NCBI GenBank assembly: GCA_913063165.1
Contig: CAJXZL010000001.1
Location: 124,001-188,000, forward strand
Source: an uncultured Saccharospirillaceae bacterium
GTDB lineage: Bacteria > Pseudomonadota > Gammaproteobacteria > Pseudomonadales > Natronospirillaceae
DNA length: 64,000 bases
Reading direction: 5' to 3'
The notes beneath the pieces are model-generated. The model did not search any database. It saw nothing but the letters and a program-made list of their open reading frames with translations, and was not told where the DNA came from. Shown here in pieces: positions 1 through 64,000 of this stretch (positions are counted from its first letter, which is position 1; every line of letters starts with the position of its first letter). A program made the position numbers and the translations under genes.

Positions 1-2
1 TG

Positions 3-878
3 CAATGGGTGACCCCTACGGGACAAACGTTGGACACGGTCATCATTCAGGGCAACGTGGATCAAAAGACCAAATGGGATTTCGATAAAATTCAATCCCA
101 ATTCGACAGGTACCTTCGGCTCTCACAACCCCATACCGATGCGGCAGTGATTGTCTGGCCCGAGGCCGCCATTACTGCGGTGGCATCCCGAGCAAGCCGC
201 TACCTCGATACCCTAGACACATTAGGCAAGAACACCAACACCAGCTTTATCACGGGCATCATCGACGACCCGGTGCGCGACGGTCGTCGCCATTATTATA
301 ATGCGGCAATGGCGCTCGGAGTCGGAGACGGTGACTATTACAAAACACGTATGGTGCCTTTTGGCGAGTATGTGCCCTTTGCAGATTACATTCGTGGCCT
401 GCTGGCGTTTTTTGACTTACCCCTGTCCACACTGGAACCGGGGTTGCGTGAAAGCGCACCGATACAAAGCCATGGACTGTCTTTGGGGTTATTGATTTGT
501 TATGAAATCGCCTATCCAGCCATGATCCTTGCGCGGGCAAGCCAATCTGACGTTATTGTCACACTCAGCAATGATGCTTGGTTTGGCGTGACATTCGGAC
601 CCTATCAGCACCTAGAGATGGCCCGCATGCGCGCTATGGAAGTCGGCAGACCCGTTATCCGCGCTACACAGGATGGCGTGAGCGCCTTTATCGACCACCA
701 AGGCCAGGTGAACGCATTTGCACCCAAACACCAGCAAGCCAGCATCCGCCACACAGTGCAGCAGGTTACGGGCACCACGCCCTATAGTCGCGGGGGATAT
801 TTATGGATCATGGGAGTATCAATCTTATTGATCATAGGGGTGTATTGGCGCCAAAGACAGCGCACTAACACCCGCTAA
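3..878 (+). CDS. lnt: Apolipoprotein N-acyltransferase (3' part; start lies before the window)
   Basis: Inner-membrane enzyme that adds the third acyl chain to the N-terminal cysteine of lipoproteins, the last step of lipoprotein maturation. The reading frame is open to the window edge, so the N-terminal membrane region is missing and about 290 residues of the C-terminal part remain. The visible part is the periplasmic nitrilase-like domain. It carries the Glu-Lys-Cys triad in recognisable contexts: VWPEAA (Glu), YYKTRMVPFGEYVP (Lys) and LLICYE (Cys). A final hydrophobic helix (YLWIMGVSILLIIGVYW) matches the family's C-terminal membrane anchor. The neighbouring zinc-ribbon gene and leuS are its usual companions in gammaproteobacteria. 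The methionine-like codon at position 9 is an internal GTG, not the true start. Confidence 0.95.
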   Translation, partial: QWVTPTGQTLDTVIIQGNVDQKTKWDFDKIQSQFDRYLRLSQPHTDAAVIVWPEAAITAVASRASRYLDTLDTLGKNTNTSFITGIIDDPVRDGRRHYYNAAMALGVGDGDYYKTRMVPFGEYVPFADYIRGLLAFFDLPLSTLEPGLRESAPIQSHGLSLGLLICYEIAYPAMILARASQSDVIVTLSNDAWFGVTFGPYQHLEMARMRAMEVGRPVIRATQDGVSAFIDHQGQVNAFAPKHQQASIRHTVQQVTGTTPYSRGGYLWIMGVSILLIIGVYWRQRQRTNTR

Positions 879-886
879 CCAAGGCC

Positions 887-1213
887 TTAATGGACCTTGA
901 GATCACTGTAGACGTATTCCGTACTTTCGCATTGGTTGCAGGGCTGAAGGGTTTGTGGCATATAGATTTCAAGTGGGCTGCCACAATTAGAGCACTCAAG
1001 GTGACCTGCGGGGGCCATTTCACCGACATGATAAATGGCTTCAGGTGACTGCAAACGGTACATCAAATCGATCCAATCAAGTTGTGCTTGGTCTGCCGCG
1101 TCATGGAGCGAATGCAACAATGCATATTCAACAGCATCTACATCAAGCTCTAAAAGCCCCGCCATACTGCGTCCGGCACGTCCAATCCAATCTTTATTAT
1201 TACGAGCAGCCAT
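887..1213 (-). CDS. Zinc-ribbon protein, YbeL-like (DUF1451 type)
   Basis: Small cytoplasmic protein of 108 residues with no established biochemical role. The C-terminal half holds two cysteine pairs (CSNCG and CNQC) about 20 residues apart, which should form one zinc ribbon. The N-terminal half is predicted helical. The E. coli counterpart ybeL also lies close to leuS, which supports the family assignment. The ATG at 1213 is chosen because GGAGGT stands 4-5 bases before it; a longer frame opens at 1243 but has no ribosome-binding site. It converges with lnt, leaving an 8-bp gap, and is divergent from leuS. The family call is good, but the function is unknown. Confidence 0.85.
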   Translation of the reverse strand: MAARNNKDWIGRAGRSMAGLLELDVDAVEYALLHSLHDAADQAQLDWIDLMYRLQSPEAIYHVGEMAPAGHLECSNCGSPLEIYMPQTLQPCNQCESTEYVYSDLKVH

Positions 1214-1483
1214 ATCCACCTCCACGCTTGTCGCAATTAACATCCCTACATTAAATATAGTTGAGATTTGGATAATGCCTACTCTAAACCCAGAATTTTA
1301 CATTCCAACTGGCCTTGAATGCATTTTCAGAAGCCCCTAAGAGTCTGACAAATCTACCCTGTAAACCACGGCAGGATGCCAGTGAAATAATTTAAAACCG
1401 CGCCCGTGTAACGGTGTTAAACCCGTTCAACTAGGATAGAATAGCCGCACACTTTTTCACTTAGCCAAGAGCATTTACACACC

Positions 1484-4057
1484 ATGCAGCCCAGTTACGA
1501 ACCAAAACAACTTGAAACAGAAGTCAGAGAATATTGGGATAACAACCAAGTCTTTAAGGCCGTCGTCGATAAGAACAAAGAAAAGTACTATTGCCTTTCT
1601 ATGCTGCCTTATCCCAGTGGCAAGCTGCACATGGGCCACGTTCGTAACTACACCATCGGTGATGTCATGAGCCGATTCCAGCGCATGAAGGGAAAGAATG
1701 TCCTTCAGCCAATGGGGTGGGATGCCTTTGGTATGCCGGCAGAAAATGCTGCTATCAAGCATAACGTCGCACCAGCCAAGTGGACGTTTGAAAATATCGA
1801 ATACATGAAGCAACAGCTCAAAAGCTTGGGCTTTGCTTATGACTGGTCGCGCGAAGTTACCACCTGTAAGCCTGAGTATTATCAGTGGGAACAGTGGTTT
1901 TTCACCCAGTTGTTTGAAAAGGGTTTGGCCTATCAGAAATTGTCTGCGGTGAACTGGTGCCCCCATGACATGACGGTATTGGCAAACGAACAGGTACATG
2001 ATGGCTGCTGTTGGCGTTGCGACACCCCCGTGGTGCGCAAAGAAATGAAACAGTGGTTTATCCGCACCACAGCATACGCCGACGAATTATTGACCCAGCT
2101 GGACCACCTGCCTGGTTGGCCAGACATGGTGAAAGAAATGCAGCGCAATTGGATTGGTAAATCCTTTGGTGCCGAAATACATTTTGATATTTCAGGTCAG
2201 GATGACCACCTTGAGGTATACACCACGCGCCCCGACACCTTGATGGGCGCTACCTATGTTGCCATCGCACCGCAACATCCGTTGGCCGCTTTGGCCGCAC
2301 CCACCAACCCTGATTTGGCCGCTTTTATTGACGAATGTCGTCAGATGACCACATCAGAAGCCGACATGGCGACCATGGAAAAGAAGGGCGTCGATTCTAA
2401 CATGACCGTCCTCCACCCCATTACCGGTGCGGTACTGCCTGTGTGGGTTGCTAACTTTGTATTAATGGATTACGGCTCAGGAGCGGTCATGAGTGTGCCA
2501 GCTCATGATCAACGCGACTGGGAATTTGCCAAAAAATACGGCATCAATATAAAGGCCGTTATTGCCCCCGCTGGTGATGCACAAGCCGATATTGACACCG
2601 CGGCCTATACCGATAAAGGCGTGCTGATCGATTCTGGCGATTTCACTGGTTTGACCAGTGAAGCGGCCATGGAAGCCATTGCTGACCATTTAGAAGCGGT
2701 AGGCAAAGGCAACAAAAAGACCAACTTCCGATTGCGTGACTGGGGCGTCAGCCGCCAGCGTTATTGGGGCACTCCGGTTCCGATGGTCTATGTAGGCGAC
2801 GACGTAAAGCCAGCCAAAGAATTTCCTGTCATCTTGCCATACGACGTCACGATGGACGGCATGAACTCGCCCATCAAGAACAACCCAGACTTTGAAGACA
2901 CCACCTATGACGGCATGCCGGCAAAACGCGAAACTGATACCTTTGATACCTTTATGGAGTCAAGCTGGTACTTTGCGCGTTATTGCACACCAAACGCCAA
3001 CAGCATGCTTGAGCCGGAAGAAGCCAACTACTGGTTGCCTGTAGACCAGTATATCGGTGGCATTGAACACGCCACCATGCACCTGATGTACTCGCGCTTC
3101 TTCTATAAGGCAATGCGTGACTTCGGCTTGGTAACCAGCGATGAGCCATTTACCAACCTGCTGTGTCAAGGCATGGTATTGGCAGAGACATGGTACACCG
3201 AATCTCCAACCGGCTTGCGTGAATGGGTACCGCTAGAAAAAGTAACCGTCTCCTATGACGACAAGGGTCACATCAGCCATGGCGTCCACGTTGATACCGG
3301 CGAACCGGTTAACTTTGGCGGCATTTCTAAAATGTCTAAGTCAAAGAACAATGGTGTCGATCCGCAAGCGGCCATCGATGCCTATGGTGCTGACACAGTG
3401 CGCTTGTATGCGATGTTCGCAGCGCCCCCAGAACAAACGCTAGAGTGGAAAGAAGCGGGTGTACAAGGCGCGCAAAAATTCCTGCAGCGTTTGTGGCGCA
3501 ACGTGCACACCCTGTTGTCTTTTGGTGATATGCCTGCCCTCGATGCCAACGCCTTGAACGACGATCAAAAGGCTTTGCGACGCAAGGTCCATGAAACCAT
3601 TGCCAAGGTCACGCAAGATTTCGAACAACGTCACACCTATAACACGGCCATTGCCGCCATCATGGAATTGCTCAACGCGATCAGCAAGTTTGATATGCGC
3701 GCAGGGCAAGATTTATCGGTGGTCCATGAAGGCCTACACGCCAGCGTCCGCATGTTGGCACCCATTGCGCCACACATCTGTCATGCATTGTGGCAGGAAT
3801 TGGGCGAAACAAGCGCAGCAATCGATGCGCCGTGGCCTGCGACTGACGAAGCGGCCTTGGTAAAAGATGCCTTGCTATACGTGGTGCAGGTCAATGGCAA
3901 AGTGCGGGCGCGTATTACCGTACCTGCGGACCTGCCAAAAGATCAGATCGAAGCAGCGGCACTAGCCGATGAACACGTGAAGGCCTTTATTGACGGACAA
4001 ACGGTTCGTAAGATCATTGTCGTACCTGGCAAATTGGTTAACATTGTCGCGAACTGA
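1484..4057 (+). CDS. leuS: Leucyl-tRNA synthetase
   Basis: Class I aminoacyl-tRNA synthetase that charges tRNA-Leu, with an editing domain that removes mischarged amino acids. The length of 857 residues is close to the 860 of E. coli. The HIGH-type signature appears as HMGH at residues 49-52 in the context [15 protein letters not shown]. The KMSKS loop is intact at about residue 616. The CP1 editing insertion lies between them, including the [17 protein letters not shown] stretch. The start fits the family N terminus (MQPSYEP). A 70-bp gap with a strong hairpin separates it from holA; in most relatives lptE sits there. Confidence 0.98.
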
Positions 4058-4067
4058 TTGTTAAAAA

Positions 4068-4094
4068 CGGGGGCTGACCCAGTGGTCTCCCCCG
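4068..4094 (+). terminator. Strong hairpin between leuS and holA
   Basis: The sequence folds as CGGGGG, a 2-base bulge, GACC, loop CAGT, GGTC, one base, CCCCCG, that is a stacked stem of about ten pairs. No T-run follows, so it is either an attenuator or RNA-stabilising structure rather than a classic intrinsic terminator. It occupies most of the short leuS-holA gap. Confidence 0.5.
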
Positions 4095-4127
4095 CTCCAT
4101 TCCATTATCGGCAGTAGCCATGCGCGT

Positions 4128-5141
4128 ATGAAAATTAAGGCAGAACAGTTAAAACAACAACTCAAGCAACCGATAGCCGGCGGCTATTGGTTGTCTGGCG
4201 ACACACCGTTGTTGGTACTCGAAGCACAGGATCTCATTCGTCGCACCGCTGCCGCACAAGGCTTTACCAACCGCGAAGTTTTTCACACCGACAAGACCTT
4301 TGTAGCCAATGATTTCTTACAAGCGACCCAAGAGCGTTCCTTGTTTGGCGATCAAACGCTGATAGAACTGCGCATCACTGGCAAGGTCACAGAACCGGTA
4401 CGCAACCTATTGCTCGAGGTACTGGAACAGCCTTCAATGGACCATGCCTTGTTGATTACCAGCGGCAGAATTGACGCTACCAGCCAAAAGACCAAATGGT
4501 TTACCCAGTTAGAAAAACATCTGGTGTTCGTACCCTTTTGGCCCGTTACGCGCGAACAATTACCCCAATGGCTGCGACAGCGTGCCAGCAGCATCAACAT
4601 TCAGGTGGCACCCGATGCCATTGAGTATTTGGCTGACCGCGTCGACGGCAATTTGTTGGCTGCCCGACAAGAGTTAGAAAAGTTAGCGCTTATTTACCCC
4701 GACATCACGATCACTCTGGATCATGTCACCGGAGCTATCAGTGACAGCGGCCGCTGGGACATCAATGATCTATCAACGGCAGTGATGCAAGGCAAAGCCA
4801 AGCGGACGATGCGCATTTTTAATGGTTTGCGATCAGAAGGGGTCGAACCTACGTTGCTCTTGTGGCGACTCACCACGGATTTGCGCCAGCTTGCCACCAT
4901 TAAACACCAGTTGGAGCGTGGCCTACCTGCCGCCCAGGTTTACCGATCTCAGCAGGTATGGGACAACAAAAAAGGCGCGGTCGAAGCGGCTTTGCGTCGG
5001 ATTCCACTGTCGGCGTTGCACCGTTTATTGTTGCGTGCCAGCCACATTGATCGCATGATCAAGGGGCAGGAATCAGGAGATATCTGGGCTGAATTTCAGG
5101 CATTGATATGGTCGTTGGTGCACCAAGGCGAGCTATTTTAA
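4128..5141 (+). CDS. holA: DNA polymerase III subunit delta
   Basis: Clamp-loader subunit that opens the beta sliding clamp during replication. The 337 residues compare with 343 in E. coli. The N terminus MKIKAEQLKQQL and the segment LSGDTPLLVLEAQDLIR are typical, as is the AAA+-like fold without a Walker A motif. The C-terminal helical collar region (WRLTTDLRQLATI, IDRMIKGQESGDIWAEFQALI) is complete. The gene follows leuS on the same strand but lptE is not between them. It converges with the Nudix gene, leaving 8 bp. Confidence 0.95.
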   Translation: MKIKAEQLKQQLKQPIAGGYWLSGDTPLLVLEAQDLIRRTAAAQGFTNREVFHTDKTFVANDFLQATQERSLFGDQTLIELRITGKVTEPVRNLLLEVLEQPSMDHALLITSGRIDATSQKTKWFTQLEKHLVFVPFWPVTREQLPQWLRQRASSINIQVAPDAIEYLADRVDGNLLAARQELEKLALIYPDITITLDHVTGAISDSGRWDINDLSTAVMQGKAKRTMRIFNGLRSEGVEPTLLLWRLTTDLRQLATIKHQLERGLPAAQVYRSQQVWDNKKGAVEAALRRIPLSALHRLLLRASHIDRMIKGQESGDIWAEFQALIWSLVHQGELF

Positions 5142-5149
5142 CAAGCGGT

Positions 5150-5605
5150 TTAGCGCACGGTTCCGAAATAGATTTTTGGGAACGCTCGCGCAATCAAATG
5201 CTGCTTAAAGGCATCAGGGAAAAACAACGCCCCGGCCAATTGGTCTAACGGCATCCAATGATAACCTACCTGCGTCGGGTCCATGGCGTGAGGCGCCTGC
5301 ACAAAATCTTTTAATTCACACCGAAAAAACACCTCAACCTGATGAAAATTCGCGGGTAAATAGGGCTCGTCATGCGGTAATGACGCCACCTCCCTTATGG
5401 CCACTGCCGGACCAATGGTGACTTCCGCACCCAATTCTTCGAGCATTTCACGGTGTAGCGCCGCTTCCAATGACTCGCCATGCTGCACGCCGCCACCCGG
5501 TGCCACATACCAAAAGCCCCTGTCATCTTTGTACTGCGACAACAGAATACAGCCGTCGCGATAGATAATGGCACGGGCGGATAAGCGCGGTGAGCGATGC
5601 GACAT
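5150..5605 (-). CDS. Nudix hydrolase
   Basis: 151-residue single-domain Nudix protein, which should hydrolyse a nucleoside diphosphate linked to another moiety. The Nudix box is complete: GGGVQHGESLEAALHREMLE followed by ELG, matching GX5EX7REUXEEXGU. The specificity cannot be read from sequence. It is the last gene of a closely spaced minus-strand series (hutI, hutG, YHS protein, YciI-like protein), starting 2 bp after the YciI-like stop codon, so probably translated from a shared transcript. No link to histidine breakdown is evident. Confidence 0.9.
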   Translation of the reverse strand: MSHRSPRLSARAIIYRDGCILLSQYKDDRGFWYVAPGGGVQHGESLEAALHREMLEELGAEVTIGPAVAIREVASLPHDEPYLPANFHQVEVFFRCELKDFVQAPHAMDPTQVGYHWMPLDQLAGALFFPDAFKQHLIARAFPKIYFGTVR

Positions 5606-5607
5606 AC

Positions 5608-5931
5608 TTAGTGCACCGTTTGTGGTGCCAGTGATCCACCAGCAATATGGTAGGGCAGCACCTGTGCAGTCATGACACCCGCCAAAACCACTGGGTCGTT
5701 ATTCACAATGGCCCACGCTTGGTCTAGCCCATTGGCCAATAAGACAACCAAACCGAGGGTATCGGGGTCCTGTGTCTGCGTGCGGCCAAACATCAAGGCG
5801 ATGCCCTGATCTGCCAACCGGTTCAAATAAGCAAAATGGGCGTCAAGCGCGACGGCCTCATCCTCGGTTGGACCCAGAGTGAGTAATTCAGGGCGCGACA
5901 CCCGCAACACCACCAAATATTGCTCTTTCAT
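5608..5931 (-). CDS. YciI-like (YCII-related) protein
   Basis: 107-residue protein that fits the YCII-related fold, a small ferredoxin-like dimeric domain. The pattern begins YLVVLRVSRPELLTLGPTEDE and includes a His in the DAHFAYLNRLADQG helix and the strand IALMFGRTQ. Some family members are dehalogenase- or muconolactone-isomerase-like, but no activity can be assigned here. It lies 11 bp after the YHS-domain gene and 2 bp before the Nudix gene, inside one directional run. Confidence 0.75.
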   Translation of the reverse strand: MKEQYLVVLRVSRPELLTLGPTEDEAVALDAHFAYLNRLADQGIALMFGRTQTQDPDTLGLVVLLANGLDQAWAIVNNDPVVLAGVMTAQVLPYHIAGGSLAPQTVH

Positions 5932-5942
5932 GCGGTTTTCCC

Positions 5943-6419
5943 CTAGTTTGGATTCTTTAACAGTGCCCAGTTCTCCGTGGCCAATGCCAGCTGGTTTTCA
6001 ACGTCTACAGCCCATTGTAACCGCCCCCATGCGCTATAAAACAAAAAGAGTTTGTCGTCGATGATCCGCCAATGCTTGCCGTTTCCAGGCACCTTGTGTC
6101 CGTCGCTCAAGCCATTGGCACAGTGCCCCCCAAACTGGGGTATATAACGCGTAGGGTTGGCAACAAACTGATCACGATGCTGGGCATTTGCAAAGTACCA
6201 CTGGGCGCCCTGCCAATCGACTGCAAATTGCGCGTTACCCTGTACCGCCTGTTGCTGCTCAAAATAGGCGACCGTATCATAGCCTTGTATTGCCACACCA
6301 CGTCCATCCAGATTCCAATCCTCCGCATAGAGCGGCGCCTGAAACAAGACTATCATGACGAGCAACCAGCCTTTTAACTGCCTAACAACACCCTGTGGTG
6401 CCTGATCTGACGTCAACAT
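5943..6419 (-). CDS. YHS-domain protein, probably exported
   Basis: 158-residue protein with a hydrophobic N-terminal segment (GWLLVMIVLFQAPLYAED) that looks like a signal peptide cleaved after YA. The mature part has a YHS-type core: GYDTVAYFEQ, then an AVDWQGAQWYFANAQHRDQFVANPTRYIPQFGGHCA block. This is the form seen in many periplasmic YHS proteins of proteobacteria, thought to bind a metal or a small ligand. It is 9 bp from hutG upstream and 11 bp from the YciI-like gene downstream. The function is unknown. Confidence 0.85.
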   Translation of the reverse strand: MLTSDQAPQGVVRQLKGWLLVMIVLFQAPLYAEDWNLDGRGVAIQGYDTVAYFEQQQAVQGNAQFAVDWQGAQWYFANAQHRDQFVANPTRYIPQFGGHCANGLSDGHKVPGNGKHWRIIDDKLFLFYSAWGRLQWAVDVENQLALATENWALLKNPN

Positions 6420-6428
6420 GCGGTTGTC

Positions 6429-7397
6429 CTATCGGTTTTTAATCGTTTCCCAGACCAGACGCGCGGCCAATTTGGCAGTAACACCATCGCGGTCGTAGGT
6501 GGGATTGGTTTCGGCAATATCCAACATGCGGATTTTGTCACCAGCGGTCGATAATAGGTACCGCAACACCTGTATTGCAAAGGATTTGTTAATACCCATG
6601 GCAGCTGGCGCACTCACACCAGGTGCATCCGCGGCACTGAATGCGTCCATACAGACCGTAATATAGAGTACATCAATTTTTTCAATAAACTGCGATAAGC
6701 GTTGGACGCAGTTATTCCAATAATGCATTTGGCAGTCAATGTCTTCTATCCATTCGACCTGATGGGCCGCAGCATAGCGCATCAGTGCCTGTGAATTGGC
6801 TGATGGGTTAAGACCTAACACACAGTAATGAAATCCGTGCTGGTGCGCTTCGGCATGCTCTGCCACCTGACGAAACGGCGTTCCTGAGCTAGTAATCGGG
6901 TCTGGATTGCGCAAATCAAAATGGGCATCAAAATTTAAAATACCAATGCGGGCTTCGGGGAATGCCTGACGCAAGCCACTGTAACTGCCCCAAGCCACTT
7001 CATGACCACCACCCAATACGACAGGAAAACCCGATCGTTCCAACACAGAGGCAACTGTCTGCCCCAGTGTTTGCTGTCCACCTTCCATGTCATTACCGAC
7101 AATGGGAATGGTCCCTAGGTCATAACATCGCTGATCGGCGGGCACTGTGAGCGGCGCCAAGGCGTTTCTAATCGCATCTGGGCCTGCTGCTGCTCCTGCC
7201 CTGCCTTGGTTACGTTGAACACCTTCATCACAGGCAAAGCCGATTAACACGGGGGCATTGTCAAATTGTGCGATCGCGGTGCCGTCTGCGACCACCTGAT
7301 GCAACCGGATACTGAGACTGGGATCTTCACGGTCGATACGGCCTTGCCACAGCGAGGGGTTAAAGGGCGACATTCCGGGATCATTGGATTGGGTCAT
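6429..7397 (-). CDS. hutG: Formimidoylglutamase (histidine degradation)
   Basis: Arginase/ureohydrolase-fold enzyme that converts N-formimidoyl-glutamate to glutamate and formamide, the last step of the four-enzyme Hut route. Manganese-site motifs are visible: GGGHE and NFDAHFDLR. The third metal motif reads VCMDAFSAADAPGVSAP, where the first Asp of the usual DxD pair is Cys. The ATG at 7397 is preferred because AAGG lies about 9 bases before it; this gives 322 residues and a start 17 bp after the hutI stop. A frame extension to 7463 would overlap hutI. hutH and hutU are not in the window. Confidence 0.9.
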   Translation of the reverse strand: MTQSNDPGMSPFNPSLWQGRIDREDPSLSIRLHQVVADGTAIAQFDNAPVLIGFACDEGVQRNQGRAGAAAGPDAIRNALAPLTVPADQRCYDLGTIPIVGNDMEGGQQTLGQTVASVLERSGFPVVLGGGHEVAWGSYSGLRQAFPEARIGILNFDAHFDLRNPDPITSSGTPFRQVAEHAEAHQHGFHYCVLGLNPSANSQALMRYAAAHQVEWIEDIDCQMHYWNNCVQRLSQFIEKIDVLYITVCMDAFSAADAPGVSAPAAMGINKSFAIQVLRYLLSTAGDKIRMLDIAETNPTYDRDGVTAKLAARLVWETIKNR

Positions 7398-7414
7398 GGG
7401 CTTGGCCTTGGGTG

Positions 7415-8656
7415 TCAATGTGCAATGAGTGGGTTTGGCAATAGCAACTTTCCGGCGAGCCAAATACGGTGTGGACGGTGAATGCCTAGTTCGTGAATGA
7501 CCTGCACCGGGTTTTCAACCTGCCAAAGGACAAAATCCGCATCATATCCCTGCTGTAATTGGCCTTTTCGGTTACCAAGACCCAAGGCCATTGCTGCGTG
7601 TCGTGTGATCCCCAACCAAGCTTCCGCTGGTGTCATCCGCCATAACACACAGGCCATATTCGCTGCGGTTAACAGCGAACCAAGGGGTGACGAGCCTGGG
7701 TTCATATCCGTAGCAATTGCCATAGGAACCTGTAACCGGCGAAAGCTATCAATGGGCGGCATCTGAGTCTCTCTAAGAAAATAGAATGCCCCGGGTAACA
7801 ACACGGCTGCCACACCCGCCTGTGATAACGCAGTCACTTGTTGGTCGGTTAAATACTCCACGTGGTCTGCAGATAAACCGCCCAATTGCGCCAGTACATC
7901 CGCGCCACCAGACACCGACAGCTGACCAACATGGCCCTTTACCTGCAAGCCCAATCTCTGGGCTGCTCGCCACAGCGTTTCTGCTTGCGCCGCAGTAAAG
8001 GCAATCTCTTCACAAAATACGTCTACGGCATCAGCCAGCCCTTCTGCCGCCACCGAGGGCAACAGGTGGTCGGCTATCCACGCCACATAGTCGTCTTGCC
8101 GTCCTTTATATTCAGGCGGTAAGGCATGCGCCGCCAAGCATGTACGCATCACTTGAATACCGGTAGCCGCCTGCAACCGCGTCATGACGCGTAACATGGC
8201 GCGTTCGCTGACGTCATCCAGACCATAGCCCGATTTTATTTCAACGGTGGTGACACCCGTTTCCATCAGCCGGTGCAATCGAGGTAACGCCGCATCGAAT
8301 AGCTGTTGCTCAGATAATGCGCGGGTTGCTGTTACGGTCGACATAATACCGCCGCCCTGTTTGGCGATCTCAGCATAGCTGGCACCCTCGAGCAGGGCTT
8401 CAAATTCTCCGGCGCGATTACCGCCCCATATTAAATGGGTGTGGCAGTCGACAAGGCCTGGGGACACCCAGGCACCTTGCCCGTCGATGACGTTGTCTTC
8501 TGGGTTAGTAGATGGCGCCCCATCAGCTGAACCCACATAAATGAGTTGACCATCGGCCCAAACAATAACGCCCTGATTGATCACACCGAGTGCCCCTGAT
8601 TGGTTGGGGTCCATGGTCATGATGTGAATATTGTGCATCCAATGTGTTGGTGTCAT
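7415..8656 (-). CDS. hutI: Imidazolonepropionase
   Basis: Amidohydrolase-superfamily enzyme that hydrolyses 4-imidazolone-5-propionate to formimidoyl-glutamate, the third step of histidine breakdown. The metal-binding HxH is present in VDCHTHLIWGGNRAGEF, and the histidine in KGHVGQLS and the Asp in IATDMNPGSSP match the remaining ligands and active-site residues. From the ATG at 8656 it is about 413 residues, the family's usual size; an upstream in-frame GTG at 8692 is possible. Neither start has a clear ribosome-binding site. It heads the run hutI-hutG-YHS-YciI-Nudix. No HutC-type repressor gene is adjacent. Confidence 0.95.
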   Translation of the reverse strand: MTPTHWMHNIHIMTMDPNQSGALGVINQGVIVWADGQLIYVGSADGAPSTNPEDNVIDGQGAWVSPGLVDCHTHLIWGGNRAGEFEALLEGASYAEIAKQGGGIMSTVTATRALSEQQLFDAALPRLHRLMETGVTTVEIKSGYGLDDVSERAMLRVMTRLQAATGIQVMRTCLAAHALPPEYKGRQDDYVAWIADHLLPSVAAEGLADAVDVFCEEIAFTAAQAETLWRAAQRLGLQVKGHVGQLSVSGGADVLAQLGGLSADHVEYLTDQQVTALSQAGVAAVLLPGAFYFLRETQMPPIDSFRRLQVPMAIATDMNPGSSPLGSLLTAANMACVLWRMTPAEAWLGITRHAAMALGLGNRKGQLQQGYDADFVLWQVENPVQVIHELGIHRPHRIWLAGKLLLPNPLIAH

Positions 8657-8855
8657 GGCTGGTCGCTGTCTGAAAGATGGTGGTGATGCCACACAATCAC
8701 TGTCATAGCGCGGTGGTAGTATCTGCGTATAAAAGCATGCCTAACCCAGACTGTAAACCACTGTTGTCTGGATCCACTGGTTTGCTTCAAGCGCGTATTC
8801 ATCAGTATACCTGCGCTAGACCAATAACGGTTTGCTATTCCATCAGCGCTGATTA

Positions 8856-8875
8856 TACTGTATATCCATACAGCA
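8856..8875 (+). promoter_or_regulatory. LexA (SOS) box
   Basis: The 20-mer TACTGTATATCCATACAGCA holds CTGT and ACAG separated by 8 bases and differs from the E. coli consensus at three positions only. It ends 3 bp before the ATG at 8879 of the SulA/ImuA-like gene, so LexA binding would block that gene directly. Confidence 0.85.
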
Positions 8876-8878
8876 TTA

Positions 8879-9547
8879 ATGCAGACCCCTATGCCGGATT
8901 CACCTATCATCTCGAAACTGCTTTCCCAAGGAAAAATATGGACAGCAGACAAAACCCACGACGCCATGCCAGAAAAAGTGGTGCCATCGGGGTACCCCGT
9001 ACTGGATGCCGAGTTGCCTGGGGGCGGTTGGCCCATTGGTGCGGTGACTGAAATACTCTATCCACAGGTCAGTATGGGAGAGCTTCGCATGGTACTACCG
9101 GCTCTCAAGCAGATCGCCCAACAAGACCAACGTTGGCAGTTATGGCTCAATCCACCGGGTCAGCCCTATGGGCCGGGTTTGAACAGTTGGGGGGTGTCTT
9201 TGCGCCAAACACTGGTCTGCGACAATCTGAGTCCCAAAGAATTTAGCTGGGTAATCGACCAGTCGGTACAGCATAGTGGCTGCAGCGTGATACTGGCGTG
9301 GGCCACCCGCATAGAGCCAGCGCAACTCCGGCGGCTACAATTGGCATCCGAGCGCCGCGACATCATCATTTTTTTATTTCGGCCAATCAATCAGGCCAAC
9401 CCTCTGTCCTATTCTCGGTTAAAACTGTCTATCAAGGCGGGCTCACAACCCCTGTTCATACAGGTCGACATACTGAAACGACGACCCGGATGGCCGGTCA
9501 GTGGATTGGAGTTCCCTATTCCCCTGTACGGCAGTGAATGGCGTTAA
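8879..9547 (+). CDS. SulA/ImuA-family SOS protein
   Basis: 222-residue protein related to ImuA and to the cell-division inhibitor SulA. It has the ImuA-like entry LPGGGWPIGAVTEILYP but no Walker A motif. Its middle resembles SulA: RWQLWLNPPGQ (E. coli SulA has RWQLWLTPQQ), then LSPKEFSWVIDQ and a C-terminal FLFRPINQ. A LexA box ends only 3 bp before the chosen ATG at 8879, so expression should be DNA-damage induced. No Shine-Dalgarno is visible before 8879 or 8891, so the transcript may be leaderless or the true start slightly downstream. No imuB or dnaE2 follows, so a SulA-like role in stopping division is the more likely reading than a mutasome part. Confidence 0.75.
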   Translation: MQTPMPDSPIISKLLSQGKIWTADKTHDAMPEKVVPSGYPVLDAELPGGGWPIGAVTEILYPQVSMGELRMVLPALKQIAQQDQRWQLWLNPPGQPYGPGLNSWGVSLRQTLVCDNLSPKEFSWVIDQSVQHSGCSVILAWATRIEPAQLRRLQLASERRDIIIFLFRPINQANPLSYSRLKLSIKAGSQPLFIQVDILKRRPGWPVSGLEFPIPLYGSEWR

Positions 9548-9705
9548 ACACAAAAACTGAAAAACCCAATGGAAAACAAAAAGAATGGAATACCGGTGTT
9601 ACCCACCCCGCACACATGATACTTTGATCCTATCTTTTCAATAGGTGCACCGCGCAGAGCGGCATCAGACCTCAGTACCGACGAGACCATTACTGAAGAC
9701 CACCC

Positions 9706-10935
9706 ATGACAGCAACGCTACCCCTAAAAGCCGGCTCTGCTTTACGCGTCCCAGCATTTCGCCGCTTCTTTTACGCCATTTGCAGCGCCACGTTAGCCGT
9801 GTGGTTGGTGCGGTTTCTGATTGGTTGGATGGCATGGCAACAAACCGAATCCGCGTTTTGGGTCGGCATAGCCAGCGCCGCACTCATGCTGCCTACTCTG
9901 GTGCTATCACCCGTATTCGGCGTGATCTCTGACCGCATCAATCCGGTCAATGGCATGATGGTCACCGCATTGGGTAACTTCATAATTTGCATGGTCATTG
10001 CACTGTCACTGTGGCTAGATCAGATGGCGATGTCACTTTTGATCATCACCGCCTTCGGTTTTGGCTGTGTCACCGCCGCTCAAGCCCCTATGCGGTTGTC
10101 AACCGTGCCTCAGTTGGTGAAACGCGAACAACTGCCTAGCGCCATTGGTATCTCAGCGGTCACTTTTAACACCGCCCGCATCTTAGGCCCAACGGCTGGT
10201 GCAGTCATGCTAACCCTGATGAACACTGGATGGATCTTCGTCATCGCTGCTGCCTTATTTCTGGTCACCGCCGTCATTATCTCCACCGTGACCATTCAAA
10301 AACGCACCACCAGTGCCACCCAGAAATCAATGTACCGAGACCTCATTGACGGTTTGTTAGTGATCGGACAACGCCCAGAAATTCGTTTGGTATTGTTGCT
10401 CACCGTCATCAACGGCCTAGTCGCCAGAACCGTCATGGAGTTACTCCCCGCTGTCACCGGCATGTTGGCAGACGGCAGCGCCAGTGCTCTGGCCACACTT
10501 ACCGCGGCAGCTGGCGTCGGCTCGATCATTGGCGGCTTACTGGTTTCAAGACAATCTGGACGCGATAGCACCCTATTGAACCTGTTATTTGCGGGATTAA
10601 TTGGCAGTGAACTGGCGCTTATGACCTTAAATTGGACCACCGGCCTCTGGGCGTTAGTACCCATCGTAGGTACTGCTAGCCTATTGATGACTGTCAGTGG
10701 CACCTGTAGCCAAGCACTGCTGCAAATGACCGTTAACGATGAATATCGTGGTCGGGTGATGAGTATCTGGACGGTGGTCGCTATGGGCAGTCCGGCACTG
10801 GGGGCGCTACTTTCAGGCGCTTTAGCCGACAGAATGGGCATTGAAATCGTGATATCGGGAACCGCGGCCTGTGCACTTGCGGCAACCTTGGTGCTTACCC
10901 GACAACGGAAACGGTGGTTTCAGGAAACCACCTAG
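9706..10935 (+). CDS. MFS transporter
   Basis: 409-residue polytopic protein with about 12 hydrophobic segments, of the major facilitator type related to EntS-like exporters. The loop after the second helix contains GVISDRINPVN, matching the GXXXDRXGRR motif in weakened form, and the equivalent second-half motif is GALADRMGIE. The substrate cannot be deduced. The ATG at 9706 starts MTATLPLKAGSALRVPAFRRFF, normal for the family; the ribosome-binding site is weak. A 158-bp gap without clear signals separates it from the SulA/ImuA-like gene. It converges with sufE, leaving 7 bp. Confidence 0.85.
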   Translation: MTATLPLKAGSALRVPAFRRFFYAICSATLAVWLVRFLIGWMAWQQTESAFWVGIASAALMLPTLVLSPVFGVISDRINPVNGMMVTALGNFIICMVIALSLWLDQMAMSLLIITAFGFGCVTAAQAPMRLSTVPQLVKREQLPSAIGISAVTFNTARILGPTAGAVMLTLMNTGWIFVIAAALFLVTAVIISTVTIQKRTTSATQKSMYRDLIDGLLVIGQRPEIRLVLLLTVINGLVARTVMELLPAVTGMLADGSASALATLTAAAGVGSIIGGLLVSRQSGRDSTLLNLLFAGLIGSELALMTLNWTTGLWALVPIVGTASLLMTVSGTCSQALLQMTVNDEYRGRVMSIWTVVAMGSPALGALLSGALADRMGIEIVISGTAACALAATLVLTRQRKRWFQETT

Positions 10936-10942
10936 ACCGCAT

Positions 10943-11371
10943 TTAGCCAACTAACGCTGCTTGGGCACAGTGCTGAATACGTTTTACCATCGCCCGCAAG
11001 CCATTGCCTCGCGTTGGACTGAGATGTTTGATGAGGTCCAATTGTGTGAAAAAGCCTTCCATATCCCACGCCAATATCTCTGTGGGTGTTTTACCGTGGT
11101 ACGCCACCAACACTACATACAACAGGCCTTTCACAATATGGGCATCACTGTCGACGATCACATACAATTGATCACCGTCGGGTTCACAGTCCATCCAGAC
11201 TTGGCTTTGACAGCCACGCACCAACCTCTCATCAGTACGGAAACTGGCATCCTGTTCCACCAGCATCTTGCCCAGGTCGATAATATAGCGGTAGCGGTCT
11301 TCCCAGCTGTCAAAAAAACTCAGGGTATCGATGAGGTCGTCAGGTGTTACATCTATGGATAATCGGGTCAT
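10943..11371 (-). CDS. sufE: Sulfur acceptor protein SufE
   Basis: 142-residue partner of SufS. It accepts persulfide from the SufS cysteine and passes it to the SufBCD scaffold. The active cysteine is in RLVRGCQSQVW, the family signature. Other family features include the early YRYIIDLGK segment and HLSPTRGNGLRAMVKRI near the C terminus. It is the last gene of the iscR-suf operon, 20 bp after sufT. Confidence 0.95.
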   Translation of the reverse strand: MTRLSIDVTPDDLIDTLSFFDSWEDRYRYIIDLGKMLVEQDASFRTDERLVRGCQSQVWMDCEPDGDQLYVIVDSDAHIVKGLLYVVLVAYHGKTPTEILAWDMEGFFTQLDLIKHLSPTRGNGLRAMVKRIQHCAQAALVG

Positions 11372-11391
11372 GGGTTACACATATTCCTAGT

Positions 11392-11925
11392 TTAAAAGAA
11401 CAGGCCGGTGGCCAGCTGGGCTTCGTCTGACAAACGGTCACGGCTCCATGGCGGATCAAAAATCAAATCCACTTTAACCGCTTTCACATTGGGTACCATC
11501 GCAACCCGGTATTCAACATCGCCGACCAGTACAGGGCCCATGCCACAACCAGGTGCCGTTAATGTCATATTGATATCAACACGGTGCTTGTCTTGATCAA
11601 CTTTCACATCGTAGACCAAGCCTAGGTTGACAATATCAACAGGGATTTCTGGATCAAATACCGTCTTTAGCGCTTGCCATACCTGTGTTTCGTCAATGGC
11701 ATCGCCGTCCACGGGATCGAAATGAATCTCGTGTTTTTCAAGCCCAAGGGCATCGGCATCGGTGCCATCAATGCGCAGCATATTGCCGTTATAGGTAACG
11801 GTATAGTTGCCGCCCAAAGACTGGGTGATGGTGATAAAAGAGCCGTCTGGGATCACTGCCGGTGTGCCAGATGGCACCACGCGCGCTGGACAATCTCGTA
11901 TGGTCGCAACCATTCTCCGTTCCAC
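11392..11925 (-). CDS. sufT: Fe-S assembly protein SufT (MIP18/PaaD-like)
   Basis: 177-residue protein with a C-terminal MIP18-type domain (formerly DUF59), which helps Fe-S cluster maturation or delivery. The domain shows QVWQALKTVFDPEIPVDIVNLGLVYDV and TLTAPGCGMGPVL with its conserved cysteine. The N-terminal ~75 residues form the extension seen in SufT. The GTG at 11925 is chosen because AAGGAG precedes it by 7 bases; an ATG at 11913 also exists. The gene starts 11 bp after sufA and belongs to the operon. Confidence 0.9.
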   Translation of the reverse strand: MERRMVATIRDCPARVVPSGTPAVIPDGSFITITQSLGGNYTVTYNGNMLRIDGTDADALGLEKHEIHFDPVDGDAIDETQVWQALKTVFDPEIPVDIVNLGLVYDVKVDQDKHRVDINMTLTAPGCGMGPVLVGDVEYRVAMVPNVKAVKVDLIFDPPWSRDRLSDEAQLATGLFF

Positions 11926-11936
11926 AATACTGCTCC

Positions 11937-12293
11937 TTACTTGATGCTAAAACTCTCGCCACAACCACATGAGTCGATGACATTGGGGTTGCGATACTCA
12001 ATGACGGCATTGACGCCCTGCATCACAAAATCAATCACCGTGCCTTGAATGATAGATACGGCTGTTGGGTCTACAAAAAATGCGATACCCGAGGGGAGCT
12101 TCATGGGAATATCATTGGCTTTGGCCTCATTGACCATTTCCAACACATAAGCAAAGCCCGTACAGCCGCTCTCTTTAACACTCAAGCGCACCGCAGTGGC
12201 ATGCTGCAACTCTAATTGCTTGGCAAAATGGCGTTCTGCCTTTTCCGTCACCTGCACCACCGCCAATGTGGGATCAAAAGTCGCTACCGACAT
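11937..12293 (-). CDS. sufA: A-type Fe-S carrier protein
   Basis: 118-residue HesB/IscA-family carrier that receives clusters from the SufBCD scaffold. The three conserved cysteines are visible, one in KESGCTGFAYV and two in the C-terminal SCGCGESF. The ATG at 12293 is preferred over the preceding GTG because GGAGG stands 7 bases before it. It lies 13 bp after sufS and 11 bp before sufT. Assignment as SufA rather than IscA or ErpA rests on its place in the suf operon. Confidence 0.9.
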   Translation of the reverse strand: MSVATFDPTLAVVQVTEKAERHFAKQLELQHATAVRLSVKESGCTGFAYVLEMVNEAKANDIPMKLPSGIAFFVDPTAVSIIQGTVIDFVMQGVNAVIEYRNPNVIDSCGCGESFSIK

Positions 12294-12306
12294 CACAGAT
12301 CCTCCT

Positions 12307-13539
12307 TCATAAAAATGTTCTCGCTTTATCTACCGCTGCCGCCAATCGCGCCACATCATCCAGTGTATTATAAAAACTGAAGGATGCACGGACGGTACCG
12401 GTAACACCAAATTGCGCCATAATCGGTTGTGCGCAGTGGTTGCCTGTACGCACAGCGACCCCCTGCTGATCTAACAACATGCCAACGTCTGAGGCATGTG
12501 CGCCATCCAAAACAAAACTCAACACCCCAGACTTAGCGCCCGCTTCACCAATAATGCGCAAACCCGATTGCTGCTTTGCCCAATCATGTGCCGCGGCAAG
12601 TAGGCCATCTTCGTGGTCACGCATCGCTTGTCGGTCAAACTGGTTTAGATAGTCTACTGCGGCACCCAGTCCGATCACGTCAGCAATATTGGGGGTGCCT
12701 GCTTCAAATTTAAAAGGCAGTTGGTTGAAAGTGGTACCAGCAAAACTGACCGTTTCGATCATTTCGCCACCACCTAAAAACGGTGGCATGGCATTTAACA
12801 GTGCCTCTCTGCCCCACAATACACCGACGCCGGTAGGCGCAAACATCTTGTGTCCAGAAAACGCCACAAAGTCGGCATCCAAGGCCTGCACATCTGGTGT
12901 CCAATGACCTACCGCTTGTGCTGCATCAATCATGACATAGGCGCCGGCTTTATGGGCCGTTACCGTCATAGCTTCGATGGGGTTAACCGTGCCCAAGGCA
13001 TTCGACACCCAGGTGACAGACACCATTTTTACCTGATGTTGTTCAAATAATTTGTCATAGGCGATCAGATCGATATCACCTGCGTCAGTGACAGGAATAG
13101 GCAATACCTGTGCACCCAGTGTCGCAGCAACCAACTGCCACGGCACAATATTCGAATGGTGTTCCATCGCACTGACCAATACCACATCACCCTTACCGGC
13201 AATACGCGGCAAAAATGAGTGCGCCACCAGATTGATCGACTCCGTGGTACCCCGAGTCCAGATCACTTCGTGGCTGTGGGGGGCATTAATAAACTGCTGT
13301 ATCTTGACGCGGGCACCTTCAAAACTGGCCGTCGCACGGTCGGCTAGGGTGTGTGCACCCCGGTGCACATTGGCGTTATCAAAACTGTAATAATGCACCA
13401 GCGCATCAATCACCGATTGTGGCTTTTGCGTGGTCGCCGCATTGTCCAAATACACCAACGGCTGTCCGTGAATCTGCTGATGCAATATCGGGAAGTCAGC
13501 CCGGATCAATTCTGCGTCAAAGTGCTTGATAGGACTCAT
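12307..13539 (-). CDS. sufS: Cysteine desulfurase SufS (type II)
   Basis: 410-residue PLP enzyme that takes sulfur from cysteine and hands it to SufE. The PLP lysine is in AFSGHKMFAPTGVGVLWG, and the catalytic cysteine is in VRTGNHCAQPIM, the short-loop arrangement of group II desulfurases. The N terminus (ELIRADFPILHQQI, YLDNAATTQKP) is typical. Its ATG overlaps the end of sufD by 4 bp (ATGA), indicating coupled translation. A second, IscS-type desulfurase is encoded earlier in the same operon. Confidence 0.96.
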   Translation of the reverse strand: MSPIKHFDAELIRADFPILHQQIHGQPLVYLDNAATTQKPQSVIDALVHYYSFDNANVHRGAHTLADRATASFEGARVKIQQFINAPHSHEVIWTRGTTESINLVAHSFLPRIAGKGDVVLVSAMEHHSNIVPWQLVAATLGAQVLPIPVTDAGDIDLIAYDKLFEQHQVKMVSVTWVSNALGTVNPIEAMTVTAHKAGAYVMIDAAQAVGHWTPDVQALDADFVAFSGHKMFAPTGVGVLWGREALLNAMPPFLGGGEMIETVSFAGTTFNQLPFKFEAGTPNIADVIGLGAAVDYLNQFDRQAMRDHEDGLLAAAHDWAKQQSGLRIIGEAGAKSGVLSFVLDGAHASDVGMLLDQQGVAVRTGNHCAQPIMAQFGVTGTVRASFSFYNTLDDVARLAAAVDKARTFL

Positions 13540-14849
13540 CCTAAATGCTCCAAAATGGCGCTATCACGCGTAAATTGGACTGCCAATACCGACTGCAAAT
13601 GGGCCCGTAGTGGCGCCACACTGATGGTATTCAGCAATTCATTGATGAAACCATAGCTCAACATGATCTCTGCTTCTTTACGCCCAATGCCTCGGGTCTG
13701 CAAATAATATAGAGCATCTGATTGAATCTGACTCACCGTCGCACCATGTGCACAGCGCACGTCGTCTGCGTAAATCTCCAGTTCAGGCTTGGTATAGATT
13801 TCGGCACCCTGATCCAACAACAGGTTCTTGTTGCTTAAATTGGCGAGGGTTTTTTGCGCCTGTGGATGGATGTGAATCCGTCCATTAAATATGGCTTTCG
13901 ACTTGTCTGCCAAAATGCCTCGGAAGACTTCATCGGTAAAACAATGGGGCGTGCGGTGCTCAATACAGGCGTTCAAATCGCTGTGTTCTTCGCCTCGAGT
14001 AAGATACAAACCCGTCACGTCGCAATGGCTGCCCTGCCCAGTATGGTGCACGACCATATCAGTGCGTTTAAAATGGCTGCCTAAGGCCAATATAAAGCCT
14101 TTCAAATTCGCATTGTTTTTCAAAACCACATGGACGGCACCGACATGCACCATCGCATGTTGGTCAACGCCCAAGCGGTAATGTTTTAGGGTGGCGTTGT
14201 CACCAATGACCAATTCGGCCACTGCGTTAACCACGGCACTACCCGCAGCGTTATTGACGAACTGTTCAATCACCGTGGCTTCAGCATGGGTCCCCAATAC
14301 CACCAGCAAACGCGGGGCATTATTGAGACCAGTCGCTGCGCCCGTCGTGCGGTAAACCACTTCGATCGGTCGTGAGATTTGCACATTTTTATCGACCTGA
14401 ATGAACAAGCCATCAGATAGCATGGCACCGTTCAGGTCTGCCATAATGTGGCGTTCACGCTTGTCCGCTTGGTTCAAACAACTGCCAAGGTGCGTCACAA
14501 TACGCGATTGCTCGTCGGCAGTGGCTTCGCTGAAGGTCACAAGGGTCAAGCCATCCATCGCTGCCACCGTAGAGGCATCAGCATCAAATGCACCGTCCAC
14601 GAATACAACACGCATGGCATCTAGTGCTGGAATGCTATCGGTCTTGTCGGTCAGCGTGTCCGATGGGGTCGGCGTTGCCAAAGCCGCATGCAGCCGCCTT
14701 ACCGGCGAATGCATCCAATGCTCTTGGCGCAATTCAGGCCACTGACCCGCTTTGACACGCGCCAATGATTGTTCACGGTAGGGCGCTAGCCAAGGCAGTG
14801 ATGTCCATTGGGTTGCTGTGGCGACTACCGTCTCTCGCAGGTCAGACAT
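13536..14849 (-). CDS. sufD: SufBCD scaffold subunit SufD
   Basis: Subunit of the SufBC2D cluster-assembly scaffold, about 437 residues from the ATG at 14849. The C-terminal beta-helix and helical region contain AHGATVSQIQSDALYYLQTRGIGRKEAEIMLSYGF, which is diagnostic of the SufB/SufD family. The start at 14849 has GGAG about 9 bases upstream and lies 1 bp after the sufC stop; a frame extension to a GTG at 14864 would overlap sufC. It overlaps sufS by 4 bp. Confidence 0.95.
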   Translation of the reverse strand: MSDLRETVVATATQWTSLPWLAPYREQSLARVKAGQWPELRQEHWMHSPVRRLHAALATPTPSDTLTDKTDSIPALDAMRVVFVDGAFDADASTVAAMDGLTLVTFSEATADEQSRIVTHLGSCLNQADKRERHIMADLNGAMLSDGLFIQVDKNVQISRPIEVVYRTTGAATGLNNAPRLLVVLGTHAEATVIEQFVNNAAGSAVVNAVAELVIGDNATLKHYRLGVDQHAMVHVGAVHVVLKNNANLKGFILALGSHFKRTDMVVHHTGQGSHCDVTGLYLTRGEEHSDLNACIEHRTPHCFTDEVFRGILADKSKAIFNGRIHIHPQAQKTLANLSNKNLLLDQGAEIYTKPELEIYADDVRCAHGATVSQIQSDALYYLQTRGIGRKEAEIMLSYGFINELLNTISVAPLRAHLQSVLAVQFTRDSAILEHLG

Positions 14850-14850
14850 A

Positions 14851-15609
14851 TTATTCTGCTCCACCGTCTAACCAGCTATAGCCCTTCTCTTCCAACGCCA
14901 ATGCGAGCTCTTTGCCACCGCTCTTGACGATTTTGCCATTTGCCAATACATGCACAAAATCAGGCACTATATAGTCTAGGAGTCGCTGGTAGTGGGTGAC
15001 CACAATAATGGCGCGATCAGGCGAGCGCAAAGCATTGACACCTTCAGCAACCACTTGCAATGCATCGATGTCTAGGCCCGAATCGGTCTCATCCAAAATA
15101 GCCAATTTGGGTTCAAGCAGCATCATCTGCATCAATTCATTACGCTTCTTTTCGCCGCCTGAAAAACCTTCATTCACGCCACGTTTTAAGAAATTTTGGT
15201 CTAGGTTGACCGCTTTGCACTTCTCGCGCGCCAATTTCATGAAGCTGATCGCATCCAACGCCTCTTGACCACGGGCCAAACGGATCGCATCAACCGACGC
15301 CTTTAGAAATTCCATATTGCTGACGCCAGGGATTTCAACCGGATACTGAAATGCTAAGAACAAGCCTGCTTGGGCACGCTCCTCAGTGTCTAATTCAGTC
15401 AGGTCTTGGCCGTCAAATTCAATGTCGCCACCCGTGATTTCATAGCCTTCTCTGCCTGACAGCACATAACCAAGGGTACTTTTACCCGCGCCGTTAGGAC
15501 CCATGATGGCATGGACTTCGCCCGCCTTCACTTCAAGGTTAAGACCTTTAAGGATCTCTTTGTCTTCAATTCGTGCACTAAGGTTGCTTATCTTCAGCAT
15601 GGTGTCCAT
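14851..15609 (-). CDS. sufC: SufBCD ATPase subunit SufC
   Basis: 252-residue ABC-type ATPase that drives shape changes in the SufBC2D scaffold. Walker A is GPNGAGKST, the signature is SGGEKKRNE and Walker B is LAILDETDSGLD, all intact. The family-specific segment after Walker A, GYEITGGDIEFDGQDLTEL, is present. Two ATGs compete as start (15609 and 15600); the first is kept. The sufB stop is 26 bp upstream. Confidence 0.97.
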   Translation of the reverse strand: MDTMLKISNLSARIEDKEILKGLNLEVKAGEVHAIMGPNGAGKSTLGYVLSGREGYEITGGDIEFDGQDLTELDTEERAQAGLFLAFQYPVEIPGVSNMEFLKASVDAIRLARGQEALDAISFMKLAREKCKAVNLDQNFLKRGVNEGFSGGEKKRNELMQMMLLEPKLAILDETDSGLDIDALQVVAEGVNALRSPDRAIIVVTHYQRLLDYIVPDFVHVLANGKIVKSGGKELALALEEKGYSWLDGGAE

Positions 15610-15635
15610 CTCATTTTATTGCGGAATGTCCGGCG

Positions 15636-17072
15636 TTAACCAACCGAACCTTCTAAACTCACTTCTAATAATTTGCCGGCTTCAACCGCAAATTCCATGG
15701 GTAATTCTTTAAATACTTCTTTGCAAAAGCCATTCACGATCATCGACACGGCCTTTTCTTGGGTTATGCCCCGCTGTTGGCACAAGAACAACTGGTCGTC
15801 GCTGACCTTCGAGGTTGTCGCTTCGTGCTCAACCACCGCCGATGGGTTTTTGGACTCAATATAGGGAAAGGTATGGGCACCACATTGGTCGCCAATCAGC
15901 AGAGAGTCGCATTGGGTGTAGTTACGGGCACCGCTGGCGCCCGGATTCATTTTCACCAAGCCACGGTAAGACCCTTGGCTTTTTCCTGCCGAAATACCTT
16001 TTGAGATGATCGTTGATCGGGTGTTTTTACCCAAGTGGATCATTTTGGTGCCGGTATCGGCTTGCTGGTAATTGTTGGTCAGCGCCACGGAATAGAACTC
16101 ACCTATGCTGTTGTCACCTTTGAGGATGCAGCTGGGGTATTTCCATGTGACGGCTGAACCGGTCTCAACCTGCGTCCAACTGATCTTGGCGTTGGTGTGA
16201 CAAATACCGCGCTTGGTCACAAAGTTATAGATACCGCCCTTACCTTCTTTGTCGCCGGGGTACCAATTCTGTACGGTCGAATACTTGATTTCAGCATTAT
16301 CTAAGGCGACCAATTCTACCACAGCAGCGTGCAACTGATTTTCGTCACGCATCGGCGCCGTGCAGCCTTCTAGATAGCTCACATGGCTGCCTTCGTCTGC
16401 AACAATCAGGGTGCGCTCAAACTGGCCGGTATTGGCTTCGTTAATACGAAAATAGGTCGACAATTCCATAGGACAACGCACGCCCTTAGGAATATAGACA
16501 AACGAGCCATCTGAAAATACTGCACTGTTTAGCGCTGCATAATAATTGTCACGTTGCGGTACCACAGAGCCCATGTATTTTTTCACAAGCTCTGGATGCT
16601 CATGCACCGCTTCGCTGATCGGCATAAAAATAATGCCCACCTCTTTTAACTTCTCACGAAAGGTCGTGGTGACTGACACTGAATCAAAAACCACATCCAC
16701 CGCAACACCAGCTAACGCAGCACGCTCATGCAAGGGTATGCCCAATTTCTCATACACCGCCAACAGTTCAGGATCAACTTCATCCAAACTCTTGGGGCGG
16801 CTGTCCATCGACTTAGGGGCTGAGTAGTAACTGATATTTTGAAAATCAATCTCAGGGTAATGCACATGCGCCCAGGTGGGTTCAGTCATTTCTTTCCAAA
16901 TCGCAAAAGCCTTTAATCGCCAGGCCAGCAGCCATTCTGGCTCACCTTTTTTGGCTGAAATAAAACGTACAACGTCTTCATTAAGACCAGGAGCTAGGGT
17001 TTCCGCATCGATATCCGATACGAATCCAGCCTCATAATCTTTTTTCAGATACTGATCTATGGAATCTGACAT
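15636..17072 (-). CDS. sufB: SufBCD scaffold subunit SufB
   Basis: Core scaffold subunit on which Fe-S clusters are built, 478 residues. The N-terminal [24 protein letters not shown] and the middle [19 protein letters not shown] are hallmark stretches. The C-terminal part holds cysteine-containing [20 protein letters not shown] and the SufB/D ending with [16 protein letters not shown]. Its start overlaps the iscS stop by one base (TAATG), so the two are translationally coupled. Confidence 0.97.
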
Positions 17073-18247
17073 TAGGGTTTCCCACTGTTGTTAGCAGCAA
17101 CCTGACGCAATTTTGTCACGGTGCTCACAAGATGCTTTATGGCAAAATCTATTTCTTCATCGGTTGTAAAACGGCCGATTGATAGTCGTAAAGACGATAA
17201 GGCAACGCTGTTACTAACGCCCATCGCTTTCAATACAAAACTGGGTTCAATGCTCGCCGATGTGCAGGCGGAGCCAGTGGATATCGCAATATCGGTGAGT
17301 GCCAGCAACAGGGTTTCATCGTCCTGCCCAATCACAGCGATATTTACAATACCGGGGACACGTTGTTCAGCGTCACCGTGCACAACAATGTTGTCTAGCT
17401 GTTGGATACCCTGTAATAACTTCTGGCGCAGTGCGGTTAAGCGCACGGCTTCTTCTGGCAACAAGGACTGGGCAAGTGCTGCTGCAGCGCCCATGCCAAC
17501 AATTTGATGGGTCGCTAGGGTACCCGAACGCATGCCACGTTCGTGACCGCCCCCATGAATCTGTGGGGTGATCTTCACCTGAGGAGTCCGACGGACATAG
17601 AGTGCGCCGATACCCTTGGGGCCATAGAATTTGTGGGCAGACATCGACAGCAAGTCGATATGCTGTGCCTTGACGTCGATCGGTACCTTGCCAGCACCTT
17701 GTGCGGCATCAACATGAAACAGCACGCCTTTTTCATGGCACAGTGCACCAATGGTACCGACATCTGTCAAGGTGCCAATTTCATTGTTGACCAACATCAG
17801 ACTCACCAAGATCGTATCAGGGCGCAACGCCGCTTCAACCTGTGCTGGTGTAATCAAGCCCTGTGCATTGGGTGTTAAGTAAGTAATCTCAAAGCCGTCG
17901 GTTGCGAGCCAAGCACAGCAATCTAAAACCGCTTTGTGTTCTATTTTTGAGGTGATGATGTGTTGGCCTTTGGCGCGGTGCATCTGCGCCACACCTTTGA
18001 TTGCCAAGTTGTCAGCCTCTGTGGCACCCGATGTCCACACAATCTCTCGGCTATTCGCCCCAATTAATCGTGCTACTTGACCGCGGGCTTCTTCTACTGC
18101 TTCTTCCGCCTGCCACCCATAGAGGTGTGAACGCGATGCAGGATTAGCAAAGGTGCCACTTAAGGTTAGGCAGTCCATTAGCGCCTCGGCAACCTTCGGG
18201 TCGACAGGCGTGGTGGCGGCATAATCGAGATAAATGGGTAATTTCAT
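17072..18247 (-). CDS. iscS: IscS/NifS-type cysteine desulfurase (type I)
   Basis: 391-residue PLP-dependent desulfurase of the IscS class. The N terminus reads [18 protein letters not shown], the PLP lysine is in [19 protein letters not shown], and the catalytic cysteine is in [19 protein letters not shown], the long flexible loop of type I enzymes. It differs clearly from the SufS copy downstream. It is followed directly by sufB with a one-base overlap, and no iscU, iscA or hscBA is nearby. It is likely the general sulfur donor, including for tRNA thiolation with ThiI (encoded at 57.5-59 kb), and may also feed Suf. Confidence 0.93.
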
Positions 18248-18327
18248 AATTCTCAGCTTTTTGGGCGTATGGGGTCACTCGGCACTGAATATTCACACCA
18301 AGGCTTTCTTTTGCGCGCTGGCGCCCA

Positions 18328-18768
18328 TTACATGAGTAAGTCTTGTGCCTTAGCGCCGCTGCGATATTCATGTTTGGTCACCAAATCTTCCAAACTGATT
18401 TTATCAAGAAAGTCATGGATTTGATCACTCAAATCACACCAAAGATGATGGGTTAGACACATATCACCTTTTTGACAATTGCCCTTACCCTTACAGCGTG
18501 TGATATCTGTCGATTCATTGACCGCGTTGATGATCTTGGCAATCGTAATCGCGTTGGCGATTTGGCCAAGCTGATAACCACCGCCTGGTCCTCGCACACT
18601 AGTAACCAGCTTTGCACGGCGAAGTTTTGCAAACAACTGCTCTAGATATGACAAAGAGATTTCCTGTCTTTTTGAAATTTCTGCCAAGCTTGTTGGGCCA
18701 CTGTTTTGGTGGATTGCTAAGTCGAGCATCGCCGTAACGGCATAGCGGCCCTTTGTTGTTAAACGCAT
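18328..18768 (-). CDS. iscR: Rrf2-family Fe-S regulator IscR
   Basis: 146-residue winged-helix regulator that senses Fe-S status through a bound 2Fe-2S cluster. The N terminus [18 protein letters not shown] is typical. The ligands are in [20 protein letters not shown]: three cysteines spaced as in E. coli IscR plus the LTH histidine. A GAGGGG ribosome-binding site precedes the ATG. It heads the iscS-sufBCDS-A-T-E operon, 80 bp before iscS. A close match to an IscR type 1 operator overlaps its own promoter, so autorepression by the holo form is expected. Confidence 0.96.
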
Positions 18769-18794
18769 AGTTCACCCCTCGAAAGATGGCGGCA

Positions 18795-18823
18795 ATTATG
18801 CTATTCCCGACAAATTTAATCAA
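18795..18823 (-). promoter_or_regulatory. Sigma-70 promoter of the iscR-suf operon
   Basis: On the minus strand TTGATT (18823-18818) and CATAAT (18800-18795) are separated by exactly 17 bp, with the iscR start codon 27 bp downstream of the -10 box. The IscR-type operator overlaps both the -35 box and the spacer. Confidence 0.75.
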
Positions 18824-18827
18824 GTAT
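18803..18827 (-). promoter_or_regulatory. IscR type 1 binding site
   Basis: Read on the minus strand, the 25 bases beginning ATACTTGATT and ending GTCGGGAAT match the E. coli type 1 consensus ATASYYGACT-RWWWYAGTC-RRSTAT at 22 of 25 positions by my count. The three mismatches are at positions 9, 16 and 23. Its place over the -35 and spacer fits repression by holo-IscR. Confidence 0.8.
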
Positions 18828-18942
18828 TACGGGCAGACCACATCCAGCACCAAAGCCATTGCTGTCAAGCTAGACCAACAGCGTCTAGCGTTGTTGGTTC
18901 AAGGTGCTATGCTAAGACTTTGTTGGATGCTGGATCTGTACA

Positions 18943-20670
18943 ATGCAACCTAAAATCAAGTTGGTTCGCATGGCCGCCTTGGCTGTCGCGACCTGTCTGT
19001 CTTTACCCGTGGCTGCAGCCTCCGATTGCAACCAATCGCTTACACCCTTGTCACAGGTACAGGGCGTTAGTGATCGCTCACCTCTGCAAGGAGAAAGGCT
19101 ATGGGTGACAGGATTGGTCAGCGCGGTCTATCAGGAACCAAACAGCTTAAAGGGCTTTTTCTTGATCGCAGCTGAGGCCGACCAAGACAACGATCCGCGC
19201 ACCTCAGAAGGCTTGTTTGTCTACAGCCAACAACCGGTCTCTGTCGGGGAGTCGGTTGTGGTATCAGGGCAGGTCACCGAGTTTTACGGCCTTACCGAAC
19301 TGACGCATGTAAACCAGGTTATTGTCTGCTCCCGTCACAACACCTTGCCAAAGCCAACGCCAATAAGCAGCTTGCCGTATTCGGTTGGCTGGCAGGAATC
19401 GGTGGAATCCATGCCCGTTGTCACACCGCCGATGTGGGTATCAGGCAATGGGTCGTTGGCGCGCTATGGTGAACTGCATGTCGCCAGTGACAATGTGTTT
19501 GAACAGGCAGTGCAAGGCGCAGCTCCTAAACAACCGGTCAGTCACTGGGTCATTGACGATGCTGCCCCTGGCAATCAAGCACTGTGGTCATCCTATGTCG
19601 ATGCCGACAATGTCAGACTGGGTACTTCCATCCAACCCTTTACTGCCATCGCCAGTTTTGGTTTTGGCCAATACCGCCTGTTGCCCCAGACACCTATTGA
19701 CGCGCGCGCCCATCGACCAGACCACACAATGGCACCCGCATTTAACCCCGATGCAAACACCCGCATTGCACAATTGAATGTTCGGAACCTCTTTAACGGT
19801 GACGGACAGGGCGGTGGGTTCCCAACCTCTCGGGGAGCCAAGACTGTCGCCGAATACCGCCACCAACTGGCAAAACTGGCGCTCACTGTCCATACGTTTG
19901 ATGCCGACTTTGTCGCCCTGACGGAAATTGAAAATGATGGATACGGTAGCCACTCAGCCATCAGCGATCTACTGTCCGCAGTCAATCGACTGGGCGCCAA
20001 TGACGACCCCTTCGCTTTTGCGGCAGGTGCCAGTGAAGACAGTGGCAGCGATCAGATCACCCAAGGCTTGCTGTATAAAACCCGTGCATGGCAGGTAAAA
20101 CAGGTGGCTTTTTTGCCACTCACATCGCCAGGGGTATCGGCCAGACCCTCTCTCATGGGCGTATTTATGAATCAGCGAACAGGCAGTCACTTGCAGATCG
20201 CAGTCGTACACTACAAATCCCGACGCGCTGGCTGCGCTGAGGACCCCAAAGCAGAGCCCGCAGCCGGTTATTGTGATCAGCGTCGCATGGCGATAAGCCG
20301 CAACCTAATAAAAGCATTAGACAACACCGATGACTTTGATCCTGACATGCGCGTTATCGCTGGGGATTTTAACGCCTATTATGGCGAGCCAGCACTGCGT
20401 TTGTTGACCGATGCGGGTTGGCAGGAATCACGAGCACGGTTAAACCGCTTGCACGAATACACCTATGTATACCGCAACAAGCCGGGTGCCTTAGACCATT
20501 TCTTTGTGCGCTCGAACCCTACGAATTTACCAGACATGCAACAAGTCGATTGGCATATCAACGCTGCTGAATCCGATATCATTGTCGGGGAGGAATTGCA
20601 GAGAGGGCTGGTGTCGGTGTATCGGTCTTCAGATCACGACCCCAGCATTTTGGATCTCAACTGGCGTTAG
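18943..20670 (+). CDS. ExeM/NucH-like extracellular nuclease
   Basis: 575-residue secreted nuclease. A signal peptide is evident ([22 protein letters not shown], cleavage near AAA-S). An OB-fold-like segment follows ([31 protein letters not shown]). The C-terminal half is an endonuclease/exonuclease/phosphatase domain: [25 protein letters not shown], a long QLAVVHYKS-type strand ([14 protein letters not shown]), [15 protein letters not shown] and the final SSDHDPSIL. These match ExeM-type nucleases that degrade extracellular DNA, for nutrition or biofilm turnover. It is monocistronic, divergent from iscR, and its last 14 bp overlap the end of cysE. Confidence 0.88.
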
Positions 20671-21505
20671 GGGTTTTTTCAACAGCCGACGCAGACTCGA
20701 CTTCCAATCCGCCACAGGGCGCAGAAGTATTATCTGCCTCTTCTACTACGGTAAAGTCAGCGCCTTCCAAACCCTTGAACTTAAGGTATTTGAAATTCTT
20801 ATCGAGATGGCAGAGCACATCGCACATTTCATTCAAACGGGCATCTTGCTCATGTATGTGGGCGAGCATCTTGCGAATCGAATGGGCAATAGGATCGGGC
20901 ATCTCAGAGACACCATAGGCATCAAAACCCATTTTTTCGGCAATGACTTTCTGACGCTGCAGCTCATCCGGATCTAATTCAACGGGTGCTGTAGCGCCCT
21001 TGATTACACGCCCCGGCACACCAACCACAGTTGCGTCTGCCGCTACCTCTTTGGTCACAACGGCATTGGAGCCAATTCGGGCACCCGCGTGCACCGTAAA
21101 AGGGCCTAGCACCTTGGCGCCTGCACCCACAATCACACCATCTTCCAAGGTCGGATGGCGTTTGCCTTTCAACCAACTGGTGCCGCCAAGCGTGACGCCT
21201 TGATAGATGGTGACATCATTGCCAATTTCAGCAGTTTCACCGATGACCACACCCAAACCGTGGTCAATAAAGAACCGACGACCAATAACAGCACCGGGAT
21301 GTATTTCAATCCCCGTCACCCACCGCGCTATCAAGGACAACCAGCGTGCCAACCACCGAAAACCCCAGGTCCACAGTTTGTGGTTTACGCGGTGCATAAT
21401 CAGCGCATGCAGACCGGGATAACAGGTCAATACTTCAAACCAGTTTCTCGCAGCAGGGTCTCGATCGAAAACGCTGTTTATGTCTTCTCTAAGCTGTGTA
21501 AACAT
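20657..21505 (-). CDS. cysE: Serine O-acetyltransferase
   Basis: First step of cysteine synthesis, forming O-acetylserine. The left-handed beta-helix hexapeptide repeats are clear from about residue 65 ([25 protein letters not shown]) through [11 protein letters not shown]. The N-terminal [26 protein letters not shown] and [12 protein letters not shown] match the Pseudomonas-type short CysE. The ATG at 21505 has AAGGA nine bases upstream; the ATG at 21511 is too close to it. A tail of about 80 residues follows the helix, ending in a low-complexity acidic stretch. The gene follows trmJ immediately, as in many gammaproteobacteria where cysE precedes iscR. Confidence 0.93.
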
Positions 21506-21510
21506 GACCA

Positions 21511-22299
21511 TTAGTCCTTCAATTTTGCGCGCAATTTATCTACTTGCGTCAGAATACCACGCAAGATATTCATTTCAGAATTATCAGGTTGCACCCGCAT
21601 GTACAATCGTCGCAACCGCGTCATCAATAACTTAGGTTTATGGGGGTCAAGGTATTCAATATCAATAAGGGTCTTTTCTAAATGCTCAAAATACCCCGAC
21701 ATTTGTGCTTGATTGGCCGGTGGCGCCTCGCGCTCTGTGTCCCATTGGTAGTCAACACTGTCACCCAACATGGCCATACGCATTTCATAGGCCAACACCT
21801 GCACGGCAGCTGCAACATTCAAAGAACTGTATTCGGGGTTTGACGGGATGTGCACATGGTGGTGACACAGAGCCAATTCGCCGTTCGTAAGCCCACTGCG
21901 CTCTCGACCGAATACGATTGCGATTTCCACGTCATCTGATTGCTGTAACGACAAACTTGCCGCCTGTCTCGGATTCACCAGCGGCCAAGGAATGGCTCGA
22001 CTGCGCGCACTCGCACCAATCACCAACTGACAATCGGCAACAGCAGCCTCTAAACTGTCTGCCACAGACGCTTTCATCATAATGCCGTGCGCACCCGCCG
22101 CCCGTGCCATGGCGACATTGGTCATAAAGTCGGGTGGGTTGACCAACGACAGATGGGTTAAACCCATGGTTTTCATGGCCCGTGCCGCCGAACCGATATT
22201 GCCACTGAAAGACGGTTCTACCAACACGATGCGTATGCGATCTAAAAAGCTCAAGGATTGCCTCACTAAATAAAGGTCGGTGTCAGTAAAAGCTGCCAT
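21511..22299 (-). CDS. trmJ: tRNA (cytidine/uridine-2'-O-)-methyltransferase TrmJ
   Basis: SPOUT-class enzyme that 2'-O-methylates position 32 in tRNA. Core motifs are [26 protein letters not shown] at the N terminus, [11 protein letters not shown], and the knot region [23 protein letters not shown]. The start is uncertain: ATG 22299 is listed, but a TTG at 22254 with GAGG six bases upstream would give 247 residues, very near the 246 of E. coli TrmJ. The neighbours are cysE downstream and the suhB homologue divergent upstream, the arrangement seen in Pseudomonas. Confidence 0.92.
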
Positions 22300-22397
22300 T
22301 TTTGAGCCGTTATCAGACACCCTAAAGGGATTTTGGGGTATTTTACATGAAATCGGCTCCCTTGCCTGACTAATCTATTTTCTCACTAGGCTACTAA

Positions 22398-22432
22398 TTT
22401 GTGGCAATTTTTCGTAACATTGTCGCCACAAA
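22398..22432 (+). promoter_or_regulatory. Inverted repeat upstream of the suhB homologue
   Basis: TTTGTGGC and GCCACAAA form a perfect 8-bp inverted repeat with a 19-bp spacer. It ends 33 bp before the suhB-like ATG. It may be an operator or a leader RNA hairpin. No T-run follows. Confidence 0.4.
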
Positions 22433-22465
22433 CCGCTTTTTAACAAAACTGATACCTGGATTCCC

Positions 22466-23230
22466 ATGCAACCCACATTGACGATTGCTTTGCGGGCAGC
22501 ACGTGCTGCCGCCGAAAAACTGAAATTTCAATATGACCAAATGCCCGGTCAGATTGCCGAAGGCATGAGCGTTCAGGCTATTTTAGAAGCCGCTGTTCAA
22601 AGCGCATCCGACCAACTGATCAAGGCCATTCGTAAAGCACACCCTACCCACAACATCGACATCGTTGGCAAAGGTATGGACGAAGCCCGTACGCCTGATG
22701 CAGAAGTAATGTGGCGTGTACGCTTAATCGACAGTACTGCCAACTTCTTGGCGGGCTATCCCGCATTTATGGTCACCGTTGCTTTTTATCGACATGGTAA
22801 AATGGAACACATCGCTTTGGTGAATCCATTTACCGGTGGTGAATTTACAGCCACCCGTGGTCGCGGCATGCAATTTTTAGAAAAGCGCACCCGTACCAGC
22901 AATCAAAAGAAACTGCAAAAAGCCCTCGTTTCAACCTACAAGCCAGATTTCAACACGCCGTTCTTTGCTGTACTCAAAGAGCAGCAATGTGATGTGCGTC
23001 TGACTGGGTCATTCTTGACCGACCTCACCGCATGTTGTGGTGGCCAGACAGTCGCTTTTGTCGCCAACCAAGTGGATGAGCTCGATATCGAAGTGGCGTC
23101 TCTATTGGCTCAGGAATCAGGTGCGTTAACAGGTGACGCCAATGGCCGTCCTTTGTCGCTGAAGAGTAAGACTTTGGTGGTCGCGAACCCGAAACTGTTC
23201 AAATTGGTTATTCAGGCCCTGTCTGCTTAA
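22466..23230 (+). CDS. suhB: SuhB-like inositol monophosphatase homologue, catalytic residues lost
   Basis: 254-residue member of the inositol monophosphatase family, placed opposite trmJ-cysE exactly where suhB lies in Pseudomonas-like genomes. The fold is recognisable from the start (LTIALRAARAAAEKL), FTATRGRGMQFL and RLTGSFLTDL. The metal site is not intact. The usual WxIDPLDGTTNF reads WRVRLIDSTANF (residues 83-94), so the first Asp is Arg86. The usual TEES motif reads IVGK at 66-69, and PWDxAAG reads ELDIEVAS. It is therefore unlikely to hydrolyse phosphates. In E. coli, SuhB also acts as a Nus factor in rRNA antitermination, which may be the retained role here. Confidence 0.8.
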   Translation: MQPTLTIALRAARAAAEKLKFQYDQMPGQIAEGMSVQAILEAAVQSASDQLIKAIRKAHPTHNIDIVGKGMDEARTPDAEVMWRVRLIDSTANFLAGYPAFMVTVAFYRHGKMEHIALVNPFTGGEFTATRGRGMQFLEKRTRTSNQKKLQKALVSTYKPDFNTPFFAVLKEQQCDVRLTGSFLTDLTACCGGQTVAFVANQVDELDIEVASLLAQESGALTGDANGRPLSLKSKTLVVANPKLFKLVIQALSA

Positions 23231-23330
23231 TCAGAAGCAACACCGCATAACCACGCAGTTTGGATATGCGGTGTGACCCGACAGCATTAGGCTTCAACCG
23301 TTGTTCATCGACTATTACGGGTAGCACAAC

Positions 23331-24410
23331 ATGACACACAATCTGCAAATTCTTGCTGGCGAACGTGCTTTACAGCATATTCGAGAAAAGGGATTAAAGC
23401 CGGAACACATCTCCATGATGTTAGGCGCGTCAGGTGGACCTAAATGGTTCGTGCTATCACGTTTTGACCAATATCTTGGTCGCGAATTTCTAAGCCAAGC
23501 CACACAACCTATCAATTTGGTCGGATCCTCAATTGGCGCTATGCGTATGGCCTGCCACGCAATGGCCGCACCCGATAAAGCCATCCAACGGCTCGAAGAT
23601 GCCTACGTGGCATCGGCCTATGACCACACCACGACCCCCAAAGATGTCTCTGACAGTGCCGAGTACATGATCAAGCACTTCCTAGGCGAAACTGGCATTG
23701 AAGAAATCGTACATAACACCCAGTTTCACCTCAACGTTGTCGCGGCCCGCGCCAGAGGTTGGGGTGCCAGTGACACGCGTTTTAAGCAGTTGACGAGCGT
23801 ACTGGCCAGCGCGGCGACCAATATGGTGTCACGCCGGGCATTTTTGTCATTTTATGAGCGGGTGATATTTTCACAACAGGTACCCACCTCGCCATTTCGA
23901 GATTTGCGCGGGGTAAAGGGCCGTTTGTGCCAGCTATCCTCGGCCAATAGTTTACAGGCCTTAATGGCCTCTGGTGCCATTCCCTTGGTGTTAGAAGGTG
24001 TGCGTGACATACCAGGCGCACCACAGGGCACTTATCGCGATGGCGGTATGATTGATTACCATTTCGATCTACCGTTAGAAACCGCACCAGGCCTTATTTT
24101 ATACCCCCATTTTGCGCCTATGCTGAAGCCCGGCTGGTTTGATAAAAGCCTGCCTTGGCGCACGGTAAACAAGCGCAATTACACCGATGTTGTGCTCGTC
24201 ACGCCAACGCAATCATTTATTGATCGGCTACCCTATGGCAAGATTCCTGATCGGGGTGACTTTGAGAAATTGGAAACAGATGTGCGGCAGAAATATTGGC
24301 ACACTGCGATTGCGCAAGGACAGGCCATTGCCGACGACTTTGCTACATTAATCGACACCAACCGCATTGCTGAGATTGCCCAGCCGCTCGACCCTAAAGC
24401 CTTGGCTTAA
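23331..24410 (+). CDS. Patatin-like phospholipase
   Basis: 359-residue protein of the patatin lipase family, with a Ser-Asp dyad. The oxyanion loop is GASGGPKW, the nucleophile is in GSSIGAMR (GxSxG), and the partner Asp is in YRDGGMIDY (DGG). No signal peptide is evident, so it is probably cytoplasmic or delivered by a special route. It stands alone, 100 bp after the suhB homologue, and ends at a bidirectional terminator shared with secF. The substrate is unknown. Confidence 0.88.
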   Translation: MTHNLQILAGERALQHIREKGLKPEHISMMLGASGGPKWFVLSRFDQYLGREFLSQATQPINLVGSSIGAMRMACHAMAAPDKAIQRLEDAYVASAYDHTTTPKDVSDSAEYMIKHFLGETGIEEIVHNTQFHLNVVAARARGWGASDTRFKQLTSVLASAATNMVSRRAFLSFYERVIFSQQVPTSPFRDLRGVKGRLCQLSSANSLQALMASGAIPLVLEGVRDIPGAPQGTYRDGGMIDYHFDLPLETAPGLILYPHFAPMLKPGWFDKSLPWRTVNKRNYTDVVLVTPTQSFIDRLPYGKIPDRGDFEKLETDVRQKYWHTAIAQGQAIADDFATLIDTNRIAEIAQPLDPKALA

Positions 24411-24456
24411 CCACTACCGCATACAGCATCCCGTTGCCGACACAAGCAACTGACAC

Positions 24457-24497
24457 AAAAAAGCCCAGTGTGCGATCAGCACATACTGGGCTTTTTT
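24457..24497. terminator. Bidirectional rho-independent terminator
   Basis: AAAAAAGCCCAGT and ACTGGGCTTTTTT flank a short loop, giving a stem of at least nine pairs with an A-run on one side and a T-run on the other. It serves the patatin gene on the plus strand and the secDF transcript on the minus strand. Confidence 0.9.
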
Positions 24498-24540
24498 ATG
24501 GATACAGAAAAACGCTACCGTGCCACTACCTGCCTATTGC

Positions 24541-24569
24541 CCTGTCCAACCTCTGATTATTTGGACAGG
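24541..24569 (-). other. Hairpin downstream of secF
   Basis: CCTGTCCAA and TTGGACAGG form a perfect 9-bp stem with an 11-base loop, 15 bp after the secF stop codon. No T-run follows, so it is more likely a 3'-end stabilising structure ahead of the main terminator. Confidence 0.45.
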
Positions 24570-24584
24570 CCAAGGGTTACGGTC

Positions 24585-25526
24585 TTAGTCTTTTAACCAA
24601 GTCGGAATTTCTTCCATGTCATCCGTCTTCGGCTTTTCAGGCGGCATCAAGTCTTCTTTGGTCAGCTTCATCAACATCAAGACGTTGGCTGCAACATAGA
24701 TCGATGAGTAGGTACCGATTAAAATACCAACCAGTAAAGCGACGGAGAAACCGAAATTAAGTTCACCGCCAACGACCAATAGCGACAGCAATACGATCAT
24801 CGTAGTACCAGATGTCATCAAGGTACGTCCGAGCGTTTGAGTCAACGACACATCAATGATGTATTCAATGTCATCACTGCGGATCATTCTGAAGTTTTCA
24901 CGAATACGGTCTGCTACCACAATGGTGTCGTTTAACGAGTAACCAATAACCGCCAACACAGCAGCCAATACGGTCAGGTCAAATTCAAAGCCAGTGACTG
25001 AGAAAAAGCCCATCACAATGATAACGTCGTGAATCAATGCACCTACTGCACCGACCGAAAACTTAAACTGGAATCGGAATGCAATGTAGATCATCACCAG
25101 AATCAGCGCCAACACCATGGCAAGGCCACCGTTTTCACGCAATTCTTCACCTACCGTAGGGCCAACAAATTCACTTCTGCTCAATACAACGGCGGTGCCG
25201 TCCTGTTGCAGCGCAGCCATTACTTCTTCAGCCATGCTGGGCGAGTCATTCACCTTCATTCGCATCAATACGTCAGTATTTGAACCAAAATACTGCACAA
25301 TGACGTCTTGAAAACCGGCATCATTCAACTTACCACGTATAACACCCACATCGGCAGGCTCTGCGTAATCCACTTGGATCAGCGTGCCGCCCGTAAAGTC
25401 GAGACCAAAATTCAGACCCTTAAAGCCCAGCGACAGAATACTAATCAGCAACAGCGTGACAGAAAAGACAAAAGTCACCTTCCGTAGCTTCATAAACGGA
25501 ATGCGTTTCATTTCGCTCATTTCCAT
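24585..25526 (-). CDS. secF: Protein translocase subunit SecF
   Basis: 313-residue inner-membrane partner of SecD that uses the proton gradient to help pull secreted proteins across. The first periplasmic domain begins GLNFGLDFTGGTLIQVDY, the family signature. Six membrane segments are visible, including the cluster ALILVMIYIAFRF, DVIIVMGFFS, LAAVLAVIGYSLNDTIVVADRIREN. It overlaps secD by 10 bp. A slightly later start (MSEMKRIP) is possible. Confidence 0.97.
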   Translation of the reverse strand: MEMSEMKRIPFMKLRKVTFVFSVTLLLISILSLGFKGLNFGLDFTGGTLIQVDYAEPADVGVIRGKLNDAGFQDVIVQYFGSNTDVLMRMKVNDSPSMAEEVMAALQQDGTAVVLSRSEFVGPTVGEELRENGGLAMVLALILVMIYIAFRFQFKFSVGAVGALIHDVIIVMGFFSVTGFEFDLTVLAAVLAVIGYSLNDTIVVADRIRENFRMIRSDDIEYIIDVSLTQTLGRTLMTSGTTMIVLLSLLVVGGELNFGFSVALLVGILIGTYSSIYVAANVLMLMKLTKEDLMPPEKPKTDDMEEIPTWLKD

Positions 25527-27379
25527 ATCTCCCGAATGGGTACAGTTTTCAAATCACGTCCACCCAATAGCCAGTTGCTCAATGCACGGGTTAATATAAT
25601 CGCCGTAAACATCGAAGTGACAATACCGAACGACAGTGTTACCGCAAATCCCTTAATCGGGCCAGTGCCGACCGCATAAAGAATAACCGCAACAATCAAA
25701 GTGGTTAAGTTGGCATCCAAAATGGTGGTAAATGCGCGATCATAACCCGCATTAATCGCAGAATGCGGCGACATACCATTGTCCATTTCTTCTCGTATGC
25801 GGCTAAAAATAAGCACGTTTGCATCGACCGCCATACCCACCGTTAATACGATACCGGCAATACCCGGCAAGGTTAACGTGGCACCTAACATCGACAACAG
25901 GGCAACCACCAAGACGATGTTGGTTGTCAGCGCGACTACTGCAAACACACCAAACACGCGATAGGCCACAAGCATAAAGAACACCACTGCAATAAAGCCA
26001 ATGGCTATAGACCAGACGCCCTTCACAATATTGTCTTCACCCAACGACGCACCAATGGTTCGCTCATTGATAATCTTCATTGGTGCTGCCAAAGCGCCAG
26101 CACGAAGTAACAGCGCCAATTCAGAGGCTTCAGCGGGACTATCTAAACCTTGAATAACAAAACTACTTGAGAAAATACCACGGATAGTTGCAAGACTGAT
26201 GATGCCTTTTTCTTCAACCGTCGAGTAAATAATCTTTTGTGCGCCATTAACCATGCGGTAGTCAGTTTCAGTCTTTTGCTCAATGAACAAGACCGCCATA
26301 CGGCGACCGACACCCAACTTGGTGGTTTGGCCCATACGAGCACCACCTTTACTGTCCAATGACACCGACACTTCAGGAATACCCTGTTGGTCGTAAGAGA
26401 CACGGGCATTGGTAACGTTGTCACCACTGATGATTACCGAACGTTCTAGCGACGCCGAACTTTGGCTACCACCTGCTCCGTCACGGAACTGATAAATTTC
26501 AGACGTTGGGTCACCCGCCTGGGCTTCTAAACGAAACTCTAGGTTGGCTGACTTACCGAGAATCTTTTTGGCCTGTGCGGTGTCTTGTACACCAGGCAAC
26601 TCAACCACAATGCGGTCTCTGCCTTGTCGCAATACTTGCGGCTCTGCCACACCCAACTCATTCACACGATTTTTCAACGTGGTTAAGTTTTGGTTGATGG
26701 CATAGTCTTCCAATTCGCCTTGCTTGGTCTCAGAAAAACGCACTCTGACGCTCACACCATCGCCCATGGTTTCTCTTAGAAATTCTGGATACTGCTCGCC
26801 AAAGAACGTATCACCGAGGTCACGGTTTTCAGCATCTCGGAATTCAACCGTCAAACCAAAACCGGGTGCCTTACTGACACCACGGAATCGAATGCCTTCT
26901 TCACGCAAAGTACGCTTGATGTCTGCTGAGTAATCTTCCATTTGATTGGTCAGATAAGCATCCATATCGACTGCAAGTAAGAAGTGCACACCACCGCTCA
27001 AGTCCAAACCTAAGGACATTGGCGATGCACCCATCGCTACCAACCATCCTGGCGTGGTAGGCGCTTTATTCAATGCGACGATGTAGCCGTCACCCAATTC
27101 TCTTTGAATCAGTGCCTTGGCATCCAGCTGACGGCTGTCATCTTGTAACCGAATCATAATATGGCGATCGGTTAACTCTTCACCGAAATAGCCGATATTG
27201 GCAGATTCCAATGTGGCTATTGCTTGATCCATTGCAACCGTGGTCACGACTTTACGAGAGTCGGTGGTGGCGATCTGAATCGCAGCGTCAGGGGGATAAA
27301 TATTAGGCAAGGCATACAATGCGCCGACGAGACACACGATAACCACAAGCAGGTTTTTCCAGAGCGGGTAACGGTTCAT
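25517..27379 (-). CDS. secD: Protein translocase subunit SecD
   Basis: About 620 residues. One N-terminal membrane helix (LWKNLLVVIVCLVGALYAL), a large periplasmic domain with LGLDLSGGVHFLLAVD and RQGRDRIVVELPGVQD, and a C-terminal membrane block with GMAVDANVLIFSRIREE. All are standard for SecD. The ATG at 27379 has GGAA seven bases upstream; a TTG two codons earlier lacks support. It is transcribed with yajC upstream and secF downstream, the conserved order. Confidence 0.97.
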   Translation of the reverse strand: MNRYPLWKNLLVVIVCLVGALYALPNIYPPDAAIQIATTDSRKVVTTVAMDQAIATLESANIGYFGEELTDRHIMIRLQDDSRQLDAKALIQRELGDGYIVALNKAPTTPGWLVAMGASPMSLGLDLSGGVHFLLAVDMDAYLTNQMEDYSADIKRTLREEGIRFRGVSKAPGFGLTVEFRDAENRDLGDTFFGEQYPEFLRETMGDGVSVRVRFSETKQGELEDYAINQNLTTLKNRVNELGVAEPQVLRQGRDRIVVELPGVQDTAQAKKILGKSANLEFRLEAQAGDPTSEIYQFRDGAGGSQSSASLERSVIISGDNVTNARVSYDQQGIPEVSVSLDSKGGARMGQTTKLGVGRRMAVLFIEQKTETDYRMVNGAQKIIYSTVEEKGIISLATIRGIFSSSFVIQGLDSPAEASELALLLRAGALAAPMKIINERTIGASLGEDNIVKGVWSIAIGFIAVVFFMLVAYRVFGVFAVVALTTNIVLVVALLSMLGATLTLPGIAGIVLTVGMAVDANVLIFSRIREEMDNGMSPHSAINAGYDRAFTTILDANLTTLIVAVILYAVGTGPIKGFAVTLSFGIVTSMFTAIILTRALSNWLLGGRDLKTVPIREIWK

Positions 27380-27459
27380 TATCAAATTCCGATTGTGCTT
27401 TTCAGAACCAAGACAGCGCTAACATTGGGCATGTAACGCATTACTGGTGCTGAGTCAAA

Positions 27460-27507
27460 GAACCTGAGCTGCTCGCTCAGGTTCGAACGAAATGGGCCAA
27501 GACCCAT
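27460..27507 (-). other. Two tandem hairpins between yajC and secD
   Basis: GAACCTGAGC and GCTCAGGTTC form a perfect 10-bp stem with a 5-base loop at 27460-27484. A second small stem (ATGGG and CCCAT, 27492-27507) lies just on the yajC side. On the minus strand only TTT follows the larger stem, so partial termination or RNA processing between yajC and secD is more likely than full termination. Confidence 0.5.
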
Positions 27508-27512
27508 CCCAC

Positions 27513-27863
27513 TTAAATGCCTTTCAACGTACCTTTAGGCAATGTTGCGTTTACTGAAGGCTTCTGGAACTTCAATTCCACCTTTTCAGCAACTTCAACC
27601 ACAACGAAATCGTCAGTAACGCGAACCACTTTGCCGCAGATGCCGCCAGTCGTCATTACTTCGTCACCCTTTGCCAAGGTACCGATCAATTCTTTGTGCT
27701 CTTTGGTACGTTTGCTCTGTGGACGCCATACCATCAAATAAAAGATAACCACAAAGATGCCCAACATAAGCAAAGGCGACCATACTGGTGCTTCAGCAGG
27801 TGCTACTTCAGCCATAGCTGCTACAGGAAACAAAGACGCTACAACCAATAACCAATTTTTCAT
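27513..27863 (-). CDS. yajC: Sec translocon accessory subunit YajC
   Basis: 116-residue single-span inner-membrane protein of the SecDF-YajC complex. An N-terminal signal-like segment (LLVVASLFPVAAMA) precedes the conserved helix LMLGIFVVIFYLMVWRPQSKRTKEHKELI, then LAKGDEVMTTGGICGKV, a hallmark of the family. The two hydrophobic stretches make it a little longer than the shortest homologues. It lies 22 bp after tgt in the standard cluster. Confidence 0.96.
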   Translation of the reverse strand: MKNWLLVVASLFPVAAMAEVAPAEAPVWSPLLMLGIFVVIFYLMVWRPQSKRTKEHKELIGTLAKGDEVMTTGGICGKVVRVTDDFVVVEVAEKVELKFQKPSVNATLPKGTLKGI

Positions 27864-27885
27864 GACAAAAACTCCGTTTATTACA

Positions 27886-30080
<2,195 letters not shown>

Positions 30081-30151
30081 GTATTTCTAGAAACCGATGA
30101 TTAAAAAAAACCATTTTAACTGAAAAAAGTGAACGAAGTAACAGGAAGTCA

Positions 30152-30179
30152 TTGACAGGTAAGGATTTTTTCGTATGAT
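30152..30179 (+). promoter_or_regulatory. Sigma-70 promoter of tRNA-Leu
   Basis: TTGACA (30152-30157) and TATGAT (30174-30179) are separated by 16 bp, followed by a GC-rich stretch (GCCCC) typical of stable-RNA promoters under stringent control. The tRNA begins 36 bp after the -10 box. Confidence 0.8.
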
Positions 30180-30215
30180 AGCCCCACTTCGAGCGACAAC
30201 GCCCGAACAAGTAAT

Positions 30216-30302
30216 GCCAGTGTGGCGAAATTGGTAGACGCGCCGGATTCAAAATCCGGTTCCTGAGAGGGAGTGTCGGTTCGAGTCCGACCACTGGTAC
30301 CA
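30216..30302 (+). tRNA. tRNA-Leu (anticodon CAA)
   Basis: 87-nt class II tRNA. The acceptor stem is GCCAGTG/CACTGGT, the anticodon stem-loop is CCGGA-TT-CAA-AA-TCCGG, a long variable arm (CCTGAGAGGGAG region) follows, and the T arm contains GTTCGAGTC. CCA is encoded. The anticodon CAA reads UUG. It is monocistronic, with a promoter and terminator of its own. Confidence 0.96.
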
Positions 30303-30372
30303 CATTTAACTGAGTCGTTTTAACAAACGGTCAGTCGAGGCAGCAAAATTACATTTTGTCGGTCTCAGCAGC

Positions 30373-30397
30373 AAAGGTCACTTCGGTGGCCTTTTTT
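30373..30397 (+). terminator. Rho-independent terminator after tRNA-Leu
   Basis: AAAGGTCAC, tetraloop TTCG, GTGGCC and six Ts form a compact stem with one G-T pair. It lies 70 bp after the tRNA end. The preceding A-run may also let it work, more weakly, in the opposite direction. Confidence 0.85.
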
Positions 30398-30500
30398 GTT
30401 GCCTATTGAATAGGGTCAAGTTTGTTATGCAATGGGATTCACGCGCCTGTGCCAATACAAATAGCACTGCCCTTTAGCCAAATAAAGCGATACAAGGCAG

Positions 30501-31271
30501 TTACTGCAGCTGCGACAGCCAATGGTCGGCCAATTGGACAAAACCCCCGCCGCAACGCTCAGAAGTCACATACGCCGGCTTGTGGGTCATGGTGTCGAGA
30601 TGCGGGACGATGTTGGCCACACCGACGCTTTGTGGGAACTGCGAGAACATGCTTTCATCGTTGGGCGCATCGCCTATGCAAATGGCCTGTTGTGACAATT
30701 CTGCCGCTGTGAGTCCAAACAACTGCTCACCTAACCGCAACGCCATGGTGCTTTTATCAAAATTGCCTTTGCTGATATTCAGATGAATCGAGCTTTTTTT
30801 GACGCGATAGCCCAGATTCTCAAGCTGAAGCATGATGCTGGCTACTTGCTCTGGTGCCATTCGGTGGTCTTGGTTGTAATCGATGGCGACATCAACCAGT
30901 CGAAATGGCTGATCCTTGGCAAAGACGATACCATCGCCCTCTGCCATGGATTGCACATCAGAAATGATATTGGCTTGGTCAATTTTGTGCTGTTCACGGG
31001 TATCCCAAAACGACCAATGGAGTTTTTTGTCGGCATCCTTGCTGATGTAAAATGCGCCACCTTCACCAATGACCGCTGATACTGGCCAGGTGCGAATTAT
31101 CTGGTCACACCAGCCTGCACACCCACCAGTAACAGGAACAACAGCCACATTGGCCTGGGCCAGACGCCAGAGAGCCTGATAGGTTTCAGGCCTGAGCTGT
31201 CCGTCGGTGGTTAAAGTGTCGTCCACATCAGTAAACAATATTGTAGCAGTGCCAAAATCAAACTGTTCCAT
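30501..31271 (-). CDS. HAD-IIB family phosphatase in the phn-like operon
   Basis: 256-residue HAD hydrolase with a type IIB cap, the group that includes sucrose-phosphate and mannosylglycerate-phosphate phosphatases. Motif I is FTDVDDTLTTDG, with the two catalytic Asp residues. Motif II is PVTGG. A lysine is found in GNFDKSTMAL, and motif III/IV is CIGDAPNDESMF. It is the last gene after phnD-phnC-phnE-phnE and starts 12 bp downstream of the second permease. That position suggests it removes phosphate from the compound the transporter brings in. The substrate is unknown; the context is inference. Confidence 0.85.
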   Translation of the reverse strand: MEQFDFGTATILFTDVDDTLTTDGQLRPETYQALWRLAQANVAVVPVTGGCAGWCDQIIRTWPVSAVIGEGGAFYISKDADKKLHWSFWDTREQHKIDQANIISDVQSMAEGDGIVFAKDQPFRLVDVAIDYNQDHRMAPEQVASIMLQLENLGYRVKKSSIHLNISKGNFDKSTMALRLGEQLFGLTAAELSQQAICIGDAPNDESMFSQFPQSVGVANIVPHLDTMTHKPAYVTSERCGGGFVQLADHWLSQLQ

Positions 31272-31283
31272 CTGACACCCTGC

Positions 31284-32093
31284 CTATAGGACTTTCTTTC
31301 TTAGGACACTGGTAACGGTTTCGCCTACCAACACCAAGAACACAATACCGATCAGTATCGTTGCCACGGTCTGCCAAGCGAAGGTATCGATGGCTCCCTG
31401 CAAAAGCACGCCAATACCACCCGCACCCACCAATCCCAATACGGTGGATTCTCGGATGTTGATGTCCCAGCGCAAAATTACGATGGCAAAAAATGCCGGC
31501 ATAACCTGTGGCACGATGGCATAGAACACCACCTGCATACGGGTGGCACCAGTCGCCTCCATAGCCTCCACAGGCTTACGGTCAATTTCTTCAATGGCCT
31601 CACCCATCAACTTTCCGATAAACCCAATAGAGCGAAACATAACTGCCAAAATACCGGCCAACACACCGGGGCCAAATATGGCAACAAACAACAACGCCCA
31701 GATGATGGTATTCACCGATCGGCTCGATACCAAAATTGTACGACCCAACCACAGAGTAGCTCGGTTCGGGGTGGTGTTTTGCGCTGCGATATAGGATACA
31801 GGCAAGGCAACAAAGACGGTGAGCATTGTCGACAAGGTTGCGATGTGTACGGTTTCTAACAAAGCAGCACCAATGGCCGACCAAGCACCCAATTCCGGTG
31901 GCCACATTCTTACAGCCAGATTTTGCATTTGATTGGGGGCATCCCACACCCAGGGCCAAAATATGTCAATGTCTTTAACAGCCCACACCACAGCAAACAC
32001 GGTGAGGAAATAAATCACATACCGTATCCAACGCTCTTTGCTGTCATACCGCGTCCAATACTTTGCGAGACTATCTTCCTTTTGCTCTACCAT
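31284..32093 (-). CDS. phnE: Phosphonate/phosphate-ester ABC permease (second PhnE-like)
   Basis: About 269-residue membrane permease with around six hydrophobic segments. The coupling-helix region for the ATPase reads GEAIEEIDRKPVEAMEATGATRMQVVFYAIVPQ, typical of binding-protein-dependent permeases. The ATG at 32093 is chosen because AAGGA lies eight bases before it; the upstream TTG at 32111 would give a longer overlap. It overlaps the preceding permease gene by a few bases. Together the two permeases should form a heterodimeric channel. Confidence 0.9.
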   Translation of the reverse strand: MVEQKEDSLAKYWTRYDSKERWIRYVIYFLTVFAVVWAVKDIDIFWPWVWDAPNQMQNLAVRMWPPELGAWSAIGAALLETVHIATLSTMLTVFVALPVSYIAAQNTTPNRATLWLGRTILVSSRSVNTIIWALLFVAIFGPGVLAGILAVMFRSIGFIGKLMGEAIEEIDRKPVEAMEATGATRMQVVFYAIVPQVMPAFFAIVILRWDINIRESTVLGLVGAGGIGVLLQGAIDTFAWQTVATILIGIVFLVLVGETVTSVLRKKVL

Positions 32094-32890
32094 ATCTTTT
32101 TCCTTACCCAACCGCTGATCGCTTCACTGATCAGAATAATACCGATGATTAAAATTAATATGGCGAAAGCAAAATCATAGTCATATCGACCAAAAGCATT
32201 CATCAAGGTTGCACCAATACCGCCTGCCCCGACTATGCCAACCACCGCCGAGGCGCGCAAATTACTGTCCAATTGGTACATTGACAGTCCAATTTGTCGT
32301 GGCAAAATCTGAGGGAAAACGCCATAAACTAGGGTTGCCATATAGCCCGCACCGACCGATCTCATCGCCTCTACTTGACCCCAATCGATTTCTTCAATTT
32401 CCTCTGCCAATAATTTGGCCACGAAACCAATCGAATACAAAGTCAGTGTCAAAATGCCTGCAATGGGACCAAAGCCAACTGCGGCGACAAATAAAATGGC
32501 CACGATGACTGGATGAAAGCTCCGCGCTGTAATGATGATCGCTCGCCCAAGAAAATAAATGGGCTTGGGTGCAATATTCTTAGCCGACATCACTGCGATA
32601 GGAATCGACAGCAATACACCCAATATGGTGGCGAGAAAGGCAATTTGGAAACTTTCCTTAAAGCCCTTCCACATCAATTCGCCGCGATCAAATGCGGGAG
32701 GAAAACCACCTCCAAAAATCCGCATGGCACGGGGCCAGCCTTCTGATATACGCTGCCAATTGAAGGGGATGGTAGAAACAGCCCAATACAGATAGGCGAA
32801 TGCAATAATGATCAGACCATAGCGTAGCCAAGGATTGGCGATAAACGGCGCTTTTTTCCACAAGCGCGGTTGCTGTTGTTCGGGTGTCAT
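32087..32890 (-). CDS. phnE: Phosphonate/phosphate-ester ABC permease (first PhnE-like)
   Basis: 267-residue permease of the PhnE type. The ATPase-docking loop is LAEEIEEIDWGQVEAMRSVGAGYMATLVYGVFPQ. Its C-terminal part (SAVVGIVGAGGIGATLMNAFGRYDYDFAFAIL) parallels that of the second permease, so the pair probably arose by duplication. Its ATG overlaps the phnC stop by 4 bp, which points to translational coupling. Confidence 0.9.
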   Translation of the reverse strand: MTPEQQQPRLWKKAPFIANPWLRYGLIIIAFAYLYWAVSTIPFNWQRISEGWPRAMRIFGGGFPPAFDRGELMWKGFKESFQIAFLATILGVLLSIPIAVMSAKNIAPKPIYFLGRAIIITARSFHPVIVAILFVAAVGFGPIAGILTLTLYSIGFVAKLLAEEIEEIDWGQVEAMRSVGAGYMATLVYGVFPQILPRQIGLSMYQLDSNLRASAVVGIVGAGGIGATLMNAFGRYDYDFAFAILILIIGIILISEAISGWVRKKIW

Positions 32891-33675
32891 GCCACACCAC
32901 CTGAGACTGAAATATCTTGGCCATCGTCATCTGGATTCTCAATGCCGCCATAAATGGCGTCCAGTGCGTCGGAATTAAAATCTGACGGGCCACCGTCAAA
33001 AATCATTTGGCCATGGCGTAAACCCACTATCCTATCGGTATAAGCTTTGGCCTGCGCCACATTGTGAATATTGATCAGAACTGGCAAAGACATCTCACTT
33101 GCGAGCCCCTGCAATAGCACCATGATTTGTTCGGAGGTTTTAGGGTCTAACGACGCGGTAGGTTCATCGGCCAACAAGATTTCGGGATTTTGCATGAGGG
33201 CGCGCACAACACCCACACGTTGGCGTTCACCGCCCGATAATTCATCTGCACGTTTATTGGCATAATGGGCAATGCCGACGCGATCCATCAGATAAAAAGC
33301 CCTTTCGATATCTTCTTGCGGATATCTCCGTGATACCGCCTGAAACAGCGACACATAGCCAAGCCGCCCTGCAAGTACGTTTTCCATTACTGACAATCGG
33401 TCAATAAGGTTAAAACCTTGAAATACCATTCCGATTTTACGCCGCGCTTTGCGTAATGCCGCGCCGCGAAGCTGTGTCAGCTCCAAACCGTTTAGGGTAA
33501 TTGATCCTGATGTCGGCTCTACCAGCCGATTGATACATCTGAGCATCGTGCTTTTACCCGCGCCTGATGCGCCCACGATGGATACCACTTCACTACCGGT
33601 CACCGATAAATTGAGACCTTTCAATACCGCGTCATCTTTGCCGTATCGTTTGACCAGATTCGAAATTTCTAACAT
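32887..33675 (-). CDS. phnC: Phosphonate/phosphate-ester ABC transporter ATPase
   Basis: 262-residue ABC ATPase. Walker A is GASGAGKST, the signature is LSGGERQRVGVVRAL, and Walker B is LLADEPTASLD. The family-typical GMVFQGFNLIDRLSVMENVLAGRLG is present, as in PhnC. It is separated from phnD by 68 bp containing a hairpin and overlaps the first permease gene by 4 bp. No C-P lyase or phosphonatase genes are in the window. Confidence 0.93.
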   Translation of the reverse strand: MLEISNLVKRYGKDDAVLKGLNLSVTGSEVVSIVGASGAGKSTMLRCINRLVEPTSGSITLNGLELTQLRGAALRKARRKIGMVFQGFNLIDRLSVMENVLAGRLGYVSLFQAVSRRYPQEDIERAFYLMDRVGIAHYANKRADELSGGERQRVGVVRALMQNPEILLADEPTASLDPKTSEQIMVLLQGLASEMSLPVLINIHNVAQAKAYTDRIVGLRHGQMIFDGGPSDFNSDALDAIYGGIENPDDDGQDISVSGGVA

Positions 33676-33698
33676 AGTGTTTTCACCTAAAAATAGTT

Positions 33699-33732
33699 GC
33701 CCAGCACAACACCACAGAGGTCTTGGCTGGGC
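33699..33732 (-). other. Hairpin between phnD and phnC
   Basis: GCCCAGC and GCTGGGC form a perfect 7-bp stem with a 20-base loop, followed on the minus strand by a modest T-run (CTATTTTT). It sits right after the binding-protein gene, where such hairpins often let the binding protein be made in excess over the membrane parts. Confidence 0.5.
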
Positions 33733-33743
33733 TTGTCAGACGC

Positions 33744-34739
33744 TTACTTCAACTGATCAGGTGTGTACTGAACACCATTGGCTTTCTGGATTTCTCGAAT
33801 CACACTCCAGTTCTCTTGATAAGTAATAGGGACAAATTTCTCGACGCCCTCAAATTCATCACCCAAAGCCGTTCCTCTGAAGTCAAAGGTGTAGAACGCT
33901 TCTTTGATTTTCTTCACCAAGTCAGGATTCAGATTGTAGGCATAATTGTATGAGGTGGTTGGAAAGCTAGCTGATTCCCATACGATTCTGACTTCCTTAG
34001 GATCGTAAAGCCCACGTGCAGCCATGCGCTCAACTACTTCTGAAGCAACGGGAGCCGCATCATAATCACCTGCAACGACGCCTAACATTGATTGATCATG
34101 GCTACCTGAGTAGGTCACTTCATAATCGGTGTCTGGCACAATACCCAAACCAGGGAACAAGGCTCTTGGCGCTAAGTTACCAGAGTTAGAGGTAGGTGAC
34201 GTATGTGCAATGCGCTTGCCTTTCATGTCTGCCATGGTGCGAATATCAGAATTTGCTTGGGTATAAACTTGCAGCTTATAACCGAACTTACCTTCGTCAG
34301 AGCCCATCAATGCAAAAGGTACTGCACCGGCTAGGTTTACGGCAAAAGGCGTTGGGCCGGTTGAAAAGCCAGCAATGTGCAAGCGTCCGCTGCGCATCGC
34401 TTCAACCTGTGCTGCATTTGACTGCACGGCGAAAAAACGTACGTCACGGCCAATTACAGTTTTTAAGTGGTCAATAAACGGCTGCCAAATGTCAGCATAC
34501 ACAGCAGGATCTTCCACTGGTGTATAGGCAAAAATCAGGGTGCTCGGGTCAGCCCATTTAGAACTGTCTGTAGGCAGGTCGGCAACCAGGTCACCGTCTG
34601 TATCGCAATACATTTTATCCAAAGCGCCGCGTGCGCATTCAGCCATTGAATAACTACTTAGGCCCATCATGAGCGGAAATACTGCTGCAGAGAGCAATAC
34701 TTTCGCAGATGGCTTTAAAGCATCTTTAATTGATTTCAT
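33744..34739 (-). CDS. phnD: PhnD-like periplasmic binding protein
   Basis: About 331-residue binding protein of a phosphate/phosphite/phosphonate-type ABC importer. The signal peptide spans about residues 1-34 (VLLSAAVFPLMMGLSSYSMA). The start of the mature part has an Asp-rich YCDTDGDLVADLP segment resembling a calcium-binding loop. The ligand-binding core includes IFAYTPVEDPAVYADIW, AGFSTGPTPFAVN and IAHTSPTSNSGNLAP, the last with the conserved Ser/Thr that grip the phosphonate group. The ATG at 34739 has AAGAGA upstream; a longer frame to 34808 has none. Ligand identity cannot be read, so phosphonate is an assumption. Confidence 0.9.
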   Translation of the reverse strand: MKSIKDALKPSAKVLLSAAVFPLMMGLSSYSMAECARGALDKMYCDTDGDLVADLPTDSSKWADPSTLIFAYTPVEDPAVYADIWQPFIDHLKTVIGRDVRFFAVQSNAAQVEAMRSGRLHIAGFSTGPTPFAVNLAGAVPFALMGSDEGKFGYKLQVYTQANSDIRTMADMKGKRIAHTSPTSNSGNLAPRALFPGLGIVPDTDYEVTYSGSHDQSMLGVVAGDYDAAPVASEVVERMAARGLYDPKEVRIVWESASFPTTSYNYAYNLNPDLVKKIKEAFYTFDFRGTALGDEFEGVEKFVPITYQENWSVIREIQKANGVQYTPDQLK

Positions 34740-34873
34740 AGTGGATTCTCTTATGTCCTTTTTAATTGAAAAATAGTGTGCTTGGCTGGATCCGAGCAGA
34801 CCATTCAATCTGTTTCAGAATGTCAGCACTGGCATACTGGTTCTTTTTATTTTTAACTATGGGCTGTTGAGAT

Positions 34874-34901
34874 TAACACCCTATTTCGACCTATAACACC
34901 C
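34874..34901 (-). promoter_or_regulatory. Direct repeat upstream of phnD (possible regulator site)
   Basis: Two exact copies of GGGTGTTA (minus strand) start 20 bp apart, two helical turns, about 140 bp before the phnD start. This geometry suits a dimeric activator or repressor on one DNA face. The regulator is not identified. Confidence 0.4.
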
Positions 34902-35056
34902 GTATTGGCCTAAATAATGACGGCTTTTTAAAAGAGTGTGTTGTGGCGCACTGTTGGCAGTTTCAAATCAGCAGCTTCCGTTTTTTTGCCAATCGTCTGC
35001 CAATGGATTTTTGGGCAAGCAGTTTGTGTAATCGACGGGGTTGCCGGTAGACCAAC

Positions 35057-35133
35057 GGCGCGTGACATTGCATCGTGCGCGCTTTCGTGAATACAACAGC
35101 CAGGGCTTGGCCCTTTATTGCGCGATGTCATCC
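35057..35133 (+). repeat. Diverged repeat, copy A
   Basis: This starts GGCGCGTGACATTG and ends GCGATGTCATCC, with TACAACAGCCA in the middle. The same blocks occur in the same order in copy B at 36119-36197. By eye about three quarters of positions agree. In the frame equivalent to the B reading frame this copy is interrupted. Confidence 0.6.
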
Positions 35134-35456
35134 TGCGTCAACCTCACATCTTTTAGCAGACAGTCAGGTAAGTGGATGAACACTTTCGACTCTTTCGCTT
35201 CGATAGCATCACTTGGATGGGCGCCAATAGCTGATCAACAAGTCCCGTTTTGACGGGTAGTTGAACGCCATAAAACTCCCCACATCTTCGCATTTTCTAT
35301 AGGAGAATTACTCGCGCAGCATCCCGTACCGGACGCATTCGATCTCTAAAACAATATTTATTTGGGGTGCGTAGTCAGAAAATTGTGGATTAACGGTCGC
35401 ATGGGGAATAGCGGTCGACCATAATGGGTCCCATTGACAACGTAAAGGTGATTTTT

Positions 35457-35897
35457 ATGAATTGGTTAGCGGTCAGCATTGTCGTATTTATGATTCTAGA
35501 GTCGCTGAATATTTTGACCCTTTATTTTGCGCCAAGTAGCAAAAAGGGCAACGGCATAGGCATATTTAACGCCTACGAGTTGTCAAAAACCCAGCCAGAA
35601 GTACATGCATTGGTGCGGTATTTAATTAACTGGGTTGCTGGTACCAAGCTGATTTTTGTCGCGCTGTTATTGGTTATATTGCTCACCGGATCTCAAGATA
35701 CGCGGCTATATGCTGTCTTGGCGTTAATCGCATCCATAGCCAGTTTCTATTGGCGGTTGTATCCAGCCATAAAGACGATGGACAGACAGGGCCTGATTTC
35801 GCCCAAAGGCTATTCGAATACCCTTGGGTGGCTGATTGCGATATTTATTGGCGTCTTTGTGGTTGCATTAGCGCTGTTTGCTTTTGCTCCTAAGTAA
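35457..35897 (+). CDS. Small integral membrane protein, unrecognised
   Basis: 146-residue protein with about four hydrophobic helices: WLAVSIVVFMILESLNILTLY, YLINWVAGTKLIFVALLLVILL, LYAVLALIASIASFYW and LGWLIAIFIGVFVVALALFAF. I do not recognise the family and assign no function. The ATG at 35457 is well supported by AAGGTGA five bases upstream. It stands alone between repeat copies A and B in the accessory stretch. Confidence 0.75.
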   Translation: MNWLAVSIVVFMILESLNILTLYFAPSSKKGNGIGIFNAYELSKTQPEVHALVRYLINWVAGTKLIFVALLLVILLTGSQDTRLYAVLALIASIASFYWRLYPAIKTMDRQGLISPKGYSNTLGWLIAIFIGVFVVALALFAFAPK

Positions 35898-36065
35898 TGC
35901 AGCAGCTGCCTATAGGGACGTAGCGAGCGCGTCACTACGCCGCCTTTATATATTGGCGGCACAGTGTTTAAATTAATACCTGATTCTTCGGTCGAATTAG
36001 AACAGTCCCCGTGAGTCTTAGACTGTGTACGCATTGGGCAAGTAGCCCATTACAGGCTGATAGCG

Positions 36066-36209
36066 ATGGATTTCTTCTATAACCAACGAATGCCAGCGTT
36101 TGAACAAGCCATTCTGAAGGCGCGTGACATTGGATGGCGCGCCTTCATTCGTCATTACAACAGCCACGATTTTGCTCTTTCTTGCACGATGTCATCCACT
36201 GTTTGCTGA
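36066..36209 (+). pseudogene. 47-codon frame over repeat B, possible gene remnant
   Basis: The frame begins MDFFYNQRMP and includes RAFIRHYNSHDFALSCTMSS. Copy A, read in a shifted frame, encodes a related RARFREYNSQGLALYCAMSS stretch, and DFWASS is readable near both. This suggests two decayed copies of one protein-coding sequence. No ribosome-binding site is visible. The family is not recognised. Confidence 0.35.
36119..36197 (+). repeat. Diverged repeat, copy B
   Basis: Partner of copy A (35057-35133), same orientation, about 1.06 kb away. The two copies flank the small membrane-protein gene. Confidence 0.6.
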
Positions 36210-36356
36210 GTGGATCGGCCAGCAATGTGACGACTTTTGGGCATCTAGCAATCAGGGCCGCTTAACATCTCGAAAAATAGTTCAGGCACAGGTTATTGAT
36301 AACCCACTGATCTGTTAACAGGCTTAGCAATTTATTGACTACAGGGTCATTTTAAC

Positions 36357-36869
36357 ATGCAACTCGTCGCACCTATTGCCGCATTGGAAATTGCATTTCT
36401 GAAGATGTACGCCGATTTTACAATGCATGACCCTGACAACGCGCCCTATTACGCGCCCGCTGAAGCGAACTTTGCTGCCTATTGCAACGAATTACAGCGA
36501 CAGGAACGGGGCATCGTGAAAGCGGGCGATGTCCCCTGCACTACCCGTTGGCTACAAGACATCGATGGCGATATTATGGGTGCCATCCGCATACGCCACC
36601 ACATTGACCACCCTTACCTCGCAATTGAAGGTGGACACATTGGCTACGACATTGCACCCAGCTGCAGAAATAATGGCCATGGCACCCAGATGTTGCGGCT
36701 TGCAATACCGATCGCGCAGCAACTGGGGATACCCAGAGTGATGCTAGTAACCGATGCCAACAATCTTGCCTCACAGGCTGTGATCAGGGCCTGCGGCGGT
36801 CAACTCACCCAGACGCTGATATCACCGGCCTATGGGACACCGATACTGCATTTTTGGATTGACCTATAG
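36357..36869 (+). CDS. GNAT-family N-acetyltransferase
   Basis: 170-residue single-domain GNAT protein. The acetyl-CoA-binding strand and loop read GGHIGYDIAPSCRNNGHGTQML, a weakened (Q/R)xxGx(G/A) motif (RNNGHG), followed by LGIPRVMLVTDANNLASQAVIRACGGQL. The N-terminal part (FLKMYADFTMHD) resembles YesJ/YjcF-type acetyltransferases of unknown substrate. It is 58 bp from the second GNAT gene, which is not closely similar. Confidence 0.85.
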   Translation: MQLVAPIAALEIAFLKMYADFTMHDPDNAPYYAPAEANFAAYCNELQRQERGIVKAGDVPCTTRWLQDIDGDIMGAIRIRHHIDHPYLAIEGGHIGYDIAPSCRNNGHGTQMLRLAIPIAQQLGIPRVMLVTDANNLASQAVIRACGGQLTQTLISPAYGTPILHFWIDL

Positions 36870-36927
36870 CGCAAAGAACGCGTCTGTCTGGTAGGGCGGC
36901 TTTAAAGGCCCACTTGAGGATTATCAA

Positions 36928-37362
36928 TTGTCAGGCAATGAAGAATCAGAAATCACGATCACCAAGGGCATGCCCAACAGTGACCTATATGCGCAATTCA
37001 GGCAGTGGTGCATCAGTGAATGGGGCGACATTGACCCCTTTATGGCCGATCGACAGGGCAAACCCTTACCACCGCCAATAGTGGCGACCATCGATGGTCG
37101 TCTGGTTGGCGGTCTGGCATTTACCAGAGCAATACCCAATCAAGCAGTAGACAATCAGCTGTGGATCAATGCCATAATTGTTGCACCAGCTTACCGTAGG
37201 CGAGGCATTGCCAGGTTGCTGATTCTATCTGCACAAGGAGAATGTGGTGCGTACACCACAAAGGGATTATATGCCTTGACTGATGTCCCGAGCCTGTATC
37301 TTGGCAATGGCTGGTGCGTTATTGAACAAACCAATGACGGAACCGTCTTGCACTGGCATTGA
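36928..37362 (+). CDS. GNAT-family N-acetyltransferase (TTG start)
   Basis: 144-residue GNAT protein. The core is INAIIVAPAYRRRGIARLLILSAQ, a clear acetyl-CoA pyrophosphate loop (RRRGIA), then GLYALTDVPSLYLGNGW. The substrate is unknown. The start is a TTG at 36928, supported by GAGGA seven bases before it; no in-frame ATG is available before the core. It follows the other GNAT gene on the same strand and converges with rhlE. Confidence 0.82.
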   Translation: MSGNEESEITITKGMPNSDLYAQFRQWCISEWGDIDPFMADRQGKPLPPPIVATIDGRLVGGLAFTRAIPNQAVDNQLWINAIIVAPAYRRRGIARLLILSAQGECGAYTTKGLYALTDVPSLYLGNGWCVIEQTNDGTVLHWH

Positions 37363-37401
37363 ACCGCGTCTGCAGACATCGGTTCAACCAGCGCGTGTCT
37401 T

Positions 37402-38676
37402 TTAAGATTTAGTCGGTGGGCGGTGACCACGTGCATTGTCGCCAGACCTGACACCATCGCGGTGTCCGACCTTCGGCTTCTTCGGCTTTTTAGGGCTATG
37501 AGAGCGACCTGGATGTGGATTTACCTTTGAAACAGGCAATGCATGTACGGGTTCAAATCCTGGAATCACACGACGCTCAAGTACCTTGCTGGTGACACGC
37601 TCTATGTCTTGCAACTGCTTGAGCTCATCGGCGCTCACCAATGACACGGCTTGGCCTGTAGATCCAGCACGGCCAGTTCGGCCAATACGGTGCACATAAT
37701 CTTCCGGCACATTGGGCAAGTCAAAATTGACAACCTGTGGCAGCTGGTCAATATCCAAGCCGCGTGCAGCAATGTCGGTGGCTACCAATATCCGTGTGGC
37801 GCCCCGTTTAAAGTCTGCCAATGCTTTGGTTCGGGCACCTTGACTCTTGTTACCATGAATGGCGGCAGCACGAATGCCACGCGCTTCTAAAAATTTAGTA
37901 AGACGATTGGCACCGTGCTTGGTCTTGCTAAACACCAAAACCTGCTGCCATTTATTCTCAACGATTAATTTGGCAAGCAATGCTGATTTTTGGTTCTTAT
38001 CAACAGGGCTAATCCACTGCTCAACCGTAGGAGCAGCTGCATTGGGTGGCGTGACTGACACCGAAACTGGGTCATGAACCAAGCCTTTGGCAAGCGCGCG
38101 GATTTCAGATGAAAATGTCGCTGAAAACATCAAGGTTTGACGCTTGGCTGGCAATAACGCCAAAATCTTTTTGATGTCGTGAATAAAGCCCATGTCCAAC
38201 ATCCGATCGGCTTCATCAAGAACCAACACTTCAAGGTCATCAAAACGCACAGCACGCTGCTGATAGAGATCTAATAAGCGCCCAGGGGTAGCTACCAACA
38301 CATCGACACCCTTTCTGAGCGCCATCATTTGTGGGTTGATTTTAACGCCACCAAATACCACGGTAGATCGCAATGGCAGATTTTTGCCATAGGTTGCGAC
38401 ACTTTCGCCTACCTGAGCCGCCAATTCGCGCGTTGGCGTTAACACCAAAGCACGCGCTTGATTGGGTCTTGCCAGTTTACCCTCTGACAATCTAGCCAAA
38501 ATGGGTAAGGTAAAACCGGCTGTTTTACCCGTTCCAGTTTGTGCCGCAGCCATCACATCACGACCCGCCAATACGGCAGGAATGGCTTCCATTTGAATGG
38601 GGGATGGCGTGGTATAACCTTTAGCGGTAACCGCGTCTAGGATTGAAGTGGGCAGACCCAGTGAAGCAAAACTCAT
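37402..38676 (-). CDS. rhlE: DEAD-box RNA helicase, RhlE type
   Basis: 424-residue ATP-dependent RNA helicase. Motifs in order: Q-motif [14 protein letters not shown], Walker [28 protein letters not shown], then helicase C with [22 protein letters not shown] and HRIGRTGR. A basic C-terminal tail ([26 protein letters not shown]) fits RNA binding in RhlE-type proteins. A strong hairpin lies in its leader, 24-42 bp before the ATG. Confidence 0.95.
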
Positions 38677-38699
38677 GCAATAATCTCTTGTATCAAATT

Positions 38700-38718
38700 G
38701 TCTGGGAGACTCCCAGAC
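38700..38718 (-). promoter_or_regulatory. Perfect hairpin in the rhlE leader
   Basis: GTCTGGGA, loop of 3, TCCCAGAC: an 8-bp perfect inverted repeat 24 bp before the rhlE ATG. It could be an autoregulatory or temperature-sensitive RNA structure that the helicase itself opens, or a terminator remnant; no T-run follows. Confidence 0.5.
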
Positions 38719-38831
38719 TGCGGCGGGCAGGTTACAGCAAGGACACCCTCAGTACCAGCGATCCTAGGGCAACAGCCCGCGTTTCTCGGCTAAAAAACGA
38801 TCAGCCTGTCCATCCAAGGTTCCACAAGGGA

Positions 38832-39404
38832 TTAGGTACTTGATCCTAACTGTTCGATCTGGCGCCGCAATACTACCTTGGCTTTGAGGCTCACCAACTG
38901 CTCAGAAATTTGTTTCTGAATGCGGTTATCGATGAGGCAATTCTGATCATCAAAGGTGCCCTGGAATGCGTTACAAAAAATTTCTGGACGGTGCAATACA
39001 TCTAACTGCAGATAAACAGCAACCTGCCTGAGGTGATACTGGGCACGCGCCGTTCCTAAGCTGCCACCAGCACCTAACAGCGCCGTTGGCTTTTGCAGCA
39101 CCAGTGTTTTGTCAACACTAACCGACGCCCAGTCTAAGGCGTTTTTGAGTGCAGGCGAAATGGAGTAATTATACTCAGGACCCGACAACATCAACGCATC
39201 GGCTTTGGCGAGCGCTTGATAAAACGCAGTGACCGACGGTGGTATTGCTGACACATCAGGATTATAAAATGGTATGTCTGAAATATCAGCGATGGCCATT
39301 TCAACGCCATCGGGCAAGTTGGTTATTGCATATTCTAGCAAGGCCCTATTTGCAGACTTTTTACGCAGACTGCCGCAGATACCCAATACACTAATTGTTT
39401 TCAT
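38832..39404 (-). CDS. NADPH-dependent FMN reductase
   Basis: 190-residue flavodoxin-like reductase. The FMN phosphate loop is GICGSLRKKSANRALL, and the second FMN contact is LMLSGPEYNYSISPALKNALDW, both typical of the NADPH-dependent FMN/quinone/azo reductase family. It is the last gene on the strand after bioD (27 bp away), but a role in biotin synthesis is not implied. Confidence 0.9.
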   Translation of the reverse strand: MKTISVLGICGSLRKKSANRALLEYAITNLPDGVEMAIADISDIPFYNPDVSAIPPSVTAFYQALAKADALMLSGPEYNYSISPALKNALDWASVSVDKTLVLQKPTALLGAGGSLGTARAQYHLRQVAVYLQLDVLHRPEIFCNAFQGTFDDQNCLIDNRIQKQISEQLVSLKAKVVLRRQIEQLGSST

Positions 39405-39431
39405 CGATATTCATATCCGTCAAGGTGGTTA

Positions 39432-40118
39432 TCACAGGGGCGGCAGCTTCAAATACGCTACGGCATCAAGTGCGCGCTCTGTATCATCGTCACCCTTCAA
39501 ATGAGGAATGTAGCCAAGAAACTGGCCATGCATGTGTTGTTGTAATGTGGCAAGATTTTCCGCAGGACGCGACATCATGGGGTCTACTTGGTTGGCCACC
39601 CATCCTGCGACAACCAGCCCTGCCTGCTCAATGCGCGCTTGTGTTAACAAGGCGTGATTTAAACAGCCTAGCTTCATACCCACGACAAGAATAATGGGCA
39701 TTTGCAAGACACCTGCCAAATCGGTCAGAAATTCGCTGTCGTTTAGGGGAACCAACCACCCCCCTGCACCTTCTACTAAGATAAGATCAGCAGGATAGGA
39801 CAAGCCGGGTTGTAACAGCGCTCTGAGCTGACTGATAGTCACCGTCATCCCAATTTCTGCCGCCGCAATATGGGGCGCTATGGGCGGCAACAAGGCAACT
39901 GGATTCACGTCTTGATAATCCAAAGGTGCCGTCATCGCTTGCTGAATCATCAGTGCATCGGCATTGTGATACACACCGTCGTTTACCTCGCAACCCGCTG
40001 CGATCGGCTTTAGCCCAACGGTTTCAAGTCCATTTTGTGCGGCCAAACGCAGTAGCCCTGTCGTAACCAAGGTTTTACCACAGTCGGTATCGGTACCTGA
40101 TACAAAATAGGTCGTCAT
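39432..40118 (-). CDS. bioD: Dethiobiotin synthetase
   Basis: 228-residue ATP-dependent enzyme that closes the ureido ring of dethiobiotin. The P-loop is GTDTDCGKT near the N terminus, KPIAAGCE follows, and VEGAGGWLVPL is the conserved GAGG region. It overlaps bioC by 4 bp and closes the bioB-F-H-C-D series. Confidence 0.96.
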   Translation of the reverse strand: MTTYFVSGTDTDCGKTLVTTGLLRLAAQNGLETVGLKPIAAGCEVNDGVYHNADALMIQQAMTAPLDYQDVNPVALLPPIAPHIAAAEIGMTVTISQLRALLQPGLSYPADLILVEGAGGWLVPLNDSEFLTDLAGVLQMPIILVVGMKLGCLNHALLTQARIEQAGLVVAGWVANQVDPMMSRPAENLATLQQHMHGQFLGYIPHLKGDDDTERALDAVAYLKLPPL

Positions 40119-40897
40119 GGTTTTTGTATTCCTAACATAAGCACTTCATAGGTGGCTGGATAACTGCCCTCTGCCGTCTGAAACTGCCTGTATGCTGCCA
40201 GCATGCGTTTCAGTTTCCCCGGCGGCGTTACTTTCTGGTTGGCACTGTTGTCCATAAAATGGGCACCAATACCTTTGAGATCATGCAATAAAGCCAAGGG
40301 TGATGCATAGTCTAGTCGATGCGTTTTACGATGCTGCGCAACCAGATTAAATCCAGCAGACTTCCAGTGCGCTACCAGTTGCTCGGTTGGAATGAAGTCA
40401 TTCACATGAGGGAACGGATCCACTGCAGCCCAGCTGGTTTCCAACTCGCATAGGGTGCCGGGAACCAAGGTCGAATACCACAGGATCCCTTGAGGCTCCA
40501 ATACCCGCCACACCTCCTTTGCCAAGGCATCGACATTATCACACCACTGCAAGGATAGGTTCGCGAAAATGTGGTTGAAACTGTTCGATGGAAACGGCAT
40601 TGCCTCTGCATCTGATGTTACCCATAGAGAGTGACATTCCGCTTCTAAGTGCGTCTTAGCAAAAAGGCTCATGCCCTGAGCCAAATCACTTCCGACACTC
40701 TGGATAGGCTGCACGTGCGCCAATAGCCGAGGATGCAGAGCGCCGGTTCCAGAACCCAAATCCAACAATCGACCACCTGCGGCCGCGGGTAGCAACCTGA
40801 GTAAGTCGTTACCCACATCACGTTGAAACTGTGCAGAGGCATCATATCCCGCCGCTGCTTGACTAAACGATGCCGCTATTTTTTTCTTTGGAATCAT
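40115..40897 (-). CDS. bioC: Malonyl-ACP O-methyltransferase
   Basis: About 260-residue AdoMet-dependent methyltransferase that methylates malonyl-ACP so that the fatty-acid machinery can build pimeloyl-ACP. AdoMet motif I is LLDLGSGTGALHPRL. The N-terminal KIAASFSQAAAGYDASAQFQRDVG is diagnostic for BioC. The ATG at 40897 overlaps the bioH stop by 4 bp (ATGA); the frame extends further upstream but inside bioH. Confidence 0.94.
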   Translation of the reverse strand: MIPKKKIAASFSQAAAGYDASAQFQRDVGNDLLRLLPAAAGGRLLDLGSGTGALHPRLLAHVQPIQSVGSDLAQGMSLFAKTHLEAECHSLWVTSDAEAMPFPSNSFNHIFANLSLQWCDNVDALAKEVWRVLEPQGILWYSTLVPGTLCELETSWAAVDPFPHVNDFIPTEQLVAHWKSAGFNLVAQHRKTHRLDYASPLALLHDLKGIGAHFMDNSANQKVTPPGKLKRMLAAYRQFQTAEGSYPATYEVLMLGIQKP

Positions 40898-41628
40898 ACT
40901 TGCTTCGCCAACATGGTGGCGCACCACTGGTGTATTTCCCGCCCAATAGGCGCAGAAAATGGGAATCCGTGTCCACCCGACACGACCCGAATGTGGGTCA
41001 TCGCCTGTGGCACAATCTGAGACACACAGGTCACCGGCACTAGCGCATCGTCCTTAGCAAAGATCCAGAGTTGCGGCACAGTACCGATCGTTTGGGCCAC
41101 ATCCAATTCTCCAAGCATTGCCAAGCTGTCATTGATGCTTTTCAAGTCAGGACGAAAAGTGTCGTAGGCTGCAATCAATTGCTGCTTCAAGGCGCTGCCC
41201 GGTCTTGAATCGCCAGCGGTTACCAAATCAATAAACGTATTGCGGCTCTGAATATAGTCGCTGCGAACCTGTCTGGAAAAAGACCGAAACATTGCTGACG
41301 ACATCTGCCAAGGCGCACTACCCTGAAACTGAACATTACTGCCCAACGCCACGACACCAGCTAACGGTAAACACGCTGCCAACGATAAGGCAATCATGCC
41401 ACCCAAACTCCAACCCACAACCACCGTCTCGGTGTTTAGATACGGCTTCCAGCGTTCAACCAAAGCGGGAATTAACCAATCTTGGGAGCCGTCATATCCA
41501 GATTCATAGCCGGGATAATCTAGCATCTGCACTGGGCATCGACACTGGGTCTCAAGATCCAATAATAAGGGTTTCATGACGGATACGGGTATATTCCAGC
41601 CACCTATCACGGCAATATTAAGCGCCAT
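40894..41628 (-). CDS. bioH: Pimeloyl-ACP methyl ester carboxylesterase
   Basis: 244-residue alpha/beta hydrolase that removes the methyl group from pimeloyl-ACP methyl ester. The nucleophile motif is GWSLGG, the acid is in IFAKDDALVP, and the histidine is in VSGGHGFPFSAP. Its position between bioF and bioC supports the BioH role over the several unrelated esterases that can replace it. It overlaps bioF by 11 bp. Confidence 0.92.
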   Translation of the reverse strand: MALNIAVIGGWNIPVSVMKPLLLDLETQCRCPVQMLDYPGYESGYDGSQDWLIPALVERWKPYLNTETVVVGWSLGGMIALSLAACLPLAGVVALGSNVQFQGSAPWQMSSAMFRSFSRQVRSDYIQSRNTFIDLVTAGDSRPGSALKQQLIAAYDTFRPDLKSINDSLAMLGELDVAQTIGTVPQLWIFAKDDALVPVTCVSQIVPQAMTHIRVVSGGHGFPFSAPIGREIHQWCATMLAKQV

Positions 41629-42787
41629 GATATGACCGATCTAAGTGGCGCAGGTCGCAGAATGCTTGAAGTAACTGATCCAGTTGTTGGTTTGTATGGC
41701 TGGCGCTCAAGGTCACTCTTAGGCGCGCGGTATGCTTAGGTACGGTTGGTGGTCTGATAGCGGTAACCAACAATCCGCGTTTTAATAATGCATCGCTGTA
41801 GGCCATTGCTTGGGCAGCATCACCGATCATAACTGGCTGAATGGGCGACACTGAATCCCATAGATGGTAACCCATGGCCGTTAATTCTTGGCGCAATCGA
41901 CTTTGTAATTGTTGCAAATGTGCCCGTGCTTCGTCTGCCTGTGCTAACAGCTGCAATGCAGTCAACGACGCTGCAGCCACGGCTGGTGGCAAGGCGGTGG
42001 TGTATATGTAGGGTCGTGCAAATTGCACCAATGCGTCGGTGAGCTGTTCACTGCCCGCGACAAAGGCGCCAAAGGTGCCACATGCCTTGCCTAGCGTACC
42101 GACCAGCACGGGCACTTCAGTCACCCCCAATCCTTGTTGGGCAACGGTACCACGTCCGTTTGGCCCGCAAACACCAATGCCGTGCGCATCATCAACCATC
42201 AGCCCTGCATTATGTTTGGCACACACATTCGCCATACGGCGCAAGTCGGCCTGATCACCATCCATGGAGAAAATGCCGTCGGTTACCGCCCATTTTTGGG
42301 GACTATCGCCCGACAGCTGTTGATCCAAATGAGAATAGTCGCCGTGGTTAAAGCGCTTGAATGTGGCACCGGAGGAGAGGCCCCCGTCGAGTAGCGATGC
42401 GTGATTCAGTCGGTCTTGGACGACCAAACTTTTGCGGTCTAACAAAGCGTTTAGGGTGCCGGTATTCGCCATATATCCTGTAGAAAACAGCAAAACCGAG
42501 GGATAACCTAAAAATTCGGCCAAAGCCGTTTCGAGGTCATGGTGTGTTTCATGATGACCGTTCACTAAATGAGAAGCACCTGCACCAACGCCATACCGTT
42601 GCGCTGCAGTCACCATGGCTTCAATCACTTTGGGGTGGTTAGCCAGCCCCAAATAGTCATTTGAACAGAATCCAATCAACGATTGACCATCTACGCATTG
42701 CTCAGGTGTTTGTGGACTCGACAACAACCTACGCTGGCGATACAGCCCGGCTTCTTGGTGCTTTTGGAGTCTGCCCTGTAAATCCAT
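41618..42787 (-). CDS. bioF: 8-amino-7-oxononanoate synthase
   Basis: 389-residue PLP enzyme that joins pimeloyl-ACP and alanine. The PLP lysine is in VGTLGKACGTFGAFV, with VDDAHGIGVCGPNG ahead of it and FCSNDYLGLANHPKV near the N terminus. Its ATG overlaps the bioB stop by one base. Confidence 0.96.
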   Translation of the reverse strand: MDLQGRLQKHQEAGLYRQRRLLSSPQTPEQCVDGQSLIGFCSNDYLGLANHPKVIEAMVTAAQRYGVGAGASHLVNGHHETHHDLETALAEFLGYPSVLLFSTGYMANTGTLNALLDRKSLVVQDRLNHASLLDGGLSSGATFKRFNHGDYSHLDQQLSGDSPQKWAVTDGIFSMDGDQADLRRMANVCAKHNAGLMVDDAHGIGVCGPNGRGTVAQQGLGVTEVPVLVGTLGKACGTFGAFVAGSEQLTDALVQFARPYIYTTALPPAVAAASLTALQLLAQADEARAHLQQLQSRLRQELTAMGYHLWDSVSPIQPVMIGDAAQAMAYSDALLKRGLLVTAIRPPTVPKHTARLRVTLSASHTNQQLDQLLQAFCDLRHLDRSYHGA

Positions 42788-43860
42788 TACGCACCTAGTT
42801 TTGACGTGGCATCATAGAAATCTTGATGGGGTCTCTTTGGGCAATTATCAGGTGCCCAAGCGCTCACCGGAGGTACGGTATCCCTGCCCTCGGGGTGAAT
42901 GCCCAAGCGTTGAAATAACTGTCGGTCGGTATTGGCTTCTGGGTTATTCGTCGTTAACAATTTCTCACCGTAAAAAATAGAATTGGCACCAGCGAAAAAA
43001 GCCATTGCTTGCATTTCATCATTCATATTTTCTCTGCCAGCTGATAAGCGCACGTGCGAGCTAGGCATCATGATTCTCGCAACAGCGATGGCGCGAATCA
43101 TGTCGAAGGGGTCTAAATCTTCGATCTGTTCCATCGGCGTTCCCGCCACTTTTACCAGCATGTTAACAGGCACACTTTCGGGATGCGGGGTCAACTTCGC
43201 CAGTTCTACCAACATGCTTGCGCGGTCGGATTCCTGTTCACCCATACCCAGAATGCCACCTGAGCAGATTTTCATACCTGAGTTACGTACCGACTGCAGT
43301 GTTTCTAAGCGATCAGCGTAGGTTCTCGTGGAAATAATTTCTCCATAGAATTCAGGTGACGTGTCAAGGTTGTGGTTGTAATAATCGAGGCCAGCTTCTG
43401 CCAGCGTCTCTGCTTGGCTGTCACTCAACATACCCAGTGTCATACAGGTTTCTAAACCCATGGCCTTGACCTTACTTACCATGTCGACGACCAATGGCAT
43501 ATCACGGTCAGTGGGCGATCGCCATGCCGCACCCATACAGAATCGGGTAGCGCCAGATGCCATCGCTGCTTCTGCCTGAGCAATAACCTTTTCAATTGCA
43601 ATCAGTTTCTCTTTCTGCAGACCTGTCTGATAGTGGGCACTTTGTGGACAATACTTACAGTCTTCAGGGCAAGAGCCAGTCTTAATCGACAACAGCGTGC
43701 TGATTTGAACGGCATTGGGATCAAAATACTGTCTATGGAGGCTCGCTGCTTTAAAGAGCAGGTCGTTCATCGGCAAATTGAGCAATGCGACAACTTCATC
43801 GACCGTCCAATCGTGGCGCAAGGCGTCAACTGGCGCTGAATGCAAAGTATGCTGTGTCAT
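42787..43860 (-). CDS. bioB: Biotin synthase
   Basis: 357-residue radical AdoMet enzyme that inserts sulfur into dethiobiotin. The 4Fe-4S motif is CPEDCKYC (CxxxCxxC). Other conserved blocks include [38 protein letters not shown] and LSAGRENM. It is the first gene of the biotin operon, with a promoter in the 81-bp gap shared with comF. Its Fe-S clusters would come from the Suf machinery at 11-19 kb. Confidence 0.97.
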
Positions 43861-43888
43861 ATCATGATCTCGAGAAAGGAATGCCGCG

Positions 43889-43916
43889 ATAATAGAGCCT
43901 CAAGCGGATTAGTCAA
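43889..43916 (-). promoter_or_regulatory. Sigma-70 promoter of bioB
   Basis: On the minus strand TTGACT (43916-43911), a 16-bp spacer and TATTAT (43894-43889). The bioB ATG is 29 bp downstream of the -10 box. I could not see an E. coli-type BirA operator here. Confidence 0.65.
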
Positions 43917-43941
43917 CTTAAAGACAAGGATGTATTTACCA

Positions 43942-44625
43942 ATGACTATTTTTTATACAGGATCATGTCTGCTATGTCTCGGTGTCATATCGCTCATAAG
44001 CAGCCCTGTTTGTGACAGATGCGTGGCTTCATGGCCACATCTACGTCATTCATGCCCCCAATGCGGTGATGCGTCGCTGCAATCGGATATCCCCTGCGGT
44101 CGTTGCCTGAGCAACCCAAAACCCTGGCATAGCCTTTGTTGCGCCGGCGAATACACTGGGCCAACAACGTGGTTGATAAAAGGACTGAAGTATCACCGTC
44201 AATTGGCAACAGTCGGTCCCCTTGCACACCAGTTATGCCAGACTATTGTGCGGGGCCACCAGCCATTACCAGAGGCGATCATTCCGATGCCATTACATTG
44301 GCGCAGGCGATGGCAACGGGGGTTTAATCAATCTACATTAATCGCCCATCCCATTGGAAAGTGCCTGCACATACCGATTTACATGAAAGGTATTCGTCGA
44401 ACTCAACCTACGCCACCGCTTGAAAGTCTCGATAGACAATCCCGGCAACGGGTCATGGGAAAGGCGTTTACCGTCGACCCTCTGCCCTTTCAACACGTCG
44501 CCATAGTCGACGACGTATTAACGACTGGCGCTAGCGCTGCCGCATTAACGAAGGCGCTATTATCTGCTGGTGCAACACGTGTTGATTTGTGGGTGGTCGC
44601 CAAAACCCCAACCCCTATGCGTTAA
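43942..44625 (+). CDS. ComF-family phosphoribosyltransferase-like protein
   Basis: About 227-residue ComF/GntX-type protein. An N-terminal zinc-finger region has paired cysteines (CDRC, CPQCGD, CGRC), and a PRTase-like domain ends with VAIVDDVLTTGASAA, the PRPP loop. The role is linked to DNA uptake or use in some bacteria but is not settled. The ATG at 43942 is chosen because AAGGA is 11 bases upstream; earlier ATGs (43840, 43930) lack a good site. It is divergent from bioB, as in many gammaproteobacteria. Confidence 0.88.
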   Translation: MTIFYTGSCLLCLGVISLISSPVCDRCVASWPHLRHSCPQCGDASLQSDIPCGRCLSNPKPWHSLCCAGEYTGPTTWLIKGLKYHRQLATVGPLAHQLCQTIVRGHQPLPEAIIPMPLHWRRRWQRGFNQSTLIAHPIGKCLHIPIYMKGIRRTQPTPPLESLDRQSRQRVMGKAFTVDPLPFQHVAIVDDVLTTGASAAALTKALLSAGATRVDLWVVAKTPTPMR

Positions 44626-44960
44626 GCAACCACACTTCTCCGCCTTCTGACTAAACAGCTTCTCCGGCTTTATTGCTTTGGCATTGCGGGTTAGCTGATA
44701 CGCGCTAAGGGCTATGTTTATCCGGTCGCTGGATCCGGTCAATCCAGATGCGAGCGAATGAGCCACAGCAACAACAACGGAGGCTATGGTGCAAAAATGG
44801 ATGAATCGAGCGCGCTATTCATGCATCTTGCCACTGCCAATAGAATAGACGCTGTATCGACTTCAGGGGCACGCAGCATGGCGCTTCCCCATGCCCCAAT
44901 GGTGCAATTTTTGGGTGGTCTAGATTGATGACTGGTTATCAAAAAGCCCGCGAGACCAGA
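44626..44960. other. 335-bp region between comF and the racemase gene
   Basis: The two flanking genes converge here. I see no gene, no strong terminator and no RNA gene. A weak inverted repeat (CTGGAT and ATCCAG) lies in the middle. Confidence 0.4.
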
Positions 44961-45653
44961 TCAAGACAACGCCCACTTCACAGCTTGTTGTGCGTGAATA
45001 ACGGTCGTGTCTAGCAATGGGATCTGGGTGTCCGTTTGTTGCACCAGCAAGCCTATTTCGGTACAGCCCAAAATAACCGCCTCTGCGCCATTGTCACTCA
45101 ACTGTTGAATGATGTTAAGGAACTGCGCTTTAGACGCTGCGTTGATTTTACCCAAGCACAGTTCTTGATAAATGATGTCATGTACGGTGTGTCGAGCAGA
45201 TGCATCAGGAACGAGCACCTCAATGCCAAATTGGTCCGACAATCGGTCCTTGTAAAAAGCATCCTCCATGGTGAACTTCGTGCCTAATAGCCCAACACGT
45301 TTCAACCCCCTGTCTTCTATGACCTGCCCAGTACAGTCGGCAATGTGCAGCACAGGAATATCGATGTGACGCTGGATCGTAGGCACCACTTTATGCATGG
45401 TGTTGGTGGCAATGACCAAGCCATCCGCCCCTGCCGCAACCAGTTTTTCTGCATAAGATGCCAAAAGAAGACCCAGTGCAGCCCAATCACCGCGGTGTTG
45501 CATCTTTTCAATTTGATCAAAATCGACGCTGTATAGAATCAATTCAGCCGAGTGCAGACCGCCTAGCTGTTCGCGCACCGCACCATTCATTAATTGATAA
45601 TAGAGCTGTGTAGATTCCCAACTCATGCCCCCTAATATGCCGATTCTTTTCAT
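44961..45653 (-). CDS. Aspartate/glutamate racemase family protein (YgeA-like)
   Basis: 230-residue protein of the Asp/Glu racemase family, close to E. coli YgeA in pattern. Residue 83 is Thr in IATNTMHK, where classic racemases have Cys, and residue 197 is Cys in LGCTEIGLL. The Thr83/Cys197 pair is the combination reported for the E. coli enzyme described as specific for L-Asp/L-Glu. The glycine-rich start (MKRIGILGGMSWESTQLYYQ) is standard. It is monocistronic and divergent from srkA. Confidence 0.88.
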   Translation of the reverse strand: MKRIGILGGMSWESTQLYYQLMNGAVREQLGGLHSAELILYSVDFDQIEKMQHRGDWAALGLLLASYAEKLVAAGADGLVIATNTMHKVVPTIQRHIDIPVLHIADCTGQVIEDRGLKRVGLLGTKFTMEDAFYKDRLSDQFGIEVLVPDASARHTVHDIIYQELCLGKINAASKAQFLNIIQQLSDNGAEAVILGCTEIGLLVQQTDTQIPLLDTTVIHAQQAVKWALS

Positions 45654-45811
45654 GGCTATAACCTTTAATCATCGATGACTTGAAAGTGACTTTTGCCTTA
45701 GACTATCGCTTCAATTCAAGGAACAACACATAAACTGCCACTACTGCTGGCTTTTACCTGCCAAGGCCCCAATAATAACCTTCCATTATCCAATTGAGTC
45801 ATGTTGCCGCC

Positions 45812-46780
45812 ATGAGCAAAAATACCCCCTATCAGCTGCTTTCACCTGAAACCATATTGGACAGTGTTGACGCACGAGGGCTGATGACAACTGGCCACTT
45901 ACTGGCACTCAATAGCTATGAAAATCGTGTCTACATGGTTGGTATTGAAGCGCATCCTGGCGTTGTCGCGAAATTTTATCGGCCTAATCGGTGGACTGAA
46001 GCCCAGATTCGCGAAGAACATGAATTTTTATTTGAGTTGGCAGACGAAGACATTCCTGTAGTGGCCCCTTGGAAGGATGAGGCTGGTGAGTCTTTGTGGC
46101 GGTACAAGGACTTTTTTATGTGTCTTTTCCCAAAACGGTCAGGACACCCATTAGAGCTCGACAACAATCGGCATCTGGAGCAAATCGGCAGTTTATTGGG
46201 GCGCCTACACGCCTATGGTAGTGCAAAACCATTTGAACACCGTATCAAGTTAACACCCACAGAATTTGGCTGGAATGCCCGTGATAAAGTATTGGCATCT
46301 GGATACTTACCCTTTGAATTGGAGTCATCCTATCAAACGGTGACGGCTCATGTGCTTGAAGCAATCGACATTATCTGGAACCGCGTAGGCGCGACCAACC
46401 AACGTATACATGGCGACTTTCATCCCGGGAATATTTTATATCGGGATCAGCAACCTTGGTTAGTAGACTTTGATGACGCTGTCATGGGGCCTCGCGTACA
46501 GGACCTCTGGATGCTGTTTTCAGGCAATGCTGACCAACAACAGGGGCAACTGAATCAAATATTGAAAGGGTATGAACAGTTCACTGAATTCGATGATGCT
46601 GAACTCCAGTTGGTTGAATGCTGCCGTGCCCTACGCATCCTGAATTATGCCGCTTGGTTGTCCCAACGGTGGGACGACCCAGCATTCCCCAAGGCATTCC
46701 CCTGGTTCGACAGCCCGCGGTTTTGGTCAGACCATATTTTACAGCTCCGTGAGCAACTCGCCACACTCACCCACAATTAA
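45812..46780 (+). CDS. srkA: Stress-response Ser/Thr protein kinase SrkA (YihE/RdoA)
   Basis: About 322-residue kinase of the choline-kinase fold. It shows SYENRVYMVGIE, VVAKFYRPNRWTEAQIREEHEF, the catalytic HGDFHPGNILYRD (Brenner-type motif) and the metal-binding LVDFDDAVMGPRVQDLWML, all matching SrkA. In E. coli it opposes stress-induced cell death. The ATG at 45812 is preferred over an upstream TTG. It is transcribed alone. Confidence 0.92.
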   Translation: MSKNTPYQLLSPETILDSVDARGLMTTGHLLALNSYENRVYMVGIEAHPGVVAKFYRPNRWTEAQIREEHEFLFELADEDIPVVAPWKDEAGESLWRYKDFFMCLFPKRSGHPLELDNNRHLEQIGSLLGRLHAYGSAKPFEHRIKLTPTEFGWNARDKVLASGYLPFELESSYQTVTAHVLEAIDIIWNRVGATNQRIHGDFHPGNILYRDQQPWLVDFDDAVMGPRVQDLWMLFSGNADQQQGQLNQILKGYEQFTEFDDAELQLVECCRALRILNYAAWLSQRWDDPAFPKAFPWFDSPRFWSDHILQLREQLATLTHN

Positions 46781-46857
46781 AAATACGTTTGCTATCAGTA
46801 GTGGGTAGACATCCAGAAAAGGACTTTATTGTGCCGCAACATCCGAATATACTAATA

Positions 46858-46872
46858 TTCTTAATTTAAGAA
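46858..46872 (+). promoter_or_regulatory. Perfect palindrome upstream of the GGDEF-EAL gene
   Basis: TTCTTAATTTAAGAA, two 7-bp arms around one T, lies 28 bp before the ATG at 46901 and directly after a TATACTAAT stretch that could be a -10 region. It may be an operator. Confidence 0.4.
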
Positions 46873-46900
46873 AACTCATGGGCGAGAGGTAGGCTGACCA

Positions 46901-49018
46901 ATGAAGGTGAAGGCGAAATATGATCTATTGCTAGCAGCAGCTGTTAGTTTGTTGGTGGTTCTATTTACCCTTATCTCGGCCATCTTTATGGTTTCCGAAG
47001 CGTCCTCTTTATTAAAATCTTTAGACCGCAGTCTTGAAGAAAACTTTCTCATAAGCGAAACTGCTGATGCCATGTTTATTGGGGTGGAGGCAGCAAAACT
47101 CAGTTCAGTGGCAATCTACAATTACGACAAAAAAGGCCTCAATGATGTCATTGACATTCTAAAATCCCGAAATGACGTTATTGATATTAGGTTTTTTAGT
47201 TTTCCAGGGGACCCCATCGCAAGTTTTTTTGGGGATTCAGTGTTTATATTAGATTCCGAATCAATTCCGTTGGCAATCAGAACCGCAGTAAGTCGTGGAA
47301 GCATCCATGTAGAAGACCGGAGTTATGGACGCATTTATTACGGGCCGGTCACTTACGGCTTAGAAAAACTCGGCGGCATTCAGATCACATTGACTAATGT
47401 ATCCAATCGCCAAACATTGGCCCTTAGCAGCCTTGCTCTGGCTAAAGAAATTAAAGCATCAGCCACATACGTCATAGTGTTGGGAGCGCTCCTGTTTTTT
47501 CTTGTTGTGTTGCCGCTACTGATACTGATTCAAAACAAGTTGGTGGCGAAATTAATCTTAAAACCATTGGGCATGATGTCTTCACACATACACAATAACA
47601 CTTTAGAAAAACTCCCAGATGAAATTATAAAAAGAGATGACGAAATTGGTCATTTTGCCTTGGAAATGCTGTCACTCACGCAGAGATGGAGAACCCGCCA
47701 AGAAGAGGTCGAACATCAGGCATTCCATGACCCATTAACTGGCTTACCAAACCGCACCTTTATGCGCACTAAAATCGAAGAATGGGTGGAAATTTTTAGC
47801 GCAAAAAATATGAAATTTGCCATCATGGTCATCAGGGTAGATGGCATGAGCCAGACCAACCAATTGCTAGGGCATCTAAACGGTGATATTTTCCTGTTTC
47901 AGGTTGCTGGCATACTTAATAACATTTTGGGAAATAAACAGCGACACACCGAGCCGGTTGTCGGTCGGACTCAGGGCGACGAATTTACCATCCTTTTGCC
48001 TATTGACAGTATCGCCGAAGCTAACGTAGTTGGGAAATATATTAAGGAAGCAGTCACAACTGAATTTAATATAGATAAAATCAATGTCAAGGTGAGGGCA
48101 TCAGTGGCTGGCTTGGTGTACCCCGATCACGGCTTAGATATTACGGAACTGATTAGAAATAGTGAAACGGCCATATTGTTTTCTAAGCGCTCTGCTACCA
48201 AGGCATTCCACTTATTCATCAAGGGTATGTCGAAGAGCCGAGACAGAGAAGCCCTTATCGTTTCCGAATTGGAAAAATGTATTGCAGAACGCGCCATAGA
48301 GATGTACTACCAGCCTGTTTTGGACCTGAAAACGTTAGAGATCACTGGTGCTGAAGCACTCGCTCGTTGGATTCATCCCACATTGGGATTCGTCCCGCCT
48401 GATGAGTTCATCCCAATTGCAGAAGCTAACGGCTTGATATTACCACTTAGCTATTTGATCACTGACCTGGTTTGTGACCAGCGATTAAGTTGGCGGTCAG
48501 CAGCGAGTGACGATTTCACAATTGCCATCAACATATCGCCCGTGCAATTAACCAATTCGGTCTACTATAATAAGTTAGTAGAGTCTGTATACACCCACAG
48601 TATTTTACCAAGACAAATCGAAATTGAGATAACAGAGACCGCATTTCTAGGAGCAGATGACGAGGTATTTGAATGCCTCCACTACCTGAGAAACGAAGGT
48701 TTTCGGATTTGGCTAGACGACTTTGGTACAGGCTTCTCATCACTCAGTCATCTGCAGAACTATCCTGTTGACGGAATCAAGATTGATCGTAGCTTTGTTA
48801 TAGATATCGAATCCAATGCCACCAACATGACGCTAGTGTCGGCTTTGGTTGATCTTGGCTCTAAACTGGGAAAGGAAATTGTTGCTGAAGGTATAGAAAA
48901 CAATCTGCAGTCCATCATATTACAAAGGCTAGGTGCGCATTATGCCCAGGGTTATCACTTTGATAAGCCAATGACTGCCAGCGCTTTTGAAGAAAAGTAT
49001 CTAGGGCTTAGTGAGTGA
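46901..49018 (+). CDS. Membrane-bound GGDEF-EAL protein, degenerate GGDEF
   Basis: 705-residue c-di-GMP protein. One membrane helix spans about residues 8-31, a periplasmic sensor domain follows to about 180, and a second helix spans about 187-207. A HAMP-like segment (LKPLGMMSSHI) leads to the GGDEF domain, where the signature reads TQGDEF, so the first two glycines are not both present, and there is no RxxD inhibition site before it. The EAL domain looks active: EALARW, INISPVQL, EITETAF, DDFGTGFSSL, KIDRSF, AEGIEN and AQGYHF are all present. It is probably a phosphodiesterase with a regulatory GGDEF. Its 3' end overlaps tatD by 18 bp. AT content is higher than in the neighbours. Confidence 0.9.
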   Translation: MKVKAKYDLLLAAAVSLLVVLFTLISAIFMVSEASSLLKSLDRSLEENFLISETADAMFIGVEAAKLSSVAIYNYDKKGLNDVIDILKSRNDVIDIRFFSFPGDPIASFFGDSVFILDSESIPLAIRTAVSRGSIHVEDRSYGRIYYGPVTYGLEKLGGIQITLTNVSNRQTLALSSLALAKEIKASATYVIVLGALLFFLVVLPLLILIQNKLVAKLILKPLGMMSSHIHNNTLEKLPDEIIKRDDEIGHFALEMLSLTQRWRTRQEEVEHQAFHDPLTGLPNRTFMRTKIEEWVEIFSAKNMKFAIMVIRVDGMSQTNQLLGHLNGDIFLFQVAGILNNILGNKQRHTEPVVGRTQGDEFTILLPIDSIAEANVVGKYIKEAVTTEFNIDKINVKVRASVAGLVYPDHGLDITELIRNSETAILFSKRSATKAFHLFIKGMSKSRDREALIVSELEKCIAERAIEMYYQPVLDLKTLEITGAEALARWIHPTLGFVPPDEFIPIAEANGLILPLSYLITDLVCDQRLSWRSAASDDFTIAINISPVQLTNSVYYNKLVESVYTHSILPRQIEIEITETAFLGADDEVFECLHYLRNEGFRIWLDDFGTGFSSLSHLQNYPVDGIKIDRSFVIDIESNATNMTLVSALVDLGSKLGKEIVAEGIENNLQSIILQRLGAHYAQGYHFDKPMTASAFEEKYLGLSE

Positions 49019-49777
49019 CAAGAGCGCATTGACCCCGCCATTCAATTGCGCTGCCACCTCTTGCGTTGACTCCCGTCGCAGGCGGCATAGTGCGTGAAAG
49101 ACATCCAATAATCGCTCTGGCTCATTACGCCGTCCTTGATACCCAAATACAGGCATAGCGGGTGCATCCGTTTCTAAAACCAAACTACTTAAGGGCACTT
49201 GACTGAATGTGGCATGGGTCTTCAGTGCGCGTGGATAGGTAATGACCCCGCCAACGCCCAATTTATAACCCTGATCAATAAAGCCCATAGCCTCCTGCAA
49301 GCTACCGCTAAATGCATGCACCACACCCGTAACGCCTGGATACCTTTTAACATGGCGTAGAACATCTGAATGGGCTTTCACAGAATGGATTATCACCGGT
49401 AATTTATTTTCCCGTGCAATAGCTAACTGTGCATCGAAAAATTGTTCTTGAAGGTCCCATCGAGGCTTCAGCCTATCGAGACCCGTTTCGCCAATGGCTT
49501 TCACCTTCACAGTATGTTGGCCTATCAGCGCTTGCAGGCGATTTAAAGCGGTTAACTCACCAGCGCTCACCGACCAAGGATGGATGCCAATAGCTGCATA
49601 TATGTGAGGGTGACGCTGGCATAGAGAAAGGGTTAACTGCCAATCAGCTGAACTGACTGATGGCACGAGCCAACCTAACACACCGCGTTCAGTGGCTCGC
49701 AAAATAAGCGCATCACGGTCATCATCAAAAGCCGTGGCATTGAGATGGCAATGGCTATCAAATAGGCTCGGTAACAT
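49001..49777 (-). CDS. TatD-family metal-dependent hydrolase/DNase
   Basis: About 258-residue TIM-barrel hydrolase of the TatD family. Metal ligands appear in LFDSHCHL, GIHPWSV, GETGLD, IIHSVKAH, VVHAFSG and ETDAPAMP. Whether it is TatD, YcfH or YjjV cannot be fixed by eye; YjjV-like features are most evident. The ATG at 49777 has AGGTG five bases upstream. It lies 18 bp after the lipoprotein gene. Confidence 0.9.
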   Translation of the reverse strand: MLPSLFDSHCHLNATAFDDDRDALILRATERGVLGWLVPSVSSADWQLTLSLCQRHPHIYAAIGIHPWSVSAGELTALNRLQALIGQHTVKVKAIGETGLDRLKPRWDLQEQFFDAQLAIARENKLPVIIHSVKAHSDVLRHVKRYPGVTGVVHAFSGSLQEAMGFIDQGYKLGVGGVITYPRALKTHATFSQVPLSSLVLETDAPAMPVFGYQGRRNEPERLLDVFHALCRLRRESTQEVAAQLNGGVNALLSLTKP

Positions 49778-49795
49778 TGACACACCTACAGGGTG

Positions 49796-50413
49796 TTAAT
49801 ATACAAAACTTCTCTCAATCTGGGTGGCCGCTCCCACCGCTTCGGCGCGGTCAATTTGAAATTGTAAGGCTTCAGCCTCCAAATCGGCAATCAGTGTGAG
49901 GCTATTTTCTAAAAGAATTAATAGCTCATTTAGCCGTACAGGCGTGGTTCCGCCAATCATTTCAGTTTTAATCGCCAGAATATCTGCATTCGCCTGTTCT
50001 TGCGCCAAAGCATTTGCCTTAATCTGTCTGTCAATTTCAATAATTTCTTGCTTAAAGACATAGATCTGATGACCTGGGTTATAGCCTGCTAGAAAGTCGG
50101 GTTCGACACCTATAGGGCAAATTCCCGGGTATTGATAACCCGATTTCGCACGTTCAAAGCCATTTCTTCTCGTACAAAACCCTACCACGCCTTTGTCATA
50201 GCCCTGCTGATATTGGGTAAAATCAGGTGCGATACCGTGTTTTGCACAGGACTCTCTATGGCGCTGCAGGCGACCTGTCGCCGCACCCATACGACCATCC
50301 TCAAAACCGATCATCTCCCAATCAGCGGTAGCACATTCATTCTTATTGAGGGTTGCACACCCCGACAACAGGAGGATCAGTACGGGAAATAATAACCAAT
50401 TCAATTTTTTCAT
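49796..50413 (-). CDS. DUF2799-type lipoprotein
   Basis: 205-residue predicted lipoprotein, with lipobox LLSGC after a hydrophobic stretch (WLLFPVLILL). The mature part begins with paired acidic and aromatic residues and has DWEMIGFEDGRMG and QYQQGYDKGVVGFCTRRNGF, the repeated tryptophan/glycine pattern of DUF2799 proteins. The C-terminal third is likely a coiled coil. The ATG at 50413 has GAGG upstream. The function is unknown. Confidence 0.8.
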   Translation of the reverse strand: MKKLNWLLFPVLILLLSGCATLNKNECATADWEMIGFEDGRMGAATGRLQRHRESCAKHGIAPDFTQYQQGYDKGVVGFCTRRNGFERAKSGYQYPGICPIGVEPDFLAGYNPGHQIYVFKQEIIEIDRQIKANALAQEQANADILAIKTEMIGGTTPVRLNELLILLENSLTLIADLEAEALQFQIDRAEAVGAATQIERSFVY

Positions 50414-50434
50414 GAGAGCCCTCAATACACCTAA

Positions 50435-51181
50435 TTAACGCTGCGCTGCCATCAACATTGCCTGTGGCAACACCTGTGATACCGAAACAAAGTCTACACC
50501 ATCGTAATATTTCGCCATGGGTAACCGCCGCTGCAAAAACATCTGCGTTTCAGCATGGGGATGCGCGATAATCACCGCATAGCCTGTTTTCTTAGCGATC
50601 TTGAGCGCACGTTGGAACTCATAGTCCATATCTTTCACCTCTAGACTATTGTCCAAAAACACCTGCCTTTCAAGCCACGGGACGCCCTGCGATTGCGCAA
50701 CCTTTCCTGCCACCGACGACAATGTGGTGAGGCTGTCTACGAAATACAAATTCTTTTTTTGCAATTCAGACATAAGCCAAACCATAGATTCAACATCTGC
50801 GGTTAGCAAACTGCCCATGTGGTTATTCACACCCACTGCATGAGGGACCTGAGACAACGCCAGTTGGAGCATGTCAGATCTTTCAGCTGTCGCCATGTGC
50901 TTAGATAATCCGATGCTACCCATGTTAGCGCCGGAAATACTCTCCATGGATAAATGCAGCATCACCTCTAAGCCCTTGTTATGGGCTATTTCAGCGATAC
51001 GTTTCGAACTGTTGTAGTCTGGTAATATGGAGATAGTAACAGGCACTCCAAAATCGGTAACCGTGACATCCCGCGAAAAATTATAGCCAACGTCATCAAT
51101 GATCAATGCAATCTTTGGCTTGCTTTCGGCACCCGCCCACGCGGCGCAAGTGACCAGCACCATAAATACCCACTGCTTCAT
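50435..51181 (-). CDS. Divergent polysaccharide deacetylase family protein (YibQ-like)
   Basis: 248-residue protein with a signal peptide (VFMVLVTCAAWAGA) and a divergent polysaccharide deacetylase fold: KIALIIDDVGYNFSRD, VTISILPDYNSSKRIAE, VMLHLSMES, GVNNHMGS and a final VIIAHPHAET. It follows ctpA by 1 bp and belongs to the gpmI-envC-ctpA-yibQ group, linked to cell envelope work. Its enzyme activity is not known. Confidence 0.88.
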   Translation of the reverse strand: MKQWVFMVLVTCAAWAGAESKPKIALIIDDVGYNFSRDVTVTDFGVPVTISILPDYNSSKRIAEIAHNKGLEVMLHLSMESISGANMGSIGLSKHMATAERSDMLQLALSQVPHAVGVNNHMGSLLTADVESMVWLMSELQKKNLYFVDSLTTLSSVAGKVAQSQGVPWLERQVFLDNSLEVKDMDYEFQRALKIAKKTGYAVIIAHPHAETQMFLQRRLPMAKYYDGVDFVSVSQVLPQAMLMAAQR

Positions 51182-51182
51182 T

Positions 51183-52514
51183 TTACTGTCTCAATCGTTC
51201 AGCAATGGCCAAACCCTTCATCAGGTTCAGTGCTTCATAAAGTTGGTAATCCCGCTCTGCTAACGGCAATTCTTTGACATCTACGCCATCAGTTTGGTCC
51301 GCATTTGCATCTGCTTCAGTGTCTTTCTTCACGGGTGCGTCTGCCGGATTAGCAAGGTGGCCTTGCAGGTCCGCTTCTTTGTAGTAATCTGCGCTTGACT
51401 CTTTGGTCAACTTCGCACGTTCTACAACGATGTCTGGAATAATGCCTTCAGCCTGAATGGACCGACCTAACGGGGTGTAATAGCGAGCCGTTGTCAGTTT
51501 GATTGCGCGATCAGCCGACAGTGGCAATATTGTCTGCACCGACCCTTTACCAAAACTTTGGGTGCCCATAATCACACCCCGTTTATGGTCTTGTAAGGCG
51601 CCGGCCACAATTTCTGATGCTGACGCAGAACCACCGTTAATCAGCACAACCATACTCAGATCATTGGAAGGATTGTCAGAGGTTGCGTAATATTTTGAGT
51701 CAGCATCGGCGACACGCCCTTGCGTATATACAATGAGGCCAGATGAGATAAAGGCATCCACCACATCTACTGAGGCACCCAATACGCCACCGGGGTTGTT
51801 ACGTAGATCGAGAATCAACCCGTCTAATTCGTTGTCTGCCTGCAATTTGTTCAGTGCATCGACCAAATCGGCACCTGTCCGCTCTTGAAACTGACGGATA
51901 CGAATATAACCAATGTGTTCATCTAACACTTCAGACTTGATACTGGTGACCTTAATCACATCTCGCACGATGGTGATTTTAAGCGGCATATCCACGCCTT
52001 TGCGCAGCACTGTCAGCACAATAGGATCGCCAGGATGACCCCGCATGATGTCAACCGCTTCATTCAGGGTTTTACCCTTAACGGCAACGCCATCTAACGC
52101 AGAAATCCGATCGCCCGCCAAGATGCCAGCGCGCGCAGCTGGTGTGTCGTCGATAGGTGCCACCACTTTTACCAAGCCACTTTCGTCCATTTGCACTTCG
52201 ATGCCCAGCCCACCAAACTTACCTGAGGTATCTTCTTTTAACGTGCTAAAATCCTCTGCCTTTAAATAGGCAGAATGCGGATCAAGGCCAGACAACATGC
52301 CATCAATGGCGTCAGCAATTAGGGTTTGGTCGTCGACTTCTTCAACATAGGATTTTTTAATATGTTCGATTACCTGAGCTAAAGACCGTATATCTTCAAG
52401 AGGTAATAAGAGGTCTGTTGACCTATCCGCATGAACAGACATACCAATACCAGTAGAAAGTCCAATCAATCCAGCGATTAAGAAGCCCATCCAACGAACA
52501 GAACGCATTTTCAT
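51183..52514 (-). CDS. ctpA: Periplasmic S41 peptidase (C-terminal processing protease)
   Basis: 443-residue serine protease with a signal sequence or N-terminal anchor (MGFLIAGLIGLSTGIGM). A PDZ domain lies at about residues 95-175 (KFGGLGIEVQMDESGLVKVV, AARAGILAGDRISALDG). The Ser-Lys catalytic pair is visible in NGGSASASEIVAGALQDHKRG and TQSFGKGSVQ. The C-terminal tail is Asp-rich and variable. It lies between envC and yibQ, the usual place. Confidence 0.94.
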   Translation of the reverse strand: MKMRSVRWMGFLIAGLIGLSTGIGMSVHADRSTDLLLPLEDIRSLAQVIEHIKKSYVEEVDDQTLIADAIDGMLSGLDPHSAYLKAEDFSTLKEDTSGKFGGLGIEVQMDESGLVKVVAPIDDTPAARAGILAGDRISALDGVAVKGKTLNEAVDIMRGHPGDPIVLTVLRKGVDMPLKITIVRDVIKVTSIKSEVLDEHIGYIRIRQFQERTGADLVDALNKLQADNELDGLILDLRNNPGGVLGASVDVVDAFISSGLIVYTQGRVADADSKYYATSDNPSNDLSMVVLINGGSASASEIVAGALQDHKRGVIMGTQSFGKGSVQTILPLSADRAIKLTTARYYTPLGRSIQAEGIIPDIVVERAKLTKESSADYYKEADLQGHLANPADAPVKKDTEADANADQTDGVDVKELPLAERDYQLYEALNLMKGLAIAERLRQ

Positions 52515-52572
52515 TGATTCAATACCACCTTTAAAAGATTTCTGTCGGAAAGGATCCCACAGATTAATATAA

Positions 52573-53727
52573 TTAACGCGTCTTACTTAACCAAAATAAC
52601 GGGTTTTGCGGTTTTCCCATGTGACGAACTTCAAAGTATAGGCCTTCAACACCAATACCATTGTCACCACTTTTGGAGACCAAGTCACCTGTATTCACCC
52701 ATTCTCCTACTGAACGCATTAAAACTTCGTTGCGCGCATACAAACTCATGTAGCCATCGCCATGGTCAACAATCATTAATAATCCAAAGCCATTGAGCCA
52801 ATCAGCAAATACGACGCGGCCATGATGCACCGCATTCACCGGTGTATTCACTGCAGCCTTGATGACGATGCCTTGGGCGGTTAATGGGCCGTTGCCGACC
52901 TTACTACCAAAACTTTGGATCAACTTGCCGGCCACTGGCCACTGCAATGCGCCTTTTCGATCTGAAAAGGGCTGCAACATGTCAGTGGGCACCAAATTTT
53001 CAATCGCCTCGACCATCTTTAATAACAAGGATTCAAGACGGGCTCGGTCGGCCTTCATGTCTTCTAGTTTCTCCCCAGAAGACTGGATCTGCTCGCTCAA
53101 TCTGCGAAGCACTTGGTCACGATCTGTTTTTTGTTTGACTAGCGCCTGCTGCTTCAATGCCAGCTGCAGACTAGCCGTCTTATATTCTTGTTCCTTGTCT
53201 AACAGCGCAGCTTCTGCATCGTTTATCACATGAACATTGCGTTTGTAATCCAAAATCAATGCCAGCTGTTGAGACGATATGCGTTGGGAATAGGCCAACA
53301 TTCTGCGCCAAAATAGGGGATCATTTTGATCCAGGATTAAACGCAGCATCGACTTATCGCCACTTTTGTAGCTGGCAATCAACATGGCTTCGATTTGGGA
53401 TTTCTGTGACGCAACTTTCAGAGACGCCGCCTGCTTTTGCTGTTTGAGTACCGTCTGCTCAGTAATCAATTGCTTTTGGCGTTGGCTGATTTCAGTCACT
53501 GCCACACTGGTTTTTGAAATATCTCGCTCAATATTACCCAGTGCACTTTGGAGATCAGACGCTTGTTTATTTGCGGAATCCATCCAAGCAGTAAGCGCGG
53601 TGATCTCTTTCTTTAAGTTGTCTAACTGCGTTTGGCTGACCACTGTCTCATCCGCCCATAACAGCGGCACGCAAAAAATCGTTAGCGATAGGGCGCGCTT
53701 AACCCAAGCGCCTAGGCTGACCGTCAC
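52573..53727 (-). CDS. envC: Murein hydrolase activator EnvC-like protein
   Basis: 384-residue periplasmic protein. A signal peptide precedes a long coiled coil (about residues 30-260), then a C-terminal degenerate LytM/M23 domain (VNAVHHGRVVFADWLNGFGLLMIVDHGDGYMSLYARN, YFEVRHMGKPQNPLFWL). The zinc-binding HxH of active M23 peptidases is missing, as in EnvC, so it should activate amidases at the division site, not cut murein. The listed start is a GTG at 53727. It sits 55 bp after gpmI. Confidence 0.92.
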   Translation of the reverse strand: MTVSLGAWVKRALSLTIFCVPLLWADETVVSQTQLDNLKKEITALTAWMDSANKQASDLQSALGNIERDISKTSVAVTEISQRQKQLITEQTVLKQQKQAASLKVASQKSQIEAMLIASYKSGDKSMLRLILDQNDPLFWRRMLAYSQRISSQQLALILDYKRNVHVINDAEAALLDKEQEYKTASLQLALKQQALVKQKTDRDQVLRRLSEQIQSSGEKLEDMKADRARLESLLLKMVEAIENLVPTDMLQPFSDRKGALQWPVAGKLIQSFGSKVGNGPLTAQGIVIKAAVNTPVNAVHHGRVVFADWLNGFGLLMIVDHGDGYMSLYARNEVLMRSVGEWVNTGDLVSKSGDNGIGVEGLYFEVRHMGKPQNPLFWLSKTR

Positions 53728-53782
53728 ACTGCCCTCACTGATGTCAATTTTCGCTCTCGCCTCAAGTGAATGCTGTGACTCG

Positions 53783-55336
53783 TCATGCCAACAAACTAAC
53801 TCCTGTCATTGCTGCAGGCTTTGGTAACCCCATGATATGCAAAATAGTGGGAGCGACATCACACAGCCTGCCGTCCTGCAAGCGCGCTTGCGTGTCATCA
53901 TTGCTGACATAGAGAAGAGGCACAGGTCCAATGGTATGACTCGTCACAGCGCCGCCTGTTGTAGGGTCGACCATGAGCTCAACATTGCCGTGATCTGCCG
54001 TAATCAAACAGGCACCGTTGACTTCCAAAATCGCCTGTGTGACACGGTCAACACAGACGTCCAAAACCTCAACGGCTTTTATCGCAGCATCCATTTTTCC
54101 AGTATGGCCCACCATATCCCCGTTGGCATAATTACACACGACCAAATCATAGACGCCAGACTTTATTGCAGCAACGAGCTTGTCAGTCACCTCTGGGGCG
54201 CTCATTTCAGGTTTCAGATCATAGGTTGCGACCTGTGGCGAAGGTATCAGCTCTCGGGTTTCACCGGGATATTCTGTTTCTTTGCCACCTGAGAAAAAGA
54301 AAGTCACGTGGGCATATTTTTCGGTTTCCGCAATGCGTAATTGGGTCATACCACGGTCTGCGATGACGGCACCGAGCGTTTCTTCTAATGCATCCTTAGG
54401 AAATGCGCAGGCGACGGGCAGTCCCGCCTCATACTCGGTCAAGGTGACAAAGGCAGACAACTGAGGGAATACCGACCGCTTTAATGCACCCGGCGCCGCA
54501 TCATCTACAAAAGCATGGGTCAACTCCCTTGCCCTATCTGGCCGGAAGTTCATGAAAATAACTGCGTCACCATCTTCAATACATACAGGATTTGTACTGT
54601 CTGGGCGTATTGACGTGGCGGGTGCAAACTCATCGTCTAGATGTTGTTCATAGGCTGCGTGTAGGCCATCGACCGCTGTTGCAGCAATGATATCTGCCGT
54701 ACCCGACACCAATAGATCATAGGCTTGCTGTACCCGATCCCATCGATTATCACGGTCCATTGCATAGTAACGACCGATGACAGAAGCTACATAACCCACG
54801 CCCAGTTCGTGCAACCGGCGGTCTAGTTTTTTCAAGGTACTTTCCGCACTACGCGGTGGCGTATCACGTCCATCTAAAAATGCGTGCACATACACGCGCT
54901 TAGCACCCTGCTTAACAGCAAGATCGATGGCTGCAATCAAATGGTCTTCGTGACTGTGTACACCGCCAGGTGACGCCAAGCCCAATATATGTACTGCTGC
55001 GCTATGAGCCACAGCAGCATCGACGGCGTCGGTGAGCACTTTATTATCAAAAAAACCACCATCTTCAATGGCCTTGGTGATCTGCGTAAAACTCTGGTAC
55101 ACAATGCGACCAGCACCTAAATTCATGTGACCAACTTCTGAGTTACCCATCTGTCCATCGGGCAGGCCAACCGCAGCGCCCGAAGTTTGTAATAACGCAT
55201 GAGGGTAGGTTTGCCATAACTTGTCCCAAACGGGATTATTGGCTTGCTCAATGGCATTGGAGGCAGAGGTTTCACTATAGCCAAAACCATCCAAAATAAT
55301 TAATGCTACGGGGCTTTTGGTTGACTGTGTTGTCAT
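53783..55336 (-). CDS. gpmI: 2,3-bisphosphoglycerate-independent phosphoglycerate mutase
   Basis: About 517-residue two-metal glycolytic enzyme. The phosphoenzyme serine is in [11 protein letters not shown]. Metal ligands appear in [29 protein letters not shown] and HTIGPVP. The ATG at 55336 is taken because it begins [22 protein letters not shown], the standard N terminus; the frame extends to 55411. Divergent from the rhodanese gene. Confidence 0.96.
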
Positions 55337-55618
55337 AGGAACGCTCGCTGGTATACAAACTAAGAAGTTAGGTAGTTGCTTAAACACCAAGCAACCGATC
55401 TGCTCACCCATTACATTATAGTCATGGTAGAGCGGCGTCGACAGTCATTTTACACTGCGTTTGTTAGGCGTTTTATTCTACCCATATTGGTCACCTAGTG
55501 CAGCAGTAAAAGTGGCTGACCTAAAAAAATTCTGGTTAAACCTGCTCTAGGTCTGCCTAATTCTTTTCGCCTGTGTATACTATGCACCCTATTAAAATAT
55601 TTTGGTAAAGCGACAGCT

Positions 55619-56038
55619 ATGATTGAACAATTATTAGAGTTTATGGCTAACCACTGGATACTTACCAGCGTGTGGTCTGTAATCATTATCCTGCTGGTTA
55701 TTCATGAAGGCGAGCGCGGCGGTTCGCAGCTCAGCACCACACAGGTAACACGCATGATCAACAATGAAAATGCTGTGGTGATTGATATCCGCAAAAAAGA
55801 AGATTTTCGCACCGGCCACCTACCTGACTCTGTCAACATTCAGGCAGCGGGCTTTGAAACCCATCTTGGTCAGCTTGAAATTTATCGCGATCGCCCCATT
55901 ATATTAGTATGCAAGACTGGTACTACCGCAGGTGCTGTCGGTTTAATTCTAAAAAAAGGCGGCTTCGAAAACGTGACGCGATTAAAAGGCGGCATCACTG
56001 AGTGGCAAAGCAACGGCTTGCCTTTAGTAAAGAAATAA
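55619..56038 (+). CDS. Membrane-anchored rhodanese-domain protein (YibN-like)
   Basis: 139-residue protein with an N-terminal membrane helix (HWILTSVWSVIIILLVIHEG) and a rhodanese domain: VIDIRKKEDFRTGHLPDSVNI, then the active cysteine loop LVCKTGTTAGAVG. It matches YibN, which lies next to grxC and secB in E. coli. It starts the run rhodanese-grxC-secB, 4 bp before grxC. Confidence 0.92.
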   Translation: MIEQLLEFMANHWILTSVWSVIIILLVIHEGERGGSQLSTTQVTRMINNENAVVIDIRKKEDFRTGHLPDSVNIQAAGFETHLGQLEIYRDRPIILVCKTGTTAGAVGLILKKGGFENVTRLKGGITEWQSNGLPLVKK

Positions 56039-56042
56039 CACC

Positions 56043-56294
56043 ATGAAAAGCATAACAATTTATTCGTCGGATTATTGTCCATTTTGCCATTCTGCAAAGG
56101 CCCTCCTCAATAAAAAGGGTTTTGCATTTAACGAAAAAAACGTTGATGGTGATCGGCAACTTCGTCAAGAAATGATTGCAAAAGCTGGTCGAACGAGCGT
56201 TCCTCAAATTTGGATAGGCGACCAGCATATAGGTGGCTGTGATGAGCTGTATGCACTGGATCGTAGCCACCAACTTGACACACTCATGAACTAG
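56043..56294 (+). CDS. grxC: Glutaredoxin 3
   Basis: 83-residue glutathione-dependent thiol reductant. The active site is CPFC in YCPFCHSAKALL, a variant of the usual CPYC. RTSVPQIWIGDQHIGGCDEL contains the cis-Pro loop and the conserved GGCDEL. It lies between the rhodanese gene and secB. Confidence 0.95.
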   Translation: MKSITIYSSDYCPFCHSAKALLNKKGFAFNEKNVDGDRQLRQEMIAKAGRTSVPQIWIGDQHIGGCDELYALDRSHQLDTLMN

Positions 56295-56340
56295 GAATAA
56301 CGATTCCTGATCCCATTCATTATCAATAAAAAGAACCGAT

Positions 56341-56811
56341 ATGACTGAACAAACACAACCCCAATTTGCTATACAACGGATTTATCTAAAGGATTCATCA
56401 TTTGAGTCTCCGAACGCGCCACAGATCTTTAAGCACCCATGGGAACCCAAAGTAAATTTGGACATGAACACCCGTGCAACGATGCTCGACGAAGGCGTGT
56501 TCGATGTGACCTTAATGCTGACGGTAACTACCAAGATTGCTGACGAAGTCGCATTTATTGCAGAGGTTCATCAAAGTGGTATTTTCACCGTCACTGGCTT
56601 CGCAGAAAGCGATATACAGCAAATGCTGTCTGCTTATATTCCGAACATTTTATTTCCGTATGCGCGCGCCACGGTCGATCAAATGATTGTATCAGGTAGC
56701 TATCCTGCCATCATGTTAGCGCCGGTTAACTTTGATGCTCTATACCAGCAGCGTCTTGCAGAAGAAGCCGCCGCTGGGGACGCACCAGCAGCAGAACCCG
56801 CAAAACATTAA
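56341..56811 (+). CDS. secB: Protein-export chaperone SecB
   Basis: 156-residue tetrameric chaperone that holds precursors unfolded for SecA. Typical parts are FAIQRIYLKDSSFESPNAP, NLDMNTRA (here VNLDMNTRAT), GIFTVTGFAE and the end ANYILFPYARATV-like stretch (NILFPYARATVDQMIVSG), then the PINFDALY-like VNFDALYQQRL. The end of the operon is marked by a strong hairpin. Confidence 0.97.
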   Translation: MTEQTQPQFAIQRIYLKDSSFESPNAPQIFKHPWEPKVNLDMNTRATMLDEGVFDVTLMLTVTTKIADEVAFIAEVHQSGIFTVTGFAESDIQQMLSAYIPNILFPYARATVDQMIVSGSYPAIMLAPVNFDALYQQRLAEEAAAGDAPAAEPAKH

Positions 56812-56814
56812 TAG

Positions 56815-56864
56815 ACAGGTAGCGTGTCGTCCAAACTAATCTGCTAGGACGGCACGACACCTGT
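56815..56864 (+). terminator. Long hairpin after secB
   Basis: ACAGGT-AG-CGTGTCGTCC pairs with GGACGGCACG-AC-ACCTGT: 16 paired positions with one G-T pair and a symmetric internal loop, starting 3 bp after the secB stop. Only ATTCC follows, so it is a weakly U-tailed terminator or a 3'-end stabiliser. A second perfect hairpin (CCATCTTC, CA, GAAGATGG) lies at 56902-56919. Confidence 0.6.
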
Positions 56865-56990
56865 ATTCCTAATCATTTAACGCCTGCGAACTCGTCTCCG
56901 CCCATCTTCCAGAAGATGGCGAATTGACTAGGAATCGCCATAAATGGCTGATAAAATTTCATACTTAGCATCCAAAATGGGATATGCACA

Positions 56991-57389
56991 ATGGGTTGCC
57001 AGACATATTGGGTGAATGACGAAAAATCCATTTTAGAGATCGTTTATTCTGCAGGATGGACATGGGATGACTATTTTTCAGCGATTGACGCTGCCTATCT
57101 GATGATTACTTCTCAGAGTCACGTTGTTTATGCCATATCGAATCTCAACCGCACAAAGTTTCCACCTATGAAAACATCCGTCCTTACACAATGGAATATT
57201 GCAGCCAGCCGTTACAGTATTCCAGAAAATCTTGGCCTGACTGTGATCTGCGGTCAAACTGGATTTGCTGCATTTCTAACAAATACATTCGTGCGATTAT
57301 CCACGACAAAGATGCGCTTTGCATCTGTAGACAACCGCGAAATGGCATTGCGTGAAATAGATAAAATCAGGGAAGCAGCAACCAATTAA
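56991..57389 (+). CDS. Unrecognised 132-residue protein
   Basis: Soluble protein of 132 residues without signal peptide or membrane helix. It begins MGCQTYWVNDEKSILEIVYS, and repeated Trp/Tyr residues (WTWDDYFSAIDAAY) and alternating strands suggest an alpha/beta STAS- or SpoIIAA-like fold, but the family is not identified. No good ribosome-binding site is visible, though the frame is intact. It is isolated between the secB hairpins and thiI. Confidence 0.6.
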   Translation: MGCQTYWVNDEKSILEIVYSAGWTWDDYFSAIDAAYLMITSQSHVVYAISNLNRTKFPPMKTSVLTQWNIAASRYSIPENLGLTVICGQTGFAAFLTNTFVRLSTTKMRFASVDNREMALREIDKIREAATN

Positions 57390-57486
57390 AACACCCATGT
57401 AGGCAGCTGGGACATTGAAAATCACCGAAGTACATTGCACTTGACCCGAATGTACCACTCACATAAACCGGTCCGTTGATCCAATT

Positions 57487-58950
57487 CTATGCTGGATAAA
57501 GCGCCTCAGCCTTCCAAACGGAAACATTGGAAAAGCCGTCAGCCTGCAATTGCTGCGCCTGCATATGGCTCATCACACCACGATCACAATACAGCACGTA
57601 GTGAAGACTCGGGTCTAGCGAAGCGAATTGCTTTCTTAAGGCGTAAAATGCGATTTCCATTGCATTATTAGCAATAGGGCAGGCTAGGAGATCAATTTCG
57701 TCTGGGTGGCGCACGTCGATAACCCGGTCAGTGTCCCGCAGCGTTTGGGTCCATCGCACTTCTGCGATGGCTTCATCGGTTAAAGCGTCCATATCCCACA
57801 CCTGGGTATCCGCTATGGCTTGATCCAGGATGCTCCAATCCATTTTGGCTTCTTCATGTTCAATCTTAGGAAGTTTTGCTCGGGTAGTAGGCTTGCGAGA
57901 GATGACACCGCAAAACTCCGGCATTTTTTCAGCAAATACTGCCGTGCCAATTTCTCTTGCGGTATCAATAATGGCACGCTTATCGGACACAATGAGGGGA
58001 CGTAACACCATCTTATTGGTCACTTGGTCAATCACATGCAAGTTGGTCATGGTTTGGCTTGAAACTTGAGCAATGGCCTCCCCAGTCACAAAGGTTTCAA
58101 TTTCAAGTTGATCGGCAATACGTTCTGCAGCGCGAAACATCACACGCTTCAACACGACACCCATTTGGGAATTATCGACTTTTTTAAGAATCTCTCCCAC
58201 TAGGTCTTCAAAAGGCACCGCAAAAAATCGCACCTTATGAGACGAACCGTATTTCTCCCAAATAAATTTGGTTACTTGTTTCACGCCCACTTCATGGGTC
58301 TGGCCACCCATGTTAAAAAACAAAAAGTGCGTTCTAATGCCGCGCTTGAGCATCAAGTAAGCAGCGACCGTGGAATCAAATCCACCAGACATCAGCGTAA
58401 TGGTAGTCTCTTGTGAACCCACAGGAAATCCGCCCAACCCTTCGTGGCGGTGCTCCACCAAAAAGTAGCGGTCCTCCCGAATTTCTAGCTGCACTTCAAT
58501 TTCGGGTGCACTAACTGACACGCCCGCAGCTTCGGAGTGCTGGTTGAGCCCACCGCCAATATAACGCTCTGCTTCAAGAGAAGAGAAATCATGCTTCCCG
58601 ACTCGCTTTACCCGCAAACAGAACTTTTTACCTGCAATTTGAGGCGCAAATATTGGCAAGGCTTTTTCTAGAATATCGTCAAGTGTGGTGAAGCCATATT
58701 CATGCGCTTCATAAAAATGCGCAATTCCTGGCGTGCAGCGAACAGACGCTACCAACCGTTGTTTTTGATCGAGACTGATATCCGCAGCCGCCACAACATG
58801 AATATTGTCCCACTGCCCCGTCACCTGTACTTGGTCGTCGATCCTTAGACAAATAGTCTTCAGGTTTTGACGTAGCATCTGAATGAGCCGCTTACGGACA
58901 GGACGGCTTTTAATGGTCATTTCTGGGGCGAGCTTGATAATGAGTTTCAT
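57487..58950 (-). CDS. thiI: tRNA 4-thiouridine synthetase ThiI
   Basis: 487-residue enzyme that makes 4-thiouridine at position 8 of tRNA and also supplies sulfur for thiamine. Domain order: N-terminal ferredoxin-like and THUMP (residues 1-170), PP-loop ATPase (SGGFDSTVAAYLM), and a C-terminal rhodanese domain (RVIDVRHPDEID, catalytic cysteine in LYCDRGVMSH). The full length with rhodanese domain matches the 482 of E. coli. It is divergent from glnA, and its sulfur donor would be IscS (17-18.2 kb). Confidence 0.96.
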   Translation of the reverse strand: MKLIIKLAPEMTIKSRPVRKRLIQMLRQNLKTICLRIDDQVQVTGQWDNIHVVAAADISLDQKQRLVASVRCTPGIAHFYEAHEYGFTTLDDILEKALPIFAPQIAGKKFCLRVKRVGKHDFSSLEAERYIGGGLNQHSEAAGVSVSAPEIEVQLEIREDRYFLVEHRHEGLGGFPVGSQETTITLMSGGFDSTVAAYLMLKRGIRTHFLFFNMGGQTHEVGVKQVTKFIWEKYGSSHKVRFFAVPFEDLVGEILKKVDNSQMGVVLKRVMFRAAERIADQLEIETFVTGEAIAQVSSQTMTNLHVIDQVTNKMVLRPLIVSDKRAIIDTAREIGTAVFAEKMPEFCGVISRKPTTRAKLPKIEHEEAKMDWSILDQAIADTQVWDMDALTDEAIAEVRWTQTLRDTDRVIDVRHPDEIDLLACPIANNAMEIAFYALRKQFASLDPSLHYVLYCDRGVMSHMQAQQLQADGFSNVSVWKAEALYPA

Positions 58951-58982
58951 GGCTTGGGGCTTCTGGCGTTCGGAGGGGCGTC

Positions 58983-58988
58983 ATTATA
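58983..58988 (-). promoter_or_regulatory. Probable -10 box of thiI
   Basis: A perfect TATAAT on the minus strand lies 32 bp before the thiI ATG. No good -35 hexamer is visible at the expected place. Confidence 0.4.
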
Positions 58989-59050
58989 ATGATTTTGATC
59001 GATTAAAGTAGCCCTCAGAATGCGCCAAAAGAGTGCAAAAAACATTGCAT

Positions 59051-59067
59051 AGCACTAGAATGATGCC
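59051..59067 (+). promoter_or_regulatory. Putative NtrC site upstream of glnA
   Basis: AGCACTAGAATGATGCC matches the NtrC consensus TGCACCAAAATGGTGCA at about 12 of 17 positions. It lies some 60 bp upstream of the sigma-54 promoter, and a related TGCA...TGCA element is at 59034-59049. This fits enhancer-type control. Confidence 0.5.
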
Positions 59068-59129
59068 AAGCGTTCAATGCATAGTACCCAACAGGCCAGT
59101 AACCGCAACTTCAGTGTGGGTTGCGATAT

Positions 59130-59144
59130 TGGCACGGTGCTTGC
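59130..59144 (+). promoter_or_regulatory. Sigma-54 promoter of glnA
   Basis: TGGCAC, five bases, TTGC gives the -24/-12 elements with correct GG and GC spacing. The glnA ATG is about 105 bp downstream. Glutamine synthetase is a classical nitrogen-regulated, sigma-54-dependent gene. Confidence 0.85.
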
Positions 59145-59248
59145 GTACTAAGAGTAGTATCCCATTTTAATTGGACGTTCTGAACGCTGGCTTAGCAGTT
59201 CAATTGCTTATATCAAACAGAGCATTCACACATTCGGAGAAGTTTTCA

Positions 59249-60655
59249 ATGTCACAAAAAACACTCACTCTCATAAAAGAACATGATGCCTCTTGGGTCG
59301 ATTTGCGTTTCACCGATACGCAGGGCAAAGAGCAGCACGTAACCTTGCCTTCTAAGCTCGTAAATGAAGACTTTTTCGACAACGGACAAATGTTTGACGG
59401 CTCATCTATTGGCGGCTGGAAAGGCATTAACGAGTCAGACATGGTATTGATGCCTGACGACTCCACTGCAGTGCTTGATCCATTTACCGAAGACACCACC
59501 GTCATTGTACGTTGTGATGTGTTTGATCCGATTACAATGCTTGGTTATGACCGTGATCCACGTTCAGTTGCACGTCGCGCAGAAGGTTACCTCAACACAA
59601 CGGGTTTGGGTGACACGGTGTTTTTTGGCCCTGAACCAGAATTTTTCGTGTTTGATGCTGTTAGCTGGCACACCGACATGTCTGGCTGCGGCTATAAAAT
59701 CAAGTCTGAAGAAGCGGCTTGGTCAAGCAATGAAGTATTTGAAAACGGCAACATGGGACACCGTCCTCGTGTTAAAGGCGGTTACTTCCCAGTACCACCA
59801 GTTGATAGCCTGCACGACTTGCGCTCAGCTATGTGTGGCGCTATGCAAGACATGGGCCTTGAAATCGAAGTACACCACCATGAGGTTGCCACTGCAGGTC
59901 AGTGTGAAATCGGCGTTAGATTCAACACGCTGGTCGCAAAAGCAGATGAAGTTCAGATATTAAAGTATTGCGTACACAACGTTGCCCATGCCTATGGCAA
60001 AACGGCGACCTTTATGCCCAAGCCGATTGTTGGCGATAACGGATCTGGCATGCATTGCCACATGTCTTACTGGAAAGATGGTGTTAACCAATTTGCAGGT
60101 GACGAATATGCTGGCTTAAGTGAAACCGCACTGTATTTCATTGGCGGTATCATCAAGCACGCTAAGTCATTGAACGCTTTCACCAACCCCGGCACAAACT
60201 CTTATAAGCGTTTGATTCCAGGATTTGAAGCACCGGTAATGTTGGCGTACAGCGCGAGAAATCGCTCGGCCTCTATCCGTATACCATTCTCAAACTCACC
60301 AAAAGGCAAACGTATTGAAGCACGTTTCCCAGATCCTATTGCTAACCCCTACTTGGCATTTGCTGCCCAGTTGATGGCGGGTCTTGATGGTGTGCAGAAT
60401 AAGATCCATCCTGGCGATGCATCAGACAAGGATCTCTATGACCTTCCTCCAGAAGAAGCAGCAGCTATCCCTCAGGTGTGTGGTTCATTGAGAGAAGCAT
60501 TGGAAAACTTAGACGCAGATCGTGAATATTTGATTCAAGGTGGCGTATTTACCAATGACATGATCGATGCCTACATTGACCTGAAAATGGCTGAAGTACA
60601 CCGTGTAGAGCATACGACTCACCCGGTAGAACTAGACCTTTATTTCTCAGTGTAA
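59249..60655 (+). CDS. glnA: Type I glutamine synthetase
   Basis: 468-residue enzyme that joins ammonia and glutamate. The N terminus reads [20 protein letters not shown], the ATP region has [10 protein letters not shown], and the adenylylation site is Tyr397 in LYDLPPEE, which predicts control by adenylylation. The ATG at 59249 follows a CGGAG ribosome-binding site; an upstream in-frame start at 59171 overlaps the promoter. Upstream are a sigma-54 promoter and a putative NtrC site, downstream a terminator. glnL and glnG (ntrBC) do not follow in this window. Confidence 0.97.
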
Positions 60656-60665
60656 GCCCGCTACA

Positions 60666-60691
60666 AAAGAAGCCGCATCTGCGGCTTCTTT
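60666..60691 (+). terminator. Rho-independent terminator after glnA
   Basis: AAAGAAGCCGC, loop ATCT, GCGGCTTCTTT: a perfect GC-rich stem ending in a short T-run, 10 bp after the glnA stop codon. Confidence 0.9.
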
Positions 60692-60833
60692 CATTTCCGA
60701 CCTGTCAAAGTTTCCCACCAAATAACGTGACGTTTTTGCTGAATCTATTTATAGTAAGTAGTGCGTTGGCGTCCCATCGGGACCATTACTTGTTTACTAT
60801 ACAAGTACCAAAGGATTAGGCAGAGATAATCAC

Positions 60834-63614
60834 ATGACAAAAACCAAACACGCTAGCCTGCAAAAACACGTCCAACGGCTAACTTTTTGGTCAACATCAC
60901 TGGCGATGTTGGTTGTTTTGATTGTCTCAGCCGGCATAGGGTACTGGAACACCCAAAGCAAATGGCAGGACACCATCACTTGGACACTCAACGACCTCAG
61001 CTGGGAAATCACGCAAGGGCAACGTCAGGCAACGGATAACTTTGATGCCTATATCGCGCACGCTAGTCAAAACCCTCAGATCAGCCACATCAATCTATTG
61101 TCAGGCAACCGTGTTATTTCCACCTTTTCCCGCGACAACGCACCAGTCGCCGCCTATTCAGGCATTCAAGCGGAACTTGCGGCTGATCAAAACGCCCAGA
61201 TTATCATAGCCGATTCCTACAGCGGTCTGTATACCAGTTACACACCGGTACTGTCAGACATATCATCAAATTCAATCCCGCTCTTACTGGTATTGAACTA
61301 TGATTTTTCAAGCGACTGGGTTCTATTATTGCAACAGCTCGCTGGCCTGATTGTCGTCATGATGTTGATCACCTTGGCACTGCATATCCTGAGCAAACAG
61401 CTGGTTCAAATACTGGTACTTAAGCCGCTTGGGGTCATTGCTCAAAAGGTACTGTCAGCGCAGAAGCGTAATTATGCTGATCCCATTCAAGTGCGTGGTA
61501 AGAAAGAATTTGTATTGGTGGCCAATGCGGTGAATGAAATGCAACGCCGCGTTAAAGTGACCATTGATGACCTTGAACACAACCAATTGCTCTATCGCAT
61601 ATTTGCCAATGCGCTTCCACAAGCCTGTGCCATGGTAAAAATGGACGGCACTATTGTGACCAATTTTGGACCTGATGATACCCTGTTTGCATCGGTAGCG
61701 CCCGGCAGCCGCATCATGGATTACGTACCCAATCATACCGATATCTTAATGATTAATAAGATACGAGATTGTCACGGCATGCGTAAAACCCTGCATGCAG
61801 AAGTAAACATCGGCACTGAAGACACGCCCGTGCATTATGATTTTAGTTTCACCCCTGTGACAGAGCCGGTGGTGGGAGAGCCCGTCACTTTAATCACTGC
61901 CCAAAATATTTCACAACGCAAGATACATGAACAAACGTTAAGCCTACTGGCCTCAGTTTTTGAAAGCCGAGAGGCCATTGTCATTACCAATGCCAACAAC
62001 CAAATCATCCGTATTAACCAAGAATTTTGCCGTGTCACGGGCTTCGACGAATCTGAGTTGATTCAGTGTAATCCAGACACCTATGCCAGCAGTAAGCATG
62101 ACAGCAAATTTTGGGACACCATCTGGAACGAAGTGCTGCTGAATGGCAGCTGGGTGGGCGAGCTGACAATACAAACCCGATCCGGCGTCACCATTCCCAT
62201 TCGACAAACGGTGTCGACGGTCCGAAACGCACAGGGTGTTGTTGACAACTTTGTTATCGTTTTTTCAGATATATCAGAGCAAAAGAAGACCATGGCAATG
62301 GTCCGCTACCACGCTAACTTTGACACCTTAACTGACTTACCGAATCGCCGTTTGTTCATGAACCAATTAACGCGCTCTATGTCTCAGGCAGCGCGACACA
62401 AATATTATTGCGCCCTTATCTTTGTGGATTTGGACAATTTCAAACAAATTAATGATTCATACGGCCATCCGGTCGGCGATCAGGTGTTGCTGCAAATAGC
62501 CAGTAGGCTAAAGGCGCGCATTCGAAAAGAAGATTTTGTTGCCCGACTCAGCGGTGACGAGTTTGTCATATTGGTGAACCAATTGGCCGATGACGAACCG
62601 ACGTCGGCGGGTAAAGCGTTGCAAATAGCCAACACCATCCTGCAAGAAATACGTTTGCCCATCGCTACCGATCAACACAACTTCCTGACCACGGCCAGTA
62701 TCGGCATTACGTTGTTCTCCGGAATGGAAAAAACCGGTTATGACATCATGCGAGAATCGGATACGGCCATGTATCAGTCAAAGACCAATGGCCGAAACCA
62801 CATCTCGTTCTTCTCCCGTGACATGCAGGCCAAAGTCAAAAATACCCTACACTTGGCCCACCGCATATCACACGCCATCGACAACCAAGAGTTTTCATTG
62901 TTTTATCAGCCACAGTTTAATGAATACAACGATATGGTTGGTATGGAGGCATTGGTGCGCTGGGAATCGGATACTGGAGAATCATTACCACCCAGTGAAT
63001 TTATTCCAGTGGCCGAGCAAAATGGCAAGATTGTTGCCCTCGGTGATTTTATTTTGCGTCAGGCGTTAAAAGACCTAAAACTGATGATCGATATGGGATT
63101 ACCCGATACCTTTGGTCGTGTGGCGATTAACATTTCACCCAGACAGTTTTTGGATGGTGACTTTGAGTCGCGCATCCGCAGCGCCATACACGCCACCGGT
63201 GTCCCACCAGCACGGGTAGAATTAGAAATTACCGAAAGTTCGTTGATGGACCATGGTGAAACGTCCCAACAGGTACTGGAAAACCTTAAAAACATGGGCT
63301 TTTCATTTGCCATTGATGACTTTGGTACTGGCTACTCATCGTTGGCCTATTTAAAGAGTTTGCCGATTGATAAGCTCAAAATTGACCAATATTTTGTGCG
63401 TGATATCGCAACCAATCAAAGTGATGCCCAAATAGTCAAAACGATTATATCGATGGCGAAAGCGATGGGGTTGCACGTTATTGCTGAGGGTGTCGAAACC
63501 AAATCCCAGCTTGATTTTTTACGTGAAAATGATTGTGCCGAGTTTCAAGGGTATTATTTCTCTAAGCCTTTATCATTCAATGATCTGGTCGGCACCTATT
63601 TCATGAAAAAATAA
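60834..63614 (+). CDS. PAS-GGDEF-EAL membrane sensor protein
   Basis: 926-residue c-di-GMP protein. Two membrane helices (about residues 16-38 and 165-190) enclose a periplasmic sensor; HAMP-like (LKPLGVIAQKVLSAQKRN), a first PAS-like region at about 250-370, and a clear PAS/PAC (SREAIVITNANNQIIRINQEF, then FVIVFSDISEQKK) follow. GGDEF reads SGDEF, preceded by an RKED inhibition site at the standard distance, so feedback control is possible. EAL is complete: EALVRWE, INISPRQF, EITESSL, DDFGTGYSSL, KIDQYF, AEGVET, FQGYYFSKPL. Both activities are possible. It stands alone after glnA. Confidence 0.93.
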   Translation: MTKTKHASLQKHVQRLTFWSTSLAMLVVLIVSAGIGYWNTQSKWQDTITWTLNDLSWEITQGQRQATDNFDAYIAHASQNPQISHINLLSGNRVISTFSRDNAPVAAYSGIQAELAADQNAQIIIADSYSGLYTSYTPVLSDISSNSIPLLLVLNYDFSSDWVLLLQQLAGLIVVMMLITLALHILSKQLVQILVLKPLGVIAQKVLSAQKRNYADPIQVRGKKEFVLVANAVNEMQRRVKVTIDDLEHNQLLYRIFANALPQACAMVKMDGTIVTNFGPDDTLFASVAPGSRIMDYVPNHTDILMINKIRDCHGMRKTLHAEVNIGTEDTPVHYDFSFTPVTEPVVGEPVTLITAQNISQRKIHEQTLSLLASVFESREAIVITNANNQIIRINQEFCRVTGFDESELIQCNPDTYASSKHDSKFWDTIWNEVLLNGSWVGELTIQTRSGVTIPIRQTVSTVRNAQGVVDNFVIVFSDISEQKKTMAMVRYHANFDTLTDLPNRRLFMNQLTRSMSQAARHKYYCALIFVDLDNFKQINDSYGHPVGDQVLLQIASRLKARIRKEDFVARLSGDEFVILVNQLADDEPTSAGKALQIANTILQEIRLPIATDQHNFLTTASIGITLFSGMEKTGYDIMRESDTAMYQSKTNGRNHISFFSRDMQAKVKNTLHLAHRISHAIDNQEFSLFYQPQFNEYNDMVGMEALVRWESDTGESLPPSEFIPVAEQNGKIVALGDFILRQALKDLKLMIDMGLPDTFGRVAINISPRQFLDGDFESRIRSAIHATGVPPARVELEITESSLMDHGETSQQVLENLKNMGFSFAIDDFGTGYSSLAYLKSLPIDKLKIDQYFVRDIATNQSDAQIVKTIISMAKAMGLHVIAEGVETKSQLDFLRENDCAEFQGYYFSKPLSFNDLVGTYFMKK

Positions 63615-63701
63615 GCCGTGCGACTAGCCCCTTTGCTTAATCACAGAGACTGGCTATACCGCCTTGGTTAACGAATAGTAGAAGACCAAAGAGACTAACC
63701 C

Positions 63702-64000
63702 TTGAATAATGTTACTCAGCACTATGACATCGCCATCATAGGCGGCGGCATGATTGGCCACAGCCTCATTGCCGCTTTGGCCAAACCCATCCAGATGGGA
63801 TTACAGGTAGCCCTAATCGACGCCGGCGCCCAACAGCCGTCTGGCCAGTCAGCGTCACCCGCATTTGATGATCGCGCCACTGCCGTATCCCTTGGCTCCA
63901 AACGTTTGCTCGACCAATGGGGACTGTGGTCGTTAATAGGCGACGCCGCCACTCCAGTACGCCATATCGAAGTCAGTGAGCAAGGCGCCTTTAATACTCT
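63702..64000 (+). CDS. ubiH: UbiH-type FAD hydroxylase, 5' part (continues past the window)
   Basis: Start of a flavin monooxygenase of the ubiquinone hydroxylase family, about 100 residues visible. The FAD-binding motif is IAIIGGGMIGHSLIAAL, then VALIDAG, and FDDRATAVSLGSKRLLDQWGLW and VRHIEVSEQGAF follow; the FD(D/G)RA block is typical of UbiH and UbiF. The first in-frame start is a TTG at 63702, because a TAA stands just before it and the ATGs nearby are in other frames. Whether UbiH, UbiF or VisC cannot be settled, but UbiH fits best. Confidence 0.85.
   Translation, partial: MNNVTQHYDIAIIGGGMIGHSLIAALAKPIQMGLQVALIDAGAQQPSGQSASPAFDDRATAVSLGSKRLLDQWGLWSLIGDAATPVRHIEVSEQGAFNT

Follow-up and report, generated by a model that had tools for sequence, protein, structure and literature searches.

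A SuhB orthologue with a broken metal site beside trmJ, probably kept as a Nus factor, and recurrent loss of SuhB catalytic residues in Pseudomonadales

SuhB of Escherichia coli is a Nus factor in rRNA antitermination, a role separate from its inositol phosphatase activity. The window analysed here (the whole stretch of 64,000 nucleotides) encodes a SuhB with a broken metal site, and its most economical reading from sequence is that of a pseudoenzyme probably kept as a Nus factor, to which we assign a probability of about three in four. We infer both the catalytic death of this protein and its action in rRNA transcription. The E. coli protein does have inositol-monophosphatase (IMPase) activity, and mutants of this one organism, described in PMC4807359, indicate that this activity is not the main reason why the cell needs SuhB.

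The suhB frame runs uninterrupted from ATG to stop over 254 codons, as the initial annotation had described it, and its reported place beside trmJ and cysE was likewise confirmed:

22466..23230, + strand: degenerate suhB, 254 aa, PF00459 fold (open reading frame; Pfam PF00459; best PDB matches are SuhB)
21511..22320, − strand: trmJ, divergent neighbour marking the suhB place (same arrangement in E. coli K-12)
20657..21511, − strand: cysE, adjoining trmJ

Going outward from suhB, trmJ is followed by cysE, a nuclease-like gene, iscR and iscS in one direction, and in the other a gene with weak patatin similarity is followed by secF and secD. The divergent trmJ-suhB arrangement recurs in E. coli K-12, where the product is named Nus factor SuhB. 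No promoter-like site was found in 22200-23400, an absence that says little. The source genome is a 2.55 Mb assembly in 112 contigs. Two other genes of this region were noted. Between iscR and cysE, 18943-20670 (+) encodes 575 aa that include an endonuclease/exonuclease/phosphatase domain (PF03372); between suhB and secF, 23331-24410 (+) encodes 359 aa whose patatin match is weak (22.6 bits, not reaching the Pfam cut-off of 27.7).

By fold, best matches and place beside trmJ, the window gene is an orthologue of suhB. The protein scored 77 bits against Pfam PF00459 (cut-off 27) and matched the NCBIfam suhB equivalog NF008027 end to end, but with 103 bits it stayed under the curated cut-off of 332, a strict test since only 39 of 143 genomes sampled from the class pass it. 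Its best solved sequence matches are SuhB from P. aeruginosa (PDB 8wdq, 9j90), which is the best of them, and SuhB from E. coli (b2533; PDB 2qfl, 6ib7, 6ib8, 6tqn), to which it is identical at 71 of 267 positions. An AlphaFold2 model, computed from an alignment with 28 other proteins, reached a mean pLDDT of 95.3, and the first 13 Foldseek matches of this model were all SuhB structures, including 6tqn, the rrn antitermination complex. VIA-align, for which gaps in Z under 1 count as ties, superposed the model on E. coli 2qfl with Z 30.4 and rmsd 2.5 over 248 aligned residues, and on SuhB in the antitermination complex (6tqn_S) with Z 29.4 and rmsd 2.6 over 247. The E. coli protein shares with the window's the place by trmJ, the predicted fold and the lysine that contacts the NusA AR2 domain. 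The catalytic PF00459 proteins, CysQ among them, have the superfamily fold in common with the window's SuhB; unlike it, they keep an intact catalytic motif and do not adjoin trmJ.

Known IMPase structures assign the binding of metals, phosphate or the nucleophilic water to E67, D84, L86, D87, G88, T89 and D212, and PMC5516325 gives such roles for the corresponding HisN residues. Five of these positions, E67, D84, D87, T89 and D212, were scored as the catalytic set, in E. coli numbering checked on the K-12 sequence. Alignments placed the corresponding codons of the window as follows:

22664..22666, + strand: codon for Val67, which replaces the metal ligand Glu67
22721..22723, + strand: codon for Arg86, which replaces the metal ligand Asp84
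22730..22732, + strand: Asp89 codon, retained equivalent of Asp87
22736..22738, + strand: Thr91 codon, retained equivalent of Thr89
23084..23086, + strand: Asp207 codon, retained equivalent of Asp212; the preceding residue 206 is Leu at the Trp211 place

At L86 and G88 the window has Ile88 and Ser90, and at K34, D44, R184 and E205 it has Met, Val, Leu and Ala. E. coli SuhB keeps all five scored residues where the window has Val and Arg at E67 and D84, and P. aeruginosa SuhB, unlike the window's, retains the canonical D-x-x-D-x-T motif. The motif strings quoted in the initial annotation were found as given, with IVGK at the TEES place, WRVRLIDSTANF, in which Arg86 replaces the first Asp, and ELDIEVAS at the PWDxAAG place. 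Its statement that the catalytic metal site is lost stood at E67 and D84 and did not at D87, T89 and D212: as Asp89, Thr91 and Asp207 are still present, two of the four metal ligands of active IMPases (Glu67, Asp84, Asp87, Asp212) are gone and the site is broken at these two, not at every ligand. A positively charged arginine where an aspartate normally coordinates two metals would be expected to destroy the site, and without Glu67 and Asp84, the latter now Arg, the protein would no longer bind the catalytic Mg2+ ions; some metal binding, weak or altered, may persist, since the equivalents of D87, T89 and D212 remain. Two consecutive arginines followed by GSAAL (the RR-x-GSAAL stretch) are called typical of SuhB in PMC5516325; the window's protein has lost this stretch, with RLTGSFLTD in its place, and has lost R184 as well.

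Alignment with SuhB of relatives, as the initial annotation had proposed, revealed that the loss is family-wide and recurs in other families. A first search gave a match in 36 of 38 genomes, the window's own counted. In the window's family (f1, named here Saccharospirillaceae and kin; in NCBI taxonomy Saccharospirillaceae includes Reinekea and Saccharospirillum, and Natronospirillaceae includes Natronospirillum), all 22 genomes, including the window's own, have a full SuhB frame of 242-256 aa in the same place, with 0-3 of the five catalytic residues. For the order, 100 Pseudomonadales genomes were sampled non-randomly, 22 of them from f1 and one or more from other families, with extras chosen for odd scores. 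Eleven were left out of the count, one for a truncated gene (G031) and ten for want of trmJ in the stretch (G034, G036, G043, G072, G075, G091, G107, G189, G210, G240); no lost residue was seen in the ten of these that were read (all but G189), D212 being unreadable in G031. Among the remaining 89 trmJ-linked SuhBs, 50 retain 0-3 of the five residues and 39 retain all five, with none at four. The 50 degenerate proteins span ten families (f1 22, f44 8, f37 6, f36 3, f39 3, f6, f19 and f38 2 each, f14 and f26 1 each), and f39 and f44 also contain canonical genomes. In all 50, trmJ is divergent and at most 954 bases away; within the 89 this linkage gives no independent support, as it was the entry condition. 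In an alignment of named loci the motif was broken in five Motiliproteus, five Nitrincola (Oceanospirillaceae in NCBI taxonomy), one Neptunomonas MAG and one Oleiphilaceae MAG, and four further loci (L084, L085, L089, L095) were canonical at the positions read. As a side observation, the best matches of four small f14 genomes (G034, G075, G107 and G240; loci L171, L170, L169 and L173) look like other IMPases and are canonical; they may not be SuhB orthologues, since trmJ is absent from the surrounding stretches, and these genomes may lack SuhB or have one beyond recognition.

With this set we could ask whether the protein is still an enzyme, with another metal arrangement or another substrate, using Asp89, Thr91 and Asp207. 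The window's SuhB retains three of the five residues, the most of any degenerate one, Asp stands at the D212 place in 22 of the 50 degenerate proteins, and two replacements recur: Arg at position 67 in 16 of the 50 from six families (f1, f26, f36, f37, f38, f44), and Glu at position 89 in 18 of the 50 from three families. Against an enzyme of this kind, the five-residue signature varies between and within families, with 15 signatures in f1 and no replacement fixed in all; the recurrence of Arg67 and Glu89 makes a shared history or a shared pressure possible, though signatures differ between families. In canonical SuhB, 88 positions are conserved to 90% or more (family-weighted). Of the 12 among them that we take to form the active site, 11 were retained in under half of the degenerate set, versus 25 of the 76 others (Fisher P = 1.6e-4, the positions not being independent); R184, one of the 76, was retained in none. 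We therefore regard a surviving enzymatic function as unlikely.

Another reading is that suhB is dispensable in f1 and its frame is on the way out. The high divergence of the window's SuhB, at 29-44% identity to the 21 others of f1, would agree with such decay, and so would the rates in close pairs, estimated as dN/dS by the Nei-Gojobori method for pairs with dS <1, which are not independent of each other. The window's own suhB has no pair with dS <1, so that the rates come from relatives. For degenerate suhB, 14 of 15 pairs lay at dN/dS 0.011-0.316, the outlier being G003/G006 with 0.752 at a dS near saturation (0.995), and for canonical suhB 13 pairs gave 0-0.178. The ratio for trmJ ranged overall from 0.022 to 0.343 and was below that of suhB in 12 of the 15 degenerate pairs, so suhB is genuinely constrained, though less tightly than trmJ, which would be consistent with a partial relaxation of selection. 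Decay is contradicted by the intact frame in the same place in 22 of 22 genomes, by ratios as low as 0.019 (G010/G021) and 0.011 (G020/G018), and by the fixation of Trp81 (50/50 degenerate, 39/39 canonical) and of Arg141, and it appears very improbable. Neither a broken frame nor a neutral rate, the marks of a pseudogene, was found, the rate being judged on relatives and not on the window's own gene. The view that the gene is selected and not decayed is upheld by the clade-wide intact frames and by dN/dS ratios no higher than 0.32 in all but one of the 15 degenerate pairs. Pseudogene formation or sequencing error as a source of the broken motif was ruled out separately, because all 22 f1 genomes agree.

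Two residues of the contact between E. coli SuhB and NusA have equivalents near the C-terminus of the window's protein:

23201..23203, + strand: Lys246 codon, equivalent of Lys251, a NusA-AR2 contact residue in E. coli SuhB (alignments; contact from PMC6614801)
23210..23212, + strand: Ile249 codon, matching Leu254 in the same contact (alignment; same source)

Lys246 is thus identical and Ile249 a conservative change for Leu254. According to PMC6614801, exchanging both K251 and L254 for Ala in the E. coli protein raises the Kd for NusA-AR2 from 94 nM to 141 uM, a cut in affinity of more than 1000-fold. Position 251 is Lys in 43 and Arg in 5 of the 50 degenerate SuhBs, with one Met and one Gln, and position 254 is Leu in 20, Val in 17, Ile in 6, Phe and Met in 3 each and Thr in 1, that is, other than Leu in 30 of the 50. 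On the partner's side, the NusA C-terminal repeat TIGR01954 gave two matches in each of the 22 f1 genomes. A search of six genomes detected 16S in three of them, all relatives, whose rRNA operon leaders were scored against what we take to be the boxA consensus. In 11 operons of these three relatives, boxA-like 12-mers with 9-11 of 12 matches lie 174-222 bases upstream of 16S; 9 of the 11 were equalled by at most 7 of 300 shuffles, and the other 2 are within chance. 16S was not found in the window's genome, G013 or G021, by a search that was positive in only 9 of 14 control genomes.

The retained lysine and the NusA repeats also bear on whether SuhB serves as a scaffold outside rRNA antitermination, for instance bound to ribosomes or in regulation. 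According to PMC4807359, suhB mutants of Pseudomonas and Burkholderia alter the expression of many genes; Leu254 is relaxed, and which partner has been kept cannot be told from sequence. Against such a role, Lys251, one half of the double change that cuts AR2 affinity in E. coli, is Lys or Arg in 48 of 50 degenerate proteins, and the C-terminal repeats of NusA are retained, which leaves another scaffold role quite unlikely. As a Nus factor, the window's protein would fold as an inositol-monophosphatase-type subunit, its face around Lys246 and Ile249 would bind the AR2 domain of NusA, and SuhB would help NusB and NusE to join the rRNA transcription complex. If this is confirmed, the surviving residues would mark surfaces that the antitermination complex needs, free of catalytic constraint, and for many Pseudomonadales the label "inositol monophosphatase" would be a misannotation.

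We were also interested in whether the lost activity is supplied from elsewhere. In the window's genome the only other PF00459 protein over the cut-off is CysQ (TIGR01331, 285 bits versus 228.8). No second SuhB-type gene was found there, two further PF00459 matches at E 0.17-0.18 being below the cut-off. The initial annotation had named a second intact suhB together with a relaxed rate as evidence against itself: the former was thus not found in the window's genome, and a suhB rate above that of trmJ was seen in 12 of the 15 pairs of relatives. Exactly one other PF00459 match at E <=0.001 occurs in 7 of the 22 f1 genomes, the window's included. In the relatives one other PF00459 locus per genome was read and not every match, giving 21 loci, of which L102 (G004) and L120 (G008) yielded no usable frame and L215 yielded a fragment. 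On this basis at least 11 of the 22 f1 genomes have another intact full-length IMPase, ten of one type and G006 of another. The ten-genome type (L100, L101, L103-L110) is catalytically intact and has an RR-x-G-S/A-A stretch close to the SuhB-typical one. These second IMPases lie away from the trmJ place, and their C-terminal ends, compared by eye, seem to be without the contact lysine; the NF008027 scores of the three that were scanned (G002 184, G015 163 and G006 166 bits) are below 332 and above the 103 of the window's SuhB. The second protein of G010 is nearest to CysQ (224.9 versus the cut-off of 228.8). Another IMPase could therefore supply the activity in about half of f1. It is not replaced everywhere, because the window's genome has only CysQ besides over the cut-off and in G068 (f6, 4.8 Mb, estimated 100% complete) the degenerate SuhB is the only PF00459 match. 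Whole bacterial groups thus seem to run on a SuhB with a broken active site, with one genome of estimated full completeness showing no other member of the enzyme family. The earlier suggestion that only the structural role may remain is supported by the SuhB fold, the contact lysine, the NusA repeats and the absence of a second SuhB-type gene from the matches in the window's genome; the other intact IMPase of at least 11 relatives points the other way. The occurrence of similar losses in related families suggests that what counts about SuhB is its part in ribosome building.

How often this happened was estimated from a tree of 76 genomes, built on as many as six neighbouring proteins and rooted with E. 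coli. With losses treated as irreversible, five are needed (4-8 over 24 resampled trees), one of which reflects the stray placing of G093 apart from its family (f37). The tree has several weak deep nodes (the join of f19 and f36 has a support of 0.07) and drops 13 genomes with <450 columns, including the complete set of eight degenerate f44 genomes as well as f26 and f14, where losses are uncounted. We lean slightly towards the view that a catalytically dead SuhB, dedicated to rRNA transcription, arose on several occasions within Pseudomonadales and on two or more further occasions elsewhere in Gammaproteobacteria. Under this view the catalytic residues were lost by a different route in each lineage, and the fold, the location by trmJ and the NusA-facing lysine were retained. 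If this is true, SuhB would be a bifunctional protein repeatedly resolved toward its moonlighting role, and a natural experiment that separates its two jobs. Among the titles listed by a literature search, whose coverage left out most subscription journals, none concerned such a loss in SuhB, which does not prove novelty.

The cases beyond the order come from a survey of 143 Gammaproteobacteria, of which 141 are outside the window's order and each represents a different numbered family. The suhB model matched in 138 of the 143 at E 1e-19 or better, 39 being above its cut-off. Of 18 low-scoring or unmatched genomes followed up, 16 were matched and read, seven of these with trmJ in the stretch; among the remaining 125, G000 and G055 were read separately and 123 were judged by score alone. 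Catalytic loss of SuhB looks rare outside Pseudomonadales, in a score screen that a degenerate SuhB behind a better-scoring paralogue would escape. Two genomes outside the order, G323 (L300) and G442 (L299), one of them 1.1 Mb in size, have a trmJ-linked SuhB with a broken motif, and in G359 the motif is broken in one of three copies read, which has no trmJ in its stretch.
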